64,000 bases of DNA. Source: Xenopus tropicalis (taxonomy: Eukaryota > Chordata > Amphibia > Anura > Pipidae). The stretch spans positions 35,515,712-35,579,711 of the forward strand of contig NC_030679.2 in assembly GCF_000004195.4 (NCBI RefSeq), written 5' to 3'. The notes under the pieces are model-generated. The model saw only the letters and a program-made list of their open reading frames with translations, had not been told where the DNA came from and made no database searches. Shown piece after piece: positions 1-64,000 of the stretch; the stretch's first letter is position 1; each line of letters begins with the position of its first letter. A program made the translations under genes and the position numbers.

Positions 1-102
1 AAAATTTTTCTCCATTTCGCAAATTTTTGCCGTTTTGCCAAGTTTCTTGCCCTTTTGCGAATTTTATGGCGAAGCGAAACAGGACAGATTCGCTCATCAC
101 TA
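1..102. mobile_element. hAT-type MITE (TAGTGATG family), partial
   Basis: This is the right part of a non-autonomous DNA transposon cut by the window edge. It ends in CGCTCATCACTA, the inverse of the TAGTGATGAGCGAA terminus seen in seven other copies in this window. The inner sequence is rich in TTTGC/GCGAA words like the other copies. The superfamily is inferred from the 8-bp target duplications of the complete copies. Confidence 0.75.
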
Positions 103-3100
103 CTTAGGGGTATTCCATTCTTACCCTCTTGCCATTTCCTCGAACAATTTTTAGTGGGGAGTGTTAGATCTGCAGGGGATAGCCACACCTTAAAAAATTA
201 ATTGCCATTTAATACATCTAACTATATAATAAGAACAATGATGCAGTACAAATATTGTGAGATCTGTAAACTTGATTTCACATTTTTTGGATGTGCAAAT
301 CCCTCCACAGTTCCATGATATCCAGAAAGGAAAGGGTTGTAGTGTTACAGACCAAACTAAGTTCCAGTGTAGGAACCAAAGAAGTAAGGAACCCACAAAA
401 ATTCAAAAAGGCCTCATGGGAGCCCCACTATACCAAAAAGATTTAATCTATGTAGTACCACCAGATTCCAATTTCCATCTCTATGTGGCGCTAAATATTG
501 CTTGAGGGAAATAGCAAGAGGCTAAGAATGAAATACACAGAGAAGATTAATTTTCTGTTCTTGGCTAGTCCAAAGCACTAGCAGACACCTGTGCCTTTAT
601 TAATGCGCTGCTTGCCTGGTAATGGCAAATGGCAAACTCTGTTTTCACATTTAACATACTAGTTTGCTTTCAACACAATGCCTTCTACAGCTAACATCCT
701 CTGGGAGCCTAAATAGTAAAATGTAAAGACTAGAAAATAATTAGTTTAATTGCCGTTGACAGTTTGATGATAATAATATTTTATTTTTTGATCAAGAAAA
801 AGACCAAATAATACTTTGAACAGCCACAGTCCTAAATGCAAGGATTAACACTAGTATATTATTATAAAATGTCATTTCTGAGTCTACTCCCTATAATAAG
901 AATATTATTATGCCTTTGATTTAGTAAGATTTAATGTAAACATGTGGGAGGACAGTTGCAACACCATTTTTGCTGGCACGGGTATGTGCATGGTTAATAC
1001 AGACACAGCTATCATTATCTTGATTTAGACCTCTGAACTCTAGCAAGCAGCAGAGATATTTGATATGTTCCACACCACCAGTCTTCTATATTCACTGCTG
1101 GGCAGAGTATATGTATTGCATGTCATTCATATACTTTTATAGTACAAGATCTCTGATTTGAATCGCAGTGATATTGGTTTGGGTCATTAATTCAAATGCC
1201 GTATAAAGTAAGTATATTTGTATTTTAGCTGTGGAGCTGTAGTAAGAAAAGACAGTTCTAACTGGATAGGTCACTGGATGTTGATTAAACAGTTCATTAA
1301 ATAGTGAGCTTATCCACATGTACAATTTGAATTTTATGATTTTTCTGTGGGCTTGCGATTGGAAATGCCAGTGTTAAAGGTTACTTTAATATATCAAAAG
1401 GCTTCAGAAACAATGCAGTACAGGCCAAAACAGAGCGCAGAGACCTGCACCCCCTTCCTCCATGAATACAGTGCTGCCAGCCTTCATCAGAGCTGTTTTT
1501 GTGAGGGGCTGAATTGGGACGGCACATAGGCATCCCCCCTCCTGCCCCCTATCCACCACCCTAACTTACATGTCGTTGCCTATCCATGCAAGTTTGGGAG
1601 ACTCAGAGGAAGCAGGCTGCAAAAAAAAAGCCCAGTACTTATTGGCTGCCCAATGGAAGCGAGGTACAACCCTAGCTGTTAGTCCGAAGTGAATGAGTGC
1701 TAATGGTGCTCTTTTGTTGCCCTTAGTGCTCTGGCACTTGTGAAAGGGAAAGTAGTAAACACCACCTTTTAACCAGATTTCATTCTTCCCTTTTGGATAG
1801 CACCATACAGACACCTTTTATACCCTGATATCCATGTATATAACCTATTTTTCTGTTAGGGGCTAACCCTCTGTCAGATACTACAGCCATAAAATCTTAC
1901 ATTAAATTCATTCCTACAAATATATATTTCCAGGGAGGGTTCAGTAGTTTTATTTTTAACTAGAGATGCATAAACATTTAGACTTTCAAATGAAGACTAT
2001 AAAACCTCACAAATACTAATAAAGCAGAGCATGGTGAAATCATTGTGGCAATAACATTTTACAAGGAAACTTATAAAGCAAACTCACCCAAGTATATTCG
2101 ATGATGCCGAAGAATCACAAGTGCAGTAAAACCCATTAGGCAATCTATTACTATCAAAAAGGCTTCTGGAAAAGAAAAGAAAAGAAACTGAAATCACAAC
2201 CTTGATTTAAAGTAGTTTTCAATTCTAGAATACAGAATTTGCTTTAATATACTCATAATAAACAAGCCCTTCAACACTGTGCAGTAAGGAGCAGTAGGTT
2301 TTCTCAAAACTATTTTTAACTGCTCCGGCACTATACTAGAAATAGAATCAGAAATACACATTAAATGCTTGCAGAAAAGAAATAAATTCAGCATTATGCA
2401 ATGTGTTGACTGACAGGTTTTCTTGCATATATCCAGTACCAAAAATTGTAATTGCAAAAGTGCAGAGGCAGGAACAGGCCTCAGTAACGACTGCAGCCAT
2501 AAGTGTGTTTGTGCAAAAGTTTAAGCAGGCAATGCCCACATTGAAACCATTCATAAACACACTTTTAGCCCTTAAGAGTATTTAGGGCAAGTAAAACATG
2601 GAGCTACCACAACCTGAACATAATTTCAGGGTTCTGACAGTGGTCTGCGGCAATAGGCTGCTTAAAGAAATGTAAAAATCACAAGCAGGCATCATTTTAA
2701 CGTCAATGCTGGAAATGACATAATCCCCACTCAGTTTAACATATTTTGCCAAATTGCATGGAAGTTTGTTTGGTGCTATTTTTAGTGTTTGCCATGTGTG
2801 TGATGTCTGCAACCAATTCTTTAAGTGCAAGTGTGCTGCGCCTATTGATGCCGGGTGAGAAGCTAATCCTTAAGGTACCACCTGGTCAGGAGGTAACAGT
2901 AGCTCCAGGGTTACCTGCATCAATAGGTGCAGCAGTGCTTGATTTGGAATGAACGACAGAAAAGACTGAGTGGTGCCGAGTACAACTATATAAGAAGAGC
3001 TTTTCGATGTAAGTACCTTTAATGAAAGTGGTTTTACATGCAACTGACTGTGGGGAAAGTACAGGGACCACAACTGCCCTAGCAGAGGAACATGGCCCTA

Positions 3101-3179
3101 TAATTTATTTGAGTGTATGGTGGCCATAGACCAAAACCCTGTTTGAGAAAGACAAGCCATGACCAGTAGAGTTACTTAT
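103..3179. other. Intergenic DNA, no recognisable feature
   Basis: AT-rich DNA with only short chance open frames. I see no splice-consistent exons, no LINE coding similarity and no terminal inverted repeats of the families present elsewhere in the window. Confidence 0.5.
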
Positions 3180-3386
3180 TAGTGATGAGGGAATCTGTCC
3201 CCTTTTGCTTGGCCAAGAAATTCTTGAAACTACAGGAAAATTCACAGAACACCTATCTTGACACTATTTGACACAAACTTTCTCGCTGCTAATTTTTACA
3301 GAAGTTTCACGAAACAATTTGCCAATGGTGAAATGCAGGAATTCGCTGCAAATCCATGCCGGGCGGAAGAAATTTGTTCATCACTA
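3180..3386. mobile_element. hAT-type MITE (TAGTGATG family)
   Basis: Starts TAGTGATGAGGGAATCTG and ends TTCATCACTA. The flanks are TTACTTAT on the left and TTACGTAT on the right, a 7 of 8 match consistent with an aged 8-bp target duplication of the hAT superfamily. It is non-coding and about 207 bp. Confidence 0.8.
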
Positions 3387-3394
3387 TTACGTAT

Positions 3395-3876
3395 TAAAAA
3401 ACATAATAGCACCACATATGTCTAGAATCACACAAATTTACTGCAAAAAACAGCAAGCAATTTTTTCGCGTTTGTGAATTGGAGAGTAAAATAAGCAAAA
3501 TGTTTGCTTATTTATTAAAAAATCGAAATATTCCAAAAAAAAAAAAAAACCCTCTCGAAAATCCCAAATTAAAAATATGGCTTGATTTTGCCTAGGACAA
3601 CTCCCTTTGACTTCTGCATAAACTCACAAGCTTTACGATGCCAATGTTTTACATTCGAATTTTCAAATTTTTTACACATTCGAACATTCACGTTTTTGAA
3701 CCATAATTCGAATATTGGCAGTTTTAGTGCAAAAGAACTTGAATCATTGAAAAAATTAGAATTCAAACATTGATAAATCACCCCCTTATGGTTTGTTCAG
3801 AGCTTAGGAGAGTTACTACAGTTTCTCTGAGATTATCATGAAGGAGGTAATTACCTTCAAAGATGATTAAACTCTA
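3395..3876. other. AT-rich DNA with an A-run and a possible MITE end
   Basis: Contains an adenine run around 3535-3549. The end of the stretch, TGATAAATCACCCCCTTA near 3771-3788, resembles the terminus of TAAGGGGGTGATTTA-type MITEs, but I cannot find the matching left end, so I do not call an element. Confidence 0.4.
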
Positions 3877-3884
3877 TTATTGAA

Positions 3885-4762
3885 TAGAGATGTAGCGAAC
3901 TGTTCGCCGGCGAACTAATTCGCGCGAACATCGGGTGTTCGCAAGTCCGCAAATTCGCGAACTTTTCGTGATGTTCGCAAGTTGGGTTCGCCGGCACCGA
4001 AAAAATCGCAAAACTTACGATAACGGTACGAATGCTCCGAAAAAATCGCAAAACTTACGATAACGTTACGAAAAAATCGCAAAACTTACGATAACGGTAC
4101 GAATGCTCCGAAAAAGTCGCAAAACTTACGATAACGGTACGAATGATCCGAAAAAGTCGCAAAACTTACGATAACGTTACGAAAGCTCCGAAAAAGTCGC
4201 AAAACTTACGATAACGGTACGAATGATCCGAAAAAGTCGCAAAACTTACGATAACGTTACGAAAGCTCCGAAAAAGTCGCAAAACTTACGATAACGGTAC
4301 GAATGATCCGAAAAAGTCGCAAAACTTACGATAACGTTACGAAAGCTCCGAAAAAGTCGCAAAACTTACGATAACGTTACGAAAGCTCCGAAAAAGTCGC
4401 AAAACTTACGATAACGGTACGAAAGCTCCGAAAAAGTCACAAAACTTACGATAACTTTACGAAAGCGCCGGAAAATACGAAAAAGTCGCAAAATTACCGA
4501 TCATTTCGAAAAACGGCGTGTGTGTCAATTTTTCAGAGGTTTTTGCCCTTGATCCCCCTCCTGCATGCCACTGTCCAGGTCGTGGCACCCTTTAAACAAC
4601 TTTAAAATCAGTTTTCTGGGCAGAAATGGCTTTTCTATTTTTTAAAGTTCGCCTTCCCATTGAAGTCTATGGGGTTCGCAAAGTTCGCGAATATTCGCAA
4701 TTTTCGGCGGAAGTTCGCAAACAGGTTCGCGAACTTTTTTTTTGAGGTTCGCTACATCCCTA
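3885..4762. mobile_element. hAT-type MITE (TAGAGATGTAGCGAAC family) carrying a satellite array
   Basis: An 878-bp element with terminal inverted repeats TAGAGATGTAGCGAAC and GTTCGCTACATCCCTA, flanked by a perfect 8-bp duplication TTATTGAA at 3877-3884 and 4763-4770. The 8-bp duplication points to the hAT superfamily. The segment 4553-4650 is homologous, inverted, to 45410-45500 of the longer copy at 45294-46549, including a cgtggcaccctttaaac block. In this copy most of the middle is occupied by a 40-bp tandem array. No transposase is encoded. Confidence 0.9.
4003..4492. repeat. 40-bp satellite, 12-13 units, dimeric higher-order structure
   Basis: A head-to-tail array with a 40-bp monomer that begins with a CGCAAAACTTACGATAACG core. 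Two monomer variants differ in the second half: GGTACGAATGATCCG and GTTACGAAAGCTCCG. Between about 4100 and 4340 they alternate strictly, giving an 80-bp dimer. The outermost units are more diverged, as expected when an array grows by unequal exchange in its centre. The whole array lies inside the MITE at 3885-4762. Confidence 0.95.
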
Positions 4763-4770
4763 TTATTGAA

Positions 4771-5835
4771 GCTCAAAGACATTTTTTTTACATTTTTAAA
4801 AGATATCAACACCAAAAAGTACACCCTGGTAACATTTGTCATTATATAGGGAAAAGGAGTTTAGTACCAATGGTGAGATATCACTGCACACCATCACATA
4901 TACAGTATATATAGAGAGCTATTGGTTAGTAACTGCTATTAGCCTGGTTTTAGCTTTCAGTACCCAAAATGAATCATTTTAAACAAAATTTTGAATTTTG
5001 CATACAATAATTAATCAACTCGATGAAGGAAACAAGAGGGTATGTAATGTGTGGGAGAAGGGAGGTTAGGAGACTCATTTTCCACAATATTCAGATGCAT
5101 TGTAGTAACCCTTATAATATCCATTATTAGCTGTGACTATAGTAGGAAACATGGCACACACAAAAACACCAAGGTGAATCAGCCCAAACTTCTAATTTTT
5201 TTGAGAAATAACAAATTAAAAAAACAATTGATCCCCTTTAATTATATCAAAAATTACAAATTACATGTTGTTGTGTAGTTTTCTTTGCTTAATAAACTTG
5301 TTTTGTCTTAAAGGACAACTAAACTCTATATTACTGTGTTTCCCCATCTGCTTGACCCCGTTCTGCTGCACTTGATCACTAAACATTTTTTTCTCTTTAG
5401 TGTCTCCTTTACTTACTCACTGCAAATAAAGAACTTCTCTGCTACTGTTTTATGTGCTGCCCTAATGCCCTTCATTCTTTCATGGGTTGTAATCTTGAAG
5501 TTCCGTTTTGAGAAACAACACATCGCTATGGAAAAATGTCATGCTATTTCCTATTGGCTGTAGTTCTTTGAAAGGATGGCATTAGGAGAATTACTACTGA
5601 TGTCTAGTTTGGTAAGCTCACCCTAGCTAGCCTCTCCTGTGAATGCTCCGGTCTTGGTCTGAGTCTCAGAGCACAGCTCTATGGGAAAATGCAATCGACA
5701 ACTCTGCCCTGCACTCCCACAGTGGTGCTGATTGAAAATTGAAAATGAGTTGATGGAAGCTGATTGCAAATGCGATGGAAGCTGATTTCAGAATGATGGG
5801 GTGTATGTGTTAAAGTAAGACTGCATGTTTACTGG
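4771..5835. other. Intergenic DNA, nothing recognised
   Basis: AT-rich sequence with short chance frames only. The LINE that follows begins at about 5836, where coding similarity becomes clear. Confidence 0.45.
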
Positions 5836-6115
5836 ACTTAAAAAGGGAAAGTCAGACTTTTTATTTCAGGCGGTTCAAGAACCTACTAGGAATGACTCTA
5901 TTTTGGACCTGGTGATTTCTAATAATAATGAACTCATCTCTAACTTTTGTGTGGGTGAGCATCTGGGGAACAGTGATCACAACATGGTCTCCTTTGAGAT
6001 AATGCTGCAGAGACAGCGCTATAAGGGAGTAACTAATACGCTTAATTTTAGACGTGCAGACTTTGCCAGTATAAGGGCATCTCTGCAATGTGTCAACTGG
6101 GAAAGGCTTTTCATG
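5836..6115 (+). pseudogene. LINE endonuclease C-terminal fragment
   Basis: The frame that starts near 5825 reads into an APE-type endonuclease C-terminus. It has an SDH motif (GNSDHNMVSFEI) around 5969-6003, the conserved histidine-containing end of this domain in CR1/L2 elements. Everything N-terminal of it is missing. The reading frame is lost around 6080-6115, and the RT continues in a different frame. It is not functional. Confidence 0.8.
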
Positions 6116-7800
6116 GGGTCGACACAGAAGGAAAATGGAACATCTTTAAAACATTGCTTTGCAGGTATACACAACAGTATATTCCCCTTGTAAGCAAGGA
6201 GAGGCATCGCAAAGCAAAACCTTTATGGCTGAATAAAAGTGTTAGTGTCGAGGTTGGTAAGAAAAAGTGTGCTTTTAAAGCATTCAAGTTAGCTGGGACA
6301 GCGGAAACTTTCATCAGGTACAAGGAAGCAAATAAAGCATGCAAAAAAGCTATCAAGCAAGCTAAAATAGAGATGGAAAGGGATATTGCAGCTAGGAGTA
6401 AAAAGAATCCAAAATTATTTTTTAATTATGTGAATAGTAAAAAAATGAAGCAAGAAGGGGTGGGAACCTTATTATCATGGGGGGGTAAGTTGGTTGATGA
6501 GAACGGGGAAAAAGCTGAAATTTTGAACTCTTATTTTTCATCTGTCTATACATCTGAGGAGCCAGATAATGAAGGCTTCCCTTTTAATATGCTCAGTTCT
6601 AGTAATTTAGCTACTGACGCATGGGTCACTCGGGAGGAAATTCAAAAGAGACTTGAACATGTAAAGGTAAACAAAGGTCCAGGACCGGATGGGATTCATC
6701 CCAGGGTATTAAATGAGCTGAGCGCTGTGATTGCCAAACCTCTTCACTTAATTTTTCAGGATTTATTGAGGTCTGGCATGGTGCCGAGAGACTGGCGGAT
6801 TGCTAATGTGGTGCCGTTATTTAAAAAGGGATCCCGTTCTCAGCCTGAAAACTATAGGTCTGTTAGTCTGACATCAGTAGTAGGAAAACTTTTGGAAGGG
6901 GTAATAAGGGATAGGGTACTTGAATACATTGCAGTTCACAATACTATTAGTTTGTGCCAGCATGGTTTTATGCGTAACAGATCTTGCCAGACTAATTTAG
7001 TTGCCTTTTATGAGGAGGTGAGCAGGAACCTTGATGCTGGAATGGACTTTGCTAAAGCGTTTGATACAGTACCTCACAGAAGGTTAATGATAAAATTAAG
7101 GAATATTGGCCTAGAACATAATATTTGTAATTGGATAGAGAACTGGCTGAAGGATAGAGTACAAAGAGTGGTGGTAAATGGAACATTTTCTAATTGGACC
7201 AGTGTGGTTAGTGGAGTACCGCAGGGGTCAGTCCTTGGTCCTTTGCTTTTTAACTTGTTTATTAATGACCTGGAGGTGGGCATAGACAGTACTGTTTCTA
7301 TTTTTGCTGATGCCACAAAATTGTGCAAAACGATAAGTTCCATGCAGGATGCTGCCGCTTTGCAGAGCGATTTGACAAAATTAGAAAACTGGGCAGCAAA
7401 CTGGAAAATGAGGTTCAATGTTAAGTGCAAAGTTATGTATTTTGGTAGGAATAATATAAACGCGAACTATCTACTGAATGGTAGTGTGTTGGGGGCATCC
7501 TTAATGGAGAAGGATCTGGGGGTTTTTGTTGATAACAAGTTGTCTAATTCCAGGCAGTGTCATTCTGTGGCTACTAAAGCAAATAAAGTGCTGTCTTGTA
7601 TAAAAAAGGGCATTGACTCAAGGGATGAGAACATAATTTTGCCCCTTTATAGGTCCCTGGTAAGGCCTCACCTTGAGTATGCAGTGCAGTTTTGGGCTCC
7701 AGTCCTTAAGAAGGATATTAATGAGCTGGAGAGAGTGCAGAGACTCGCAACTAAACTGGTAAAGGGGATGGAAGATTTAAACTATGAGGTTAGACTGTAG
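6088..7800 (+). pseudogene. LINE reverse transcriptase (L2/CR1 type), inactivated
   Basis: A 570-codon open stretch covering the linker and the RT fingers, palm and thumb. Visible RT landmarks include GPGPDGIHPR (about residues 195-204), a motif A block DFAKAFDTVPH, the GVPQGSVLGPLLF motif and motif C. Two defects stand out. Residues normally lying before motif A are missing in frame (NLDAGM runs straight into DFAKAFD). Motif C reads FADA instead of the FADD seen in the sister copy at 11481-12800, so one catalytic aspartate is gone. The copy cannot be an active polymerase. It ends at a TAG at 7798-7800 where the family normally reads on. Confidence 0.9.
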
Positions 7801-7803
7801 AGG

Positions 7804-8136
7804 TTGAGGTTGTTTTCTCTGGAAAAGAGGCGCTTGCGAGGGGACATGATTACTCCATACAAGTACATTAGAGGGAATTATAGGCAGATAGGGGATGTTC
7901 TTTTTTCCCATAAAAACAATCAACGCACCAGAGGTCACCCCTTTAGACAAGAGGAACGGAGCTTCCATTTGAAGCAGCGTAGGTGGTTTTTCACGGTGAG
8001 GGCAGTGAGGTTGTGGAATGCCCTTCCTAGAGATGTGGTAATGGCAGATTCTGTTAATGCCTTAAAGAGGGGCCTGGATGAGTTCTTGAACAATAAGAAT
8101 ATCCAAGGCTATTGTGATACTAATATCTACAGTTAG
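7804..8136 (+). pseudogene. LINE ORF C-terminal domain
   Basis: Continuation of the LINE protein after the premature stop, in the same frame. It carries the family's LFSLEKRRLRGDMIT block and ends with a natural stop before the 3' UTR. The same block recurs at 8996-9267, 11761-12378 (minus) and 48694-49500, which confirms family membership. Confidence 0.85.
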
Positions 8137-8285
8137 TATTAGTGGTTGTATATATAGTTTATGTATGTGAGTGTATAGATTGGTAGGTGTGGGTTAGGTG
8201 TGCTGGGTTTACTTGGATGGGTTGAACTTGATGGACACTGGTCTTTTTTCAACCCTATGTAACTATGTAACTATGTAACTATGTA

Positions 8286-8987
8286 ACTTCTAAAGGCATT
8301 GGTTACATAAGGCAGCTACCCTTGATTCCAGTTGCTTACTTATGTTTCACTCCCACCATCCCTGTAGCTTATAACTCCCATCTGGTAACCTGCTGCTCCT
8401 GACCATGGTGCCATCTTTCCAGGCTTAGCACGGCGAATACCTGCAGTCTCAGATTGCTCACATGAGCTTTAGGGCATCTAATTGGCTGCACATTGCCCCT
8501 AATAAGTATGCATGGCCTAGACTATAGCCAGACTAAAAGAACCATGGCATGCAGGAGGTTTCCAGTCAACGGTGATGATGCTGATAATTTTCATTGGGGA
8601 ATACATATAAGTGTTGATGAAAAAGTCCTAAAGATTTTAAATCTTGCAGCGTCAAAAATAGATTTCATTACATTTTTTAAACCACTGTGGTTTGAATACT
8701 CTTTTATAAAGATAGGATTCTCTCCCACAGCACCCTGTGTCAATCACAGCATTGCAGTTTCACCACTAGAATAAGGTTTACACATTACTCGCACGTTGAA
8801 CACTGGAAATTATGCCAGACAGACTTATATTTGGAAGATAAAGTCCATGCACAATTGTATTAATTTTAGCAAACCAAGCACAGTTGCGCCGGGTGCAGTG
8901 CAATTGTGGACTCAGTGCCCCTTTGCACCCACAATGACGCTTGAATTCTGTAAAAGAAAGCTGCATTATGGTGGGGGAGGGATGAAG
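8286..8987. other. DNA between two LINE copies, nothing recognised
   Basis: Unique-looking sequence with short chance frames. It carries the target site ATTGCACT (8988-8995) of the following LINE stub. Confidence 0.4.
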
Positions 8988-8995
8988 ATTGCACT

Positions 8996-9402
8996 CATTA
9001 GAGGGGATTATAGGCAGATGGGGGGTGTTCTTTTTTTCCCATAAAAACAATCAACGCACCAGAGGTCACCCCTTTAGATTAGAGGGACGGAGCTTCCATT
9101 TGAAGCAGCGTAGGTGGTTTTTCACGGTGAGGGCAGTGAGGTTGGGGAATGCCCTTCCTAGTGATGTGGTAATGGCAGATTCTGTTAATGCCTTTAAGAG
9201 GGGCCTGGATGAGTTCTTGATCAATCAGAATATCCAAGGCTATTGTGATACTAATATCTACAGTTAGTATTAGTGGTTGTATATATAGTTTATGTATGTG
9301 AGTGTATAGATTGGTAGGTGTGGGTTAGGTGTGCTGGGTTTACTTGGATGGGTTGAACTTGATGGACTCTGGTCTTTTTTCAACCCTATGTAACTATGTA
9401 AA
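8996..9402 (+). mobile_element. L2/CR1 LINE 3' stub with 8-bp target duplication
   Basis: A severely 5'-truncated copy of the same family as 5836-8285, holding about 90 C-terminal codons and the whole 3' UTR to the (ATGTAACT) tail. It is very similar to the neighbouring copy over its entire length. Flanking ATTGCACT at 8988-8995 and 9403-9410 is a perfect target duplication, so the insertion boundaries are exact. Confidence 0.9.
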
Positions 9403-9410
9403 ATTGCACT

Positions 9411-10957
9411 TTGCTTACTACACTTGTGAGCTTGTGGACACTAATCCAAGGCTGATTAGTCATTAATTCAGATTCTCATTACACGGCAGCTCTGAAACCA
9501 GTGCAATTTGCAATTTAGAATATATAATCAGCCCTTTGGCATCAGATTCTATGACAGACAAACTATATTTTCTGCTTAAATTGTGACACCCCTTAAGCTT
9601 AGCTTTGAACCAGCTACCCAGAGCTCACTGAGAGGTGCAAATGGGAAGTGTATGAGATCTAAAGAGGCCAATTTTATACAACTTTATGCACCAGCACATG
9701 TACCCCTGTGCATTCAAAATTATATTGTACAGCAAGCTAGATCTGACAATAACAGTTCACTGTAGGGCAATAATTCTATCATCCCTCCTCAAAACTGAGG
9801 GCTAATAATATGTGGAATTACACTGAGTAAGGTGGAACAATGGTTATTGTACTTGGAGGAATCAAGTCTATCGGAAATAAAATTTAGCAGAGACTTGGGA
9901 GTTTTAATCCATACTGTAATAAAGCAGAGGTATCTGAGTTAGTAAAAAAGCTTACAGTGAATGTGATCAATAAAGAAAATAAAAATTTGTAGTCGCAATC
10001 AACAAAAAGCTACATCATTAGTTCTTTGTAAGCTGGAGAAAAAAACATTGCCATAAATTGCTGTCCTCTTCTGAATGTAAAAAAAAAAAAAAAGAAATCA
10101 GGAGTGTTAAAAAAATAATCAGTGCTTGGCTACCTAGCAACAGAAATTCATTAGAAATTCACGTTACATTATAAACTTCCAATGCAATACATTTGCAGCT
10201 GTGAGTATAGGAATTAGGTATTGAACAGAAAATGTACAACCTATTTATTTATTATTTTGCTTTTTGACAAAAAAAACTTGAAAAAATAAATTTGGGTTAC
10301 ATTTTATATGGTTAATGAGCCCAAACTATTATCAAGGTCCACAGTGAAGGACAATTATTTTATTATGCAGAAACGGCAATAATGACTTGCATCAGTTTGT
10401 ATCCACTAATTAGGTCTGCATTAAGGCAAGTGACAACGATATTGCCACAAAGAAACCGGCTTTTAGCAGAAAGAGAAAATATAATCAAACTGGCTTAACA
10501 AAGATCCTATCCATATGGGTACATTAGCAAATGTCAGGTAAACACATCAGACTCCCACCTAGAACTGCACTACAGGACTACAGGCATGTACTTTCTGAGT
10601 TAATTTGGTAGCCCTATCCATGAACTATTGGAGTTAATTGTGTGAACAAGCTCTTTTATACCCTTTAGCAATCTGGCACTTAAACCCCTACTCATAATAA
10701 ATGTTTCATGCCCTGACCAATGTTCCGATCACAACACAGGTTGATTGCCACCATTAGTAAGAAGTGTCAGGATCCAACTGAAATTCAAATATGACAAATA
10801 CACGATCCTGACATTTGATCTGAGTCCGACCAGGGCCACTCCTGCCATGAACCTTCCCCCAGGTGGCAGTATGTAAAGTGATATTTGGCTTTTTTAGTGA
10901 TTCAAGAATAAGTCAAAAGTGTTGAGGAGACAAATAAACCAAATGGATTCGGGGAAC
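9411..10957. other. Intergenic DNA, nothing recognised
   Basis: AT-rich sequence with an A-run at 10079-10093. No coding similarity or element ends were found. Confidence 0.45.
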
Positions 10958-11068
10958 AAATTCCTTAAGGCTCCTAAAAAATCCATTTACATGGATTTAT
11001 CCTGTAGGCTAAAGCTCACCCACTGGGTTTTTAAGCAAAAGCTAGGATAATAGCTGATCAGATTTTTT
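10958..11068 (-). repeat. Diverged fragment of the hammerhead repeat (PLE-associated)
   Basis: The segment matches the part of the repeat unit that lies downstream of the ribozyme in the 38.5-40.3 kb cluster. Shared blocks include catttacatgg, tttatcctgtaggct, agctcacccactgggttt and aatagctgatcagat. It is more diverged than the 38.5 kb copies and the ribozyme core itself is not present. Its orientation is the same as the PLE at 12965-15010. Confidence 0.75.
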
Positions 11069-11480
11069 CTTTTTTTCTTCTCCTGTATTCTGCCTGTTCA
11101 CTAGTTTATAAATGTGTTTGTTTGCTTGCAGAAATCCATATACAGCATTCAATAAGTTTAAATTGCATTACTCATGTAAACATTTAACATAATTTAAGTC
11201 ACACTTTGTATTTAGCAAGCAATGTTTCAAATAAAAACAGTATTTGGAAATAATGTACCAGGTATTATCTGTTTTATTACTGTTTATATCATGTATTTCA
11301 TTTGACTCTACAAAAACACTGCTATAGGTCTGGAGGAGGCAAACCTTCAAACAGAAACATGTAAGTAAGAAATTCTTATTTAGTTTTACTAGAGAGACAC
11401 ATTTCTCAAACCTTAAACCGCCACTGTAAGAAAATCAATTTAAAACACCTCACATTTTGCATGTTATTATATTTGTTTCA
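11069..11480. other. AT-rich DNA, nothing recognised
   Basis: Between the hammerhead-repeat fragment and the 3' tail of the minus-strand LINE. Only chance frames are present. Confidence 0.4.
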
Positions 11481-11760
11481 TTACATAGTAACATAGTAAC
11501 ATAGTACCATGGTAACTTAGTAAGTTAGGTTGAAAAAATATGTATGTCCATCATGTTCAACCATAATGACTATATATAACCTGCTTAACTGCTAGTTGAT
11601 CCAGAGGAAGGCAAAAAACCCCATCTGAAGCCTCTCTAATTTGCCGCAGAGGGGAAAAAATTCCTTCCTGACTCCAAGATGGCAATCGGACCAGTCCATG
11701 GGGCAACTTGTACTAAGAGCTATCTCCCATAACCCTGTATTCCCTCACTTGTACTAAGAG

Positions 11761-12378
11761 CTATCTCCCATAACCCTGTATTCCCTCACTTGCTAAGAAT
11801 CCATCCAGCCCGTTCTTAAAGCTATATAATGTATCAGCCAGCACGACTGATTCGGGGAGGGAATTCCACAACTTCACAACTCTCACAGTAAAAAATCCTT
11901 TCCGAATATTTGAATGGAACCTCCCTTCTTCTAAATGGAATGGGTGCCCTCTTGTCTGTTGGAAGGACCTACTGGTAAATAAAGCATTAGAGAGGTTATT
12001 ATATGATCCCCTTATATATTTATACATAGTTATCATGTCACCTCTTAAGCGCCTCTTCCCCAGTGTAAACAGACCCAACTTGGCCAGTCTTTCTTCATAA
12101 CTGAGACTTTCCATACCCTTTACCAGCTTAGTTGCCCTTCTCTGGACCCTCTCTAACTCAATCATGTCCCGTTTGAGCACTGGAGACCAGAACTGAACAG
12201 CATATTCTAGATGGGGCCTTACCAGCGCTCTGTAAAGGGGAAGAATAACCCCCTCCTCCCGTGAATCTATACCCCTTTTAATACAGCTCAAAACCTTGTT
12301 TGCCCTTGCAGCTGCTGCCTGGCATTGCTTGCTACTGTCAAGTTTATAATCTAGAAGGACTCCAAGGTCCTTCTCCAT
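11761..12378 (-). pseudogene. LINE RT thumb and C-terminal domain
   Basis: A 205-codon open stretch continuing the LINE protein after the frameshift. It starts at the conserved MEKDLGV block, contains RPHLEYAVQFWSPVLK and RRLRGDMITMYKY, and ends at a natural stop. Most of the frame is intact, so the copy is fairly young, but it is disconnected from motif C and cannot make a full enzyme. Confidence 0.85.
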
Positions 12379-12389
12379 TATGGATTTGC

Positions 12390-12800
12390 CTAGTGCAGTC
12401 CCATTAAGGGTATAAGTGACTGCATATTTTTACATCCCAGGTGCATGACCTTACATTTATCCATATTTAATCTCATCTGCCACTTAGCCGCCCAGATTGC
12501 CAGTTGGTCAAGATCCTGCTGCAAGGATGCCACATCCTGGATAGAATTGACTGGTCTGCAGAGTTTTGTGTCATCTGCAAACACTGATACATTACTCATA
12601 ATACCCTCCCCTAAGTCATTTATGAACAAATTAAACAAAAGTGGACCCAGTACAGAACCCTGAGGGACCCCACTGAGAACCTTACTCCAAGTAGAGAATG
12701 TACCATTAACAACCACCCTCTGTACCCAATCCTGTAGCCAGTTTTCTATCCATTTGCAAACGACTTCACTAAGACCAGTAGACCTTGCTTCTGTGAAGTT
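12390..12800 (-). pseudogene. LINE RT palm fragment
   Basis: Encodes the second half of the RT palm: a WIENWLQDWVQRVVVNGT block, then GVPQGSVLGPLLFNLFINDL and an intact motif C, FADDTKLC. A single-base frameshift near the A-run around 12427-12433 separates it from the C-terminal frame. The N-terminal RT and endonuclease are absent. Confidence 0.85.
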
Positions 12801-12834
12801 TTAGAAGTTACATAGAAGCTTGAATCCAAGTTAA

Positions 12835-12965
12835 TTTCAGTAACCCTGTATTTTCTTACTTGCTAAAAAGCCATCCAACTATTTCTTGAAGCTATCTAAT
12901 ATATCTGTCAGTACAACTGATTCAGGGACACAGCTCTTACTGTAAAAATAAAAACCTTTCCACGC
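12835..12965 (-). mobile_element. Older LINE L2/CR1 fragment
   Basis: A diverged second copy of the same C-terminal region found at 11780-11900 (shared taaccctgtatt, cttacttgcta, gccatccaac, gtacaactgattc words). It lies next to the 5' edge of the younger LINE. The coding frame is decayed. Confidence 0.7.
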
Positions 12966-13140
12966 CATAGAGATAACACTTCTTATTTTGTAATCTCAGA
13001 AAAAGCAGCTAGGTCCAAATCAATGTTTAACCATTTCAGTTGCAGACTATCTAATTTAAAAATCCAAAACTCTCCCTCTGTCTGTTTTACTGTATAATGA
13101 GGTGGGACCTATTTTACCAGCTCTAATATTGTGGATATGT

Positions 13141-13500
13141 TCACCAATGCCATGTTTTATTCATTCCTAGGGGATTTTTAAACCCATTTGATAAAACTGC
13201 CCCTAAGAGTTTGACATCCAAGTAGTTTTTGTTCCATATTCTGCTGAACGTAAAATTTAACTCATTATTGTTTACAGAACCAATAAAATTTTCTGCACTC
13301 TTTATGTCTCCTTTCCAAATATACAGCAGATCATCTATATAGCATATGTAGAAGATGATGTTGTCTCTATATCTGTTGTTGGTCCACACATATGGATCTT
13401 TCCAACACACCATATAGATATTTGAATATGATGGAGTGAAATTACTGCCCATTGCAGTGCCTCTTAACTGTAAATAAAATAAGTCATCAAACTAATCAAA
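13141..13500 (-). pseudogene. PLE reverse transcriptase fragment
   Basis: In the minus frame, FDDLFYLQLRGTAMGSNFTPSYSN is followed by a motif C region with YIDDLLYIWKG. The AMGS-APxxAN and YIDD signatures together are typical of Penelope-like RTs rather than of L1/L2 LINEs. The rest of the palm upstream is too short for an intact enzyme and includes stops. Confidence 0.85.
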
Positions 13501-13741
13501 GAATCCTGCAATGCAACAGGAAGTTCACTTTTAACTCTTAACTTATTACATATAGCTGCTATGCCTATTTCATGTGGGAAATGACGCAGGTGACCCATAA
13601 AAAAAAACCCTCTTATTAATATTACTTGACTAATTTAATAGATCAGAGGATTGCTTTTTTCACTATATTTTGTAAATAAATATAATCAAACTAATAATCT
13701 GAAAGATCACTAGTTAATAAATCAATCCCAGAGATTATAGG

Positions 13742-14009
13742 TAGTGATGAAAACAGCGAAAATGTCGCCTGCGACTATTCTTTTGTCGCCCGCGGCTATT
13801 ATTTTGTTGCACGGTTATTCTTTTGTCGCCCGCGGCTATTCTTTTGACACCCGCGACTATTCTTTTTTGACACTGGCGACAATTTTTGGACGTGCAGCGA
13901 ATTTTTCCACTGCAAATTTTTTCATCCGTTTCACGAAACAATCCGCCAATGGCGAAACGCGAAAATTCGCCGCGAATCCGTGCCTGGCGAAACATTTCAC
14001 CCATCACTA
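13742..14009. mobile_element. hAT-type MITE (TAGTGATG family) inside the PLE
   Basis: A 268-bp copy with TAGTGATGAAAAC and ACCCATCACTA termini. The flanks ATTATAGG and ATTATAAG match at 7 of 8 positions, fitting an 8-bp target duplication. It contains several diverged copies of a tcgcccgcggctattctttt motif that is expanded in the copy at 24971. Confidence 0.85.
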
Positions 14010-14169
14010 ATTATAAGCCTACCCAGTGGATTGACTCAACTTTTATGAATTTTTGGCAAGTAGTAGTAAATTGCTATGGGTTACTCCTATAAAATAATTA
14101 CATTTGTGGTTACTTTTCAGTTGTTTCTTCCGTGGTTTTTAAAATACAATATCTGTTTACAGTTAATCC

Positions 14170-14770
14170 CTAGATAAACTTCTGTAAGTCTATAAAAATG
14201 TCAAATTTATTGGGACTGCTGCTTAGAGAAAATTTGTATCCCTTGTTCAACATTTTATTCACATCAGTTGTAAATACCCTATTAGATAAGTTGAAAATGT
14301 GGCTAGTTGTATTCTTTAAGAGTATTTTCTTTTGAGTTTTCCTCCCTGCTCTCGTCCTTCTAATGGTTCCCACCTTCTCTGATGCCCCTGGGAACTGGAT
14401 GGGTGTGAAAGTTCCTTGTATTAGGGATCTTAACAGAACCATCCCCAATGCTGTTACTTGTATTAGGGGTATAATCTCCATTAATCATTAGGCATTGTAT
14501 GTCTCCTGTCCTTTTATACACAAAGGGTCTTTTCCTATTCCCATCCTATTCTTTTTGGTGGAATTAACCCTGTGGTGATGAAGAATAAGGATTGGAATTT
14601 AAGTCATATGATTTTTACTTGTTAAGATGTTTTTAGAGCATGTCATTAGCATAATCGCTTATATCCCTAATTAGTTTTCTCTTTTTACGCTGGATGAGGT
14701 CCCTCTCAAAATTATCACAACATAGCATGATGTTATCATTGAGTTTTCAACACTCGTCATTATGGTTATA
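14170..14770 (-). pseudogene. PLE N-terminal coding remnants
   Basis: A minus-strand frame with NLSNRVFTTDVNKMLNKGYKF, resembling the 'NLS...L...LL.KGL.F' segment that precedes the RT in PLE proteins. It is preceded by a second piece at about 14660-14765 reading ERDLIQRKKRKLIRDISDYA. The frame stops after DLQKFI where the family continues. The assignment is by recognisable pattern only. Confidence 0.7.
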
Positions 14771-14954
14771 TTTAGTCAGTTTACTTTGAACTTTATTAGT
14801 TATGATCGGGTTGTTGTGCCTATAAAGTATTTAATTATCAATTGTATCAATTTGAGAGACCATTCACCTACATATTATCCCACTCTTCTAAAAACTCATT
14901 GTCATTATTAGGCAAATTAGGTCTTCTTTGGATTATTTCTATTATTTTAATAAT

Positions 14955-15008
14955 GCCCTTAAAAAATCCTTTAAAATGCATTTCCGCAATAAAGGATTTT
15001 TTAAGGGC
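14955..15008. repeat. Perfect 19-bp inverted repeat at the PLE 5' part
   Basis: The arms GCCCTTAAAAAATCCTTTA (14955-14973) and its exact complement (14990-15008) flank a 16-base loop. The position next to the upstream edge of the PLE suggests a terminal structure, but its role is unknown. Confidence 0.9.
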
Positions 15009-15010
15009 AA

Positions 15011-16138
15011 GGCCCGTATGTAGCTCTTGAGTGCTGTTGCTATTTGCTTGTTTGGAATCTGTGGGGAGGGTGCCGATCCCTCTCTAGCATTGTGCACCGA
15101 GAGGTGAGTTTTCGTTGAAGGGCTGAGGGAGTGCGGGTTTGGATTCGTTGCTTACCTTATTTATCAACAATGAACACCATCTGCTGATTATTTGCCCCAT
15201 TGTCAGCACTGTATCATATACTTGGGAAAAAGAAAAGTACAACACATCTACTACAACCCCTAAAACCATGCTAATTACTACTTATTGTGCCATTCTCCAG
15301 AGCATACTTGCATTACTTGCCCACCACACACCGCAAACTTGCAGGCCTATTACTGCCTGGTGCTCATAATCCTTACTGGAATGATATCAGCCTAAGAAAA
15401 TCAGAAAAAGTGGCTCGCAAATTATTTATGACCTTTATATAAAGAAATTGGCAATTCATTATATTACTATAAACTAATTAATCTTATAACAAAAAGACTA
15501 TGGATATACTGTAATTTCATATAATGATGTTCCTCTGGTTCTGCCTTCCATCCAGTAGCATAAAGCCTCCCCTGCGCTGGGATTCCTGCCTCCCTACAGC
15601 AACACAGGGAGATGCAAATAATACAAATGCATTAAAGAGGTACTGAAAATAAAAGATAGTGCCAATGATACCTGGGTTCTGATTCACTTAAACAGGGCAG
15701 ATGCACCAACTACACTATTTATTGATACATATTTTTTGGCAGGTAACATTCCCTAATGCTGAATAGCTACAGTAAGTAGCCTGAGCGGCATGCAAAGTGG
15801 TACATTTCAGCCTACGGCATACAAAGGTGATTTAGGGTAATGGCACACTGGCTGGAAACTCATTATTCCCCCTGCCTATCCCACAGATCCTGGACAGGGA
15901 GCAGGCCTGAAGTCATGTGGATCACAAGGGCTTGTACATTTAATATATTAAGATTATGGTCACACCAGTGGTCAATCACCTTTAGCAGAATGAAGCACAG
16001 GAGCCCCTTCCCTCCCCTCAATATTCACCATATGGATTCAAGAAAAACACAGAGACATGTCTATGGGAAACCTGTTGGTGGGCACAGGATTTATTCAAAT
16101 TAAAATCTGATTGGGGGTTGGGCATTCCTAAAAGCCAA
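15011..16138. other. Intergenic DNA downstream of the minus-strand gene
   Basis: Nothing recognised apart from a minus-strand AATAAA around 16088-16094, which lies about 340 bp past the predicted stop codon of the gene at 16432-20714 and could serve as its polyadenylation signal. Confidence 0.4.
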
Positions 16139-16245
16139 TGATACAGAGGAAGGCGAAAAACCCCAGTGCTCAGCCAATTTGCCCTGAAGGTAAAAATTCC
16201 TTCCTGACTCCTAGAAACGGCAGTCGGTTTTACACCCTGGATCAT
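16139..16245 (-). mobile_element. L2/CR1 3' UTR fragment
   Basis: Matches 11592-11695 in the 3' UTR of the minus-strand LINE: shared cagaggaaggc, aaaaccccag, aattccttcctgactcc and ggcaatcgg-like words. It is a diverged, non-coding remnant within the predicted 3' UTR of the neighbouring gene. Confidence 0.75.
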
Positions 16246-16431
16246 GGCTTTATATGTTCTGTGTGTAAAGGGGTGGGTGTGTGGTTTGGGCCTTTTGTAC
16301 TGGGGTGGGGGGGTATGGGCTTATGCAGTGGAATAGGTGGGCTGGGGCTTGTATAGCTGTGTATCGGCATTTGTGTATTGGGGTGGGGCAGGAGGGCGGG
16401 CATGTGGGCAGTGGGGAGGGCTGAAATTGAA

Positions 16432-19400
16432 TCAGGGAGCAGGTTGAGGATGATGGCAGCAGGCATCCCTCATGAATCTTCTGGTGGAGTGCTGAAAATA
16501 AAAGAAAAAATGTTTAGAAATCGTTGCAATGTAAGTAAATTACAGACATACTTATCATATAAAAGGCTGAGTTTAGAGAATTTGAGCTATCTTTTATTCT
16601 TCATCCAATCACCCTCTGCCAGTCTAGTTTCTAGTGGTGATACCCATTTTCAAAGGACAATATCTAAGCTAGCACTACAGCGGTCCTATGGAAGTTACCT
16701 ATCTACCCCCACATTGGCCTACTAGAGAATCAATAGTTATATCTGTAGATATGGCCAGATCTTTACTCTAAATCAGCCACCTAGTACAACCTAAAGATTC
16801 ATCATGAACATGGTGCATTTGCAATTAAAAGAGATTACGAGTAAATAGATATATTACCCAAATCCTCTGGAACCTCCTTCTGACGGCATTCCTAAGCCGT
16901 ATATGCAGGGCAGGTCTTTCTACCGCTGCAGCAGGAGATTCCATTTCCCTGCTCTCTGCCTCCTCTGCAGTGGGAGGTTTGTTGCTGCTGGTTACTTCCT
17001 CCTCTTCTACGGCAGTAGGTGTCTCTTCCTGGTCTGCAGTGGGAGGTTCTTCACCAATGGTTTTTGCCTCCTCTGCAGCAGGAGGCATCTCTTCCCGGTC
17101 TTCAATGGGTGGTTCTTCACCAATGGTTTTTGCCTCCTCTGCAACAGGAGGCATCTCTTCCCGGTCTTCAATGGGTAGTTCTTCACCAATGTTTTTTGCC
17201 TCCTCTGCAGTAGGAGGCATCTCTTCCGGGTCTTCAATGGGTGGTTCTTCACCAATGGTTTTTGCCTCCTCTGCAGCAGGAGGCGTCTCATCCCGGGTCA
17301 GTGCCTCATCTGCAGCAGGAGGGGTCTCCTCTCGGGTCACACACTCTGGAGCAGGAGGCTTTTGCTGGATGTCTTCCTCATCCTTGGCAGCAGGAGGCTG
17401 CTCCTGAAGGTCACTGATTCTGAAGAGATGAACATTTTTTTAAATGAGTCAGTATTGTAATTTGCTTCAATAATACGTACTGTGGTTGTGTTCCTATATC
17501 CCCCCAAAATATGAACCTCTGAGGGGGCTGGGTAACCAGTGACTTCTAGTAAGGTTTCTGCATGAATCTGTCTTTTTTCCCAATTGTGCTCTATGATATT
17601 ATTATTCCTAGTAGAGTTGGCAAAATTCTAAAGCTCTGACTGGCTGCTTGCTTTGTCATTATGGAACTTCTGTGGTCTGACTGGCTACAGGTTATATGTC
17701 AGTAACTGGAATGGGAAGTGTAATTTGCAAAATACATACCCAGCAGCTTCTTTCAGTTGTTCTTCCTTCTCCCAGATCTTCATTTTTATCTCCTCAAGCT
17801 TTGATGTTACAGCCTGTGAGCGTGGGGGAGGCACAAGGATAGGAGCAAAGGGGAAAGAAAAGAGACAGTTATGATTATGCCTGTATAGATGGTGCCAATA
17901 GTTCTTTTATACAGTAAGGGTGTGGAAATCCCTGCCGGGTAATGTTGTGGTGGCAGATTCTATTAATGACATTAATATTGGCACAAACACACAATTCAGA
18001 GATTTATGGTACCTATAGTCAATAAATACTCAAGACTGCATCAGGGACAGTGATCAGGGAACTTACTTGATGGAGTTCGACAAATGCCCTGTACTGGTTC
18101 TTCAGCACTTGTCCTTCTGGAGTTATCTGTGGAAGTAGAGAGTCAATGTTAAGCACTGCTTTGTACCAATATACCTATGTGGCCCCTTGTAACAAAACTC
18201 TGTGCATAACCCCCTAATGCACTGTACCAGTTGCTAAGAGTTATGTTGCTATGGCACTTAGGTGGGTGACTTTAGAATCCCCCCACGGGAGCAAGAGATA
18301 ATAACTTCTTCTATAATAATAATAATAATAATAATAATGGTACTTACGTATGGCAGAGACTCCAGGGTATACAGGACACGATATGTCACTGCTAGACTTT
18401 CCAGTTGTTCCTGTACCATAAAAGAAAGTAGTAATGTGAAAAAGGAATCTAGGAATCTATACAGTTAATAGCTATCAAAGCAGCATCCAATGTTATTGCC
18501 TGGGCCTTGTGCCATATCATTATGTGGAGCAAATATCCAGCAATAAAATATACTGGGACAAGAGCTGGCAATCTAATATAATTTATTCCATATTTATTTC
18601 AACATATATTTTGGATTACTTACCAGATATTGGTTCATCAGCCCGTACTGGGCAATGTTGTCATCCCAACAAATGCTGCAGTCCATGGCGTACCAGTACA
18701 GAAAATGGTCTCTGCAAAAGAATCCCATTGAGCATTAATAAAATGTTCTGCCATTGCATTTTATTTCTACTATAGATGCACCTATAGCAGGTACAGTGTG
18801 ATGCCCAACACAAAAGGTCCCATAATGCATTGCAGTGAGCAGATGTTTGGGCGCTGCTTATCCTATATAATCAGGTTTGAGTTATTCCTAATTTCGCAAT
18901 ATTTTTGGCAAACAGCTAGTTTGCACTTTATTCAGATACACAAGGCAGAGTAACCCTTTACTTACCCCATGCCCATATCAAGCATTAAATACCCTGTGCT
19001 TGTCAGTGCTGCATTCTGCATCTTGCACTGGATTCTGAATCTGGCGCAAGGCTAAGACCAATCGCTAAGTGCATGGGCCCTAAGGGATGCAATTTTTCAC
19101 CCTTATTGCTCTTGCACTTACCCCCTGTGACTGTGACAATGGCAAATGATTCCCAACATTTGATAAGAACATTTTTGTTCTACTTACAAGTTGTCAACCA
19201 CACCAGAATGGACTCTGTAGTGGTGTTCTGCAAAGAAAAACACATTTCCATGAAACAGCAAAAAGGGAAAAGGAATTCACATTTAATAAACTAACCCTGC
19301 CACCTTTGCCAATTACAATCACCATGTCGGGACTTTCCCCATCTCTTATATTTTGGCCAAAAGTACCATATTCTGTTGTGCTGGAGATTGTGGAAGACAG

Positions 19401-20714
19401 AAAGTCTAAAATACCAGGGACAATGAAAGATTTTTAACCCCCTGAAACCATAATTGTTACTTTGTACTCTAGCAACGTGTCTAATCTTGCATGCCAGCCC
19501 ATTCCCTTGGTCCCAGGTATCCCTTCTACTAACCCAAGCTGGGTACATGGGCAGCCAGGTACCAAGTAAGGGGCTTGTATGAATAAAGCTGCAGCAAAAT
19601 AAAGCTGCTAAATATAAATGGCAATACTGGGAGTGACACTTTCTTATTTTGGGAAAAGGCTGTAAAGCAGAACTGATGATTAATATAGGATTTTACCATA
19701 ATAGGAAACCATGGCATCAAAGTTGGTGTCTTCTTCCCTGAACTCCTCCAGAGCCTGTAAGTGAAAGAAAAGAGCATTATGGACACAGTACTAAATGGAT
19801 CTAAATTCTGCTCACAGTCAGTCAGGCTTTGAGGATAAAAGTGACAGAAAGAGGTTGAGGATCTCTATAGCACATATCTGTATAGCGCCTCTCTCCTTCT
19901 GCCACCTCCCCTAGTGACAAGGGCCCTGCCTGATACACACGGAGCAGAATGCTCTATTTGCACAGAGGCAAATGCTATGGCAGCTCCCACCTAAATGTAT
20001 GAACGGAAACCATGAGAGAAGTAGGATGCTGAACAGACAGAGGTGGATAAGGAGAGGGTATATAGAAGAGTGAAAGGGAAATATCAGTTTAGATGAGAGT
20101 GTATATTTTACAATTTCTCTTTTGTGGAATTACAGAGGAAACTGAGGCATTACCGGAAGAATCGGCCTCCTGCTGATGCTGTAACAACCTAAAGGCAGAC
20201 AAATGGGCATTATATTAGGAAGGAGAAGTTGCAAAACTTTGACATGAATGATAATAGACACAGGTATTTACTTATCTATATTCTCCCATCTGCATTAATG
20301 CTTTTGAGAAAGGAGAATAAAGGGTACAAGAAGCTTGAGTCACTGGGGGTGCCAATTTGGTATGACTGTAATAATTTACCTGTTACCACAGGCTGACTAT
20401 GCTCCAGTCAACAGATGTTTTTTAGGGTGAGCTGCCATTTCCCAGCATTCCCTGCAGCTCTTCAGACTTGAGACATGTACAGTATGGATCTCTTCAGAAA
20501 AGTTCTGCACAGGAACCAAATGTGACTAAGGCACAGGGGATGCTGGGAAGCTGGTGACAGCCTGACCTGTAGAAAACTGGGCTGGTGCAATTTTGAAGAT
20601 GAGGCGAGCAGGCCTGGGAAAGGGATAAGCAAACTAACATATTGGCACCCCCCTCAATTGGTCTAGGACAAATTTGCTGTAATTACCTCTTAAAAAGTCT
20701 TCATTGGATGCCAT
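16432..20714 (-). CDS. Predicted 10-exon gene for a 355-residue acidic protein of unknown function
   Basis: I assembled this minus-strand gene from splice sites. The coding exons are 20714-20687, 20188-20154, 19754-19697, 19227-19188, 18711-18624, 18410-18348, 18126-18067, 17813-17740, 17419-16858 and 16491-16432. Every internal exon is flanked by AG and GT, most donors read GTAAGT or close to it, and all phases agree, giving 1065 coding bases plus a TGA. The start is AAAATGGCA, a good vertebrate context, 20 bases after a possible 5' UTR acceptor. Residues 1-125 look globular and aromatic-rich, with a YWYAMDCSICWDD stretch near residue 60. Residues 125-150 form a charged coiled-coil-like segment (KLEEIKMKIWEKEEQLKEA). 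The rest is acidic, proline-rich and repeated, ending with a basic tail (RRRFQR). I do not recognise the family. No signal peptide or membrane segment is visible. The last exon is the least certain: read-through of exon 9 would instead stop at 16825. Confidence 0.8.
17041..17305 (-). repeat. 66-bp coding minisatellite in exon 9
   Basis: Four tandem copies of a 66-bp unit, marked by ttcttcaccaatg at 17047, 17113, 17179 and 17245. The unit length is a multiple of three, so the array encodes a 22-residue repeat of the type EEAKTIGEEPPIEDREEMPP without breaking the frame. Diverged half-units continue on both sides (ETPPAAEEA, EEPPTADQEETP). Confidence 0.95.
17920..17992 (+). mobile_element. Small L2/CR1 fragment in an intron
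   Basis: Reads WKSLPGNVVVADSIND, matching the LINE C-terminal block WNALPRDVVMADSVNA at 8010-8065. It lies in the intron between exons 7 and 8 of the gene, on the opposite strand. Confidence 0.7.
18313..18339. repeat. (ATA)n microsatellite in an intron
   Basis: About nine copies of a 3-bp unit ending directly before the splice donor of exon 6 (minus strand), within 10 bases of GTAAGTACC. Confidence 0.9.
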
Positions 20715-21117
20715 TTTAGAATTTGAGGAAGCCCCTAAGATGTTATATGATGTTGGCCCACAGGGGCCGGCACAAGGCCGGGGTACCCCAAGGGGTCTTC
20801 CTCAGATGGTACTGGTTCTCCTCAACAGTTGTTCAGATAAAGATGTTATAAAATAAATTGAGGAGAAACCAGGAAAAAAAATCACTGAAGAAAAAAATCA
20901 CACTGAAGGTCGCACAAATCGCTCGTATCGCTCGTAAGTTTGCACACTGTAGCAATCTGTATAGAGAAGAGAATAAAAAGGACAAGTTAGCTTAAAGGAT
21001 AATACATTTAGCTCTTAATATTTTCTATAAAATTCAGAGAAAGACAGAGTACTTGTACTTATGTCAATAAATTGATCATTGATCTTACGCTGCAACTGAT
21101 AATGGTTAGTTGTATTA

Positions 21118-21354
21118 GGGCTGTGACAGACAGGGAGATTAGTCGCTGCGTTGCAAATCTCTTCCTGTTGCGGGCGACTAATCTCCCCGAAATGCCATTC
21201 CACTGGCTAGAATGTAAATCGCCGGAGGGATGGCATACGCAGAGCAGGGATTTGCTGAAGTTGCCTTGAGAGGAAATATCGGTGATTTTGGTGCCGCGTA
21301 TGCCATCCCACCGGCGATTTACATTGCAACTAATCTCCCTGTCTGTCACAGCCC
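21118..21354. mobile_element. Foldback MITE, PIF/Harbinger-like
   Basis: A 237-bp element with termini GGGCTGTGACAGACAGGGAG and its near complement CTCCCTGTCTGTCACAGCCC, flanked on both sides by TTA. A 3-bp TTA duplication is the PIF/Harbinger habit. The inside is made of further palindromes (ggcgactaatctcc, ccggcgatttacat) so nearly the whole element can fold. A sister copy is at 27280-27501. Confidence 0.85.
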
Positions 21355-21357
21355 TTA

Positions 21358-22322
21358 CACTGCAACTAAAAACAGCATTTCAAATTTGGTTGCTAGGGTC
21401 CCTGACCAGGCATTTGTGTAAAAGTCAGAATAAAGTATTAAAAGGAGATGGCTTGAACAGAAAGATAAGCATTAACAATAATTGGTTGATTTCAGTTGCC
21501 AGGTCTAATGACCCTAGCTACCAGATGGTATTTTATGTTCAATACTATGTTCCTAAATATTCAGATTTAGCAGACTAAAGGATAATTCAGGGATGTTTCC
21601 TCTTTCCTGGGCAAGTAACTTAGTGGAGCTAAATCACCCATTTGAGATTCAGCATTTTATCAGCTCCCCTAATTCTTACCCCAAATCTTACAATAACTGA
21701 CACTCAAGCCAGGATTACAAGAACATTAAATAGGCACAATGGCTCATTTACTAACATATATGCCTCAATGCAACCAATCAGCAGTTAGCTTTAACCAGTC
21801 CTCTAAAGGAGCATTGCAATGATTTAAGAACCATTGATTTAAATGTACTCCCTCCAAAAGTAAGAAATAGTAAATCAGGCCCTGTGTCCATCGTATGTGA
21901 AAGTGACTGTTGGAAACCACTGGGGGCAGAAAGGAAAAAATACACTTGGGCTCATTAACACTGGGCAAGATTGCACCTGGGCACCCAATCATTGACTAGA
22001 ATTATCAAAGCAAATATTTGATTGGTCATCATGGATTACTGCCCTGGTGCACATTTGCCCAGTGTTGATCAAAGCCCCCCCCCCCCCCAGCTGCAGGGCA
22101 GGGAGGTAAATAATCAGCCCCAAACCTAAAATGAGTAAGTGGCAACAAGGCTATGGGGCTGTATTACTGGGTAACTGTAAGGAGGAGCAATTAAACACTG
22201 TAGTATTCAATATTATCCCTACTATGTACCCTGCTGCCCCCCTCCCCACAGCTGAGTTATTATAAATGTTATTCTGTAAAAGGAGAAAGTATTGCTATTG
22301 TAGTCTTGTAACTGTAATTCCA
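21358..22322. other. Upstream region of the gene, nothing certain
   Basis: Non-coding. A cgcccccccccccc C-run lies near 22075-22088. The stretch 21955-22080 contains loosely inverted words (actgggcaagattgcacctggg / cctggtgcacatttgcccagt) and is probably another MITE, but the ends are unclear. Confidence 0.4.
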
Positions 22323-23399
22323 TTACATGTTAAGGTTGGTACATGAGAGTAGGGCATATACCTGGGGCAGAGGGGCAAAACTCTAAGGAGCCTGTAAGTA
22401 CCGGAAACAAAAATGAAGTATTTTATGATGGGTCACAAAGGTCCCCAAATGTTACCTTTTTATGGGGGCCCCCAGTCAAATAAAGTATATCTTTGCTGGC
22501 AGATCCTGGGTCTGTGTCTCCCAACCAGCATAAACATTAATGTTTTCTCTAAAGACTATTTAAGGGGATAACTCTCCAAATTCACTAAAGTCATCAAGAG
22601 GCACAACATCTGCCAACCTAGGGGGCCTTACCCAACTATTTCCCGTCTCTTTTTACCTAAAATAAGGGTTATTTTGCAAAAAATCTCACCAGAGGGGATG
22701 TAAACTTACTTCTCACCACAATGCCAAACCAACGGACTGAACCAACTGTCACATTCCTTGGTGTGAAGCCACCTCTCATCACATGACAGGTGCTGTACCA
22801 TGTTATGAGTAAGGTTTATATGGCATTATACGTATGGGGACATGTATGTATGTATGGGGGCAGGTCTTTAATTCAGTTACATGTTAAGGTTGGTACATGA
22901 GAGTAGGGCATATACCTGGGGCAGAGGGGCAAAACTCTAAGGAGCCTGTTAATACTGGGAAAAAAAATGAAGTATTTTATGGTTTGGCACAGGGGTCACC
23001 AAATATCACGTTTTTTCCTCATTAAAAAATGTGTATTTTTGCTCTAAGCCCTGCAATAACTGCCAAATCCTGGTGTCTGTGTCTCCCAACAAGCGCTAAG
23101 ATCAAAGGCATCTCCAAAGCCCGTTTTAGGGGAAAATTCTCCTAATTCACTAAAATCATTAAGAGAAGCAACATCCAGGGGGACATCACCCAACTATTTC
23201 CCCTCATTTTTCCATCAAAATAAGGGTTATTTGTCAAAAAATCTATCAGAGAAGATCCATGCTTACCTCTCACCACAATGTCAACCAACGGACTGAACCA
23301 ACTGCCACTTCCATAGGTATGAAGTCAACTCTCATCACATGACAGGGGCCACTGTTAAAAGGAAAGTGTACCCTGTTGATGAGTAAGGTTTATATGGCA
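22323..23399 (-). repeat. Tandem duplication of a ~500-bp module upstream of the gene
   Basis: The segments 22323-22825 and 22877-23399 are diverged direct copies, 554 bp apart, sharing a gttacatgttaaggttggta start and a gagtaaggtttatatggca end. Read on the minus strand each copy begins with a TATA-like ATATAAACC, then a conserved block, then GTGGTGAGA followed by GTAAGT or GTAAGC, a splice-donor-like sequence. Each copy could therefore be a promoter with a non-coding first exon for the gene at 16432-20714. This role is inference; no acceptor pairing can be tested here. Confidence 0.65.
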
Positions 23400-23851
23400 G
23401 TTGTTTCCTTTATATGTGCAGTACATACATACCTTATTATGTACATAGAGCATGGCTTTGTATGTGTGGCCTATTGAGTCAGTGCAGTTACTGTGCTGCC
23501 ATATCAGTTGGAAAGATTAATTCATTCATCAGCCATGGTTGCTGCTGCTGCTGCTGAAAAAGGAAAGTCTGTGAAAAAAGGAAAATCATTTTTAAAAATG
23601 TGAATTATTTGCTTATAATAGAGTCTATGGAAGATGGCTTTTCTATAATTTAAATGTATATTTGCGGGGGGCCCTAATGCTGCCTTGCAATCACTACATC
23701 TTCTACTGTCAATCTGCTGTCACTCCTCTGCCAAAGCATGGCACTCCCACAAGAGTTAGCTGGATAATTCCTGCCATATTTAAATATGTCAGATGTCTAT
23801 AGTTCTAATTTTGATTGAAAGACATTCAGAGGGGGAATTAAAAGCCACGGG
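23400..23851. other. Intergenic DNA with a short alanine/lysine frame
   Basis: Contains atggttgctgctgctgctgc at 23535, opening a short plus-strand frame that ends within 25 codons. No further support for a gene. Confidence 0.4.
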
Positions 23852-24092
23852 TAGTGATGAGCGAATCTGTCCTATTTTGCTTCACCATAAAATTCGCGAA
23901 ACGGCAAGAAAATTCACGAAAATTTGCATTTGCAGAACGCATTTGTTGCACCTTTTTTTTGTTGCCCCGTGTCTTTTTGATGTGAGCCGGATTTTTGACA
24001 TGCAACGGAAGTTTTACTAAATAATTTGCCAAAGGCAAAATGCAGAAATTTGCTGCGAATCTATGCCTGCCGAAAAATTTCGTTTATCACTA
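23852..24092. mobile_element. hAT-type MITE (TAGTGATG family)
   Basis: Begins TAGTGATGAGCGAATCTGTCC and ends TTATCACTA. The flanks GCCACGGG and GCCTCAGA match only partly, so this is an older copy. The body has the family's attcgcgaaa and gcgaatctatgcctg words. Confidence 0.8.
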
Positions 24093-24962
24093 GCCTCAGA
24101 TGATTTTTAACTTTTATAGCCAGTGTACCACCTGCCCGTTTAATACCTGTTTATTAAATACTTTATATCAACATACTTTTCAGGGTGATTCCTATTTAAA
24201 ACTATGTTTTCACTTTCTAACCACATCAGCTGTTTTTATACTTCTGCATCCTATAATGCAAGTGAATATTTAACCTTCTCTGTGCACTTGCTGCATGGTA
24301 GGATAGTAAATAGGTTTCTCATATTTAATATGCCTGCATATGGTATAACTAAGGAAAGCCATAAAGCAATTTACACGTTGCAGAGTTCATCTGGCTTTTC
24401 ATTTATGTCAAGACAAGAAGAATGAAAACCTTCTAAATCCCAGCCCATGTGAATTTTAATTGACTGATCGTCTGCCTCCATGATTGATAGTTATGTGCCA
24501 AATCAGGGTATTTTAATAATAAAGGCAGCCATAGAAGGTATTTTGGTGTTATTTAGTGACCAGCCATATCACTGAACTATGATACAGCTAAAAAAATAGC
24601 TCTAGGAAGATTTCTTGTTTTCTACAAAAGTCTCAAAAAAAGTTTACAGACGTTTTAGCTCTTTTTTTTGCTCTTATTTTGTAGTGATTTGTCTGTCCAT
24701 GGATTATATAATGATTTTGATTTTTCTACCTTTTATGTAGAAAGGTTTTGGTTTTATACTTTATAAATGCAGATTGTGATCATTTTTACATGTGTTATTA
24801 TGGTTGCTTGGTAGGTTCAGTGTGGGATTTCTATTGTGTTTGTTTCTATTTGAGCTGTCACTGTTCAGGAGAGAAACCCCGCAGCCAGCAGTTTATTACA
24901 TAAATAGTGTATCTTATATGTATATATTTATGTAATTTGTACCATCTGTATAGGATAAATAA
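24093..24962. other. AT-rich DNA, nothing recognised
   Basis: Short chance frames only; no element ends seen. Confidence 0.45.
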
Positions 24963-24970
24963 TAAAGCAA

Positions 24971-25489
24971 TAGTGATGAGCGAATCTGTTCCGTTTCGCT
25001 TCGCCAAAAAATTCGCGAATCTTTGAAAAGATCCGCGAAACGGCGAAAAATTCGCGAAACGGCGAAAATGTCGTGCGACAAAAAAAATTGTCGCCCGCGG
25101 CTATTATTTTGTCGCGCGGCTCTTGTTTCGTCGCGCGGCTCTTGTTTCGTCGCCCGCAGCTCGTGTTTTGTCGCGCGGCTCTTGTTTCGTCGCACGGCTA
25201 TTATTTCGTCGCCCGCAGCTATTATTTTGTCGCACGGCTATTGTTTCGTCGCGCGCAGCTCTTGTTTCGTCGCGCGGCTCTTGTTTCGTCGCGCGGCTCT
25301 TGTTTCGTTGCGCGGCTATTATTTTGTCGCCCGCGACTATTCTTTTTTGACGCCGGCGACAATTTTTGGACGTGCGGCGAATTTTTCCGCGGCGAAATTT
25401 TTCATCCGTTTCGCGAAACAATCCGCCAATGGCGAAACGCGGAAATTCGCCGCGAATCCATGCCTGGCGAAACTTTTCGCCCATCACTA
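24971..25489. mobile_element. hAT-type MITE (TAGTGATG family) with internal tandem expansion
   Basis: A 519-bp copy with termini TAGTGATGAGCGAATCTGTT and TTTTCGCCCATCACTA and a perfect 8-bp target duplication TAAAGCAA (24963-24970 and 25490-25497). This is the clearest proof that the family uses hAT-like 8-bp duplications. The middle is an expanded short tandem array. Confidence 0.95.
25087..25350. repeat. 19-21-bp GC-rich tandem repeat inside a MITE
   Basis: About thirteen copies of a unit such as GTCGCGCGGCTCTTGTTTC, with variants having gcccgcagc or gctattattttg. The units stay in register so that all frames of both strands remain open, which explains several overlapping chance ORFs here. 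Confidence 0.9.
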
Positions 25490-25638
25490 TAAAGCAATAC
25501 ATGCAATAAACAAATTTTCTGTAAATTAACAAATAAAATATAATCAATAGGTAACAAGAACAAATGTTGTGCTGGATTGCCATTCTAGAAAGGTATTATA
25601 GCTTTTTAAAGCACTTTCTATTTGCACATTTGCTCTTA

Positions 25639-25980
25639 AGGTGGCCATACACGCACCGATATTATCGTACGAAACCTCGTTTCGTACGATAATCGGTGCG
25701 TGTATGGTATGTCAGCGAGCCGACCGATGTCGCAGGAAGCTGCTGAAATCGGTCGGCTCGTCGATCGGCCAGGTTAGAAAATTTTGATCGGGCGCCATAG
25801 AAGGCGCCTGACCAAAATTCTCCCTTCAGAGCTGAATTGGCAGAAGGAGGTAGAAATCCTATTGTTTCTACCTCCTTACCTGCCGATTCAGCCCTGAATG
25901 GTGTGTGGCGGATCTGACGATGTTTCGTGCGACCGATGGTCGTACGAAACATCGTCGGATCGCCACGTGTATGGCCAGCT
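25639..25980. mobile_element. MITE built of five successive hairpins, PIF/Harbinger-like
   Basis: Termini AGGTGGCCATACACG and CGTGTATGGCCAGCT with TTA on both sides (25636-25638, 25981-25983). Inside are five neighbouring imperfect palindromes at about 25655-25704, 25713-25768, 25784-25818, 25832-25893 and 25904-25966. Each pairs within itself, so the RNA of either strand would fold into a row of hairpins. No coding capacity. Confidence 0.85.
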
Positions 25981-25983
25981 TTA

Positions 25984-26725
25984 GGGAACAACCTTAAAGA
26001 CCTGGGTGATTGATCCTGGAACTGGATCATCCCAGAATCGATCCCAAGTAGTAGAGACATGACAACCAATCAACAATGTTGTGTGCCCAATAGCCTTAGG
26101 CTGTTGTAATGTAAATGATGCAGATTGCTGGAGTGGTTCGTAGGAAATATGGTAGTGTTGTGCCACGTGTGTACATTAGTCATACAGCTCCATGAAACTA
26201 TACATATTTGGTATTGGGGGTATCAGGAGACATGGGACTTTTCAAATCATTGTATTTTGGCATGTGAAATAAGCATCTGACATACGTCTTTATAATTATG
26301 AGACATTATTTTGTTTTAAGTATTCACTAGCCTGTATCTAGTTACATAAGTGGAATTGTTCAAAAAAGATTTTCAGAGCTTAGGTTGTTTGGGAAAAATA
26401 AAGTGTTAGTGTTTTGGGTTTTTTTCTTTTTTTTTTTAAACTAAAAGGTCCTGTCAGGATATGGCTCTAAAGTGTAACCACAAAATGTTCATGAATTATC
26501 TGCCAGTGAGTGAGTGAGTGAATTATCTGCCAGTAAGTGCAAAATTCTTCTGCCAGAAAAAGGGTTTAAATTAAATTAGGCAAAATCATAAGTGGTGTTG
26601 CCAAAATAACATGGAATAAGCAGAGAATCTTTCTGCTTGTATTTGCCCCCTACTACCTAGTAAAGCCTTGTATCTTGTGATCCTCCGCCAGGAGCCCAGT
26701 CAACATGCAACGAGGAAGGCAGAAA
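25984..26725. other. Intergenic DNA, nothing recognised
   Basis: A short (GTGA)n run at 26506-26520 and a T-run near 26427-26438. No element ends identified. Confidence 0.4.
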
Positions 26726-27125
26726 AAGATAGGGCAAGGCAAGCGAATCTTTCTCCCAATATGCCCACCTTGGGCGAGATGATGCTAATGTGATTGTTTG
26801 GCCCCCTTACAATGAAGGGGATATGAAAAGTCGGAACAAGGACTACATCAATGAGCCGATGTGGTCCTCGATCCAACAGAAAAATGAAACCTGCACGATT
26901 GTTATAGGGCTGGATTGAAGCCCGAAATGTTGCCTTTGGCACTTGAGTAAAGTTTCACATTTTTTCAAAACAACCGGAGTGCTGCTGTTTTCATCATCTT
27001 TGGCCAAATATTGGTCAGGGAGGCCTGTCCAAGGGCTCCATAAAAGGGCAGATGAGCTGCCGAATAAGTCTGAAGGACCCAGTTCGGCAACTTAAATGTG
27101 GCCGTGTGTGACCAGCTGTAGAGCA
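26726..27125. repeat. Composite repeat: MITE remnants around a short retroposon-like piece
   Basis: The right end tggccgtgtgtgaccagct resembles the CGTGTATGGCCAGCT terminus of the MITE at 25639. In the middle, 26935-26995 matches the start of the 163-bp insertion at 48810: gcacttgagtaaag, a T-rich tract, and cggagtgctgctgttttt-like words. Exact boundaries are not clear. Confidence 0.55.
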
Positions 27126-27279
27126 TTAACAGTGACCCATCCATTTCATCTGAGGTGTATTTATTATATTGGGGCTTCACATTACAGCGATGGCACATAG
27201 GGGGAGGCCGAGACTGAAGGAAATAATGTGTAATCTCTGTAAAAGTTAAAAAGAGCACTTCAAATTGCTCTGTCCTTTA

Positions 27280-27501
27280 GCGCCGTGACACACAGGGAGA
27301 TTAGTCACACCGTGACAAATCTCTGTTGTTGCGGGCGACTAATCTCCACACAATGCCATCCTCTCAAGGCAACATCGGCAAATCGCGGTGCAGCGTATGC
27401 CATCCCACCGGCGTTTTACATTCTAGCCAGTGGGATGGCATTGCGGGGAAATTAGTCGCCCGCGACAACGGAGATTTGTCGCGGCACGTGTGTCACGGCC
27501 C
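27280..27501. mobile_element. Foldback MITE, PIF/Harbinger-like
   Basis: Second copy of the family at 21118, with GCGCCGTGACACACAGGGAG and GTGTCACGGCCC ends and TTA flanks at 27277-27279 and 27502-27504. Internal palindromes (ggcgactaatctcc; tgccatcccaccggcg / gtgggatggca) make it fold almost end to end. Confidence 0.85.
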
Positions 27502-27504
27502 TTA

Positions 27505-28108
27505 CATTAAAGAATTCATTTTCGCAGTCTGTTATCAGAGTCAAGTGTCAGGATTGAGGACACAGTGTTACCTTCTAGCCATGAATCATTTATATTTGTC
27601 ATTCCACGGCGACACCATTTCTTGTATTCTTGCCAATGATGATCCTTCCATTGTTTGGAGAAAATTTGTAAATAATGGAATAAATAAATCAAACTGCTTT
27701 TACTATGCCATCAATAAAAATGGGCACAGTATATCACAATGCTGTCCAACATTTTCAGTGCCATGGGTCAGTTTGCAGGATTTCATGTCATAACATCGCA
27801 CAAAAAGGTTTTGGAGGTCTTGGGAATGTTATGGCTCATACAATTCTCTTGGTGGGCCATATCAGGCTCATGGGCCTCTAGTTAGACAGCCCTGGTCTGT
27901 CATATATATTTCCCTCTACTTGGCACAATTCAGCAAAGAGCCTTTAAAACATGGATTCCTAACCTATGGGACAGGATTCAAAATGGGAAAAAAAAAATAT
28001 GCAATATTTTTCTCACACTGGGACCTATAAAATGTAAACCCCAAAAATAAAATACTGCTTAATGAAAATCTAACATTCCAGTATAATTCATAAACATTTT
28101 TTAAAGTG
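27505..28108. other. Intergenic DNA, nothing recognised
   Basis: An open plus-strand frame running from the MITE into 27793 has no gene-like support. Confidence 0.4.
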
Positions 28109-28116
28109 ATTTGTAA

Positions 28117-28382
28117 AGGGATGCACTGAATCTTTTATTTTGGGATTCGGCCGAACCCCGAATTCTTCATAAAAGTTTCGACCAAATTCCAAACCGAATC
28201 TGAATCCTGTTTTGCATATGCAAATTTTCAGCTTCGATGTTTATATGACGAAAACTCACGTGATTTTACGGATTCAGGTTTGGTTCAGCCAGGTACGAGG
28301 ATTCCACCAAATCCAAATCCTGCTGAAAAAGACTGAATCTTGGCCGAATCCCAAACCGAATCCTGAATTTGGTGCATCCCTA
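28117..28382. mobile_element. hAT-type MITE (AGGGATGCACCGAATC family)
   Basis: A 266-bp element with AGGGATGCACTGAATC and TGGTGCATCCCTA termini, flanked by a perfect 8-bp duplication ATTTGTAA at 28109-28116 and 28383-28390. The inside repeats ttcggccgaa and ccgaatcc words on both strands. Non-coding. Confidence 0.9.
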
Positions 28383-28390
28383 ATTTGTAA

Positions 28391-28672
28391 AGGTGGTTGT
28401 TATTGGCAGCAGTATTCTCTATCCCTTTCTGTACTGCAGGTCTGTCTCTTGCAACAATGTAGCACATGGCAGCTGATTAAAGGAAAACTATACCTCCAGC
28501 ATAAATACTTAACAAACAGTTTATATATTATGTTTAGTGACCTATTAAAGAATGTCACCAAATTATAATATATAAATATCAGTAAATATTGCCCTTTTAC
28601 CTCCTTGATCCACCATATTGTGATGGGCTGGGTGCTCCCTCAGAGATCACATGACCAGAAATAATGAAACTC
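28391..28672. other. Probable old repeat, not resolved
   Basis: The ttaaaggaaaactata start near 28478 resembles T2/Kolobok-type ends (TTAAAGG), but the partner end was not found; the following MITE may have cut it. Confidence 0.4.
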
Positions 28673-28675
28673 TAA

Positions 28676-29143
28676 GGGGCTGATTTACTAAGACACGATT
28701 TCGAATCCGAATTGGAAAAATTCCGATTGGAAACGAACATTTTGCGACTTTTTCGTATTTTTTGCGATTTTTTCGGCGTCTTTACGATTTTTGCGTAAAA
28801 ACCCGAGTTTTTCGGCGTCTTTACGAAAGTTGCGCAAAGTCGCGATTTTTTCGTAGCGTTAACACTTGCGCGCAAAGTCGCGCCTTTTTCGTAGCATTAA
28901 AACTTAAAAGGCGCGACGTTTTGCGCAAGTTTTAACGCTACGAAAAAATCGCGACTTTGCGCAACTTTCGTAATGACGCCGAAAAACTCGCGTTTTTACG
29001 CAAAAATCGTAAAGACGCCGAAAAACTCGCGTTTTTACGCAAAAATCGTAAAGACGCCGAAAAAAATCGCAAAATTACCGATCATTACGAAAAAAACGCA
29101 ATCGGACACATTCGGCCCGTTCGTGGGTTAGTAAATGTGCCCC
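28676..29143. mobile_element. PIF/Harbinger-like MITE (GGGGCACATTTACTAA family)
   Basis: A 468-bp element with GGGGCTGATTTACTAA and TTAGTAAATGTGCCCC ends and a TAA duplication on both sides. Inside, a unit of about 39 bp with cgtaaagacgccgaaaaactc recurs two to three times. The two halves are inverted relative to each other around 28915, so most of the element is one long imperfect palindrome. A relative is at 41225-41548. Confidence 0.85.
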
Positions 29144-29146
29144 TAA

Positions 29147-30235
29147 CTGTAACAAGAAGAAGTAAAAGCAAAAGACAAAACTCTGTCCATTAATTGGCTG
29201 ATGGGGCCCAGCATATATGTGTGCCTTGGCTTGTTTGTGTGCACTGTGAATCCTATGATCCCAGGAGCGGCCCTGTATTCTATTACCATCACTGAAATAC
29301 TACACATTGCAAAGACCAGTAAAATATCATTTCTGGGGTTATTTTTAATTTTTTACAATTTCCCAGTCTTCGGCATTCTTTCTCTATCATTAATTTAGTC
29401 TACACAAAACACCCCAGGTTTCCTGCTGCGCATTGAACACAATTAGTTCTGTGGCTTTTTACTTCACAGTAGTAAAGTTATTGGCATTAGCACTGCCTTT
29501 TTGTGTTAATATTTGGTAAAGGGAGATAGCTTTGTAATTATAGCTCTTCACTGTAATTAATTTACAGAGCATTAAACATAAATTAGCGCTCTGTGAAAAT
29601 CAGTCCCGTAATATGGCCAGATTATCAGAGGGGTGTTACTCCCTATTTATGAATGATGTTTTAATGAGAGAATACATTTTATGGGTTTGGCATTGTAAAA
29701 TTATATGTGAGTATATAAACATGTCTGTGATATATTTCTGGCTTGTAATGGACACATTCTTTTGTATGTCTTTTTGATGAGAAAATTGCAATTAGTATTG
29801 GGTTTCTAATAAAAGGCAAACTCCACCCAGCCGCTAAAAAATGTTTAAAGCAACTGTCCAATATAAATGAATTAAACTGTTTCAGTGGTTTTAAAGATAC
29901 TAGTAAAGGTAATTGCTATTGCAAGCTTTAGCTATTCCATGCACTCAAGTTCCCATAATGCATTGCATGTTCTGAGGCAGACCTGTGGACAAGGAGAATC
30001 ACAGAAGCCTGCAAAACATTGTGGTAACTGAAGTCTTAGCTGGAGGAAGTTGATTGCTCCTGCATAGTTTCAATGACACAAGCAGTGAAGAGAAGGGGCA
30101 AATAGATATCACTTTCAGTAGAAATTACTTTACAGTTATCTTTAAAATCACTGAAAATAGTATACAGTACCTTAGATGTGGTATAACCCATTATAGACAA
30201 TAAAAACTATGGCAGATGGCAGAAATTTACAGCTG
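29147..30235. other. Intergenic DNA, nothing recognised
   Basis: AT-rich; 29500-29610 is free of any repeat word I can recognise in this window. Confidence 0.4.
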
Positions 30236-30600
30236 ACAGTCGGTCATCTTTAAATTAACTTTTAGCATGAGGTAGAGAGTGCCATTCTGACACAGTTTGT
30301 ATTTGGTCTTTATTTTTTATTAATTTGCACTTTTTGAATAATTTGTTTTTTTTTTTCAGCTCTCCAGTTTGGAAATTGGGGGTTCAATTTAGCCTAGCAA
30401 CCAGGCAGTGGTTTGAAAGAGAGCCTGAAAAATGATTATGAATAAATATAAAGGTAAGTAATAAAAAGCAATACAATTGTAGCCTCACAAAGCAATTGTT
30501 TTTTGGCTGCCAGGGTGATTCCCATTTGAATTTGGAAAGAGTCAGAAGAGGAAAAATTTAGAAACTATGAATAAAACTATTATAAATAAAAAGTGAAGCC
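30236..30600. mobile_element. T2/Kolobok-like repeat, partial
   Basis: Related to the element at 49541-50569: shared aacttttagcatgaggtagagagtg, tttgtatttggtctt, cagctctccagtttgga, ttagcaaccaggcagtggtttga and cctcacaaagcaattgttttttggct blocks in the same order. Ends are decayed. Confidence 0.7.
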
Positions 30601-31749
30601 AATTGCAAAATCTTCTGTGACATTTAACAATTAACAAATTGACACAAACCAAATGCTAAATTCACCAATTGTGAGTCACAGTACAAAATAAAACACAAGC
30701 CATAATAAGTGCATTAACAGCATACAATACCCACAACCAAGGTAGGGGGGAATGAGGGATCAAATTCCAGTGCCCTGAAGGTGAAAAAAGGTGGCCAATC
30801 CTGAGCTAAGGGCTTGTACACATGGACCATTCACCCTGCATTCCTGTATGGTAGATTTCTCCATCATTCCACCACAGGGGAGTTCAGGACAAAATGTAAT
30901 TCATTGTTTCTTGTCTGTCAGTACTGACGTTGGCACATTCAAGCAGGGAACACAACATGATGCGTGCCTTCTGCATTTAGCCCAAAGAAGATGTTATGTC
31001 CTTCAGCTGAGCACAATTTAGATGTAACCAGTGCTCCTTCAAATTGCGGATTTGGTTGGCCAAACCTGTACCTGCAACAGTACCTTAGGCAGAAAACCAG
31101 CAGGGCACCTATTTGGGTATCTCCTTGCATTGTATCTTCATCCGTTTGTACAGACCCAGCTCAACGATCACAACACAAGACTCATTAAAACTGTTGCTGA
31201 TTGGTTGCCATGGGTTTTGAAAGCAAAGTTTTACCTATGTACATAAATGGGTGCCCTTTGCTTTAAATTTCTTTAGGTTCAAACTCTCTTTACGCTTGGC
31301 CGAATATGTATGAGAGAAAATGTAGCATTGCATTTTTATTATACATTAAAAGAACAGAAGCAAATCTTAATAATTTTTCATATTAATGATCTTTTAATGA
31401 GATATAAAGTTATTGTTCAGGGCTTTTAGCATACCAGGCACTGTAATGAAGCGTGAAATGGAATGCTTGGCCTCCTGGCATACCTCGTGAAGGGGTTACC
31501 ATTAACAGAACATTTCCCTAGAGTAATGTATAGCTCTACTACTCATGCACTTGTTTAGGAATTCACTTTATAAAATCAGGTTTATATCTGTACAAGATAT
31601 ATACATAGAATGTTGATTTTGATTTCTGTCTATAATGGCAAAAAACATAAAGTTGGTGTGACATGGAAGTAACTGAAAATTTTCAATTTACAGATAAAGA
31701 TTTTAAAGCAGAGATAATTTGGAATACCCTGTACCTCAATACATCCAAC
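30601..31749. other. Intergenic DNA, nothing certain
   Basis: Short chance frames. 31310-31440 is AT-rich with many TTAAT words and no repeat similarity. Confidence 0.4.
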
Positions 31750-32010
31750 TAGTGATGGGCGAAATAATTCACTAGGCATGGATTTGTGGCAAATTTCCAC
31801 GTTTTGCCATTGGCAGACTTTTTCATGAAACGGGCTGTAAAATTTACTACAGGAAAATTTGCTACGTTTTTTTTTGTCCATTTTTTGCTACATTTTTTTT
31901 TTGCCATGTGACTTTTTGCTGTTTCGCAATTTTTTCACCACTTTGCGAATCTTTTAAAAGATTTGAGAATTTTTCAGTGAAGCAAAATGGGACAGATTCA
32001 CTCATTACTA
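31750..32010. mobile_element. hAT-type MITE (TAGTGATG family)
   Basis: TAGTGATGGGCGAAAT and CACTCATTACTA ends; flanks CATCCAAC and CATGCAAC match at 7 of 8 positions. Its orientation is inverted relative to 24971. Confidence 0.85.
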
Positions 32011-32089
32011 CATGCAACTTAGTTATAATGCTTTCTATATACCAGTAACTATAAAGCTTCCCTGCTTTTTTTTTGCATGACTTTTTCAA

Positions 32090-32331
32090 GTTGTCGCACA
32101 AAAACCAGTGTTAACAAATCTGAAAACCTCTACAAGTCCGACGCAAGTTCCAGGGAAGGGAAAGGACACCTTCCATTGACTTCTTTGTGATCTTGACAGG
32201 TTTTAGCTGGGGAATTGTTGGATTCGGATTTTTAGCCATTTTGGTGCATAGCGAATCTCAAAAAAGTCTAAAAAATCCGAATCATAAAAAAAAATTACAA
32301 AATCTGAACATTAGTAAATGCTCCCCTAATC
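32090..32331. mobile_element. PIF/Harbinger-like MITE, right part
   Basis: Ends cattagtaaatgctcccctaa, the same type of terminus as 29130-29146 and 41530-41551, with ccgaatc and ggattcgg words before it. The left end is not resolved. Confidence 0.5.
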
Positions 32332-35300
32332 GTTAAACACTAAAACCCATCTAATCCATTTGTACACTCCACTATTGCCCCCTATCAATAACAATATTTG
32401 CACATTATTTGCAAAATATATTGCACAGTAGCTCAGTTTCCATTCTGTAATGAGCACAACAATGATCAGTATGTTTATAAGAGTTAAATAAACAAATGCA
32501 ATGTTTTGACAGCTTTTTGTAGGTTGTGCGCTTTTTTCGATACTCCATCCCTTAAAGGTTTGAGTTCCTACGAAACTTTACTTTCCACAGTCTTCATATT
32601 ATAGAACCATTACTGTTTAAGCCAATCATCATACAGATGCAGCCACTACAGTCACTAGGGACAGGCAAATGCTAGGCACACATTATTTTATTGCTTGGGT
32701 CTGCCCCCCTTGACCTAGTAGGATCAGAAGATGATTGCCCCCTACTAATACAGACGCAAGATGACTGTTTTATGCTAATAATTGGATATAAATGGAACAT
32801 GCTTGTTGGTCACTGTTACTGTAGTTCACTTTACACTTTGATACTTTGCTATTATTCATTTCAGCCAAGGAGGTTGTAAAAAATAAATAATGGACAATTG
32901 TTCCATGAAGTCTGGGACTTTTATGAAGCTTGGTTGAAAAATAAACCTTTTAAACCTTCAGCTATAATCACTGTAGAGTAGATGTGAATCTAAGGAAGAT
33001 TAAAGCAATTGTAAAAGAGTGCAAAATGTAATCGACTTTTAATACATCTTCACAGCTCCTCTAAATTATATTAGCAAGTTCCAGTGTAATGTCACATTTG
33101 GACACTCCATCCCTCAATGGCATATCATATCTAATTCACAGAAACTCGAATGATAATGCTATCTACATTGAAAAGAAAGTTGTTGAATTAAACTGCCATC
33201 TCTAGTCAAATGGAGATATTGGAATAGATATTTCTTTGTTACTGATGACAGAAAATGACATTTTACTTTTAAAGGATGTTAATGTATTTGTGTGGCCCAA
33301 ACGCAACCTATCAATATATTCTATGCATGGTGACAAGTGCGGATACATCTCTGTAGCTTAGCTTAAAGAGAAGGATTTCTATATTTTATATTACAGCATC
33401 ATTTTACAGAATTGAACCAATATATGTCAAAACTACTTGAGGGATGAAATAGCGATACAGAGTAATATAGCAATATTAGGAATATCTCAGTTGTAGTTGT
33501 TGCTTGTGAAAGTTTGTACTTTCCATAAAAAAAATAAATAACAAATATAAGTGAGCAAAACACCCAAGTAAAGAGCTGAACACTGGGGGAATATCCAATG
33601 CAGCCTAAGCCTCCTACATTGGTGACTAGAGATTTTGTAAGGCTATAAAGTGACACCATGAACATTTAGGGCAGTGACAAATGGGGTGTTTTATCACCCA
33701 CAAGATATCGCAAACCAAAAAAAATGCCTGGAAATTGACTTCTTTTACAGAACATTTAAATCAAAGCAAGTATCAGTATAAATGTTAAGAAAAATGCCCC
33801 ATGCATAATTTCCTTAGTTTAACCTATCAATTTTACATGGCCAAATACCATTCTGAAACATATAGTATGCTTATTGGCTTATCTTTGGTGGGGGTTAGAA
33901 AATCTATTTCCTTTCCTAACGGGTCTGCACAGCTTGATTTGGCCCAGCAAATAGGTAGACAAATCAAGCAATGGTCTGATCATTTTATGAGCTAAACAAG
34001 CAAGGAGCTCTTTATGTGCATGTTCATCATAGCTAGAATTGCTGACCATCAGCGTAGGACTGGCCCACCAGGATACCAGGAAGACTCACAGTGGGTGTCA
34101 GTAAGCCCTCCTATTCCTAACCATTTGGCCTATTTCATGGTCATTCCCTATATCTATATGGGAATAAAGAGGAGAGATAGATCAAGGGATAGATTATAGA
34201 ATCTAAACAAACGAGACAAGAAGAATAAAGAGGCTGAGTGAGAGTCTCAGGATGAATAGTTTGGAGACTGGGCATATGGCCTAACATTATCTGGCAGATC
34301 CTGGCATTCCAGTCTGACACGGCTGGCCTCTCTACCTTGTGGTTTTTGCTTATAAAGATTGTAGTCTGTACAGTAAGGGATGTATTATGGTGAATGGATC
34401 ATTTCAATGTGGGCTGAAAAGGTTGCCACCTGCACTTACTTCTCTTAACTGAAATAATGATAGGTATAAGATGCCGAATGCAAGGCTAAGAATATAATCC
34501 CAAATACTATAATAACTCTACATGAGCCTCTGCAGTTTGCATATAACTAACCCCTACTTGGATGTCAGAATGAATTTAGAATGAATTTCTGTTCTTTTTC
34601 TTTTCGCTTTTGAGCCTTACTAGTAAAAATGACCAAATTTACTGACACCGAGGGTCATTTAACATCCCACTAATGATTAGTACTAAATACAGTAGAATCT
34701 CATTTCAGTAATGTCAGGTCACATCAGAGAGATAATTATTTCAAAATAGCTGCACAAACAGCCTTCAAGTGTTGTTTAACGCTGGGAGGTGAATTTTAAC
34801 ATGTTACAGATTTCTAGTTGGACTTTCACAATATATTGAAATTAATATTAACTATTTCACAAATTTTTATGTAGTGATAGACAGAAGTGCAAGGAACCTA
34901 CCAGAAGGCTACCAGTGGCCCACTCTCTAAAGAACCAGAGACCCACTCCAAATCATTTTTCCTTTCTGCATAAATGGGATCTGGTCAAGGTACAGGTATA
35001 CAAGGCCACAATGTTTTGGACATTAGAAAAGAACATTGCAGTGTTTGTCTCTTTTTGGCCTCCACCCCAACCCCAATTTTGCTTTTGTAATTAGAGGAAG
35101 CCAAAATCATGGCCAATAGAAGCAGATAAATGCAGGAACATGTGTAGTATTATTTGACACTCTTTTCATTTGGACAGTGGCTGGGGGAAAGAATAATGAA
35201 TGGAACCTTGGAGCAGTGTAAGAGAGATGGGCAACAGGTCATACAAATTAAATGTACTTCTGAATCTGGGTGATTCTCTCAGAAAGATCTAGTTGACTGA

Positions 35301-36285
35301 AGATACACCATATCATCACATCATTTTCCACTGAGTCTGATAATGTCAATGCAACATATTCCCTGCTCACATGACTCATGCATTAGCATCCTTATTGCTG
35401 TCAAGTTCATGATTTTATTTATGTCATTGCACACTGGGAGTCTAGATTCAGCACACGCAGAATGACTTTTCCCAGCACACGTTAGATTCTTTAGCCTGTC
35501 AGATCTGTATTAGCGATCAGTGAACCGGGTCTCAATTAGAATCTGCAACCTGTTCTTGCTCTTACCAGAGCCTATAAAGTATCACGATTTCTGTTATAAC
35601 GGATGGAAGAAGGAATGGCCAATTTACTTCTCTGTGACTCAAGGAGACCCGAGTAACAAAGCCAAATTCTTGTTATTTTGGGCAAATGCCCCTTTGTTCC
35701 AGGCAACAAAACATGGTTTTAAAGCTATAAATGGAGGCATAATTACCTTTAGGTTTTGCATGACTAACTGTAAATGCCTGTAAACTTCGGAAGAGAGTGT
35801 TGCATTAGCACATCTATTAAAACTCAACGTAGTTAATTAGAATGATTACTTAAAGGGGGTTATCATAGGTTAGCATTTTTAGATAAAAATGAAAAATCTT
35901 TGATTTGTGTACAGTGTGGGTGCCTCTCTGACACTCGGTTGTCCCAGAGCTTCTCCTTTTACTGATAGAAGTCACCCTTCTGTATACAACTGTCCCTGCT
36001 GAGTGCCAGTTTCCCCCTTTCTATATATCCTGCAGGCATAATGACATTAGTAAGACTGTTAAAGGGGAACTGCGGCTTCTGAAACAAAATTTGTTAGAGC
36101 CACACACGACACAGAAACCCCTAATCCCCTAATATACCTATCACTGTAATCTGTTCTTTCAAAAAGTATAAATAAATACCATTTTTATATGCTGAAATCC
36201 AGCACAGTGGAGCACAGTGTACTTCCCCCAACTACAGTAGTGGCAGTTAATACAAGTTAGCATAGGGTAGTGGATGTTATAGCAT
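32332..36285. other. Long AT-rich stretch without recognisable features
   Basis: About 4 kb with only short chance frames. No LINE, MITE ends or splice-consistent exons were found. A comparison between frog species would show whether any part is conserved. Confidence 0.45.
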
Positions 36286-36440
36286 ACACTAGGGGGCATA
36301 TTTATTATAGTGTGTAAGCCAATATCACTGGTGATGTTGCCCATAGCAACCAATGAGAACTTTGCTTTTGCTTTCTAACTTATAGGTTAGCGTTTCATTT
36401 TATTTGCCGATTGGTTGCTACTGTAATAAATATACCCCTA
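36286..36440. mobile_element. Short MITE (TAGGGGGCATATTTATTA type)
   Basis: Left end tagggggcatatttattata and right end taataaatatacccctag are near complements of each other. The body contains the inverted pair gcaaccaatgagaa / ccgattggttgct. Confidence 0.65.
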
Positions 36441-37136
36441 GGTGCACGTAGAGTTTCCACCTTTCTACATTTTTACTGGGTAGAGGGGGGGCAGGCACAA
36501 AAGGGAGCGGGGAGTTGGGGCAGATTGGGTTTGATCAGGGGCTTATCTTAAGGGTATTACAAATTTGCCAGCAACTACATTGCTGGAGTGGAACGGGTGT
36601 GAGGGTACGTTGTCCCAGTCGTTATAGTGAATGGATGGAAGATGCCCAACCTAACAAAGGGAAAAGTGTATTGCATATACGTCTACTGAGAAATGTGACT
36701 GGCAGGAATTACAGTGTGGCTTGAAGCACCTTTATTGGTATATATGGAAGAACATTTGCAGTGAGGGGATGGCAAGTGTATTACTATTGCGACTCATGCA
36801 AGCCCTGGGGTTGCTCTTTGGGGAGTCAAAGAATATTTCACTGCTTACGCTGTACCAGTATCCAAATAGATAATGAACAGTGCCTTAACCTCAGACATGC
36901 CAATAAGTTTTGAAGAGAAGGCATAATAAACATTGCATTAGGATTGGATAAGCCAGTAAGAACAGGTGAAGCTAGTGAATTTACAAAGCAGCTGCATGTT
37001 TAAAGTCTATTTGTGCAGTGATTCCCCTATTTTTTTATTGTTTTTTGGTACACATGTGTTAAAGTGTTAAATGTGTTAAAGTTAAAGATCATGACATACA
37101 CTGGTCAGAGGCCTCAGTAAATCCAGCAAAAGTGTA
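36441..37136. other. Intergenic DNA, nothing recognised
   Basis: A G-run near 36484-36491 and short chance frames only. Confidence 0.4.
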
Positions 37137-37308
37137 TTTGTAGATTGTAAGCTCTTTTGGGCAGGGCCCTCTTCACCTCTTGTATCGGTTATTGATTGCT
37201 TTATATGTTATTCTGTATGTCCAATGTATGTAACCCACCTATTGTACAGCGCTGCGGGATATGTTGGTGCTTTATAAATAAATGTTAATAATAATAATAA
37301 TAATACAG
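37137..37308 (+). mobile_element. SINE-like repeat with (TAA)n tail
   Basis: Starts ttgtagattgtaagctctt and ends gtgctttataaataaatg followed by (taa)n. The gtaagctctt...cagggccct and acagcgctgc...ctttataaata blocks are typical of tailed vertebrate SINE/LINE 3' ends. I recognise the type but not the family name. Confidence 0.65.
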
Positions 37309-38512
37309 AAGGTATGTGCAAATGGAAGGAGGAGCAACTAAAGTTTGAGCTGTGCCCACATAGGGGTTGTACTGCTGTAGTCGCAATGCAGAGGTGCAGT
37401 AGTGACATCTTTGTGCTTCAGTTCTACTTCGTCTTATGCACACATTTAATTGGTCACTTAAAACCAACCACCATTGATACCACTCCCCACCCAACAGGAT
37501 TTTAAATACAGCAGGAACTCTGCTGCCAATCTGCAGTGAGAGTGAGAGGTCATTTGTCTTTTACAATCTTAAGTGGGCAAATTAATGACTGTAAATGAAA
37601 AAAGCAAGGTATAATGCCATTTTAATTTTGTGGAAAGTGGAATTTACATATACAGTAGCTATACGCCACCATCGTAGCAAAAAAAGTAACCTAAAAGCAC
37701 GGAAGCTTAATTGCCTGGGCTCTATTAAAGCTCTCATTGCATTTGTAATTACTTGTGAGCTGCAAAACATTTTTCAAAAAGTGAAGGGTGTAAATACTGT
37801 ATATTTTTCTTTAAAAAAAAAAAAAATCAGAGAAATCTGCAATTAGTTTCACTCCATTCAGTGCACCTTATTATGGCCATTTGGAAAGAATTGTTTCTAA
37901 TGAAACACTTAATGATACGAATGTAGGAATTACAGCATCATCACTATAAGCATCTGTTAAATGGGATTTATAAATGATGTTTAAGTGATAATAGTCATTT
38001 CCAGAAATGATGTGCCGTTTTAGCAAAAACAATGAGGCATTATTTTCGATTGCTGGCGATGCCGACTAAGTCCAATCTTGCCTTCAAGCAGAATACAAAA
38101 AGGAAAAGATATGTAAATTGAAAAGAAAAACCCTAATGGTGCCTTATTAAAATCCTATTTACACAGTATTAACATAAATATGAGTTTATAAACCATATGG
38201 TTCCACATCTGCTACTATGTATATTACAAGTCCTTTCCTAAATGTCTTCGCACACTTAAGTGCGATTTCAATATATAAATACCTGAATTTAAAGTTGTGT
38301 TATTTTTATGTTAAATCTGAAATCCTCATTTGTATGTTGTTTGTTTTTTAACATATCAATTAAAATGCATCATATGTCTCAGCATCAGTTGTAATGGCCA
38401 ATCTAGAGGAGAAACATTTAAATGTTAACTCAGTATTAATTTATACTTCTTCTTTCTATTATGAGTGGAGGGATTTTTTTTTTTTTAATCTGCATTTTTG
38501 TACATAAAGTAA
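37309..38512. other. AT-rich DNA, possible conserved non-coding sequence
   Basis: No repeat or coding signal from about 37860 to 38400. An A-run lies at 37814-37826. Confidence 0.35.
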
Positions 38513-38688
38513 AAAAATAAATAAGGTTGAGGAGACTGCCTCATACAGACAAAAGCAAACAAAAGGAATTCTGGGAATGAATTCCAAACTCTTAAAAAAA
38601 ATCCCATTTACATGGGTTTATCCTATAGGCTACAGCTCACCCACTGGGTTTGAAGCTGAAGCCCGAATAATAGCTGATCAGATTCCCA

Positions 38689-38710
38689 ACTACAGACCGG
38701 TTTCGCCTTT
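38689..38710 (-). ncRNA. Half hammerhead ribozyme, truncated
   Basis: The minus strand keeps the 3' half only: the stem II end GGC, GAAA, ACCGGTC and the TGTAGT arm. The CTGATGA half is replaced by the start of the 70-bp inverted arm (ggaattcattccc). The breakpoint falls inside stem II, so this copy cannot cleave by itself. Confidence 0.85.
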
Positions 38711-38825
38711 GGAATTCATTCCCAGAATTCCTTTTGTTTGCTTTTGTCTGTATGAGGCAGTCTCCTCAACCTTATTTATTTGTTTGTAGAACCACATGGT
38801 GACTCTACCTAAACTGATCAGAAAA

Positions 38826-38880
38826 CCCTGCACTACACTGATGAGCCTCAAAAAAGGCGAAACCGGTCTGTAGTTGGGAA
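38826..38880 (+). ncRNA. Hammerhead ribozyme, type I, short stem III (copy A)
   Basis: A self-cleaving RNA motif. Stem I pairs ACTACA (38832-38837) with TGTAGT (38869-38874). The invariant CTGATGA is at 38838-38844. Stem II is GCC/GGC (38845-38847, 38856-38858) with an A-rich loop. GAAA is at 38859-38862. Cleavage is expected after GTC at 38868. Stem III is only AC/GU around a CG, too short to close in a monomer, but ACCGGT is self-complementary, so two copies can pair as a dimeric hammerhead. This is the known behaviour of minimal hammerheads of PLEs and retrozymes. All core bases are present. Confidence 0.93.
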
Positions 38881-38989
38881 TCTGATCAGCTATTATTCGG
38901 GCTTCAGCTTCAAACCCAGTGGGTGAGCTGAAGCCTATAGGATAAACCCATGTAAATGGGATTTTTTTTAAGAGTTTGGGGCATCTTAG

Positions 38990-39690
38990 ACTGCATAACT
39001 TACCCTTTATAAGTGGTAATATTCAAAGCAAACTCCAAAATCACACTAATAACTGCAATAACTTGTTTCTGAATTACAGTATAAAATAGCAATTTGTACC
39101 TCTGAGCTCCCCATCATTACTGTACACTAACCTTGTAAGCCACGCAATTCTTTCTGTCCCTGAAAGACTTTGAGAGACTAATGAACACCAACTTGTTAAA
39201 TCTTCATTCTGTTTGATCTTTCTCCTATTTTTGATGCTGCTGAATCTGATCAATCTGTGCTTATTCAGGATCTCAACTCAGAGATGTTTCTCTGGGCAAC
39301 GTGAGCTAAACTTCCAATTTTGTACACCTTAGAACACACTTGGAACTCACAGGAGTGCACCTGTTCAGTTTATAGTGTTCTTCCCCTAAGCAATGCTTAA
39401 AGTATAGGGTAAAAGGGCAAAGTAAGGTCTCAGAATGCCTTGGATCTCTGTCTCTACTGAGCATGTGAAACACAGATGTATTATTCTCTTTTTACCTGCA
39501 GGACCAGTCTTTCAGTTTGTGTGTTAAATACGTCAACTGCCTTCATTCTTTACTCCATGGCGCTTCATGCTGGGCTCTCTTCATGTTCCCTACTGTCTTG
39601 GTTCTAATTTTATAGTAATTATTTCCTCCTGAATGGCAGTTTTTATCTAAAAATCGATTTAATAAACAAACTTTTTTTCAATTTCAATGT
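38990..39690. other. DNA between two hammerhead clusters, nothing recognised
   Basis: About 700 bp without repeat similarity to either side; short chance frames only. Confidence 0.4.
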
Positions 39691-39815
39691 AAATAAACAA
39701 AAGGAATTCTGGGAATGAATTCCAGAAAAAAATCCCATTTACATGGGTTTATCCTATAGGCTACAGCTCATCCACTGGGTTTGAAGCTGAAGCCAGGACA
39801 ATAGCTGATCAGATT

Positions 39816-39866
39816 CCCAACTACAGACCGGTTTCGCCCTTTCTGGGGCTCATCAGTGTAGTGCAG
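39816..39866 (-). ncRNA. Hammerhead ribozyme, type I, short stem III (copy C)
   Basis: On the minus strand: ACTACA complement of 39857-39862, CTGATGA complement of 39850-39856, stem II GCCC/GGGC, GAAA complement of 39832-39835, ACCGGT at 39827-39832, stem I partner at 39820-39825. Stem II is perfectly paired here, while copies A and B use other combinations. It faces copy B across the hairpin centre. Confidence 0.93.
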
Positions 39867-40045
39867 GGTTTTCTGATCAGCTTAGGTAGAGTCACCATGT
39901 GGTTCTACAAACAAATAAATAAGGTTGAGGAGACTGCCTCATACAGACAAAAGCAAACAAAAGGAATTCTGGGTGAGGCAGTCTCCTCAACCTTATTTAT
40001 TTGTTTGTAGAACCACATGGTGACTCTACCTAAGCTGATCAGAAA

Positions 40046-40100
40046 ACCCTGCACTACACTGATGAGCCTCCAATAAGGGCGAAACCGGTCTGTAGTTGGG
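40046..40100 (+). ncRNA. Hammerhead ribozyme, type I, short stem III (copy B)
   Basis: Same architecture as copy A: ACTACA at 40053-40058, CTGATGA at 40059-40065, stem II GCCT/GGGC, GAAA at 40081-40084, ACCGGTC, expected cleavage after 40090, TGTAGT at 40091-40096. The stem II sequence differs from copy A by changes that keep pairing. Confidence 0.93.
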
Positions 40101-40534
40101 AATCTGATCAGCTATTGTCCTGGCTTCAGCTTCAAACCCAGTGGGTGAGCTGTAGCCTATAGGATAAACCCATGTAAATGGGATTTTTTTTAAGAGTCTG
40201 GAATTCATTCCCAGAATTCCTTTTGCTTGCTTTTGTCTGTGTGAGGCAGTCTCCTCAACCTTATTTATTTGAATGTAAATAAACTACACTCTCTCTATTG
40301 GCATTGATAAAGACTTGCCCTTGATTACATCCTTTTTGGCAGCATCAACCCCATCTCTCACAAACCCACATGGGGTCCCTTCTCCTTAGATTGCTACACC
40401 CCTCCCCCTCTACAAATGTATATAATTCAAATGTATACTGGACTTTACCCATCTAGTATGTAAACTCCTAAGAACAGAGAACACACTCCAGATGTTTTAT
40501 TTTTGACAACTATGGTAGTGTAAATAACCATATA

Positions 40535-40876
40535 CAGGTATTTGACCCCTTATCCGGAAACCCATTATCCAGAAAGTTCAGAACTACGGAAAGGCCATCT
40601 CCCATAGACTCCATTATAATCAAATAATTCACATTTTTAATGATTCACATTTAAAATGATTTCCTTTTTCTCTATAATAATAAAACAGTACCTTGAACTT
40701 GATCCCAACTAAGATATAATTACCCCTTATTAGAGCCAAAACAATACTATTAGGTTTAAATACTGTTTTAATCATTTTTCTTAGCAGACTTAAGGTAGGA
40801 GATCCGAATTATGGAAAGACCCCTTATCTGGAAAACCCCAGGTCCTAAGCATTCTGGATAATGGGTCCCATACCTG
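40535..40876. mobile_element. TA-flanked palindromic MITE (CAGGTATGGG family)
   Basis: Begins CAGGTATTTGACCCCTTATCC and ends GGGTCCCATACCTG. The two halves are inverted relative to each other (ttatccggaaaccc / ggaaaaccccaggtcc). Several copies in the window are flanked by TA, pointing to a Tc1/mariner-type mobiliser. Confidence 0.85.
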
Positions 40877-41132
40877 TGTATATATTTATTTAACTTGTAA
40901 AGAGCTGCATACAGTTTTAAGATTAACTTCTTTTCATCTACATACTTGGTTTCAGTCAGCAAAAATGTTTTAATGGTCTGTATTACACCTGTAAATTTGT
41001 TCAGAATGATAAGCGTTGTAGCTGATACACCTAGAGAATAAGACTGACACACAGCGGGGAACTTTATTTGTTACAGAATAGTAACAAACCTTTCTGGTAT
41101 AATAAAAATCAGTGTAAAAACATTTAGAAATG

Positions 41133-41781
41133 CAGGTATTGGACTTGTTATAAGAATGTTCGGGACCAGGGAATATACGGATTAGGAATCTTTCCATAAT
41201 TTGGATCACCATACATTACCTTAAGGGGCACATTTACAAAAGCACGAGCGTTCATGCGAACGCTCCGAGTGTATTTTCGCCGATTTTTTCGGGCGTCCGC
41301 ACGACTTTTTCGTACACTGCACGACTTTTTCGGACGTTTGCACGAAAAAATCGGAAAGGTTTTACTGCTGTTTACAATTGTTCAGTACGAAAATTTCGTG
41401 ACTTTCGGAACGCCAATACGATATTATCGCGACTAATACGATTTTTTCGTAAGCATTTTCGTGATATTTGCGATCTTATGAAATTTTCGTTTCCAATACG
41501 ATTTTTTCCCATTCGTGATTCGGATTCGTGGATTAGTAAATGTGCTCCTAAGTCTACTAAAAAATAATTTAAACTTTAAATAAACCAAATAGAATTGTTT
41601 TGCATGCAACACGAATTAATTCTGTCTTATTTGGGATCAAGTACAAGGTACTGTTTTATTATTACAGAGAAAAAGAAAAGCAATTTGAAAAAAATTGTAT
41701 TTGATTAAAATGTAGTTTATGGCAGATGGCCTTCCCATGATACTGGGATAATTGGTTTCTGGATAATGGATCCCATATCTG
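41133..41781. mobile_element. TA-flanked MITE (CAGGTATGGG family), interrupted
   Basis: The left part 41133-41221 and the right part 41552-41781 together make one copy of the family in inverted orientation. It ends ggatcccatatctg. The gap is exactly filled by a PIF/Harbinger-like MITE with its TAA duplication. Confidence 0.8.
41225..41548. mobile_element. PIF/Harbinger-like MITE inside another MITE
   Basis: A 324-bp element with GGGGCACATTTACAAAAGCA and TTAGTAAATGTGCTCC ends and TAA at 41222-41224 and 41549-41551. Related to 28676-29143 by its ends and by tttttcg-rich content. Confidence 0.85.
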
Positions 41782-41997
41782 TACTTTAACCTATAAATGT
41801 TTTTTTTTTCCTTTAAAAATTAGATATTTAGCCATACCATATTGCCACAGAGTATTTTAGTTAACCAGCCAAGGTAAAGCAAATTACATTTTCTCATGCA
41901 ACTTAGGGGCAGCAAAAAATATCCTAAATAATTAACCAAGCATTGGTGCTAAAGCAGCAGAAAGGTTGGGCTAGCCTCCTAGATGTGAACAAACGAC

Positions 41998-42279
41998 TAG
42001 TAATGAGCAAATCTGTCCTTTTTCAATTTGCTGAAAAATTTGCGAAAATGCTGAAGAAATTGCAAAACAGTAAAAAATCGGTGAAACATGGGTACCATGT
42101 GACTTTTTTGCCGTGCACCCTTTTTTACTTCTACTGCGCCTTTGTTGCCTCGCCCGCACCTTTTTTGCAGTGACCGCAAATTGTCTGCATCAAACTTTTG
42201 CAGAAGTTTTGCTAAACAATGGGGAAATGCAGAATTCCGCTGCAAACCCATGCCTGGCGAAAACATTCGCTCATCACTA
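41998..42279. mobile_element. hAT-type MITE (TAGTGATG family)
   Basis: TAGTAATGAGCAAATCTGTCC and TTCGCTCATCACTA ends; flanks CAAACGAC and CAAACCAC match at 7 of 8 positions. Confidence 0.85.
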
Positions 42280-43405
42280 CAAACCACTCCTATAAGTGAC
42301 TATCCAATCCAAGCAAACTTTTATATGTACAGTATATAAATATACATGTACCTCAACTATTACTTATCTGATTAACCTCAATCCTTTACATGTGGGATTT
42401 TGAGAATTGTTTTATTAAATTATTTTAAAGTAGTGATCAGTTATCATCGGTATACACTAGAACTGGGGTAAAACCTGTCAAAACAACACAATCAATGTTT
42501 CAGGGCAATGGTTAAATGGAGTGTGTTTCATACTGTTCTATTTAGAAATGCTTACATGAAGTTCTATAGCAAGAATCTTACATCATTTACCATTGATCCT
42601 AAGACATCTGTTGTCTTAATGATACAAAATCAATGCACGGCTCTGTTCTCTTCTCAAACTGTGCAGCACCAGCTGCTGACAGGAGTTCCGAGTATGTTGT
42701 GATGCATGTCCTTGTTCTTCTTTGAGAATGTGTCACTTTTTACTAGCAGATTTTCTGCAGCCTTTGGCAGTGAATCTAAAGGATAAAAGAGGGTGAAAAA
42801 TAATTTCTTGTCTTTTACTTTGAGTCCTGTCCAATCTTTGTGTACTTCATATTCTTTATAGTTTTCATGTTGTTTCTAAGTGTTCTCAAATCTGATGTTT
42901 GTCTTTTTAAAGTGCCACAAATCTTTAAATTAAGCATTTAAAAAATAGCTAGTGGTTTTGTTATTAATTTCACTCTGTTCGATCCGTTTTCTCACCCAGC
43001 ACACCTTGCTGTCTCATTATCGATATGGTGATAAGTGAGTGAAAATGTGCTATCAGGCGAGAAAATATCAACTCCATCTCTTTCCTGTCACAAAGTTTTG
43101 CTGGTATGGCAAGATTACATAAGCCATTTTAGGGGGGAGCAGAATTAGTGACAAATATAGCACAAAATGGCACATTCCAAACTTGGATATTTGTGTACTG
43201 ATATACACCCAGACCACACCCAGCTAATGAGCAATCACTCTTATATTATAAAACAGGGTTTTTTTTTCATTAGTCAGCAACATATAAGGGACGCAATATA
43301 AAAAGTCAATCATGCCTCAAGAGAAATTTGAGTATAATTGTATCAGACAAAAAGTATCTGACAAAAATCGTGCAGAAAGATTAAAATAAAAGTGAAAACT
43401 GACTA
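42280..43405. other. AT-rich DNA, nothing recognised
   Basis: Only short chance frames; 42960-43130 contains no repeat words known from the window. Confidence 0.4.
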
Positions 43406-43732
43406 CAGGTATGGGATGCCTTATCCAGAAACCGGTTTTCCAGAAACTTCTGAATAGCGGAAAGGCCATCTCCCATAGGCTCCATTATAAGCAAATCATT
43501 TTAATTTTAGGAAAAGATTTCCCTTTCCTCTGTAATTATAAAACAGTACCTTGTACGTGATCCCAACTAAGATATAATGAATCCTTATTGGAGGCAAAAC
43601 AATCCTATTGAGTTTATTCAATATTTAAATGATTTTTAGCAGACTTAAGTTATGGAGATCCAAATTACGGAAAGATCCCTTATCTGGAAAACCCCATGTA
43701 CCAAGCTTTCGTGATAACAGGCCCCATACCTG
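43406..43732. mobile_element. TA-flanked MITE (CAGGTATGGG family)
   Basis: CAGGTATGGGATGCCTTATCC to GGCCCCATACCTG, flanked by TA on both sides. Confidence 0.9.
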
Positions 43733-43786
43733 TACCAGTACTAGAGTTAATGCAACAAAAGTTTTGCTGTTTTTTTTCTCTAGATA

Positions 43787-43880
43787 ATTGTAGAGAGCTT
43801 CAGAAAATATTGGCACTTTATAAATAATATTAATTATAAAAATAATATACAATAACAACCATTATTATTATTATTATTAG
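43787..43880 (+). mobile_element. Decayed SINE-like tail with (ATT)n
   Basis: The gtagagagcttcagaaaatattggcactttataaata segment parallels the 3' part of the SINE-like repeat at 37240-37280, followed by AT-rich DNA and (att)n at 43860-43880. Confidence 0.5.
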
Positions 43881-44126
43881 CAGCAGCATCCAAATCCAGC
43901 ATTTGGATTGGGAAAAATAAATAAACACACATCTTCAAATGCAACATTTATTTTGCACAGCTTTTTTCACTGTTTTCAGCAATATTTGTTTTAATAGGCC
44001 CCATTGTGTACTCAAAAATTGACTGACAGATGTAGTTGTATGTATTATAAATTACTGGTGAATTCATTACACTATGTTCTGGAGTGACTACATATTTATA
44101 CCCTGTCAGTGATGTCAGTTGATCTC

Positions 44127-44967
44127 TAGTGATGAGCGAATCTGTCCCATTTTGCTTTGCTGAAAAATTCTCAAAACCACCATAAAATTTGCGAAACGGT
44201 AAAAAATATGCAAAACTCGAGTGTCACTTTGATGTGACCTCGCCCATTTTGACACAGCAGCACCCATTTTGATGTGACAGTACATATTGTGGGGGTTCAC
44301 TCGCTGGTAGGCTGCAAATGAGGCAACTGCACACACCAAGACCGGTGTAAGGGCTTCCTGCCCGCGTTTATTTTTCAGTGGTTGCAGAAGTTTCCCCTCA
44401 CAGGGGCTATAAAACAAGAATTGGAACAGAAATATCAAGCCTCCTGGCTAACACAAAAATAAATGCTTCTCTTTCTCCTGAAGCTGAGCAAATCCAGCAG
44501 CGTGTCTCTCTCTCACACACACAGGCTCATCAGTTCCCCTGCACAGCCTCAGGTGTACTACAAATAGGCCTAGGGCCTCCTGAAAAACCTGGCCTATGGA
44601 TTTGGAAATCCACCCACTCTGCTCTTGCGGATTCCCAGTAAGACCAGCCCCGGATCAACAATTTAAAAAACTGCAGAGAAACAAAGTGTTTCTATGCCCC
44701 AAAACACTGCTGGTCTCACCTCAGTAAAAATGTCTGAGAATCCGTGGCCCAACATACCTGTTGTCAATCACTTTTCCCCAGGAAACCGGGGACCTTTTTG
44801 TCACCATACCACAATATTTTGGTGCGACCGTGTCTATTTTGACATGGCCGTGACTTTTTTTGATGCGTTGCAAATTTTCCCTGATGTATCACAAAATAAT
44901 TTGCCAATGGCGAAATGCAAAAATTTGCTGTGAATTCAAGCCTGTTGAAAACATTAGCTCATCTCTA
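44127..44967. mobile_element. hAT-type MITE (TAGTGATG family) split by a solo LTR
   Basis: TAGTGATGAGCGAATCTGTCC start and TTAGCTCATCTCTA end, with a perfect 8-bp duplication TTGATCTC (44119-44126, 44968-44975). Removing the 526-bp insertion at 44288-44813 leaves about 315 bp, the usual size of the family. Confidence 0.9.
44288..44813 (+). mobile_element. Solo LTR of an LTR retrotransposon
   Basis: Begins TGTGGGGGTTCACTCGC and ends CCATACCACA, so it has TG...CA borders with a 5-bp TGTGG/CCACA inverted repeat. ATAT occurs directly on both sides (44284-44287, 44814-44817), consistent with a 4-bp target duplication. A TATAAAA at 44408-44414 and an AATAAA at 44458-44463 fit promoter and polyadenylation signals on the plus strand. 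No internal region remains, so it formed by LTR-LTR recombination. The 4-bp duplication and the size suit a Ty3/gypsy-type element, but the family is not known. Confidence 0.8.
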
Positions 44968-45293
44968 TTGATCTCACCAGACTAAAAAATCCCTAAAAGT
45001 GTGCAATAATTGGCAATACCATTAGCCCCCATCCATAGTCTGCATTATACATGTGAACTTCAGCACAATGCAGGAATTCCATACTTTTGATATGGTCTGG
45101 GATATATTAGAGGCTATCCATTCCGATGAACAATTTGAAAGGTGCTTGATATTATTTGATTGTAAATATCGATTATATAAATATTGATATAAATTGATAT
45201 TTATAATTGTCAAAGTATTCAAGATTAGAGGAGAGGGAAAGGTAAAAACTAAGTAAGCTTTATCAGAAAGGTCTATGTAAATGCAGCCATAAG

Positions 45294-46549
45294 TAGAGAT
45301 GTAGCGAACCTCACAAAAAAAGTTCGCGAACCCGTTCGCGAACTTCCGCCAAAAAGTGCGAACTTTTGCGAACTTTGCGAACCCCATAGACTTCAATGGG
45401 AAGGCGAACTTTAAAACCTAGAAAAGCCATTTCTGGCCAGAAAACTGATTTTAAAGTTGTTTAAAGGGTGCCACGACCTGGACAGTGGCATGCAGGAGGG
45501 GCATCAAGGGCAAAAATTTCTCTGAAAAATACGTTGTTGACACAGCATTGCGTTTTGTGCTGTAAAGGGCAAAAATCACACTACATTTCTAAACTTGTGT
45601 AATAAACTGCTTTAAAATGTCCGGCGTCTACATGCCAATCAAGTCGTGTAAAGGTTACAGCCGGTTCACACGCAAAGACAAAACGCCGCAGTAGTGGATA
45701 CAGAATATATTATTGCTGGTGGAAAAACATCGCTCAGGTGATTTTATTGCAATGCAATGTCACTACTATGTGTAACATGTTTGGTGCACTACTATGAATA
45801 ACAGCAAACAGCACTGGACACATTAAAGAATAGTAAGTTAAATGAAAAAAAAAATAATAATAAAAAAAAAGTGATCTCTGGTTTGTGCTGGGGGTGAACT
45901 ACTAGGAGCAGCACACCAGTCCCCCACAGCTAGACTAATAGCACTGGGCTCTATAAATTACAGTAGCAAAGTAAAAAAACACAAATAAAAAAAAATGATG
46001 TTTATGTGTGGTTGGTGCTTAGTGCACTACTATGAGCAGCACACCTGTCTCCAACACACACAGACGGAGCTGCAGTACACAATGAAAAGAAGACTAGAGT
46101 AACATTAATCAGAAAATAAAAGCAGTCCTTACAAGGACTATTGGGTTACAGCAGATGAGATCATTAGGACAGCTGCCTGCCCACAGCAGCTACATACAGA
46201 GCAGTAGAAAGTAGATTACTAGTCAGCAAAGCTACCTAAACTCTCCCTCAAACCCCTGCACAGCTCTCTCCCTATACTAACTCATCAAGCACACACAGGC
46301 AGAATGTAAAATGGCTGCTGGGCTTCGGTTTATATATGGAAGGGAGTGGTCCGGGGGTGGTCCAGGAGGGAGAGCTGCCTGATTGGCTGCCATGTATCTG
46401 CTGGCTCTGGGGTGAGAGGTCATAATTTGGCTCCAGCTAAGGCGAACCCAAAATTGCGAACTTCAATAAAAGTTCGCGAACTTGCGAACTTGCGAACACC
46501 CGATTTTCGTGCGAATTAGTTCTCCGGCGAACAGTTCGCTACATCTCTA
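45294..46549. mobile_element. hAT-type MITE (TAGAGATGTAGCGAAC family), long copy
   Basis: A 1256-bp element with TAGAGATGTAGCGAACCTC and AACAGTTCGCTACATCTCTA ends, inverted relative to the copy at 3885-4762. It shows the non-satellite interior, including three diverged copies of a block with actactatgagcagcacacc. No open frame for a transposase exists. I could not find the 8-bp duplication at this site. Confidence 0.85.
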
Positions 46550-48046
46550 AGCACTCACAGAAACGCTGCACTGACTCCTCTGTCAAAAGAAACACAGGAT
46601 TTCTTGTCTGCTTTTTTGTAAACATGTTCTTAGGGTATCTGACTTCCTGTCTCCAAAAAATCCTTCATTCCTGGGGCCAGAGTCTGCGCAGCTCTCCTCT
46701 ATCCCCTCTCCTGCTCCCCCCTCCCATAAGAATTAATAAAACTCACTACCCCCTCCCATACGAATGTGTAATCTGACCTATAACCTACAGAGCTGCAAGC
46801 AGTGAAGCTATGAAGACCAAGGTAAAATGGCAGCAGCAATCTTAAACAAACAGAGAAAGCTTCCAGGGCTCTTTACTCAGGTATGGTAATGGTTTCTGCC
46901 TAATAAATATATTGGTCTAGGTGGCACTAATGTGGCTAATCTATTGCCAGTAAAATGCTATAATGACTTGGCTTTTCTTTTAAACCAGCCATAATAATGA
47001 TTTGTTTGGATCATTAAATAGAAATTATGTTTTTTATGTCATTTTTCCTGATAATTAGATAAATATTAAAAAATGATTGTCTTTAATTTATAGCTTCCAA
47101 GAGGGTTGATCCCTGTTGGATTCTCCAGAGCAAATAATTCCAGACTGACCTATTCTGAATCACTCCCTGGGATTATACATCCAAAAATCATTATAGATAA
47201 GAATCATTTCAGCAGTGTTTTAATAAATAAGTTCCTTAGTCTTGAGACAAAAAAGTAAAGTTTTACTGAAACTTTATGTATTAGGAAATTGCAGTATTTA
47301 CATTCATACTTCGCTATATTTGTCATCATAATGAAAAGTAGAGAAAATCATGATGTACAATACACTGACAATTTTTACAATTTTTATGCTTATACGACTC
47401 TGTTGTATGTCTGGTGAGATTAGTAAACCGGGTATTAAAACCTAATCTTCGTCTTGTTCAATTTGATTTTGAGGATGAATGTAAATTGTAATAGCAATTG
47501 CGCTTTTGTGGACCACCTCCTTGTTAAGCATCTAGGTTTTTATTAAAAATATGCTAATTGAAAGTCATGGTTAGTTTAGCAAACTTTAAATACAGTACAT
47601 GAAGGCTGAGGGGATTATATTAATAAAAATCCACATTATTAATTGAGTATGTTATGATTAATGTTGCTATTAAGGGCCAGGCAGGGATTATCTGTAATGT
47701 CTTATATTAAGTATATGAAATGTCTCGTTTGTACCGAAAGTTAAAATAGCCATTCTTCATCCTTTATAAAAAAAAAGTTATTTTATTTTCTGAGATAATT
47801 GTCAATATATAATACAGTAATAATTTATTTGTTGAAATACCCTCAAAAATGTAATTTTAATTAGCGATAAAAAGGCAAGGTTAGCCTAGATTTACCAGCA
47901 TCTTTAGAATTTTACAATAGTAGGCAACATTAATTCTTTATTCTATTACTAATTGTAGAGTTTAAAAGTGGGGTTTGTGTTGGAAAACTATGTAACAATT
48001 CTTTCAAATACATTAGGGATATAGTAAAGTAAATAACATATATTTA
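46550..48046. other. Repeat-like start, then AT-rich unique DNA
   Basis: 46550-46900 looks like part of a mid-repetitive element (ctcctgctccccctcc) but has no clear ends. 47000-47960 is AT-rich, with TAATTA-type words and no repeat similarity; candidate non-coding conserved sequence. Confidence 0.35.
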
Positions 48047-48134
48047 GGGTTATAGTAAAGTAAATAATATAGTACAGGTATAGTAAAGTAAATAATATAG
48101 TACAGGTATAGTAAAGTAAATAATATAGTACAGG
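48047..48134. repeat. 28-bp triplication at a MITE terminus
   Basis: Three direct copies of agtaaagtaaataatatagt plus acaggtat, with caggta at 48075, 48103 and 48131. The last copy is the true left terminus of the following MITE. Confidence 0.9.
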
Positions 48135-48461
48135 TATGGGATCCCTTATCCTGAAACCCGTAATCCAGAAAGTTCTGAATTATGGAAAGGCCATCTCCCA
48201 TAGACTCCATTATAAGCAAATAATTTTAATTTTTAAAAAAGATTTCCTTTTTCTCTGTAATAATAAAACAGTACCTTGTACTTGATCCCAACTAAGATAT
48301 ACAGTAATTAATCCTTATTGGAGGCAAAACAAGTGTATTGGGTTTATTCAATATTTAAATGATTTTTACCAGACTTAAGATATGGAGATCCAAATTACAG
48401 AAAGATCCCTTATCCAGAATACCCTGGGTCCTGAGCATTCTGATAACAGGTCCCATACCTG
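48131..48461. mobile_element. TA-flanked MITE (CAGGTATGGG family)
   Basis: CAGGTATGGGATCCCTTATCC to GGTCCCATACCTG, TA on both sides. Its first 7 bases and the flank are triplicated just upstream. Confidence 0.9.
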
Positions 48462-48809
48462 TAGTAAATACCACAAACTCCATCATCCCAATCATTTGAG
48501 CTGTAGGAAGATGTAGGTTTTGGAATACATGGAGCATCAAAGGTTGCCAATTCATGGAATATAATTCATCAGAATATTCTATAGGGAAATAGCATATAAA
48601 GTTCCATGAGCTTAATCTGCATGCAATGAATGACCCTTTTCCCATATTTTCATCATTTGTTTTCTTTTGACACAAGAAAGAAATATATTAATGGAGTTCA
48701 GAGACGTGCAACTAAACTGGTAAAGGGGATGGAAGAATTAAACTATGAGGTTAGACTGTCGAGGTTGGGGTTGTTTTCTCTGGAAAAAAGGCACTTGAGA
48801 AGGGACATG

Positions 48810-48972
48810 CTGTGTGCACTTGAATAAAGTCACTTTTTTCTACAACATTTCCGGAGTGCTGCTGTTTTTTCATTTTATCCTGGATATTGTTTTACCCTGG
48901 CTGAGGGTTCAGCTTGCACCTGGGGCTACAACTAGCCGGTTTTTCATTGTGTAGCACACCTTATTCAATTTG
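48810..48972. mobile_element. 163-bp retroposon-like insertion with 15-bp target duplication
   Basis: Flanked by TTGAGAAGGGACATG at 48795-48809 and 48973-48987. It carries gcacttgaataaag followed by a T-rich tract and ccggagtgctgctg, also present at 26935-26995. The long duplication argues for an RNA-mediated insertion. Confidence 0.8.
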
Positions 48973-49140
48973 TTGAGAAGGGACATGATTACTCTGTACA
49001 AGTACATTAGTGGGCTTTATAAACTGACAGCGGGGGATCTTTTTCTAATAAAACAATGCTCCAGATCCCACCCCTTTAGATTAGAGGAACAGAACAGAAG
49101 CAGGTGTTTCTTTCTGGTGAGGGCAGTAAGGATGTGGAAC

Positions 49141-49411
49141 AAAAAAAAAAAAACTATTGCAAATTTGCCCTAAATGACAACCTAGTTGGTGCGTCAGTTT
49201 AAATGAATTCACTTCCACAATCCATATACAGGTACACAAATGAGCTCCCACAGTCTCAAAAACATTCACTCATTAACCTAAATTACTATCAGAAAGAAGG
49301 TGCAGTCAGCGTTATTATGCAAGATTCCTCCCCATTGCCTCCTTCACAGCTGCCCTTTTCACAGACCAGCAACCACACTCCTCAGCAGACCTTGAAGATG
49401 GTAAACGTGCC
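49141..49411. mobile_element. 271-bp insertion with GATGTGGAAC target duplication
   Basis: GATGTGGAAC occurs at 49131-49140 and 49412-49421. The insert opens with a run of 13 adenines and is otherwise unlike any other repeat in the window. Origin unknown. Confidence 0.7.
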
Positions 49412-49583
49412 GATGTGGAACGCTCTACCGGGTGACGTTGTAATGGCAGATCTATAAATGTCTTTAAAAGTGGCTTGGATGACTGATTACAAGCATAATA
49501 TCCCAGGTTTATATAATCTCAAGATCTATGGTTGGTTTAAAGGGGGTGTCCACCTTTGAGTTAACTTTTAGTATGATGTAGAA

Positions 49584-49852
49584 CAGTGATCCCAACCAGT
49601 GGCTCACCAACCACTCAGTGCCCCCAAACCAGGTAGTTATTTTTAAATTCCTGACTTGGGGGCAAGTTTTGGTTGAATAAAGGCAAGATTTACTACCAAA
49701 TAAAGCCTTTTGTAAGCTGATAGTGTGCATAGAGGCTACCTAATAGTCAATCTTTTTTGACATCACCATGAACTTTTATGATGCTTGTCTTGCTCTCCAA
49801 GTCTTTTTACATTTGACTGTGGCTCACGAGTAAGAAAGGTTGGGGATCCCTG
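49584..49852. mobile_element. hAT-type MITE (CAGTGATCCCAACC family)
   Basis: Ends CAGTGATCCCAACCAGTGGCTC and GGTTGGGGATCCCTG, a terminus style typical of hAT elements. The adjacent 8-mers ATGTAGAA and ATGCAGAG match at 6 of 8 positions. Removing it restores the host repeat sequence tagtatgatgtagagagtgat. Confidence 0.8.
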
Positions 49853-50137
49853 ATGCAGAGAGTGATGTTCTAACACAATTTGCAATTGGTCTTCATTTTT
49901 TATTATTTGTAGTATTTTAATTATTTCTGGTTTTTGTTGAGCAGCTCTCCAGCTTGGAATTTCAGCAGCTACTTGGTTTCTAGGATCCAAACTACCTTAG
50001 CAACCAGGGTGAGGTTTGAAAGAAAGACTGATAAGTAAGTAGGAGAGGACACGAACAAAAAAAGAAGTAATATAGAGCAACAATAACAATTAAACTGAAG
50101 CCTCACAGAGCAATAGTTTTTTGGCTCAAGGGTTAGT

Positions 50138-50439
50138 AAACGGTTAGCCTATGAGTAAATGCTCCTTTAGGCACAAAACCCATTAGGCCTCGTATGTCCT
50201 AATAAAAGTTATTTTTTATTTCGCTGCTGTTGTGACTCTTTGGCTTTTCACATTTTGATTTTTGGGACTGTTTCTCACTTGGATTGTTGTTTACATGGCT
50301 TCGCCTGGGACCTGGACTGAGGTTAATTGTGTAAGAGAGTCTATATTTATCATTATTTTTTTATTTTATGTGAACTTTTTTGCTGCTTTATTTTTCAAAA
50401 TTGAGGCAGTTTGCACACATGCTGCAATTTTTTTCGCTA
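50138..50439. mobile_element. 302-bp retroposon-like insertion with 12-bp target duplication
   Basis: TCAAGGGTTAGT flanks it at 50126-50137 and 50440-50451. Inside is ctaataaaagtt, a T-rich tract and tcgctgctgttg, loosely similar in layout to the insert at 48810. Not identified further. Confidence 0.7.
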
Positions 50440-50573
50440 TCAAGGGTTAGTGAGCCCCATTTGAAAGCTGCAAAGAGTTAGAAGGAGAAAGCAAATAACT
50501 GGAAAAACTATGAAAAACAAATACTGAAGACTAATTGAAAAGTTGCTTAGAATTGGCCTTTCTACCCCTTTAA

Positions 50574-51783
50574 TGCAGTATGGGCTGTATTACAGTATAT
50601 GAGTTTATGTTACTGTCAAGTATTTGGTACTGTATGGTTATTACAGAGGAGAAAGAAAAAATAGGCTGGGAGATGGCCTTCCTGTAATATAGGGACTATC
50701 TGGAGGGTTTAATTTGATTGACTATTGGCTTTATTCAAACCCCATTAGTTATGTCACTAACTGTGTGAAGAGTAAAAAAGCAAAACAAAACAGACTTTCG
50801 TTCACTGATAACTTTGTTAAAAAGAAAAAAAAATGTTTTTTGTGTGTTATTTATGGATCGATGGCCCATTTGTGTGTTATTTATAATGTAATTGCATATT
50901 AAGCTCACTATTTTATTTACAGTGTGCTTCATTTCCTAATATATAGTTGGAAGCCAATGTCATATTAAAAAGAAAATGAAATTGCCTTCACTCACAAGAC
51001 ACCAAGATCATTTGGCTTGAGGACTGGCCAGAACTCAATAACGCAAACAATCAAATTATATGTTTGTCTGTTCAACATAAGGGAAGATTCATTCACTTCA
51101 CTCAGAACAGAACACTGCAGCTATGAGATAAGGAGACGTATGATAGCTCGGCAAAACTTGGTGTATCTCTCTGCCGAAACTGATTAGCTTTCCTTTTCAT
51201 ATTTCATCATCGTGTGTGATCAAATTATTTGCATCAGAAATCATCAGACCTTCCCTTGCATTGCTAACAGTCATATTGTTGCCTGTTGATGTCTGCAAGA
51301 GGTGATTAGGTTCTCATAAAATGAAGGAACCATGTTAAATGTTCCTGATTACTTTTAAATTAAACCACAGAGATGCCATGAATAAAAATTGGCCTCCTGA
51401 AGGGTCTTCAAATAATGAGCAGAACAATTGCTTATAAGGGTACTTGGCTTTCTTTTCCACTTCAGATTAGCAATACACTGTAATTCAAATATTGATAATA
51501 CGTTGTGACCCGTTGATACGGAAGTCTTAACATGCATAAAATATTGTAATCGAAAAAAGCTTATTGAACTCCAAGTCCAGCTTTAACTACTTAAATTTGG
51601 TATGCCTTTCATTTAGTTTCTTTCTCTTTATTATTGCATGATCAGTTTCTGTGCACACAATTAGATTTCGTTATGTTCTTTGTGATAGAGCGTCATTGAA
51701 CTTTGTACAGAGAAGAAATATCTAGGACATATTTGAAGACCCAGCAGCCTTTGTTGGTTTCTGTTGCTATCCAATCTGGTTAT
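50574..51783. other. AT-rich DNA, nothing recognised
   Basis: 50590-50705 may be a decayed end of the CAGGTATGGG MITE family (ggctgggagatggccttcctgtaat). 50940-51780 shows neither repeat nor coding signal. Confidence 0.4.
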
Positions 51784-51940
51784 TACCGTATTTTTCGCCC
51801 TATAAGACGTTCCGGAATATAAGACGCACCCAATTTTAAAGGAGGAAAATCTAGAAAAAAAAGATTCTGAACCAAATACTGTAAAATATTTTATATCAAC
51901 TGTATAAAGTTAATTGTCTCTGGGCTTGCAAATAATGAGG

Positions 51941-52032
51941 CTTCCCCCAGGGCCCCCCCCAAGTATCCTTCAGCTTCCCCCAGGGCCCCCCCAAGTATCC
52001 TTCAGCTTCCCCCAGGGCCCCCCCAAGCACCT
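51941..52032. repeat. 33-bp C-rich tandem repeat, three units
   Basis: Units start at 51941, 51974 and 52006, each cttcccccagggccccccc followed by aagtatccttcag. Confidence 0.9.
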
Positions 52033-52118
52033 TCCATTTCCCCCCTAACCTCCCCCCAGTGGCCTCCGGCTCCCGTGATGTCTTCCTCTCTGTGCCGCGG
52101 CTCCCAGCTGCTTCTGTG

Positions 52119-52180
52119 CTTTTATAAGGTTGCGCCCTGTGCGTGTGACGTCAGTACGTACGGGCGCAACCTTATAAAAG
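52119..52180. repeat. Perfect 19-bp inverted repeat with a CRE-like loop
   Basis: Arms CTTTTATAAGGTTGCGCCC (52119-52137) and its exact complement (52162-52180). The loop contains TGACGTCA (52146-52153), the palindromic cAMP response element core. Both arms also contain TATAA. Confidence 0.9.
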
Positions 52181-52305
52181 TGAGGATGTAGCAGGGAGCC
52201 GTGGCACATAGAGGAAGACGCAGTTCGCCGTATAAGACACACCAACTTTTCCCCCCCCAGTTTTGGGGAAGAAAAAGTTCGTCTTATACGGCGAAAAATA
52301 CGGTA

Positions 52306-53033
52306 AATAAAACATGCATATACACAGCACTGTATGCCCTTTATGATTGGCCGTAGCTTTTATCCTTTTTATTTCCATTTGTGGTGGTCATAGAGCAATA
52401 CATCAAATGCAAATGCTGACCACAGTCATGTAGAGTTCATTGGGTTACAGCTTATCAGAGGCTTTGGGCAAATGAATTGACTCACATACAAAATTTAAAG
52501 AGGTTTTAAAGGAAAACAATGAGGATCACTCTGTGCATTCTTTATGCAATCTAAAAACGGTTTGGAATACATAACTTTTAAAAATTCCCTACTGTTATTA
52601 AGTATTTGCATTACTGCAAATCTATTGACTTCCACTTATGTATGTATCCCCACTAACCCCAATGAGAGACATCTGTCAGGACAGCTAGGTTGCATTTAAG
52701 GTTGAATATAAGGATTGGTACTAATTGTAATGAAATAAGATAAGTGGTGTGAATATGAAGTATATGAGCCAGTATTTTAACTAGCATCATATACATGTCT
52801 GGGGATGCCCTCCCCATTAAATGTATATTTATATTGTTTATGCTTTTCATTATCTGCAATTATGTGCAATACCCCATTAGATGGGTTTAGTTCACTATAT
52901 TCATTCCTAAGGCTTTCTTTTTTACTTATATTGCACTGCTTTTTGCACTTTACTTGGGTGTAAAGTTTTTTGGGTTTTTTTTTAATATAGACCTAATCAT
53001 TTACAGTAGGTCTCTGTGAATGAAAACATATTT
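52306..53033. other. AT-rich DNA, nothing recognised
   Basis: Only short chance frames. Confidence 0.4.
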
Positions 53034-53047
53034 CACTTCTATTTATA

Positions 53048-53623
53048 GTTTATTTTTTTTCAATTTACTTTTTATTTATTTTTCACAAGTAAGAAGGGTA
53101 CAGAAGAAAAAGGGGAGGGAAATAAAAGGTAAGTACTTTTATATACATAAACAAAAAAGGAGAAATAAGAAAGAATCGATTAACATAGGATCACTTTGGT
53201 CTTAATAACAGTGTTATAGTTGTCTGATACTTTAGCAAAGGTTCAGAGACATATTTCGATTGTATGTTAGATTTTCTCTGGAACTAGGAGTTTCAGGTGT
53301 TCTATATGTATAATTTAATATGTTTCTTCACAAATTTAATACATTTCAGTTGAAGGTACAATCTGGAGAGATCAAATTCTTGGTGTCAGATCTAGGTATT
53401 CAGACCAGGGTCTCCAGTTTTTGAAGTGTTTAAGTAAGTTTCCTAATTTATAAGCGATTGATTCTTCCATGTTTTTAGTTTCATTTAATAATTGTAACCA
53501 CTCTTGTATTGTTGGTGGTTCTGTTGTTTTCCATTTGCTTTGAATAATCGCTTTGGCTGTAGTTATTATATATTTGATTAAAGGAAGTTTTATTGTTCTA
53601 TTTCTATTTATGTCACATAGTAG
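53048..53623 (-). mobile_element. 5'-truncated L1/Tx1-type LINE with 14-bp target duplication
   Basis: A minus-strand copy bounded by CACTTCTATTTATA at 53034-53047 and 53624-53637. Its 3' end is A-rich (seen as T-rich from 53048), with AATAAA words. The coding part, 53372-53623, reads the C-terminus of an L1/Tx1-type ORF2: blocks [29 protein letters not shown] and [11 protein letters not shown]. The long duplication and A-rich tail fit L1-type target-primed insertion. Confidence 0.85.
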
Positions 53624-53910
53624 CACTTCTATTTATATTTTACATTTTGTTTAATTGAATCATTATCATTATAAGGATATTAGAGTTAACTATTGACATA
53701 CTGTATATATTTGTGATTTATGTAGTTAGTGATAAAGTTCTCAGACTCAGTGTCGGACTGGCCCAACAGGTTTACCAGCAAACTCCTGATGGGCCCAGGT
53801 GTCAGTGGGCCCTCCTGCCTCTTACCATTTGGCCTAATTTATGGTCATTCTCAGTTATTTGAATTAACTCTAATATATCTCTTGGAAATGGTGCCCTCCT
53901 AAAAGATGTA

Positions 53911-54238
53911 CAGGTATAGGACCCATTATCCAGAATGCTCGGGACCAAGGGTATTCCGGATAAGGGGTCTTTCCGTAATTTGGATCTCAATACCTAAAGT
54001 CTACTAAAAAATCAATAAAACATTAAATAAACCCAATAGGATTGTTTTGCATCCAATAAGGATTAATTATATCTTAGTTTGGATCAATTACAAGGTTCTG
54101 TTTTATTTCTACATAGAAAAAGGAAATCAGTTTTAAAATTCTGAATTATTTGATTAAAATGGAGTCTATGGGAGACGGGCATTCCGTAATTCGGAGCTTT
54201 CTGGATAACGGGTTTCCGGATAAGGGGTCCGATACCTG
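53911..54238. mobile_element. TA-flanked MITE (CAGGTATGGG family)
   Basis: CAGGTATAGGACCCATTATCC to GGGGTCCGATACCTG with TA on both sides; opposite orientation to 48131-48461. Confidence 0.88.
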
Positions 54239-54409
54239 TATTAGATCTTACTGTCAATCAAAATCAGACTCACAACTCCTGCATGAAGACAGAATGAAGA
54301 GAGTCAGATGCAGAGAGGAGGATAGTGAAGATTAATTTGATTACTTTAGAAATGGTAGAGAATTTTTTATAACCATACTTAGATGAAGATTAATTATATT
54401 AATTTTGTA

Positions 54410-55500
54410 TTTCTGCAATAGTTTGCCTTTAATCCATATCAGAGGCAAAACAATCCAACTGGGTTTATTTCTCGAAAAGAAATTGTGACATTTAAACGGC
54501 CATTCATTTCCATGAATGCTCTTTATTTTTCCAAAATAGGAAGTGCTCCAGTGGCCATTTTAGGAGCATTGGCGCTCATTCTTGGAAAACAATAATGTGA
54601 TTAACTTCCACTTGAAAGTGTGTGAAATAGAAAACAAGGGCAGGGTTAACTTCCCCTTAAAAATGTGTCAAGGACAGGCTGTTACTAATTATTCTATTTC
54701 TCTACTATCCTAAGCCTCCATCGGACTCAATGGTTCTTGGCAGCTTAAGCCTGGTGTTTTTTGTTTTTTTTTAAAGTTCTTAAATTTTTTGAGAAAACAC
54801 CCGAATTATGTACATATATAGTAAATGGACCCCTTAACAGAATACTGTCATGGGAAAACATGTTTTTTTGAAAACACATCAGTTAATGGAACTTCTCCGG
54901 CAGAATTTTGCATTGAATTGCAATTAACAAAAACACCAACAAATTTTTTTATATTTAATTTTTTAACCATATTCTTAATTTCCCAGGGTGCCACAGCCAT
55001 GTGACCTGTGCTCTGATAAACGTCAGTCACACTTTACTGCTGAGCTGCAAATTGGAGTGATACCACCCCCCTCCCAGCAGACAAACAGCGATACAGTGGG
55101 AAGGTAGCAAGATAGCAGCTCCCAGTAGGTATCAGAATAGCACTCAATAGCAAGAAAGCCAAGTCTGGCTTGGGACTCCTCAAGTAGGAGAAACAATAGG
55201 TTACCTGAAAGCAGTTCTAATGTGCAGCACAGGCTCTTTCTGAAAGCTCAGACTCGGGCACAATGCACTGAGATGGCACCTACACACCAATATTACAATT
55301 AAAAAATACATTTGTTGGTTCAAGAATAACATTTTAAATGGTAGAGTGAATTATTTGCTATGTAAACAGTGTAATTTAGAAATAAAAAGTATAACATAAA
55401 AATCATGACAGTATCCCTTTAAGATATGGTGATCCATAGAAAGGCCCCTTATTGGTAAAACCCCGGGCCCAAGTGTTCTGGATAACAGGTCCCATACCTG
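54410..55500. mobile_element. Nested MITE remnants around a T2/Kolobok-like element
   Basis: 54425-54470 resembles the interior of the CAGGTATGGG MITE (gaggcaaaacaatcc, gggtttatt), and 55419-55500 is its right end (aagatatgg..tcccatacctg). Between them lies unassigned DNA and a TTAA-flanked element at 54838-55418. Confidence 0.6.
54838..55418. mobile_element. T2/Kolobok-like MITE
   Basis: TTAA at 54834-54837 and 55419-55422; ends CAGAATACTGTCATGGGAAAA and AAAATCATGACAGTATCCCT are complementary over ACTGTCATG. The right TTAA coincides with the TTAA found in the interior of the CAGGTATGGG MITE (agacttaagatatgg), so insertion into that site is likely. Confidence 0.75.
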
Positions 55501-56220
55501 TACCAGTATTAATCAGCCTATTCCCAGCTCTATAGGAGCACCCTTTAAACTAAAAGTTTATATTTAGCTGTCACTAAAATTCAAACCATATTTCAGTAAC
55601 TGTTGCTTAAACAAAGATCACTTAAATCTAAGGATTCCCTTTAAACTATGAAGTGTTGAAGTGAAACCCTTTCTGAAACACTTTCTTTAGCAAAATGTCC
55701 TCTATATATCCGGAAAAAGCAAACCAGAATAATATGCTGCCTTTTGATTTTGTTTGACTGAACGGCAATTGTGTAGCTGTTCATTTGCTCGCGAAACTTT
55801 CCGTTACATGTGCAATTTTTTTGACATCACCCAAATTAATGGTATTTTATTATATCTATTCAGTGACACTAATTACTGAAATCTGTATTTTCATAGCAAA
55901 AGTATGGTAGATTGTTAACCTTGCAGGTGTCTCATTTAGATAAAAACCAGCCAAGCAGAAATTTCTAATTGTATTATTGCAATGGCACTGTAAATTCCCA
56001 TTCAGCTATTAAAAGGGGCACCAAAGAGTCAGACATATTTTTAATGTATGAAATTAGATCATGTGGTTTTTATCCACTAGATTTAAAAGCTGTTTGTAGC
56101 AATGTCTAAGTCATTTATTGTGTGTTTGATCTGCAAGTGGCAACAGATCTGCCAATGAAAATGCATATCATGGGCAGTAGGGGAAATCCCTTCCCCCCAA
56201 GCATTTATACTCATGGCACA
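55501..56220. other. Intergenic DNA, nothing recognised
   Basis: AT-rich; no coding or repeat signal up to the Tc1 element. Confidence 0.4.
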
Positions 56221-56222
56221 TA

Positions 56223-57828
56223 CAGTGGCTTGCAAAAGTATTCGGCCCCCTTGAACTTTTCCACATTTTGTCACATTACAGCCACAAACATGAATCAATT
56301 TTATTGGAATTCCATGTGAAAGACCAATACAAAGTGGTGTACACGTGAGAAGTGGAACGAAAATCATACATGATTCAAAACATTTTTTACAAATAAATAA
56401 CTGCAAAGTGGGGTGTGCGTAATTATTCAGCCCCCTGAGTCAATACTTTGTAGAACCACCTTTTGCTGCAATTACAGCTGCCAGTCTTTTAGGGTATGTC
56501 TCTACCAGCTTTGCACATCTACAGACTGAAATCCTTGCCCATTCTTCTTTGCAAAACAGCTCCAGCTCAGTCAGATTAGATGGACAGCGTTTGTGAACAG
56601 CAGTTTTCAGATCTTGCCACAGATTCTCCATTGGATTTAGATCTGGACTTTGACTGGGCCATTCTAACACATGGATATGTTTTGTTTTAAACCATTCCAT
56701 TGTTACCCTGGCTTTATGTTTAGGGTCGTTGTCCTGCCGGAAGGTGAACCTCCGCCCCAGTCTCAAGTCTTTTGCAGACTCCAAGAGGTTTTCTTCCAAG
56801 ATTGCCCTGTATTTGGCTCCATCCATCTTCCCATCAACTCTGACCAGCTTCCCTGTCCCTGCTGAAGAGAAGCCCCCCCAGAGCATGATGCTGCCACCAC
56901 CATATTTGACAGTGGGGATGGTGTGTTCAGAGTGATGTGCAGTGTTAGTTTTCCGCCACACATAGCGTTTTGCATTTTGGCCAAAAAGTTCCATTTTGGT
57001 CTCATCTGACCAGAGCACCTTCTTCCACATGTTTGCTGTGTCCCCCACATGGCTTGTGGCAAACTGCAAACGGGACTTCTTATGGTTTTCTGTTAACAAT
57101 GGCTTTCTTCTTGCCACTCTTCCATAAAGGCCAACTTTGTGCAGTGCACGACTAATAGTTGTCCTATGGACAGATTCCCCCACCTGAGCTGTAGATCTCT
57201 GCAGCTCGTCCAGAGTCACCATGGGCCTCTTGGCTGCATTTCTGATCAGCGCTCTCCTTGTTCGGCCTGTGAGTTTAGGTGGACAGCCTTTTCTTGGTAG
57301 GTTTACAGTTGTGCCATACTCCTTCCATTTCTGAATGATCACTTGAACAGTGCTCCGTGGGATGTTCAAGACTTTGGGAATCTTTTTGTAGCCTAAGCCT
57401 GCTTTAAATTTCTCAATAACTTTATCCCTGACCTGTCTGGTGTGTTCTTTGGACTTCATGGTGTTGTTGCTCCCAATATTCTCTTAGACAACCTCTGAGG
57501 CTGTCACAGAGCAGCTGTATTTGTACTGACATTAGATTACACACAGTTGCACTCTATTTAGTCATTAGCACTCATCAGGCAATGTCTATGGGCAACTGAC
57601 TGCACTCAGACCAAAGGGGGCTGAATAATTACGCACACCCCACTTTGCAGTTATTTATTTGTAAAAAATGTTTGGAATCATGTATGATTTTCCTTCCACT
57701 TCTCACGTGTACACCACTTTGTATTGGTCTTTCACGTGGAATTCCAATAAAATTGATTCATGTTTGTGGCTGTAATGTAACAAAATGTGGAAAAGTTCAA
57801 GGGGGCAGAATACTTTTGCAAGCCACTG
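56223..57828 (-). mobile_element. Complete Tc1-type transposon (IR/DR group)
   Basis: A 1606-bp element flanked by TA on both sides. The terminal inverted repeats (56223-56436 and 57615-57828, about 214 bp) start CAGTGGCTTGCAAAAGTATT and differ at roughly five positions by eye. Each repeat has an outer (tattcggcccccttga) and an inner (ttattcagccccct) direct repeat, the IR/DR arrangement of Sleeping Beauty-like elements. One uninterrupted transposase gene lies between. Near-identical ends plus an open gene mean recent movement. Confidence 0.95.
56440..57459 (-). CDS. Tc1/mariner transposase, apparently intact DD34E
   Basis: A 339-residue transposase of the usual Tc1 length. Residues 1-110 form the paired-like DNA-binding region with two helix-turn-helix units, joined by a GRPP-like CPPKLTGRTRR linker near residues 59-69. 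The catalytic triad is D152 (WSDETK), D243 (RQDNDPKH) and E278 (NPMENLW), with 34 residues between the last two, i.e. DD34E. A glycine-rich box (KYGGGSIMLWGGF) lies at residues 185-197. The enzyme excises and reinserts the element at TA dinucleotides in the nucleus. The start ATG at 57459 gives MKSKEHTRQVRDK, matching the family N-terminus. No stop or frameshift is seen; whether it is active cannot be judged from sequence alone. Confidence 0.95.
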   Translation of the reverse strand: MKSKEHTRQVRDKVIEKFKAGLGYKKIPKVLNIPRSTVQVIIQKWKEYGTTVNLPRKGCPPKLTGRTRRALIRNAAKRPMVTLDELQRSTAQVGESVHRTTISRALHKVGLYGRVARRKPLLTENHKKSRLQFATSHVGDTANMWKKVLWSDETKMELFGQNAKRYVWRKTNTAHHSEHTIPTVKYGGGSIMLWGGFSSAGTGKLVRVDGKMDGAKYRAILEENLLESAKDLRLGRRFTFRQDNDPKHKARVTMEWFKTKHIHVLEWPSQSPDLNPMENLWQDLKTAVHKRCPSNLTELELFCKEEWARISVCRCAKLVETYPKRLAAVIAAKGGSTKY

Positions 57829-57847
57829 TATATCATGTAGCTATTGG

Positions 57848-58480
57848 TGTTGACCAAGGATATATTTATGTAAATATGTATATTTATTCTTATATACACA
57901 TATACATGAATATTCCTGGTTATAAAGGTTCTTTAATAAAAGAGATAGTTCAATCAAAAATATACATTTATTAACAAGCTATTGACACATATATACAGAA
58001 GTTACAAATATACAAAATACAAAACAATACTAAATCTAAATACAGTATATAACTGCTATTTAGAAAGATAATTATAAAGGTGGATTTGTTACATAGAATC
58101 CCACTGCCTCCCTTATACTCATCCTTCCATTGAGTCAGGCATCTGTGTCCTCACTCCAGGAACTCCAGGAACACACTACTAAAACTTAACCCATGCTATT
58201 AACCTAGAGATTGGTCATAGTTGATGTGGCAAGTTCTGATTGGTCAATGACCATTAAGTTAACTTTAGGGAGTTGGCCATAGATTCCTGAGGCAGGTTGG
58301 ACAAATGGAAGTTGGGAATTGCAGTTGGAGACAAAGGGAATTGAATTTCCAACCACACTTGGTCAAAGGGGAGGAGACTTAGCAACTGTGTGCTAGATAG
58401 GATGTGTTTGAAGCTGGCATCTGTTGTAACCTAATTATATCTAATATGTTAATTACTCAACATCCTTAAATACACAAGTT

Positions 58481-58519
<39 letters not shown>

Positions 58520-58574
58520 CACGCACATTCTATTTAATAGAAATATGACGCAAGCAAGTCTCCCTGGGTTAACA
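57848..58574 (-). repeat. 3' LTR of the gag-only element
   Basis: A 727-bp LTR with plus-strand borders TGTTGACC and GGTTAACA, an imperfect 8-bp inverted repeat with TG...CA. It includes a (TA)n run at 58482-58514. On the minus strand a GTATATAAGAATAAA segment at 57880-57895 near the downstream border combines TATA-like and AATAAA words. Confidence 0.88.
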
Positions 58575-58585
58575 GTCCCCCCCTT
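58575..58585 (-). promoter_or_regulatory. 3' polypurine tract
   Basis: AAGGGGGGGAC on the minus strand directly abuts the 3' LTR (ends at 58574), the position required for plus-strand priming. Confidence 0.85.
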
Positions 58586-58795
58586 GTGGCCATGAGAACT
58601 TGTGCGATTGTCCACACACTTTATAGACTGCTTGTGTCTAAATACATTTCTAAAGCACAGGCCCCATCATGTTACAAAGTTAGACAAACAAATTATTTGT
58701 AGTGATAATTGATTGTACTGTGTTTGTGTGAGGTGAAGCTTGCTATTTGTAGGATTATGACATATAACCGCATAGAGCTATGCACATTCATAACC

Positions 58796-59104
58796 TTATT
58801 CACCAGTTTTTTTAATTTGCACACTTATTGATTTGCTGGTCTCTGGGCCTTGAGTATAAAGACAATATCCATGGGTCAGACTTCCTGCTCTGGATACAAA
58901 GTCTACTGGATCTGCGTCATAGTTGAGAGTACATGTTGCTGGAAAGGATCGGTTGCATCCATCATGGATTTCACTCCAAAAAGATATAAAGTCTCTGATC
59001 ACTTGAGGCCATTCAAACTGCCGTGCATTACCAGGCTTACTTGGTGTTCCTCCTTTGCTACTGTTCTCATCACAGGTTGCAGACATGGTTCCCTTGTAGT
59101 CCAA
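58796..59104 (-). CDS. Small cysteine-containing ORF near the 3' end of the LTR element
   Basis: A 102-codon frame in the 3' part of the element, with four cysteines and several aromatic residues (WPQVIRDFISFWSEIHDGC). It is in the position where accessory or env genes lie, but I recognise no domain, signal peptide or membrane segment. It may be the last piece of a decayed gene or a chance frame. Low confidence. Confidence 0.3.
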   Translation of the reverse strand: MDYKGTMSATCDENSSKGGTPSKPGNARQFEWPQVIRDFISFWSEIHDGCNRSFPATCTLNYDADPVDFVSRAGSLTHGYCLYTQGPETSKSISVQIKKTGE

Positions 59105-60752
59105 TTGTAGAACATGGGGTCCTTCCTGAAGTTTCAGGTAGATATTTAGCTGTCATGCTAATTCAAAACACAAGTCTTTGAAACCAAACATCTTCATTGA
59201 TGTGCAAATTAATTGTCAGCATATGTTTACTTTATTTTGAGGCTGTGCAATGACACCCATTTGGTTGATATGTCAAAATGCTATATATGGAAAAAGGATG
59301 GAAATGCCACCACTCTTCACATTCACCTCACTCCCATAGTAGGAGTAAACACAGAACAAAATGACCCAGTACAATAACTTTGCTTATACTTGCTCTTTAG
59401 CTAACTGCAAACATTAACTATTTACTGCACCTTGTGGCAAAGGTATGTTAATTAAGTATGAAACATAGAATTACACAAAGCAAAATGTAAACCAGTTAAA
59501 CACTTCTCAAAATCTGAAAGAGATGGTTTTCAACAGAAAAGATCAACATGACTTAATATTATCCATGTAGAGGCAGTTATTTGCAGTCTTTCTAATTGTT
59601 ATTGTTCTCCATGTAAATTTTGAGTTAGAATAGGTCTGGTTCAGTAAACATTAAAGTTATGTAGTTTCCATACCAAAACAAAGACTGGATTTTGTTAAAT
59701 TACTATAAATAGGAAGTTACATGACAGACACAAAACATATACTACAGTCAAAATTACAGATTAAAATAGAACATATAAAATAGACAAAAATGTGTGAGTG
59801 TATCCTAATGATGAAAATCGTTCATTAGCAAAAATTGTCAAAGCTGCATTAGTTCCCAAGAACACTCCTAAATCATTAAACTTGTTTGGCTGAAAATCAG
59901 ACTTAAATGTCCATATACTCCACAAATGTGTACGGGTATTTCAGCTTGAGAAATCAACAGCTCCAAGAGTGAATGCTAAATATGTTCTTATGATATTAAT
60001 TTAGCCTAAAGTTTCAACTGTGAAATTTTTAAATTTCCTAGTAAATAAGAAGGCACACACATCCATCACTGGAACATGTCTAGGCAATATCTGTTGTGTT
60101 GTGCCATTTATGTCCTTAAAGAAATCAGAAGTATACCTGTAAAAAGGATTTAGTCACTCAGGCATATAAAACAAAATAAACACAACAATAATAATAAAAG
60201 AATACTTTGACGATTGTCACTTGTGCACAAATGTACAGATATAAATGTGTTTGCAAACCAATTTTTTTTTTTTTATAGTGAGCTCACTTATACCACGTGG
60301 ATTTTTCTTTAGAATATAATACTAAAACACAAACATAACAAAACTTGTTATTGATGGCCATCACATGTTAGTGCATGCACATTTTCAGAGAATGGTGTTA
60401 GAAAACCAACAAAAGAAAATTGGATTGCATGTTAGACAACATTAGTTTGAATGGTAAATTTAGTTAGGTAATTAAAATAAGAGAATTGGTGAGGTTTTCA
60501 TCCACAGCAGAGGCTGTAAACATGTCATCTTAAGATGTGGCTGGATGTTTGACTTTCCTAAATAAAAGAAAGGAACAAAGAAAACCTAACAAGGAATCAA
60601 AACAAATAAAATTACTAATTATAGTATGGAAATAGTTCACATGTTCATTGAGTTTCTGTTGGTATGTACAGTAGTTTGCTCATTCCAAGACAAACTGTTC
60701 CATTTTATTGTGTATACACAAGAGTGCCCATTTCTAATCAAGGTGTTATATT

Positions 60753-60763
60753 CTCCCCCCCTT
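60753..60763 (-). promoter_or_regulatory. Second polypurine tract, internal
   Basis: The minus strand reads AAGGGGGGGAG, nearly the same as the 3' polypurine tract AAGGGGGGGAC at 58575-58585. An internal copy about 2.2 kb upstream of the 3' LTR could prime a second plus-strand start, as central polypurine tracts do in some retroviruses. Confidence 0.55.
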
Positions 60764-61937
60764 GGGCACCTCGATCACAATAGAGATACAAAATAACAGA
60801 AATTTATTAAGAACACATATCAGAATCAGGTATAAACTGTAAAACATTAATCATACTTCCTTACTAGTAACATAGGGTAAAAATATAACAAAGATATATT
60901 TAAGACATAAACACACACAAACATCAGACAGTACTTACAGGTACCAAAGTATAGCTACCTTAATATCGCATTGGGATCCCAGAGTAGCTCTGTCTTTTTC
61001 TTCTTCCTCTAACTGAGCCCTACCTGGCCTGATATACCCTCTATTCCCATATGCTGATACTAGGCTCACTTCCATCGGTTGTTTAAATCATATTTTCTCA
61101 TAAAGATTGGTTTTCATTATTTGATTGGTTGGTTTGAATAGTTCGTTAATATTCATGAGTCTGGAGGGGAATGTCGGCGTCGGCCTATGTTTTACTGTTT
61201 CTATATATAAACAATAGGAGCCATTCCCATATTAGAAATGCGTGATGACCACTGGAGCCATTCCCACATTAGAATGTTTGATACCAACTGGAGTCCAATG
61301 TCTATGTATATACTATCTTGTCACTCATTTTTTTTTAGAATAGCCCACTCTTTTGTTACCTTATTTGGTTTTATGGCTAACATCCTCCTCAGCTGTGGTG
61401 ACTGTAATTATGCTGTGTTCCTGACTTGATTTTTCCTATACACAAGATTCCTATACATTTATACAAACTCTCACATACACACATGTACACACATAATTCT
61501 AACTATTAATATCTATACATATGTAGTTTATGGAGATTTCACATAAGTAGTCCTGTTGGTTAACAGTAATTCAAAATGTCACAATGAACAGAAATCTTCA
61601 AAAAGTACTGCAAGCATTTGGGTGGGGCAGGTAATGCTAAGTTTGTTTGCAGTGGTCTCCCGTCTCTGCATTTATTATCTTTTCCTCTTACAAAAGAACA
61701 AAGGAATGGCTTTGAAGGGTTATTTATCTTTACCCCTTCATGCTAATTTGTGAGGATCTTTGAAGAAATTGTGCATTACCCTTTGGAAAACAAAAGGTTG
61801 TTCATTTGTCACACAATAGGAGGGAGAAAAAAATAAATAAATATTGGAATAATAGAGAAAAAATAAAATATATGTATATGATTTTCAGAATTTTGGGAAA
61901 GAGGAAATTCTTTAGAGATTTTCAAAGGAAAACAAAT

Positions 61938-63332
61938 TTATGCACCCAAAGGGTTAACAGTACCTGAATTAAAAGTACACCAATTTTCACAGTCACTAAT
62001 TGTTGGAAAGTTTCCATAGTGGTTCATACTTTCCATGTTTTCCAAAGTACCTAGCACACAACCATTATCTTTAACTTCTGTAAGTTGTGCATTATGGTCT
62101 TGGCAAAACAGGCTACTTAAATCATATGTATCTGACTCATCTAGTACATCAGAAGTATGTCTTTCTGTATCATGATTTTGTGTCCCGTATTTACTATGTT
62201 TCTGCTTTTTAAATACATCAGAATAACCAGAGACTATGGCTATTTTACAGTTTTCCCCAGTGTGCTCAGTTTGAGTAGATTTGATTACTTTTAAAGGAAC
62301 ATTAGAAAGATGCAAACATCTTTCTTGTAAATCATTTAATTCTTTTTTACATTTTACCATTTCTGCATGGCATGTATTATATTTACCAATTGCATCTATA
62401 TGGGACAATTGTAGTGCACTGGTGGTCTGTTGCAAAGCAATATTTTGAGCCTGTAAAGAACTTATTCCATTTCTGAGAGAATTAATTTTGGTTTGTAATT
62501 CAATTTCTCTCAGAACGTGTTTCCTGTGTTCTGTCTTTAGGGCATTATCTAGGGTGTGTACTTTAAAAGCCAGTGTTTGGTATGTATAACACTGAGATTC
62601 TGTTTGCATATTCCTGTTAGGGGCATGTCTTTGGGCACTGTTTATGTTTGTTACCTTACTTTGGATATTGTCATTGTAATGACTACTTTCTTTGTTTATA
62701 ACAGAGATACAAGGGTTTACATGGAAGGAATTTCCAGTTGCACCTAGTTTATTTATACCTCCATTTCTTGATCTTAAAGGCTTACGTTTCTGTAAAACAT
62801 TGAAACACCGCTGCATTAATACAATAATCTCATCATAAGCATGTGTTTGGGGGTCTATTAGAAATCCACATTTTGCCTTAATTTTTGGATGAGCATTGCA
62901 AATTAACAAATTCTTGTATTCAGAGTCATCTCTGTTTCCAGTTCTGCCTTTACCAATGTGGTAAGTTGCCCATAACCTGTTAGCAAAAACCAATGGATTC
63001 TCATTTTGTCTCTGCTTTGTTTTGTATGCAGCCATAAAGCCTATATCAAATGGATGCAATATTTTAAGTAATTCATCCACTTTTTCATCATAATTTCCTT
63101 TGCCTTCTTTAATACTGTCTGATAAGCACTGCCATGTGGACATTTCTACTGTCAAAAGTAAAACTTTCACCTGGTCAGTGGGGTTTGTAATGCCAAACAA
63201 TTTGCATCTCTGCAGGACAGTAACTGCATGGAAAGTAATATGTACTTCAGGCTTTAATTTACCAATATCATTTGCTACAAGTAACAAAGTCTTCAAAGAC
63301 TGTTTATCCTCACTGCAATACAAATCATCCAT
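61938..63332 (-). CDS. Gag-like structural protein of an LTR retroelement
   Basis: An intact 464-residue frame directly downstream of the leader, where gag sits in LTR elements. The N-terminal 190 residues look like a helical capsid region. Residues 107-120 match the retroviral major homology region in spacing: Q107, E111, F116, R119, L120. A long coiled coil spans about residues 252-343 (heptads with KINSLRNGISSLQAQNIAL). No CCHC zinc knuckle is visible. The protein ends in an acidic region and a TAA stop. It would assemble particles that package the element's RNA. There is no protease or RT reading frame after it. An alternative is a domesticated gag, but the surrounding LTRs make an element the simpler reading. 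Confidence 0.85.
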   Translation of the reverse strand: MDDLYCSEDKQSLKTLLLVANDIGKLKPEVHITFHAVTVLQRCKLFGITNPTDQVKVLLLTVEMSTWQCLSDSIKEGKGNYDEKVDELLKILHPFDIGFMAAYKTKQRQNENPLVFANRLWATYHIGKGRTGNRDDSEYKNLLICNAHPKIKAKCGFLIDPQTHAYDEIIVLMQRCFNVLQKRKPLRSRNGGINKLGATGNSFHVNPCISVINKESSHYNDNIQSKVTNINSAQRHAPNRNMQTESQCYTYQTLAFKVHTLDNALKTEHRKHVLREIELQTKINSLRNGISSLQAQNIALQQTTSALQLSHIDAIGKYNTCHAEMVKCKKELNDLQERCLHLSNVPLKVIKSTQTEHTGENCKIAIVSGYSDVFKKQKHSKYGTQNHDTERHTSDVLDESDTYDLSSLFCQDHNAQLTEVKDNGCVLGTLENMESMNHYGNFPTISDCENWCTFNSGTVNPLGA

Positions 63333-63597
63333 GTTCTAATAACTATTCTTTAGCACAGACCCAAGGCAAAATATAGTAAAATTTGAGATTATGGCAAACT
63401 AAGCAGATCATTTTCATTACAAATTGTGCGGCATAAGTACGCAATTTCCAAATAAGCCTTCATTTACTATTGCTGAATGCAAACTTCTACCCACGATTTT
63501 CTATATTTTTAAAGTGGACCTAAAATAGTCACCACTTCTTATAGATTGTGCCTATATTAGTAAATATACATATTTTGATAGAGACTATCTGTTTTAT

Positions 63598-63615
63598 GTC
63601 CCTTCGTGGTCGCCA
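63598..63615 (-). promoter_or_regulatory. Candidate primer-binding site
   Basis: Three bases inside the 5' LTR, the minus strand reads TGGCGACCACGAAGGGAC. TGG at the start complements a tRNA CCA end. From memory it resembles the 3' end of a vertebrate tRNA-Arg at about 15 of 18 positions; this needs a tRNA comparison. Confidence 0.6.
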
Positions 63616-63618
63616 TTC

Positions 63619-64000
63619 TGTTGACCAAGGATATATTTATGTAAATATGTATATTTATTCTTATATACACATATACATGAATATTCCTGGTTATAAAGGT
63701 TCTTTAATAAAAGAGATAGTTCAATCAAAAATATACATTTATTAACAAGCTATTGACACATATATACAGAAGTTACAAATATACAAAATACAAAACAATA
63801 CTAAATCTAAATACAGTATATAACTGCTATTTAGAAAGATAATTATAAAGGTGGATTTGTTACATAGAATCCCACTGCCTCCCTTATACTCATCCTTCCA
63901 TTGAGTCAGGCATCTGTGTCCTCACTCCAGGAACTCCAGGAACACACTACTAAAACTTAACCCATGCTATTAACCTAGAGATTGGTCATAGTTGATGTGG
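63619..64000 (-). repeat. 5' LTR of the gag-only element, incomplete
   Basis: Begins TGTTGACCAAGGATATATTT exactly as the 3' LTR and continues without a visible difference to the window end. About 345 bp of it lie outside. Confidence 0.95.

Follow-up and report, generated by a model that had tools for sequence, protein, structure and literature searches.

The opposed hammerhead-bearing units in a 64,000-nucleotide stretch of Xenopus tropicalis DNA, the whole of which we call the window, are two twin-primed insertions (38511-38979 and 39699-40271) of an amphibian non-LTR retrozyme, a non-coding member of that class with clear boundaries and a unit of about 250-290 bp. We think it quite probable that a Penelope-like element (PLE) supplied the protein that integrated the RNA of this retrozyme, which carries a type I hammerhead predicted to cut as a dimer. 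LINEs or PLEs are the candidates named in the available sections of two papers (PMC7229834, PMC11722881) for the enzyme that copies animal retrozymes into DNA. The scars left by insertion provide a direct test of the mobiliser from sequence only, and in the frog they match a signature that has been tied biochemically to PLEs.

Three type I hammerheads in two head-to-head insertions

The core pattern CTGATGAGN6-30CGAAAC was matched exactly three times in the 64-kb window and not at all in 100 dinucleotide shuffles of it, bearing out the three type I hammerheads proposed in the initial annotation, and the three are confirmed as genuine. Hammerhead 1 (38814-38889, plus strand) is of type I with an extended stem I, its core lying at 38838-38863 and its implied cleavage site between 38868 and 38869. 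Hammerhead 2 (39805-39880, minus strand; core 39831-39856) has its implied cleavage between 39826 and 39825, and hammerhead 3 (40035-40111, plus strand; core 40059-40085) between 40090 and 40091, the two plus-strand phosphates being those that had been named at the outset. All three are built from the same elements, with ACTACA/TGTAGT as stem I, GCCY/RGGC as stem II and the self-complementary ACCGGU as stem III. By alignment, stem I does not stop at ACTACA/TGTAGT but goes on to an internal loop with CCC/GGG and, beyond that, a palindromic pair, CTGATCAG/CTGATCAG, so that the hammerheads had been placed correctly by the initial annotation but drawn too short; a minimal, PLE-type stem I for the retrozyme was rejected in favour of this extended type I stem.

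The covariance-model search that had been suggested as a check gave a divided answer. When the 2-kb stretch was scanned by E value, each of the three hammerheads matched Hammerhead_HH9, with scores of 32.8, 32.1 and 25.3 bits (E values of 7e-6, 1e-5 and 2e-3), but none of these reaches the gathering score of 52. At the gathering threshold, nothing in Rfam matched in the 64-kb window and no hammerhead was matched in 20 further loci of the retrozyme family. MicroRNA matches in the 2-kb E-value scan were judged to be artefacts of the long inverted repeats.

What had been described as a single cluster resolves into two independent insertions, separated by about 0.7 kb, and both are head-to-head pairs with inverted arms that are 96-99% complementary. 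Insertion 2 consists of a minus-strand arm (39699-39973) whose outer 3' end, on the left, is at site A and a plus-strand arm (39974-40271) whose outer 3' end, on the right, is at site B (sites A and B are defined below), and it is flanked by an intact 13-bp target-site duplication, AATGTAAATAAAC, with its left copy at 39686-39698 and its right copy at 40272-40284. The two arms differ in their stem II loops (GCCCCAGAAAGGGC and GCCTCCAATAAGGGC), which suggests that they were copied from two RNA templates. Insertion 1 has a minus-strand arm (38511-38710), in which a fourth hammerhead is reduced to its 3' part (GGCGAAACCGGTCT), and a plus-strand arm (38711-38979) that carries hammerhead 1. Its left end is at site B and its right end fails to reach the usual site A by about 25 nt, and no target-site duplication was found around 38511-38979; because of these two features insertion 1 is either an exception to the pairing of one A with one B end described below or has lost an edge.

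Elsewhere in the window there is a degenerate retrozyme fragment on the minus strand (10931-11064; consensus 42-177, 89% identity) without a hammerhead core. Two LINE-like reverse-transcriptase remnants were recognised, one on the plus strand at 6052-7800 (RVT_1, E 9e-27) and one, by eye, on the minus strand at 11761-12800, where 11761-12429 had no Pfam match. A minus-strand frame of 347 aa at 56440-57483 encodes domains of a Sleeping Beauty/Tc1-type transposase (HTH_SB, Tc3 HTH, DDE_3), and another of 465 aa at 61938-63335, also on the minus strand, is gag-like by eye and had no Pfam match.

A dispersed, non-coding family

Across the assembly of 1,451,301,209 bp the core pattern gave 865 matches (424 + 441), compared with 80 (40 + 40) for the reversed pattern. 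Among the 100 matches listed, 87 belong to the retrozyme family by their stem II and the other 13 are without the family stem II; 85 of the 87 were taken in (C1:137837192 and C1:146192148 were left out) and, together with the three of the window, make up a set of 88 copies. All loci come from a single species and, apart from the window, from its chromosome C1; L005 and L006, duplicates of L004, were excluded from the counts. Head-to-tail monomers measured 253-292 bp in the 14 examined, with a GC content of 40.3-46.2% (mean 43.6%) and an identity of 97.9% between the closest pair, and head-to-tail arrays ran from dimers up to a tetramer, the longest in the sample (L014) having four hammerheads. 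In 38511-40271 the longest ATG open reading frame is of 70 aa, and neither a reverse transcriptase nor a GIY-YIG endonuclease is encoded. The initial annotation had reported no reverse transcriptase within the cluster and had called the repeat non-autonomous, and both statements hold for the retrozyme-like unit of about 250-290 bp.

An octamer-like ATGTAAAT occurs at q113-120 of the retrozyme consensus and an exact ATTTGCAT at q173-180; we take the octamer-type sequence to be a snRNA-type enhancer motif, and the two could be parts of a promoter. In a single case (L023, 1443-1591) a hammerhead piece breaks off 5 nt beyond the cleavage site and runs straight into a U4 snRNA-like copy at its 5' end (Rfam U4, 47 bits, model 1-138), forming a template-jump chimera.

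Pairing and predicted folding of the hammerheads

The covariation alignment of the 88 copies held 74 distinct rows, in which 94.2% of the cells paired, falling to 22-39% after the 3' side was slid; re-dealing the 3' letters among the rows left 93.3% paired. More than one compensatory row was seen at a sole pair (C-G in 48 rows, U-A in 20, U-G in 4 and other combinations in 2), and 2 pairs were changed on both sides, compared with 2.1 in shuffles. The stem II sequences do differ between copies and still pair, as the initial annotation had observed, but the covariation that it read from this is less strong than it had implied, at only one such pair. Covariation of stem II among these close relatives is weak, and there is no strong signal because the hammerhead copies are too alike.

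Co-folding of two hammerhead copies gave a predicted energy of -36.1 kcal/mol, compared with twice -16.5 kcal/mol for single copies. The predicted co-fold is a double hammerhead with the core bases unpaired and stem III formed between the molecules, and in the predicted fold of a single copy the core bases are paired. This agrees with the suggestion, made from the letters of ACCGGU at the outset, that a self-complementary stem III would suit a dimer. Circular folds predicted for 14 monomers were 53-67% paired (z of -0.5 to -5.2).

Insertion ends fall at two internal sites

We mapped 72 retrozyme insertions on C1 and in the window, setting their boundaries by alignment to 15 references. Of the 106 RNA-3' ends, 98 fell at site A (consensus 150-190; 56 ends) or site B (consensus 195-228; 42 ends), which lie about 45 nt apart and whose bins together cover 75 of the 271 unit positions, and 8 fell elsewhere. 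Both sites are internal and U-rich and there is no common poly-A tail; where an L1-type SINE would have a common 3' tail, in most cases of poly-A, and a single start site, this element has two internal U-rich sites. Within 3 nt of the cleavage site there were none of the 106 3' ends and one of 106 5' ends. As the cleavage site is nearly free of ends, cleaved linear monomers are not the usual template, and circles or uncut multimers would fit.

The order of copies was equally constrained, with 34 of the 72 insertions running minus-then-plus (head-to-head), 38 in a single orientation and none plus-then-minus (tail-to-tail), and the 3' ends of the head-to-head pairs always pointed outward (34/34). 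Of the 72 insertions, 28 were flanked by an exact target-site duplication (8 bp or longer), compared with 2.2% in flank-permuted controls, and the other 44 were without one; the duplications measured 8-20 bp with a median of 13 bp (26 of the 28, L015 and L038 being left out). Head-to-head insertions accounted for 21 of the 28 with such a duplication, and all 21 had one A and one B end, which has a probability of 5e-7 under equal odds for A and B. Without this filter, 27 of the 34 head-to-head insertions were A/B, 2 were A/A, 2 were B/B and 3 had an off-site end, so that seven, insertion 1 included, break the A/B rule. Arm lengths and 5' junctions varied among insertions.

At 49 3' ends, the target bases were 41.7% identical to the continuation of the element, compared with 29.4 +/- 1.9% after permutation, indicating microhomology at the 3' ends (for 5' ends with duplications n=5). 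The bases that follow the cut at retrozyme targets are A-rich. In 3 of 23 insertions (L010, L028, L052) the two arms were less alike than their median match to other insertions, as would be expected if some insertions were primed on a separate RNA molecule for each strand; against this, the partner arm was the best match in 6 of 23. Arm similarity is only suggestive here, as a younger third copy can mimic the pattern.

Penelope-like elements of the same genome

The window itself holds a PLE reverse transcriptase fragment (13141-13491, minus strand), which is 28-47% identical to PLE proteins and had no Pfam match alone. A protein search with this fragment gave 2842 candidates, of which 150 were scored; among these 150 we read at least 14 minus-then-plus pairs within 7 kb from the list and no plus-then-minus pair within that distance, the nearest noticed being 9.3 kb apart on C9. 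Thirteen pairs were examined, namely 12 of the 14 (L069 and 11 others, with C5:41384947 and C8:143191046 left out) and L103; being selected as head-to-head, they do not give the frequency of this layout in PLEs. Twelve of the 13 had a duplication of 13-17 bp and two unlike ends, of which one lay at a site A' and one was extended by a tail of 91-291 nt, and the exception, L086/L082, was without a resolved duplication; the PLE duplications were sought in wide windows, where shorter repeats (9-13 bp) were also found, the permuted control covering retrozyme flanks only.

Pfam recognised reverse transcriptase or GIY-YIG domains in L069, L071 and L103 and, below cut-off, in L070. Downstream of the PLE open reading frame, six PLEs (L083/L087, L084/L088, L089/L090, L091/L092, L070 and L078) carry a hammerhead-like motif of the minimal type (CTGAGGAAG..GCACGCGAAACGCGT or similar) with a palindromic ACGCGT; it lies 381-472 nt before A' in the four PLEs that allowed the measurement. 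The head-to-head arms of L069 and the 11 other pairs are 98.5-100% identical over about 190-2500 bases, and because of this identity several frog PLE families look recently active. A PDB search with a PLE protein gave no match. One PLE of the frog genome is 100% identical over 69 aa to the X. tropicalis protein XP_017946141.1. A GIY-YIG fragment (L106), which we take to be of the Penelope/Poseidon type, is also present in the frog genome.

Between the 15 retrozyme references and 38 PLE loci, many of them partial, no nucleotide similarity was found at E <= 0.01; weaker matches were rejected as being at chance level, and a hairpin likeness seen near A and A' was too weak to be kept. The bases after the cut are C/T-rich in the PLEs (11 insertions, families pooled), in contrast to the A-rich bases of the retrozyme. 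Since tail, base preference and microhomology differ and no sequence similarity was found in the 38 loci, the partner of the retrozyme may lie outside the PLE families sampled, and the short tail and AT-rich cutting of the retrozyme appear to fit the Penelope/Poseidon type better.

The mobiliser of the retrozyme

The shared order of hammerhead, A and B, the A/B rule, the head-to-head layout and the similar length of the duplications make a PLE enzyme the likeliest mobiliser, and the Penelope connection drawn in the initial annotation is supported by the two internal sites, the layout and the duplications. That PLEs are the mobilisers of animal retrozymes, with both strands of a staggered cut primed, one per fixed internal site and partly on two RNAs, seems to us rather likely.

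It is unlikely that an L1-like LINE mobilises the retrozyme and that its head-to-head copies are the products of ordinary twin priming. A LINE-like reverse transcriptase is at hand in the window (RVT_1, E 9e-27), and twin priming and duplications of similar size are known from L1. U6-L1 chimeras, which the join of hammerhead and U4 in L023 resembles, arise by LINE template jumping, and the microhomology at retrozyme 3' ends is usual for LINEs. However, there is no common poly-A tail, 98 of the 106 3' ends are at two internal sites, and head-to-head insertions end at such sites on both sides, with A paired to B in all 21 that have duplications; these features speak against a LINE.

Satellite DNA of the newt type, spread by unequal crossing-over without retrotransposition, shares with the frog element a related type of hammerhead, tandem monomers and an amphibian host, but the dispersal of copies with target-site duplications, and arrays that in our sample reach only four hammerheads (L014), make this explanation very unlikely. 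A foldback or MITE-like DNA transposon, with a hammerhead by chance in its terminal inverted repeats, would account for target-site duplications and for the length of the inverted arms, which in the window are 96-99% complementary. We regard it as most improbable, given that the duplications vary from 8 to 20 bp, that 38 of the 72 insertions are in a single orientation without an inverted arm, that arm lengths and 5' junctions are variable, that head-to-tail dimers to a tetramer exist, and that the outer ends are unlike sites, A and B. A motif without any past as a ribozyme, due to chance or decay, which could be argued from the unmet Rfam gathering threshold in the window and 20 further loci and from the small effect of shuffling 3' letters among closely related copies (93.3 vs 94.2% paired), is of negligible probability against 865 genome-wide matches compared with 80 reversed, the drop in pairing to 22-39% once one side is slid and the HH9 match at E 7e-6.

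Under integration by a PLE protein, tandem retrozyme copies would be transcribed, and pairs of hammerheads would cut the multimers into monomers, which a host ligase may circularise, as judged from published work in the axolotl. The putative PLE enzyme, a reverse transcriptase with a GIY-YIG endonuclease, would bind the retrozyme RNA and make staggered cuts in A-rich DNA, spaced by the roughly 8-20 bp of the observed duplications. Each target strand would then prime inside the RNA rather than at its end, mostly with site A used by one strand and site B, which lies about 45 nt downstream, by the other; these are the sites at which the 3' ends are observed. Synthesis on both strands would yield the layout that we see, in which copies face each other, have variable 5' junctions and are flanked by a target-site duplication, and the reading through of the hammerhead in tandem copies would point to a circular or uncut multimeric template. 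Integration by a PLE predicts that reverse transcription starts at A and B on the retrozyme RNA; should it apply to newts, corals and mussels as well, it would account for the spread of tiny ribozyme-bearing RNAs through animal genomes.

Comparison with known systems

The hammerhead of newt satellite 2 has a weak stem III and is thought to act as a dimer. By description, the frog element resembles it in these two respects and in its amphibian host, and differs from it in forming dispersed copies and short arrays rather than satellite DNA.

Closer in kind are the non-LTR retrozymes. The frog element has a tandem unit within the 150-450 bp, a GC content below the 45-50% and duplications above the 4 bp by which these are recognised. 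As described in the available sections of Cervera & de la Pena 2020 (PMC7229834), the axolotl elements Rtz_331/HHR_Amex1 are likewise non-coding, occur as tandem copies of a 170-400 nt unit and have a type I hammerhead suited to dimers, and non-LTR retrozymes share a stem III of one A-U pair and a palindromic tetraloop, which in the frog is CCGG. The same sections count 126,247 hammerhead motifs in the axolotl, whereas the frog has hundreds of intact-core matches; they hold no description of head-to-head insertions, two fixed 3' sites or the A/B rule, and the word 'Xenopus' does not occur in the text of the paper. There PLEs are 'a strong candidate' for the partner of animal retrozymes, and in the corresponding part of a 2024 review the partner is given as 'LINEs or' PLEs (PMC11722881).

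Hammerheads in interspersed repeats of X. tropicalis, similar to the human C10/RECK intron hammerheads, are already in print (Perreault 2011, PMC3088659, available sections). Judged by that description and by the best match to HH9, these repeats are probably the same family, and the sections in question are silent on the unit and its boundaries, on duplications and on a mobilising partner. As we found no description of the A/B rule or of head-to-head insertion for any retrozyme in the parts of the open-licence PMC literature covered, it is the mode of integration that appears to be new.

For PLEs, the protein was found in vitro to cut and extend both target strands, with reverse transcription starting at two adjacent internal sites of the RNA, the sequence between which becomes a genomic 'tail', a signature termed unique to PLEs (Frangieh 2024, PMC11167929). 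In that work the start site is not homologous to the cut DNA, unlike the retrozyme with microhomology at its 3' ends, and the Penelope/Poseidon type has a tail of 30-40 bp and a preference for AT. The tails of the frog PLEs, at 91-291 nt, are longer than the approximately 45 nt of the retrozyme, which further differs from PLEs in lacking a gene for reverse transcriptase and GIY-YIG endonuclease and in having an extended rather than a minimal, PLE-type hammerhead. In the available sections on the Penelope of Adineta (PMC3846280), inverted pLTRs are described with duplications of 8-10 bp and an optional tail of 31 bp. The retrozyme has in common with the PLEs of Anolis (Poseidon), Adineta (Penelope) and the frog its head-to-head copies with target-site duplications and, as in PLEs, two adjacent internal start sites, an optional tail at one end and a hammerhead upstream of them.
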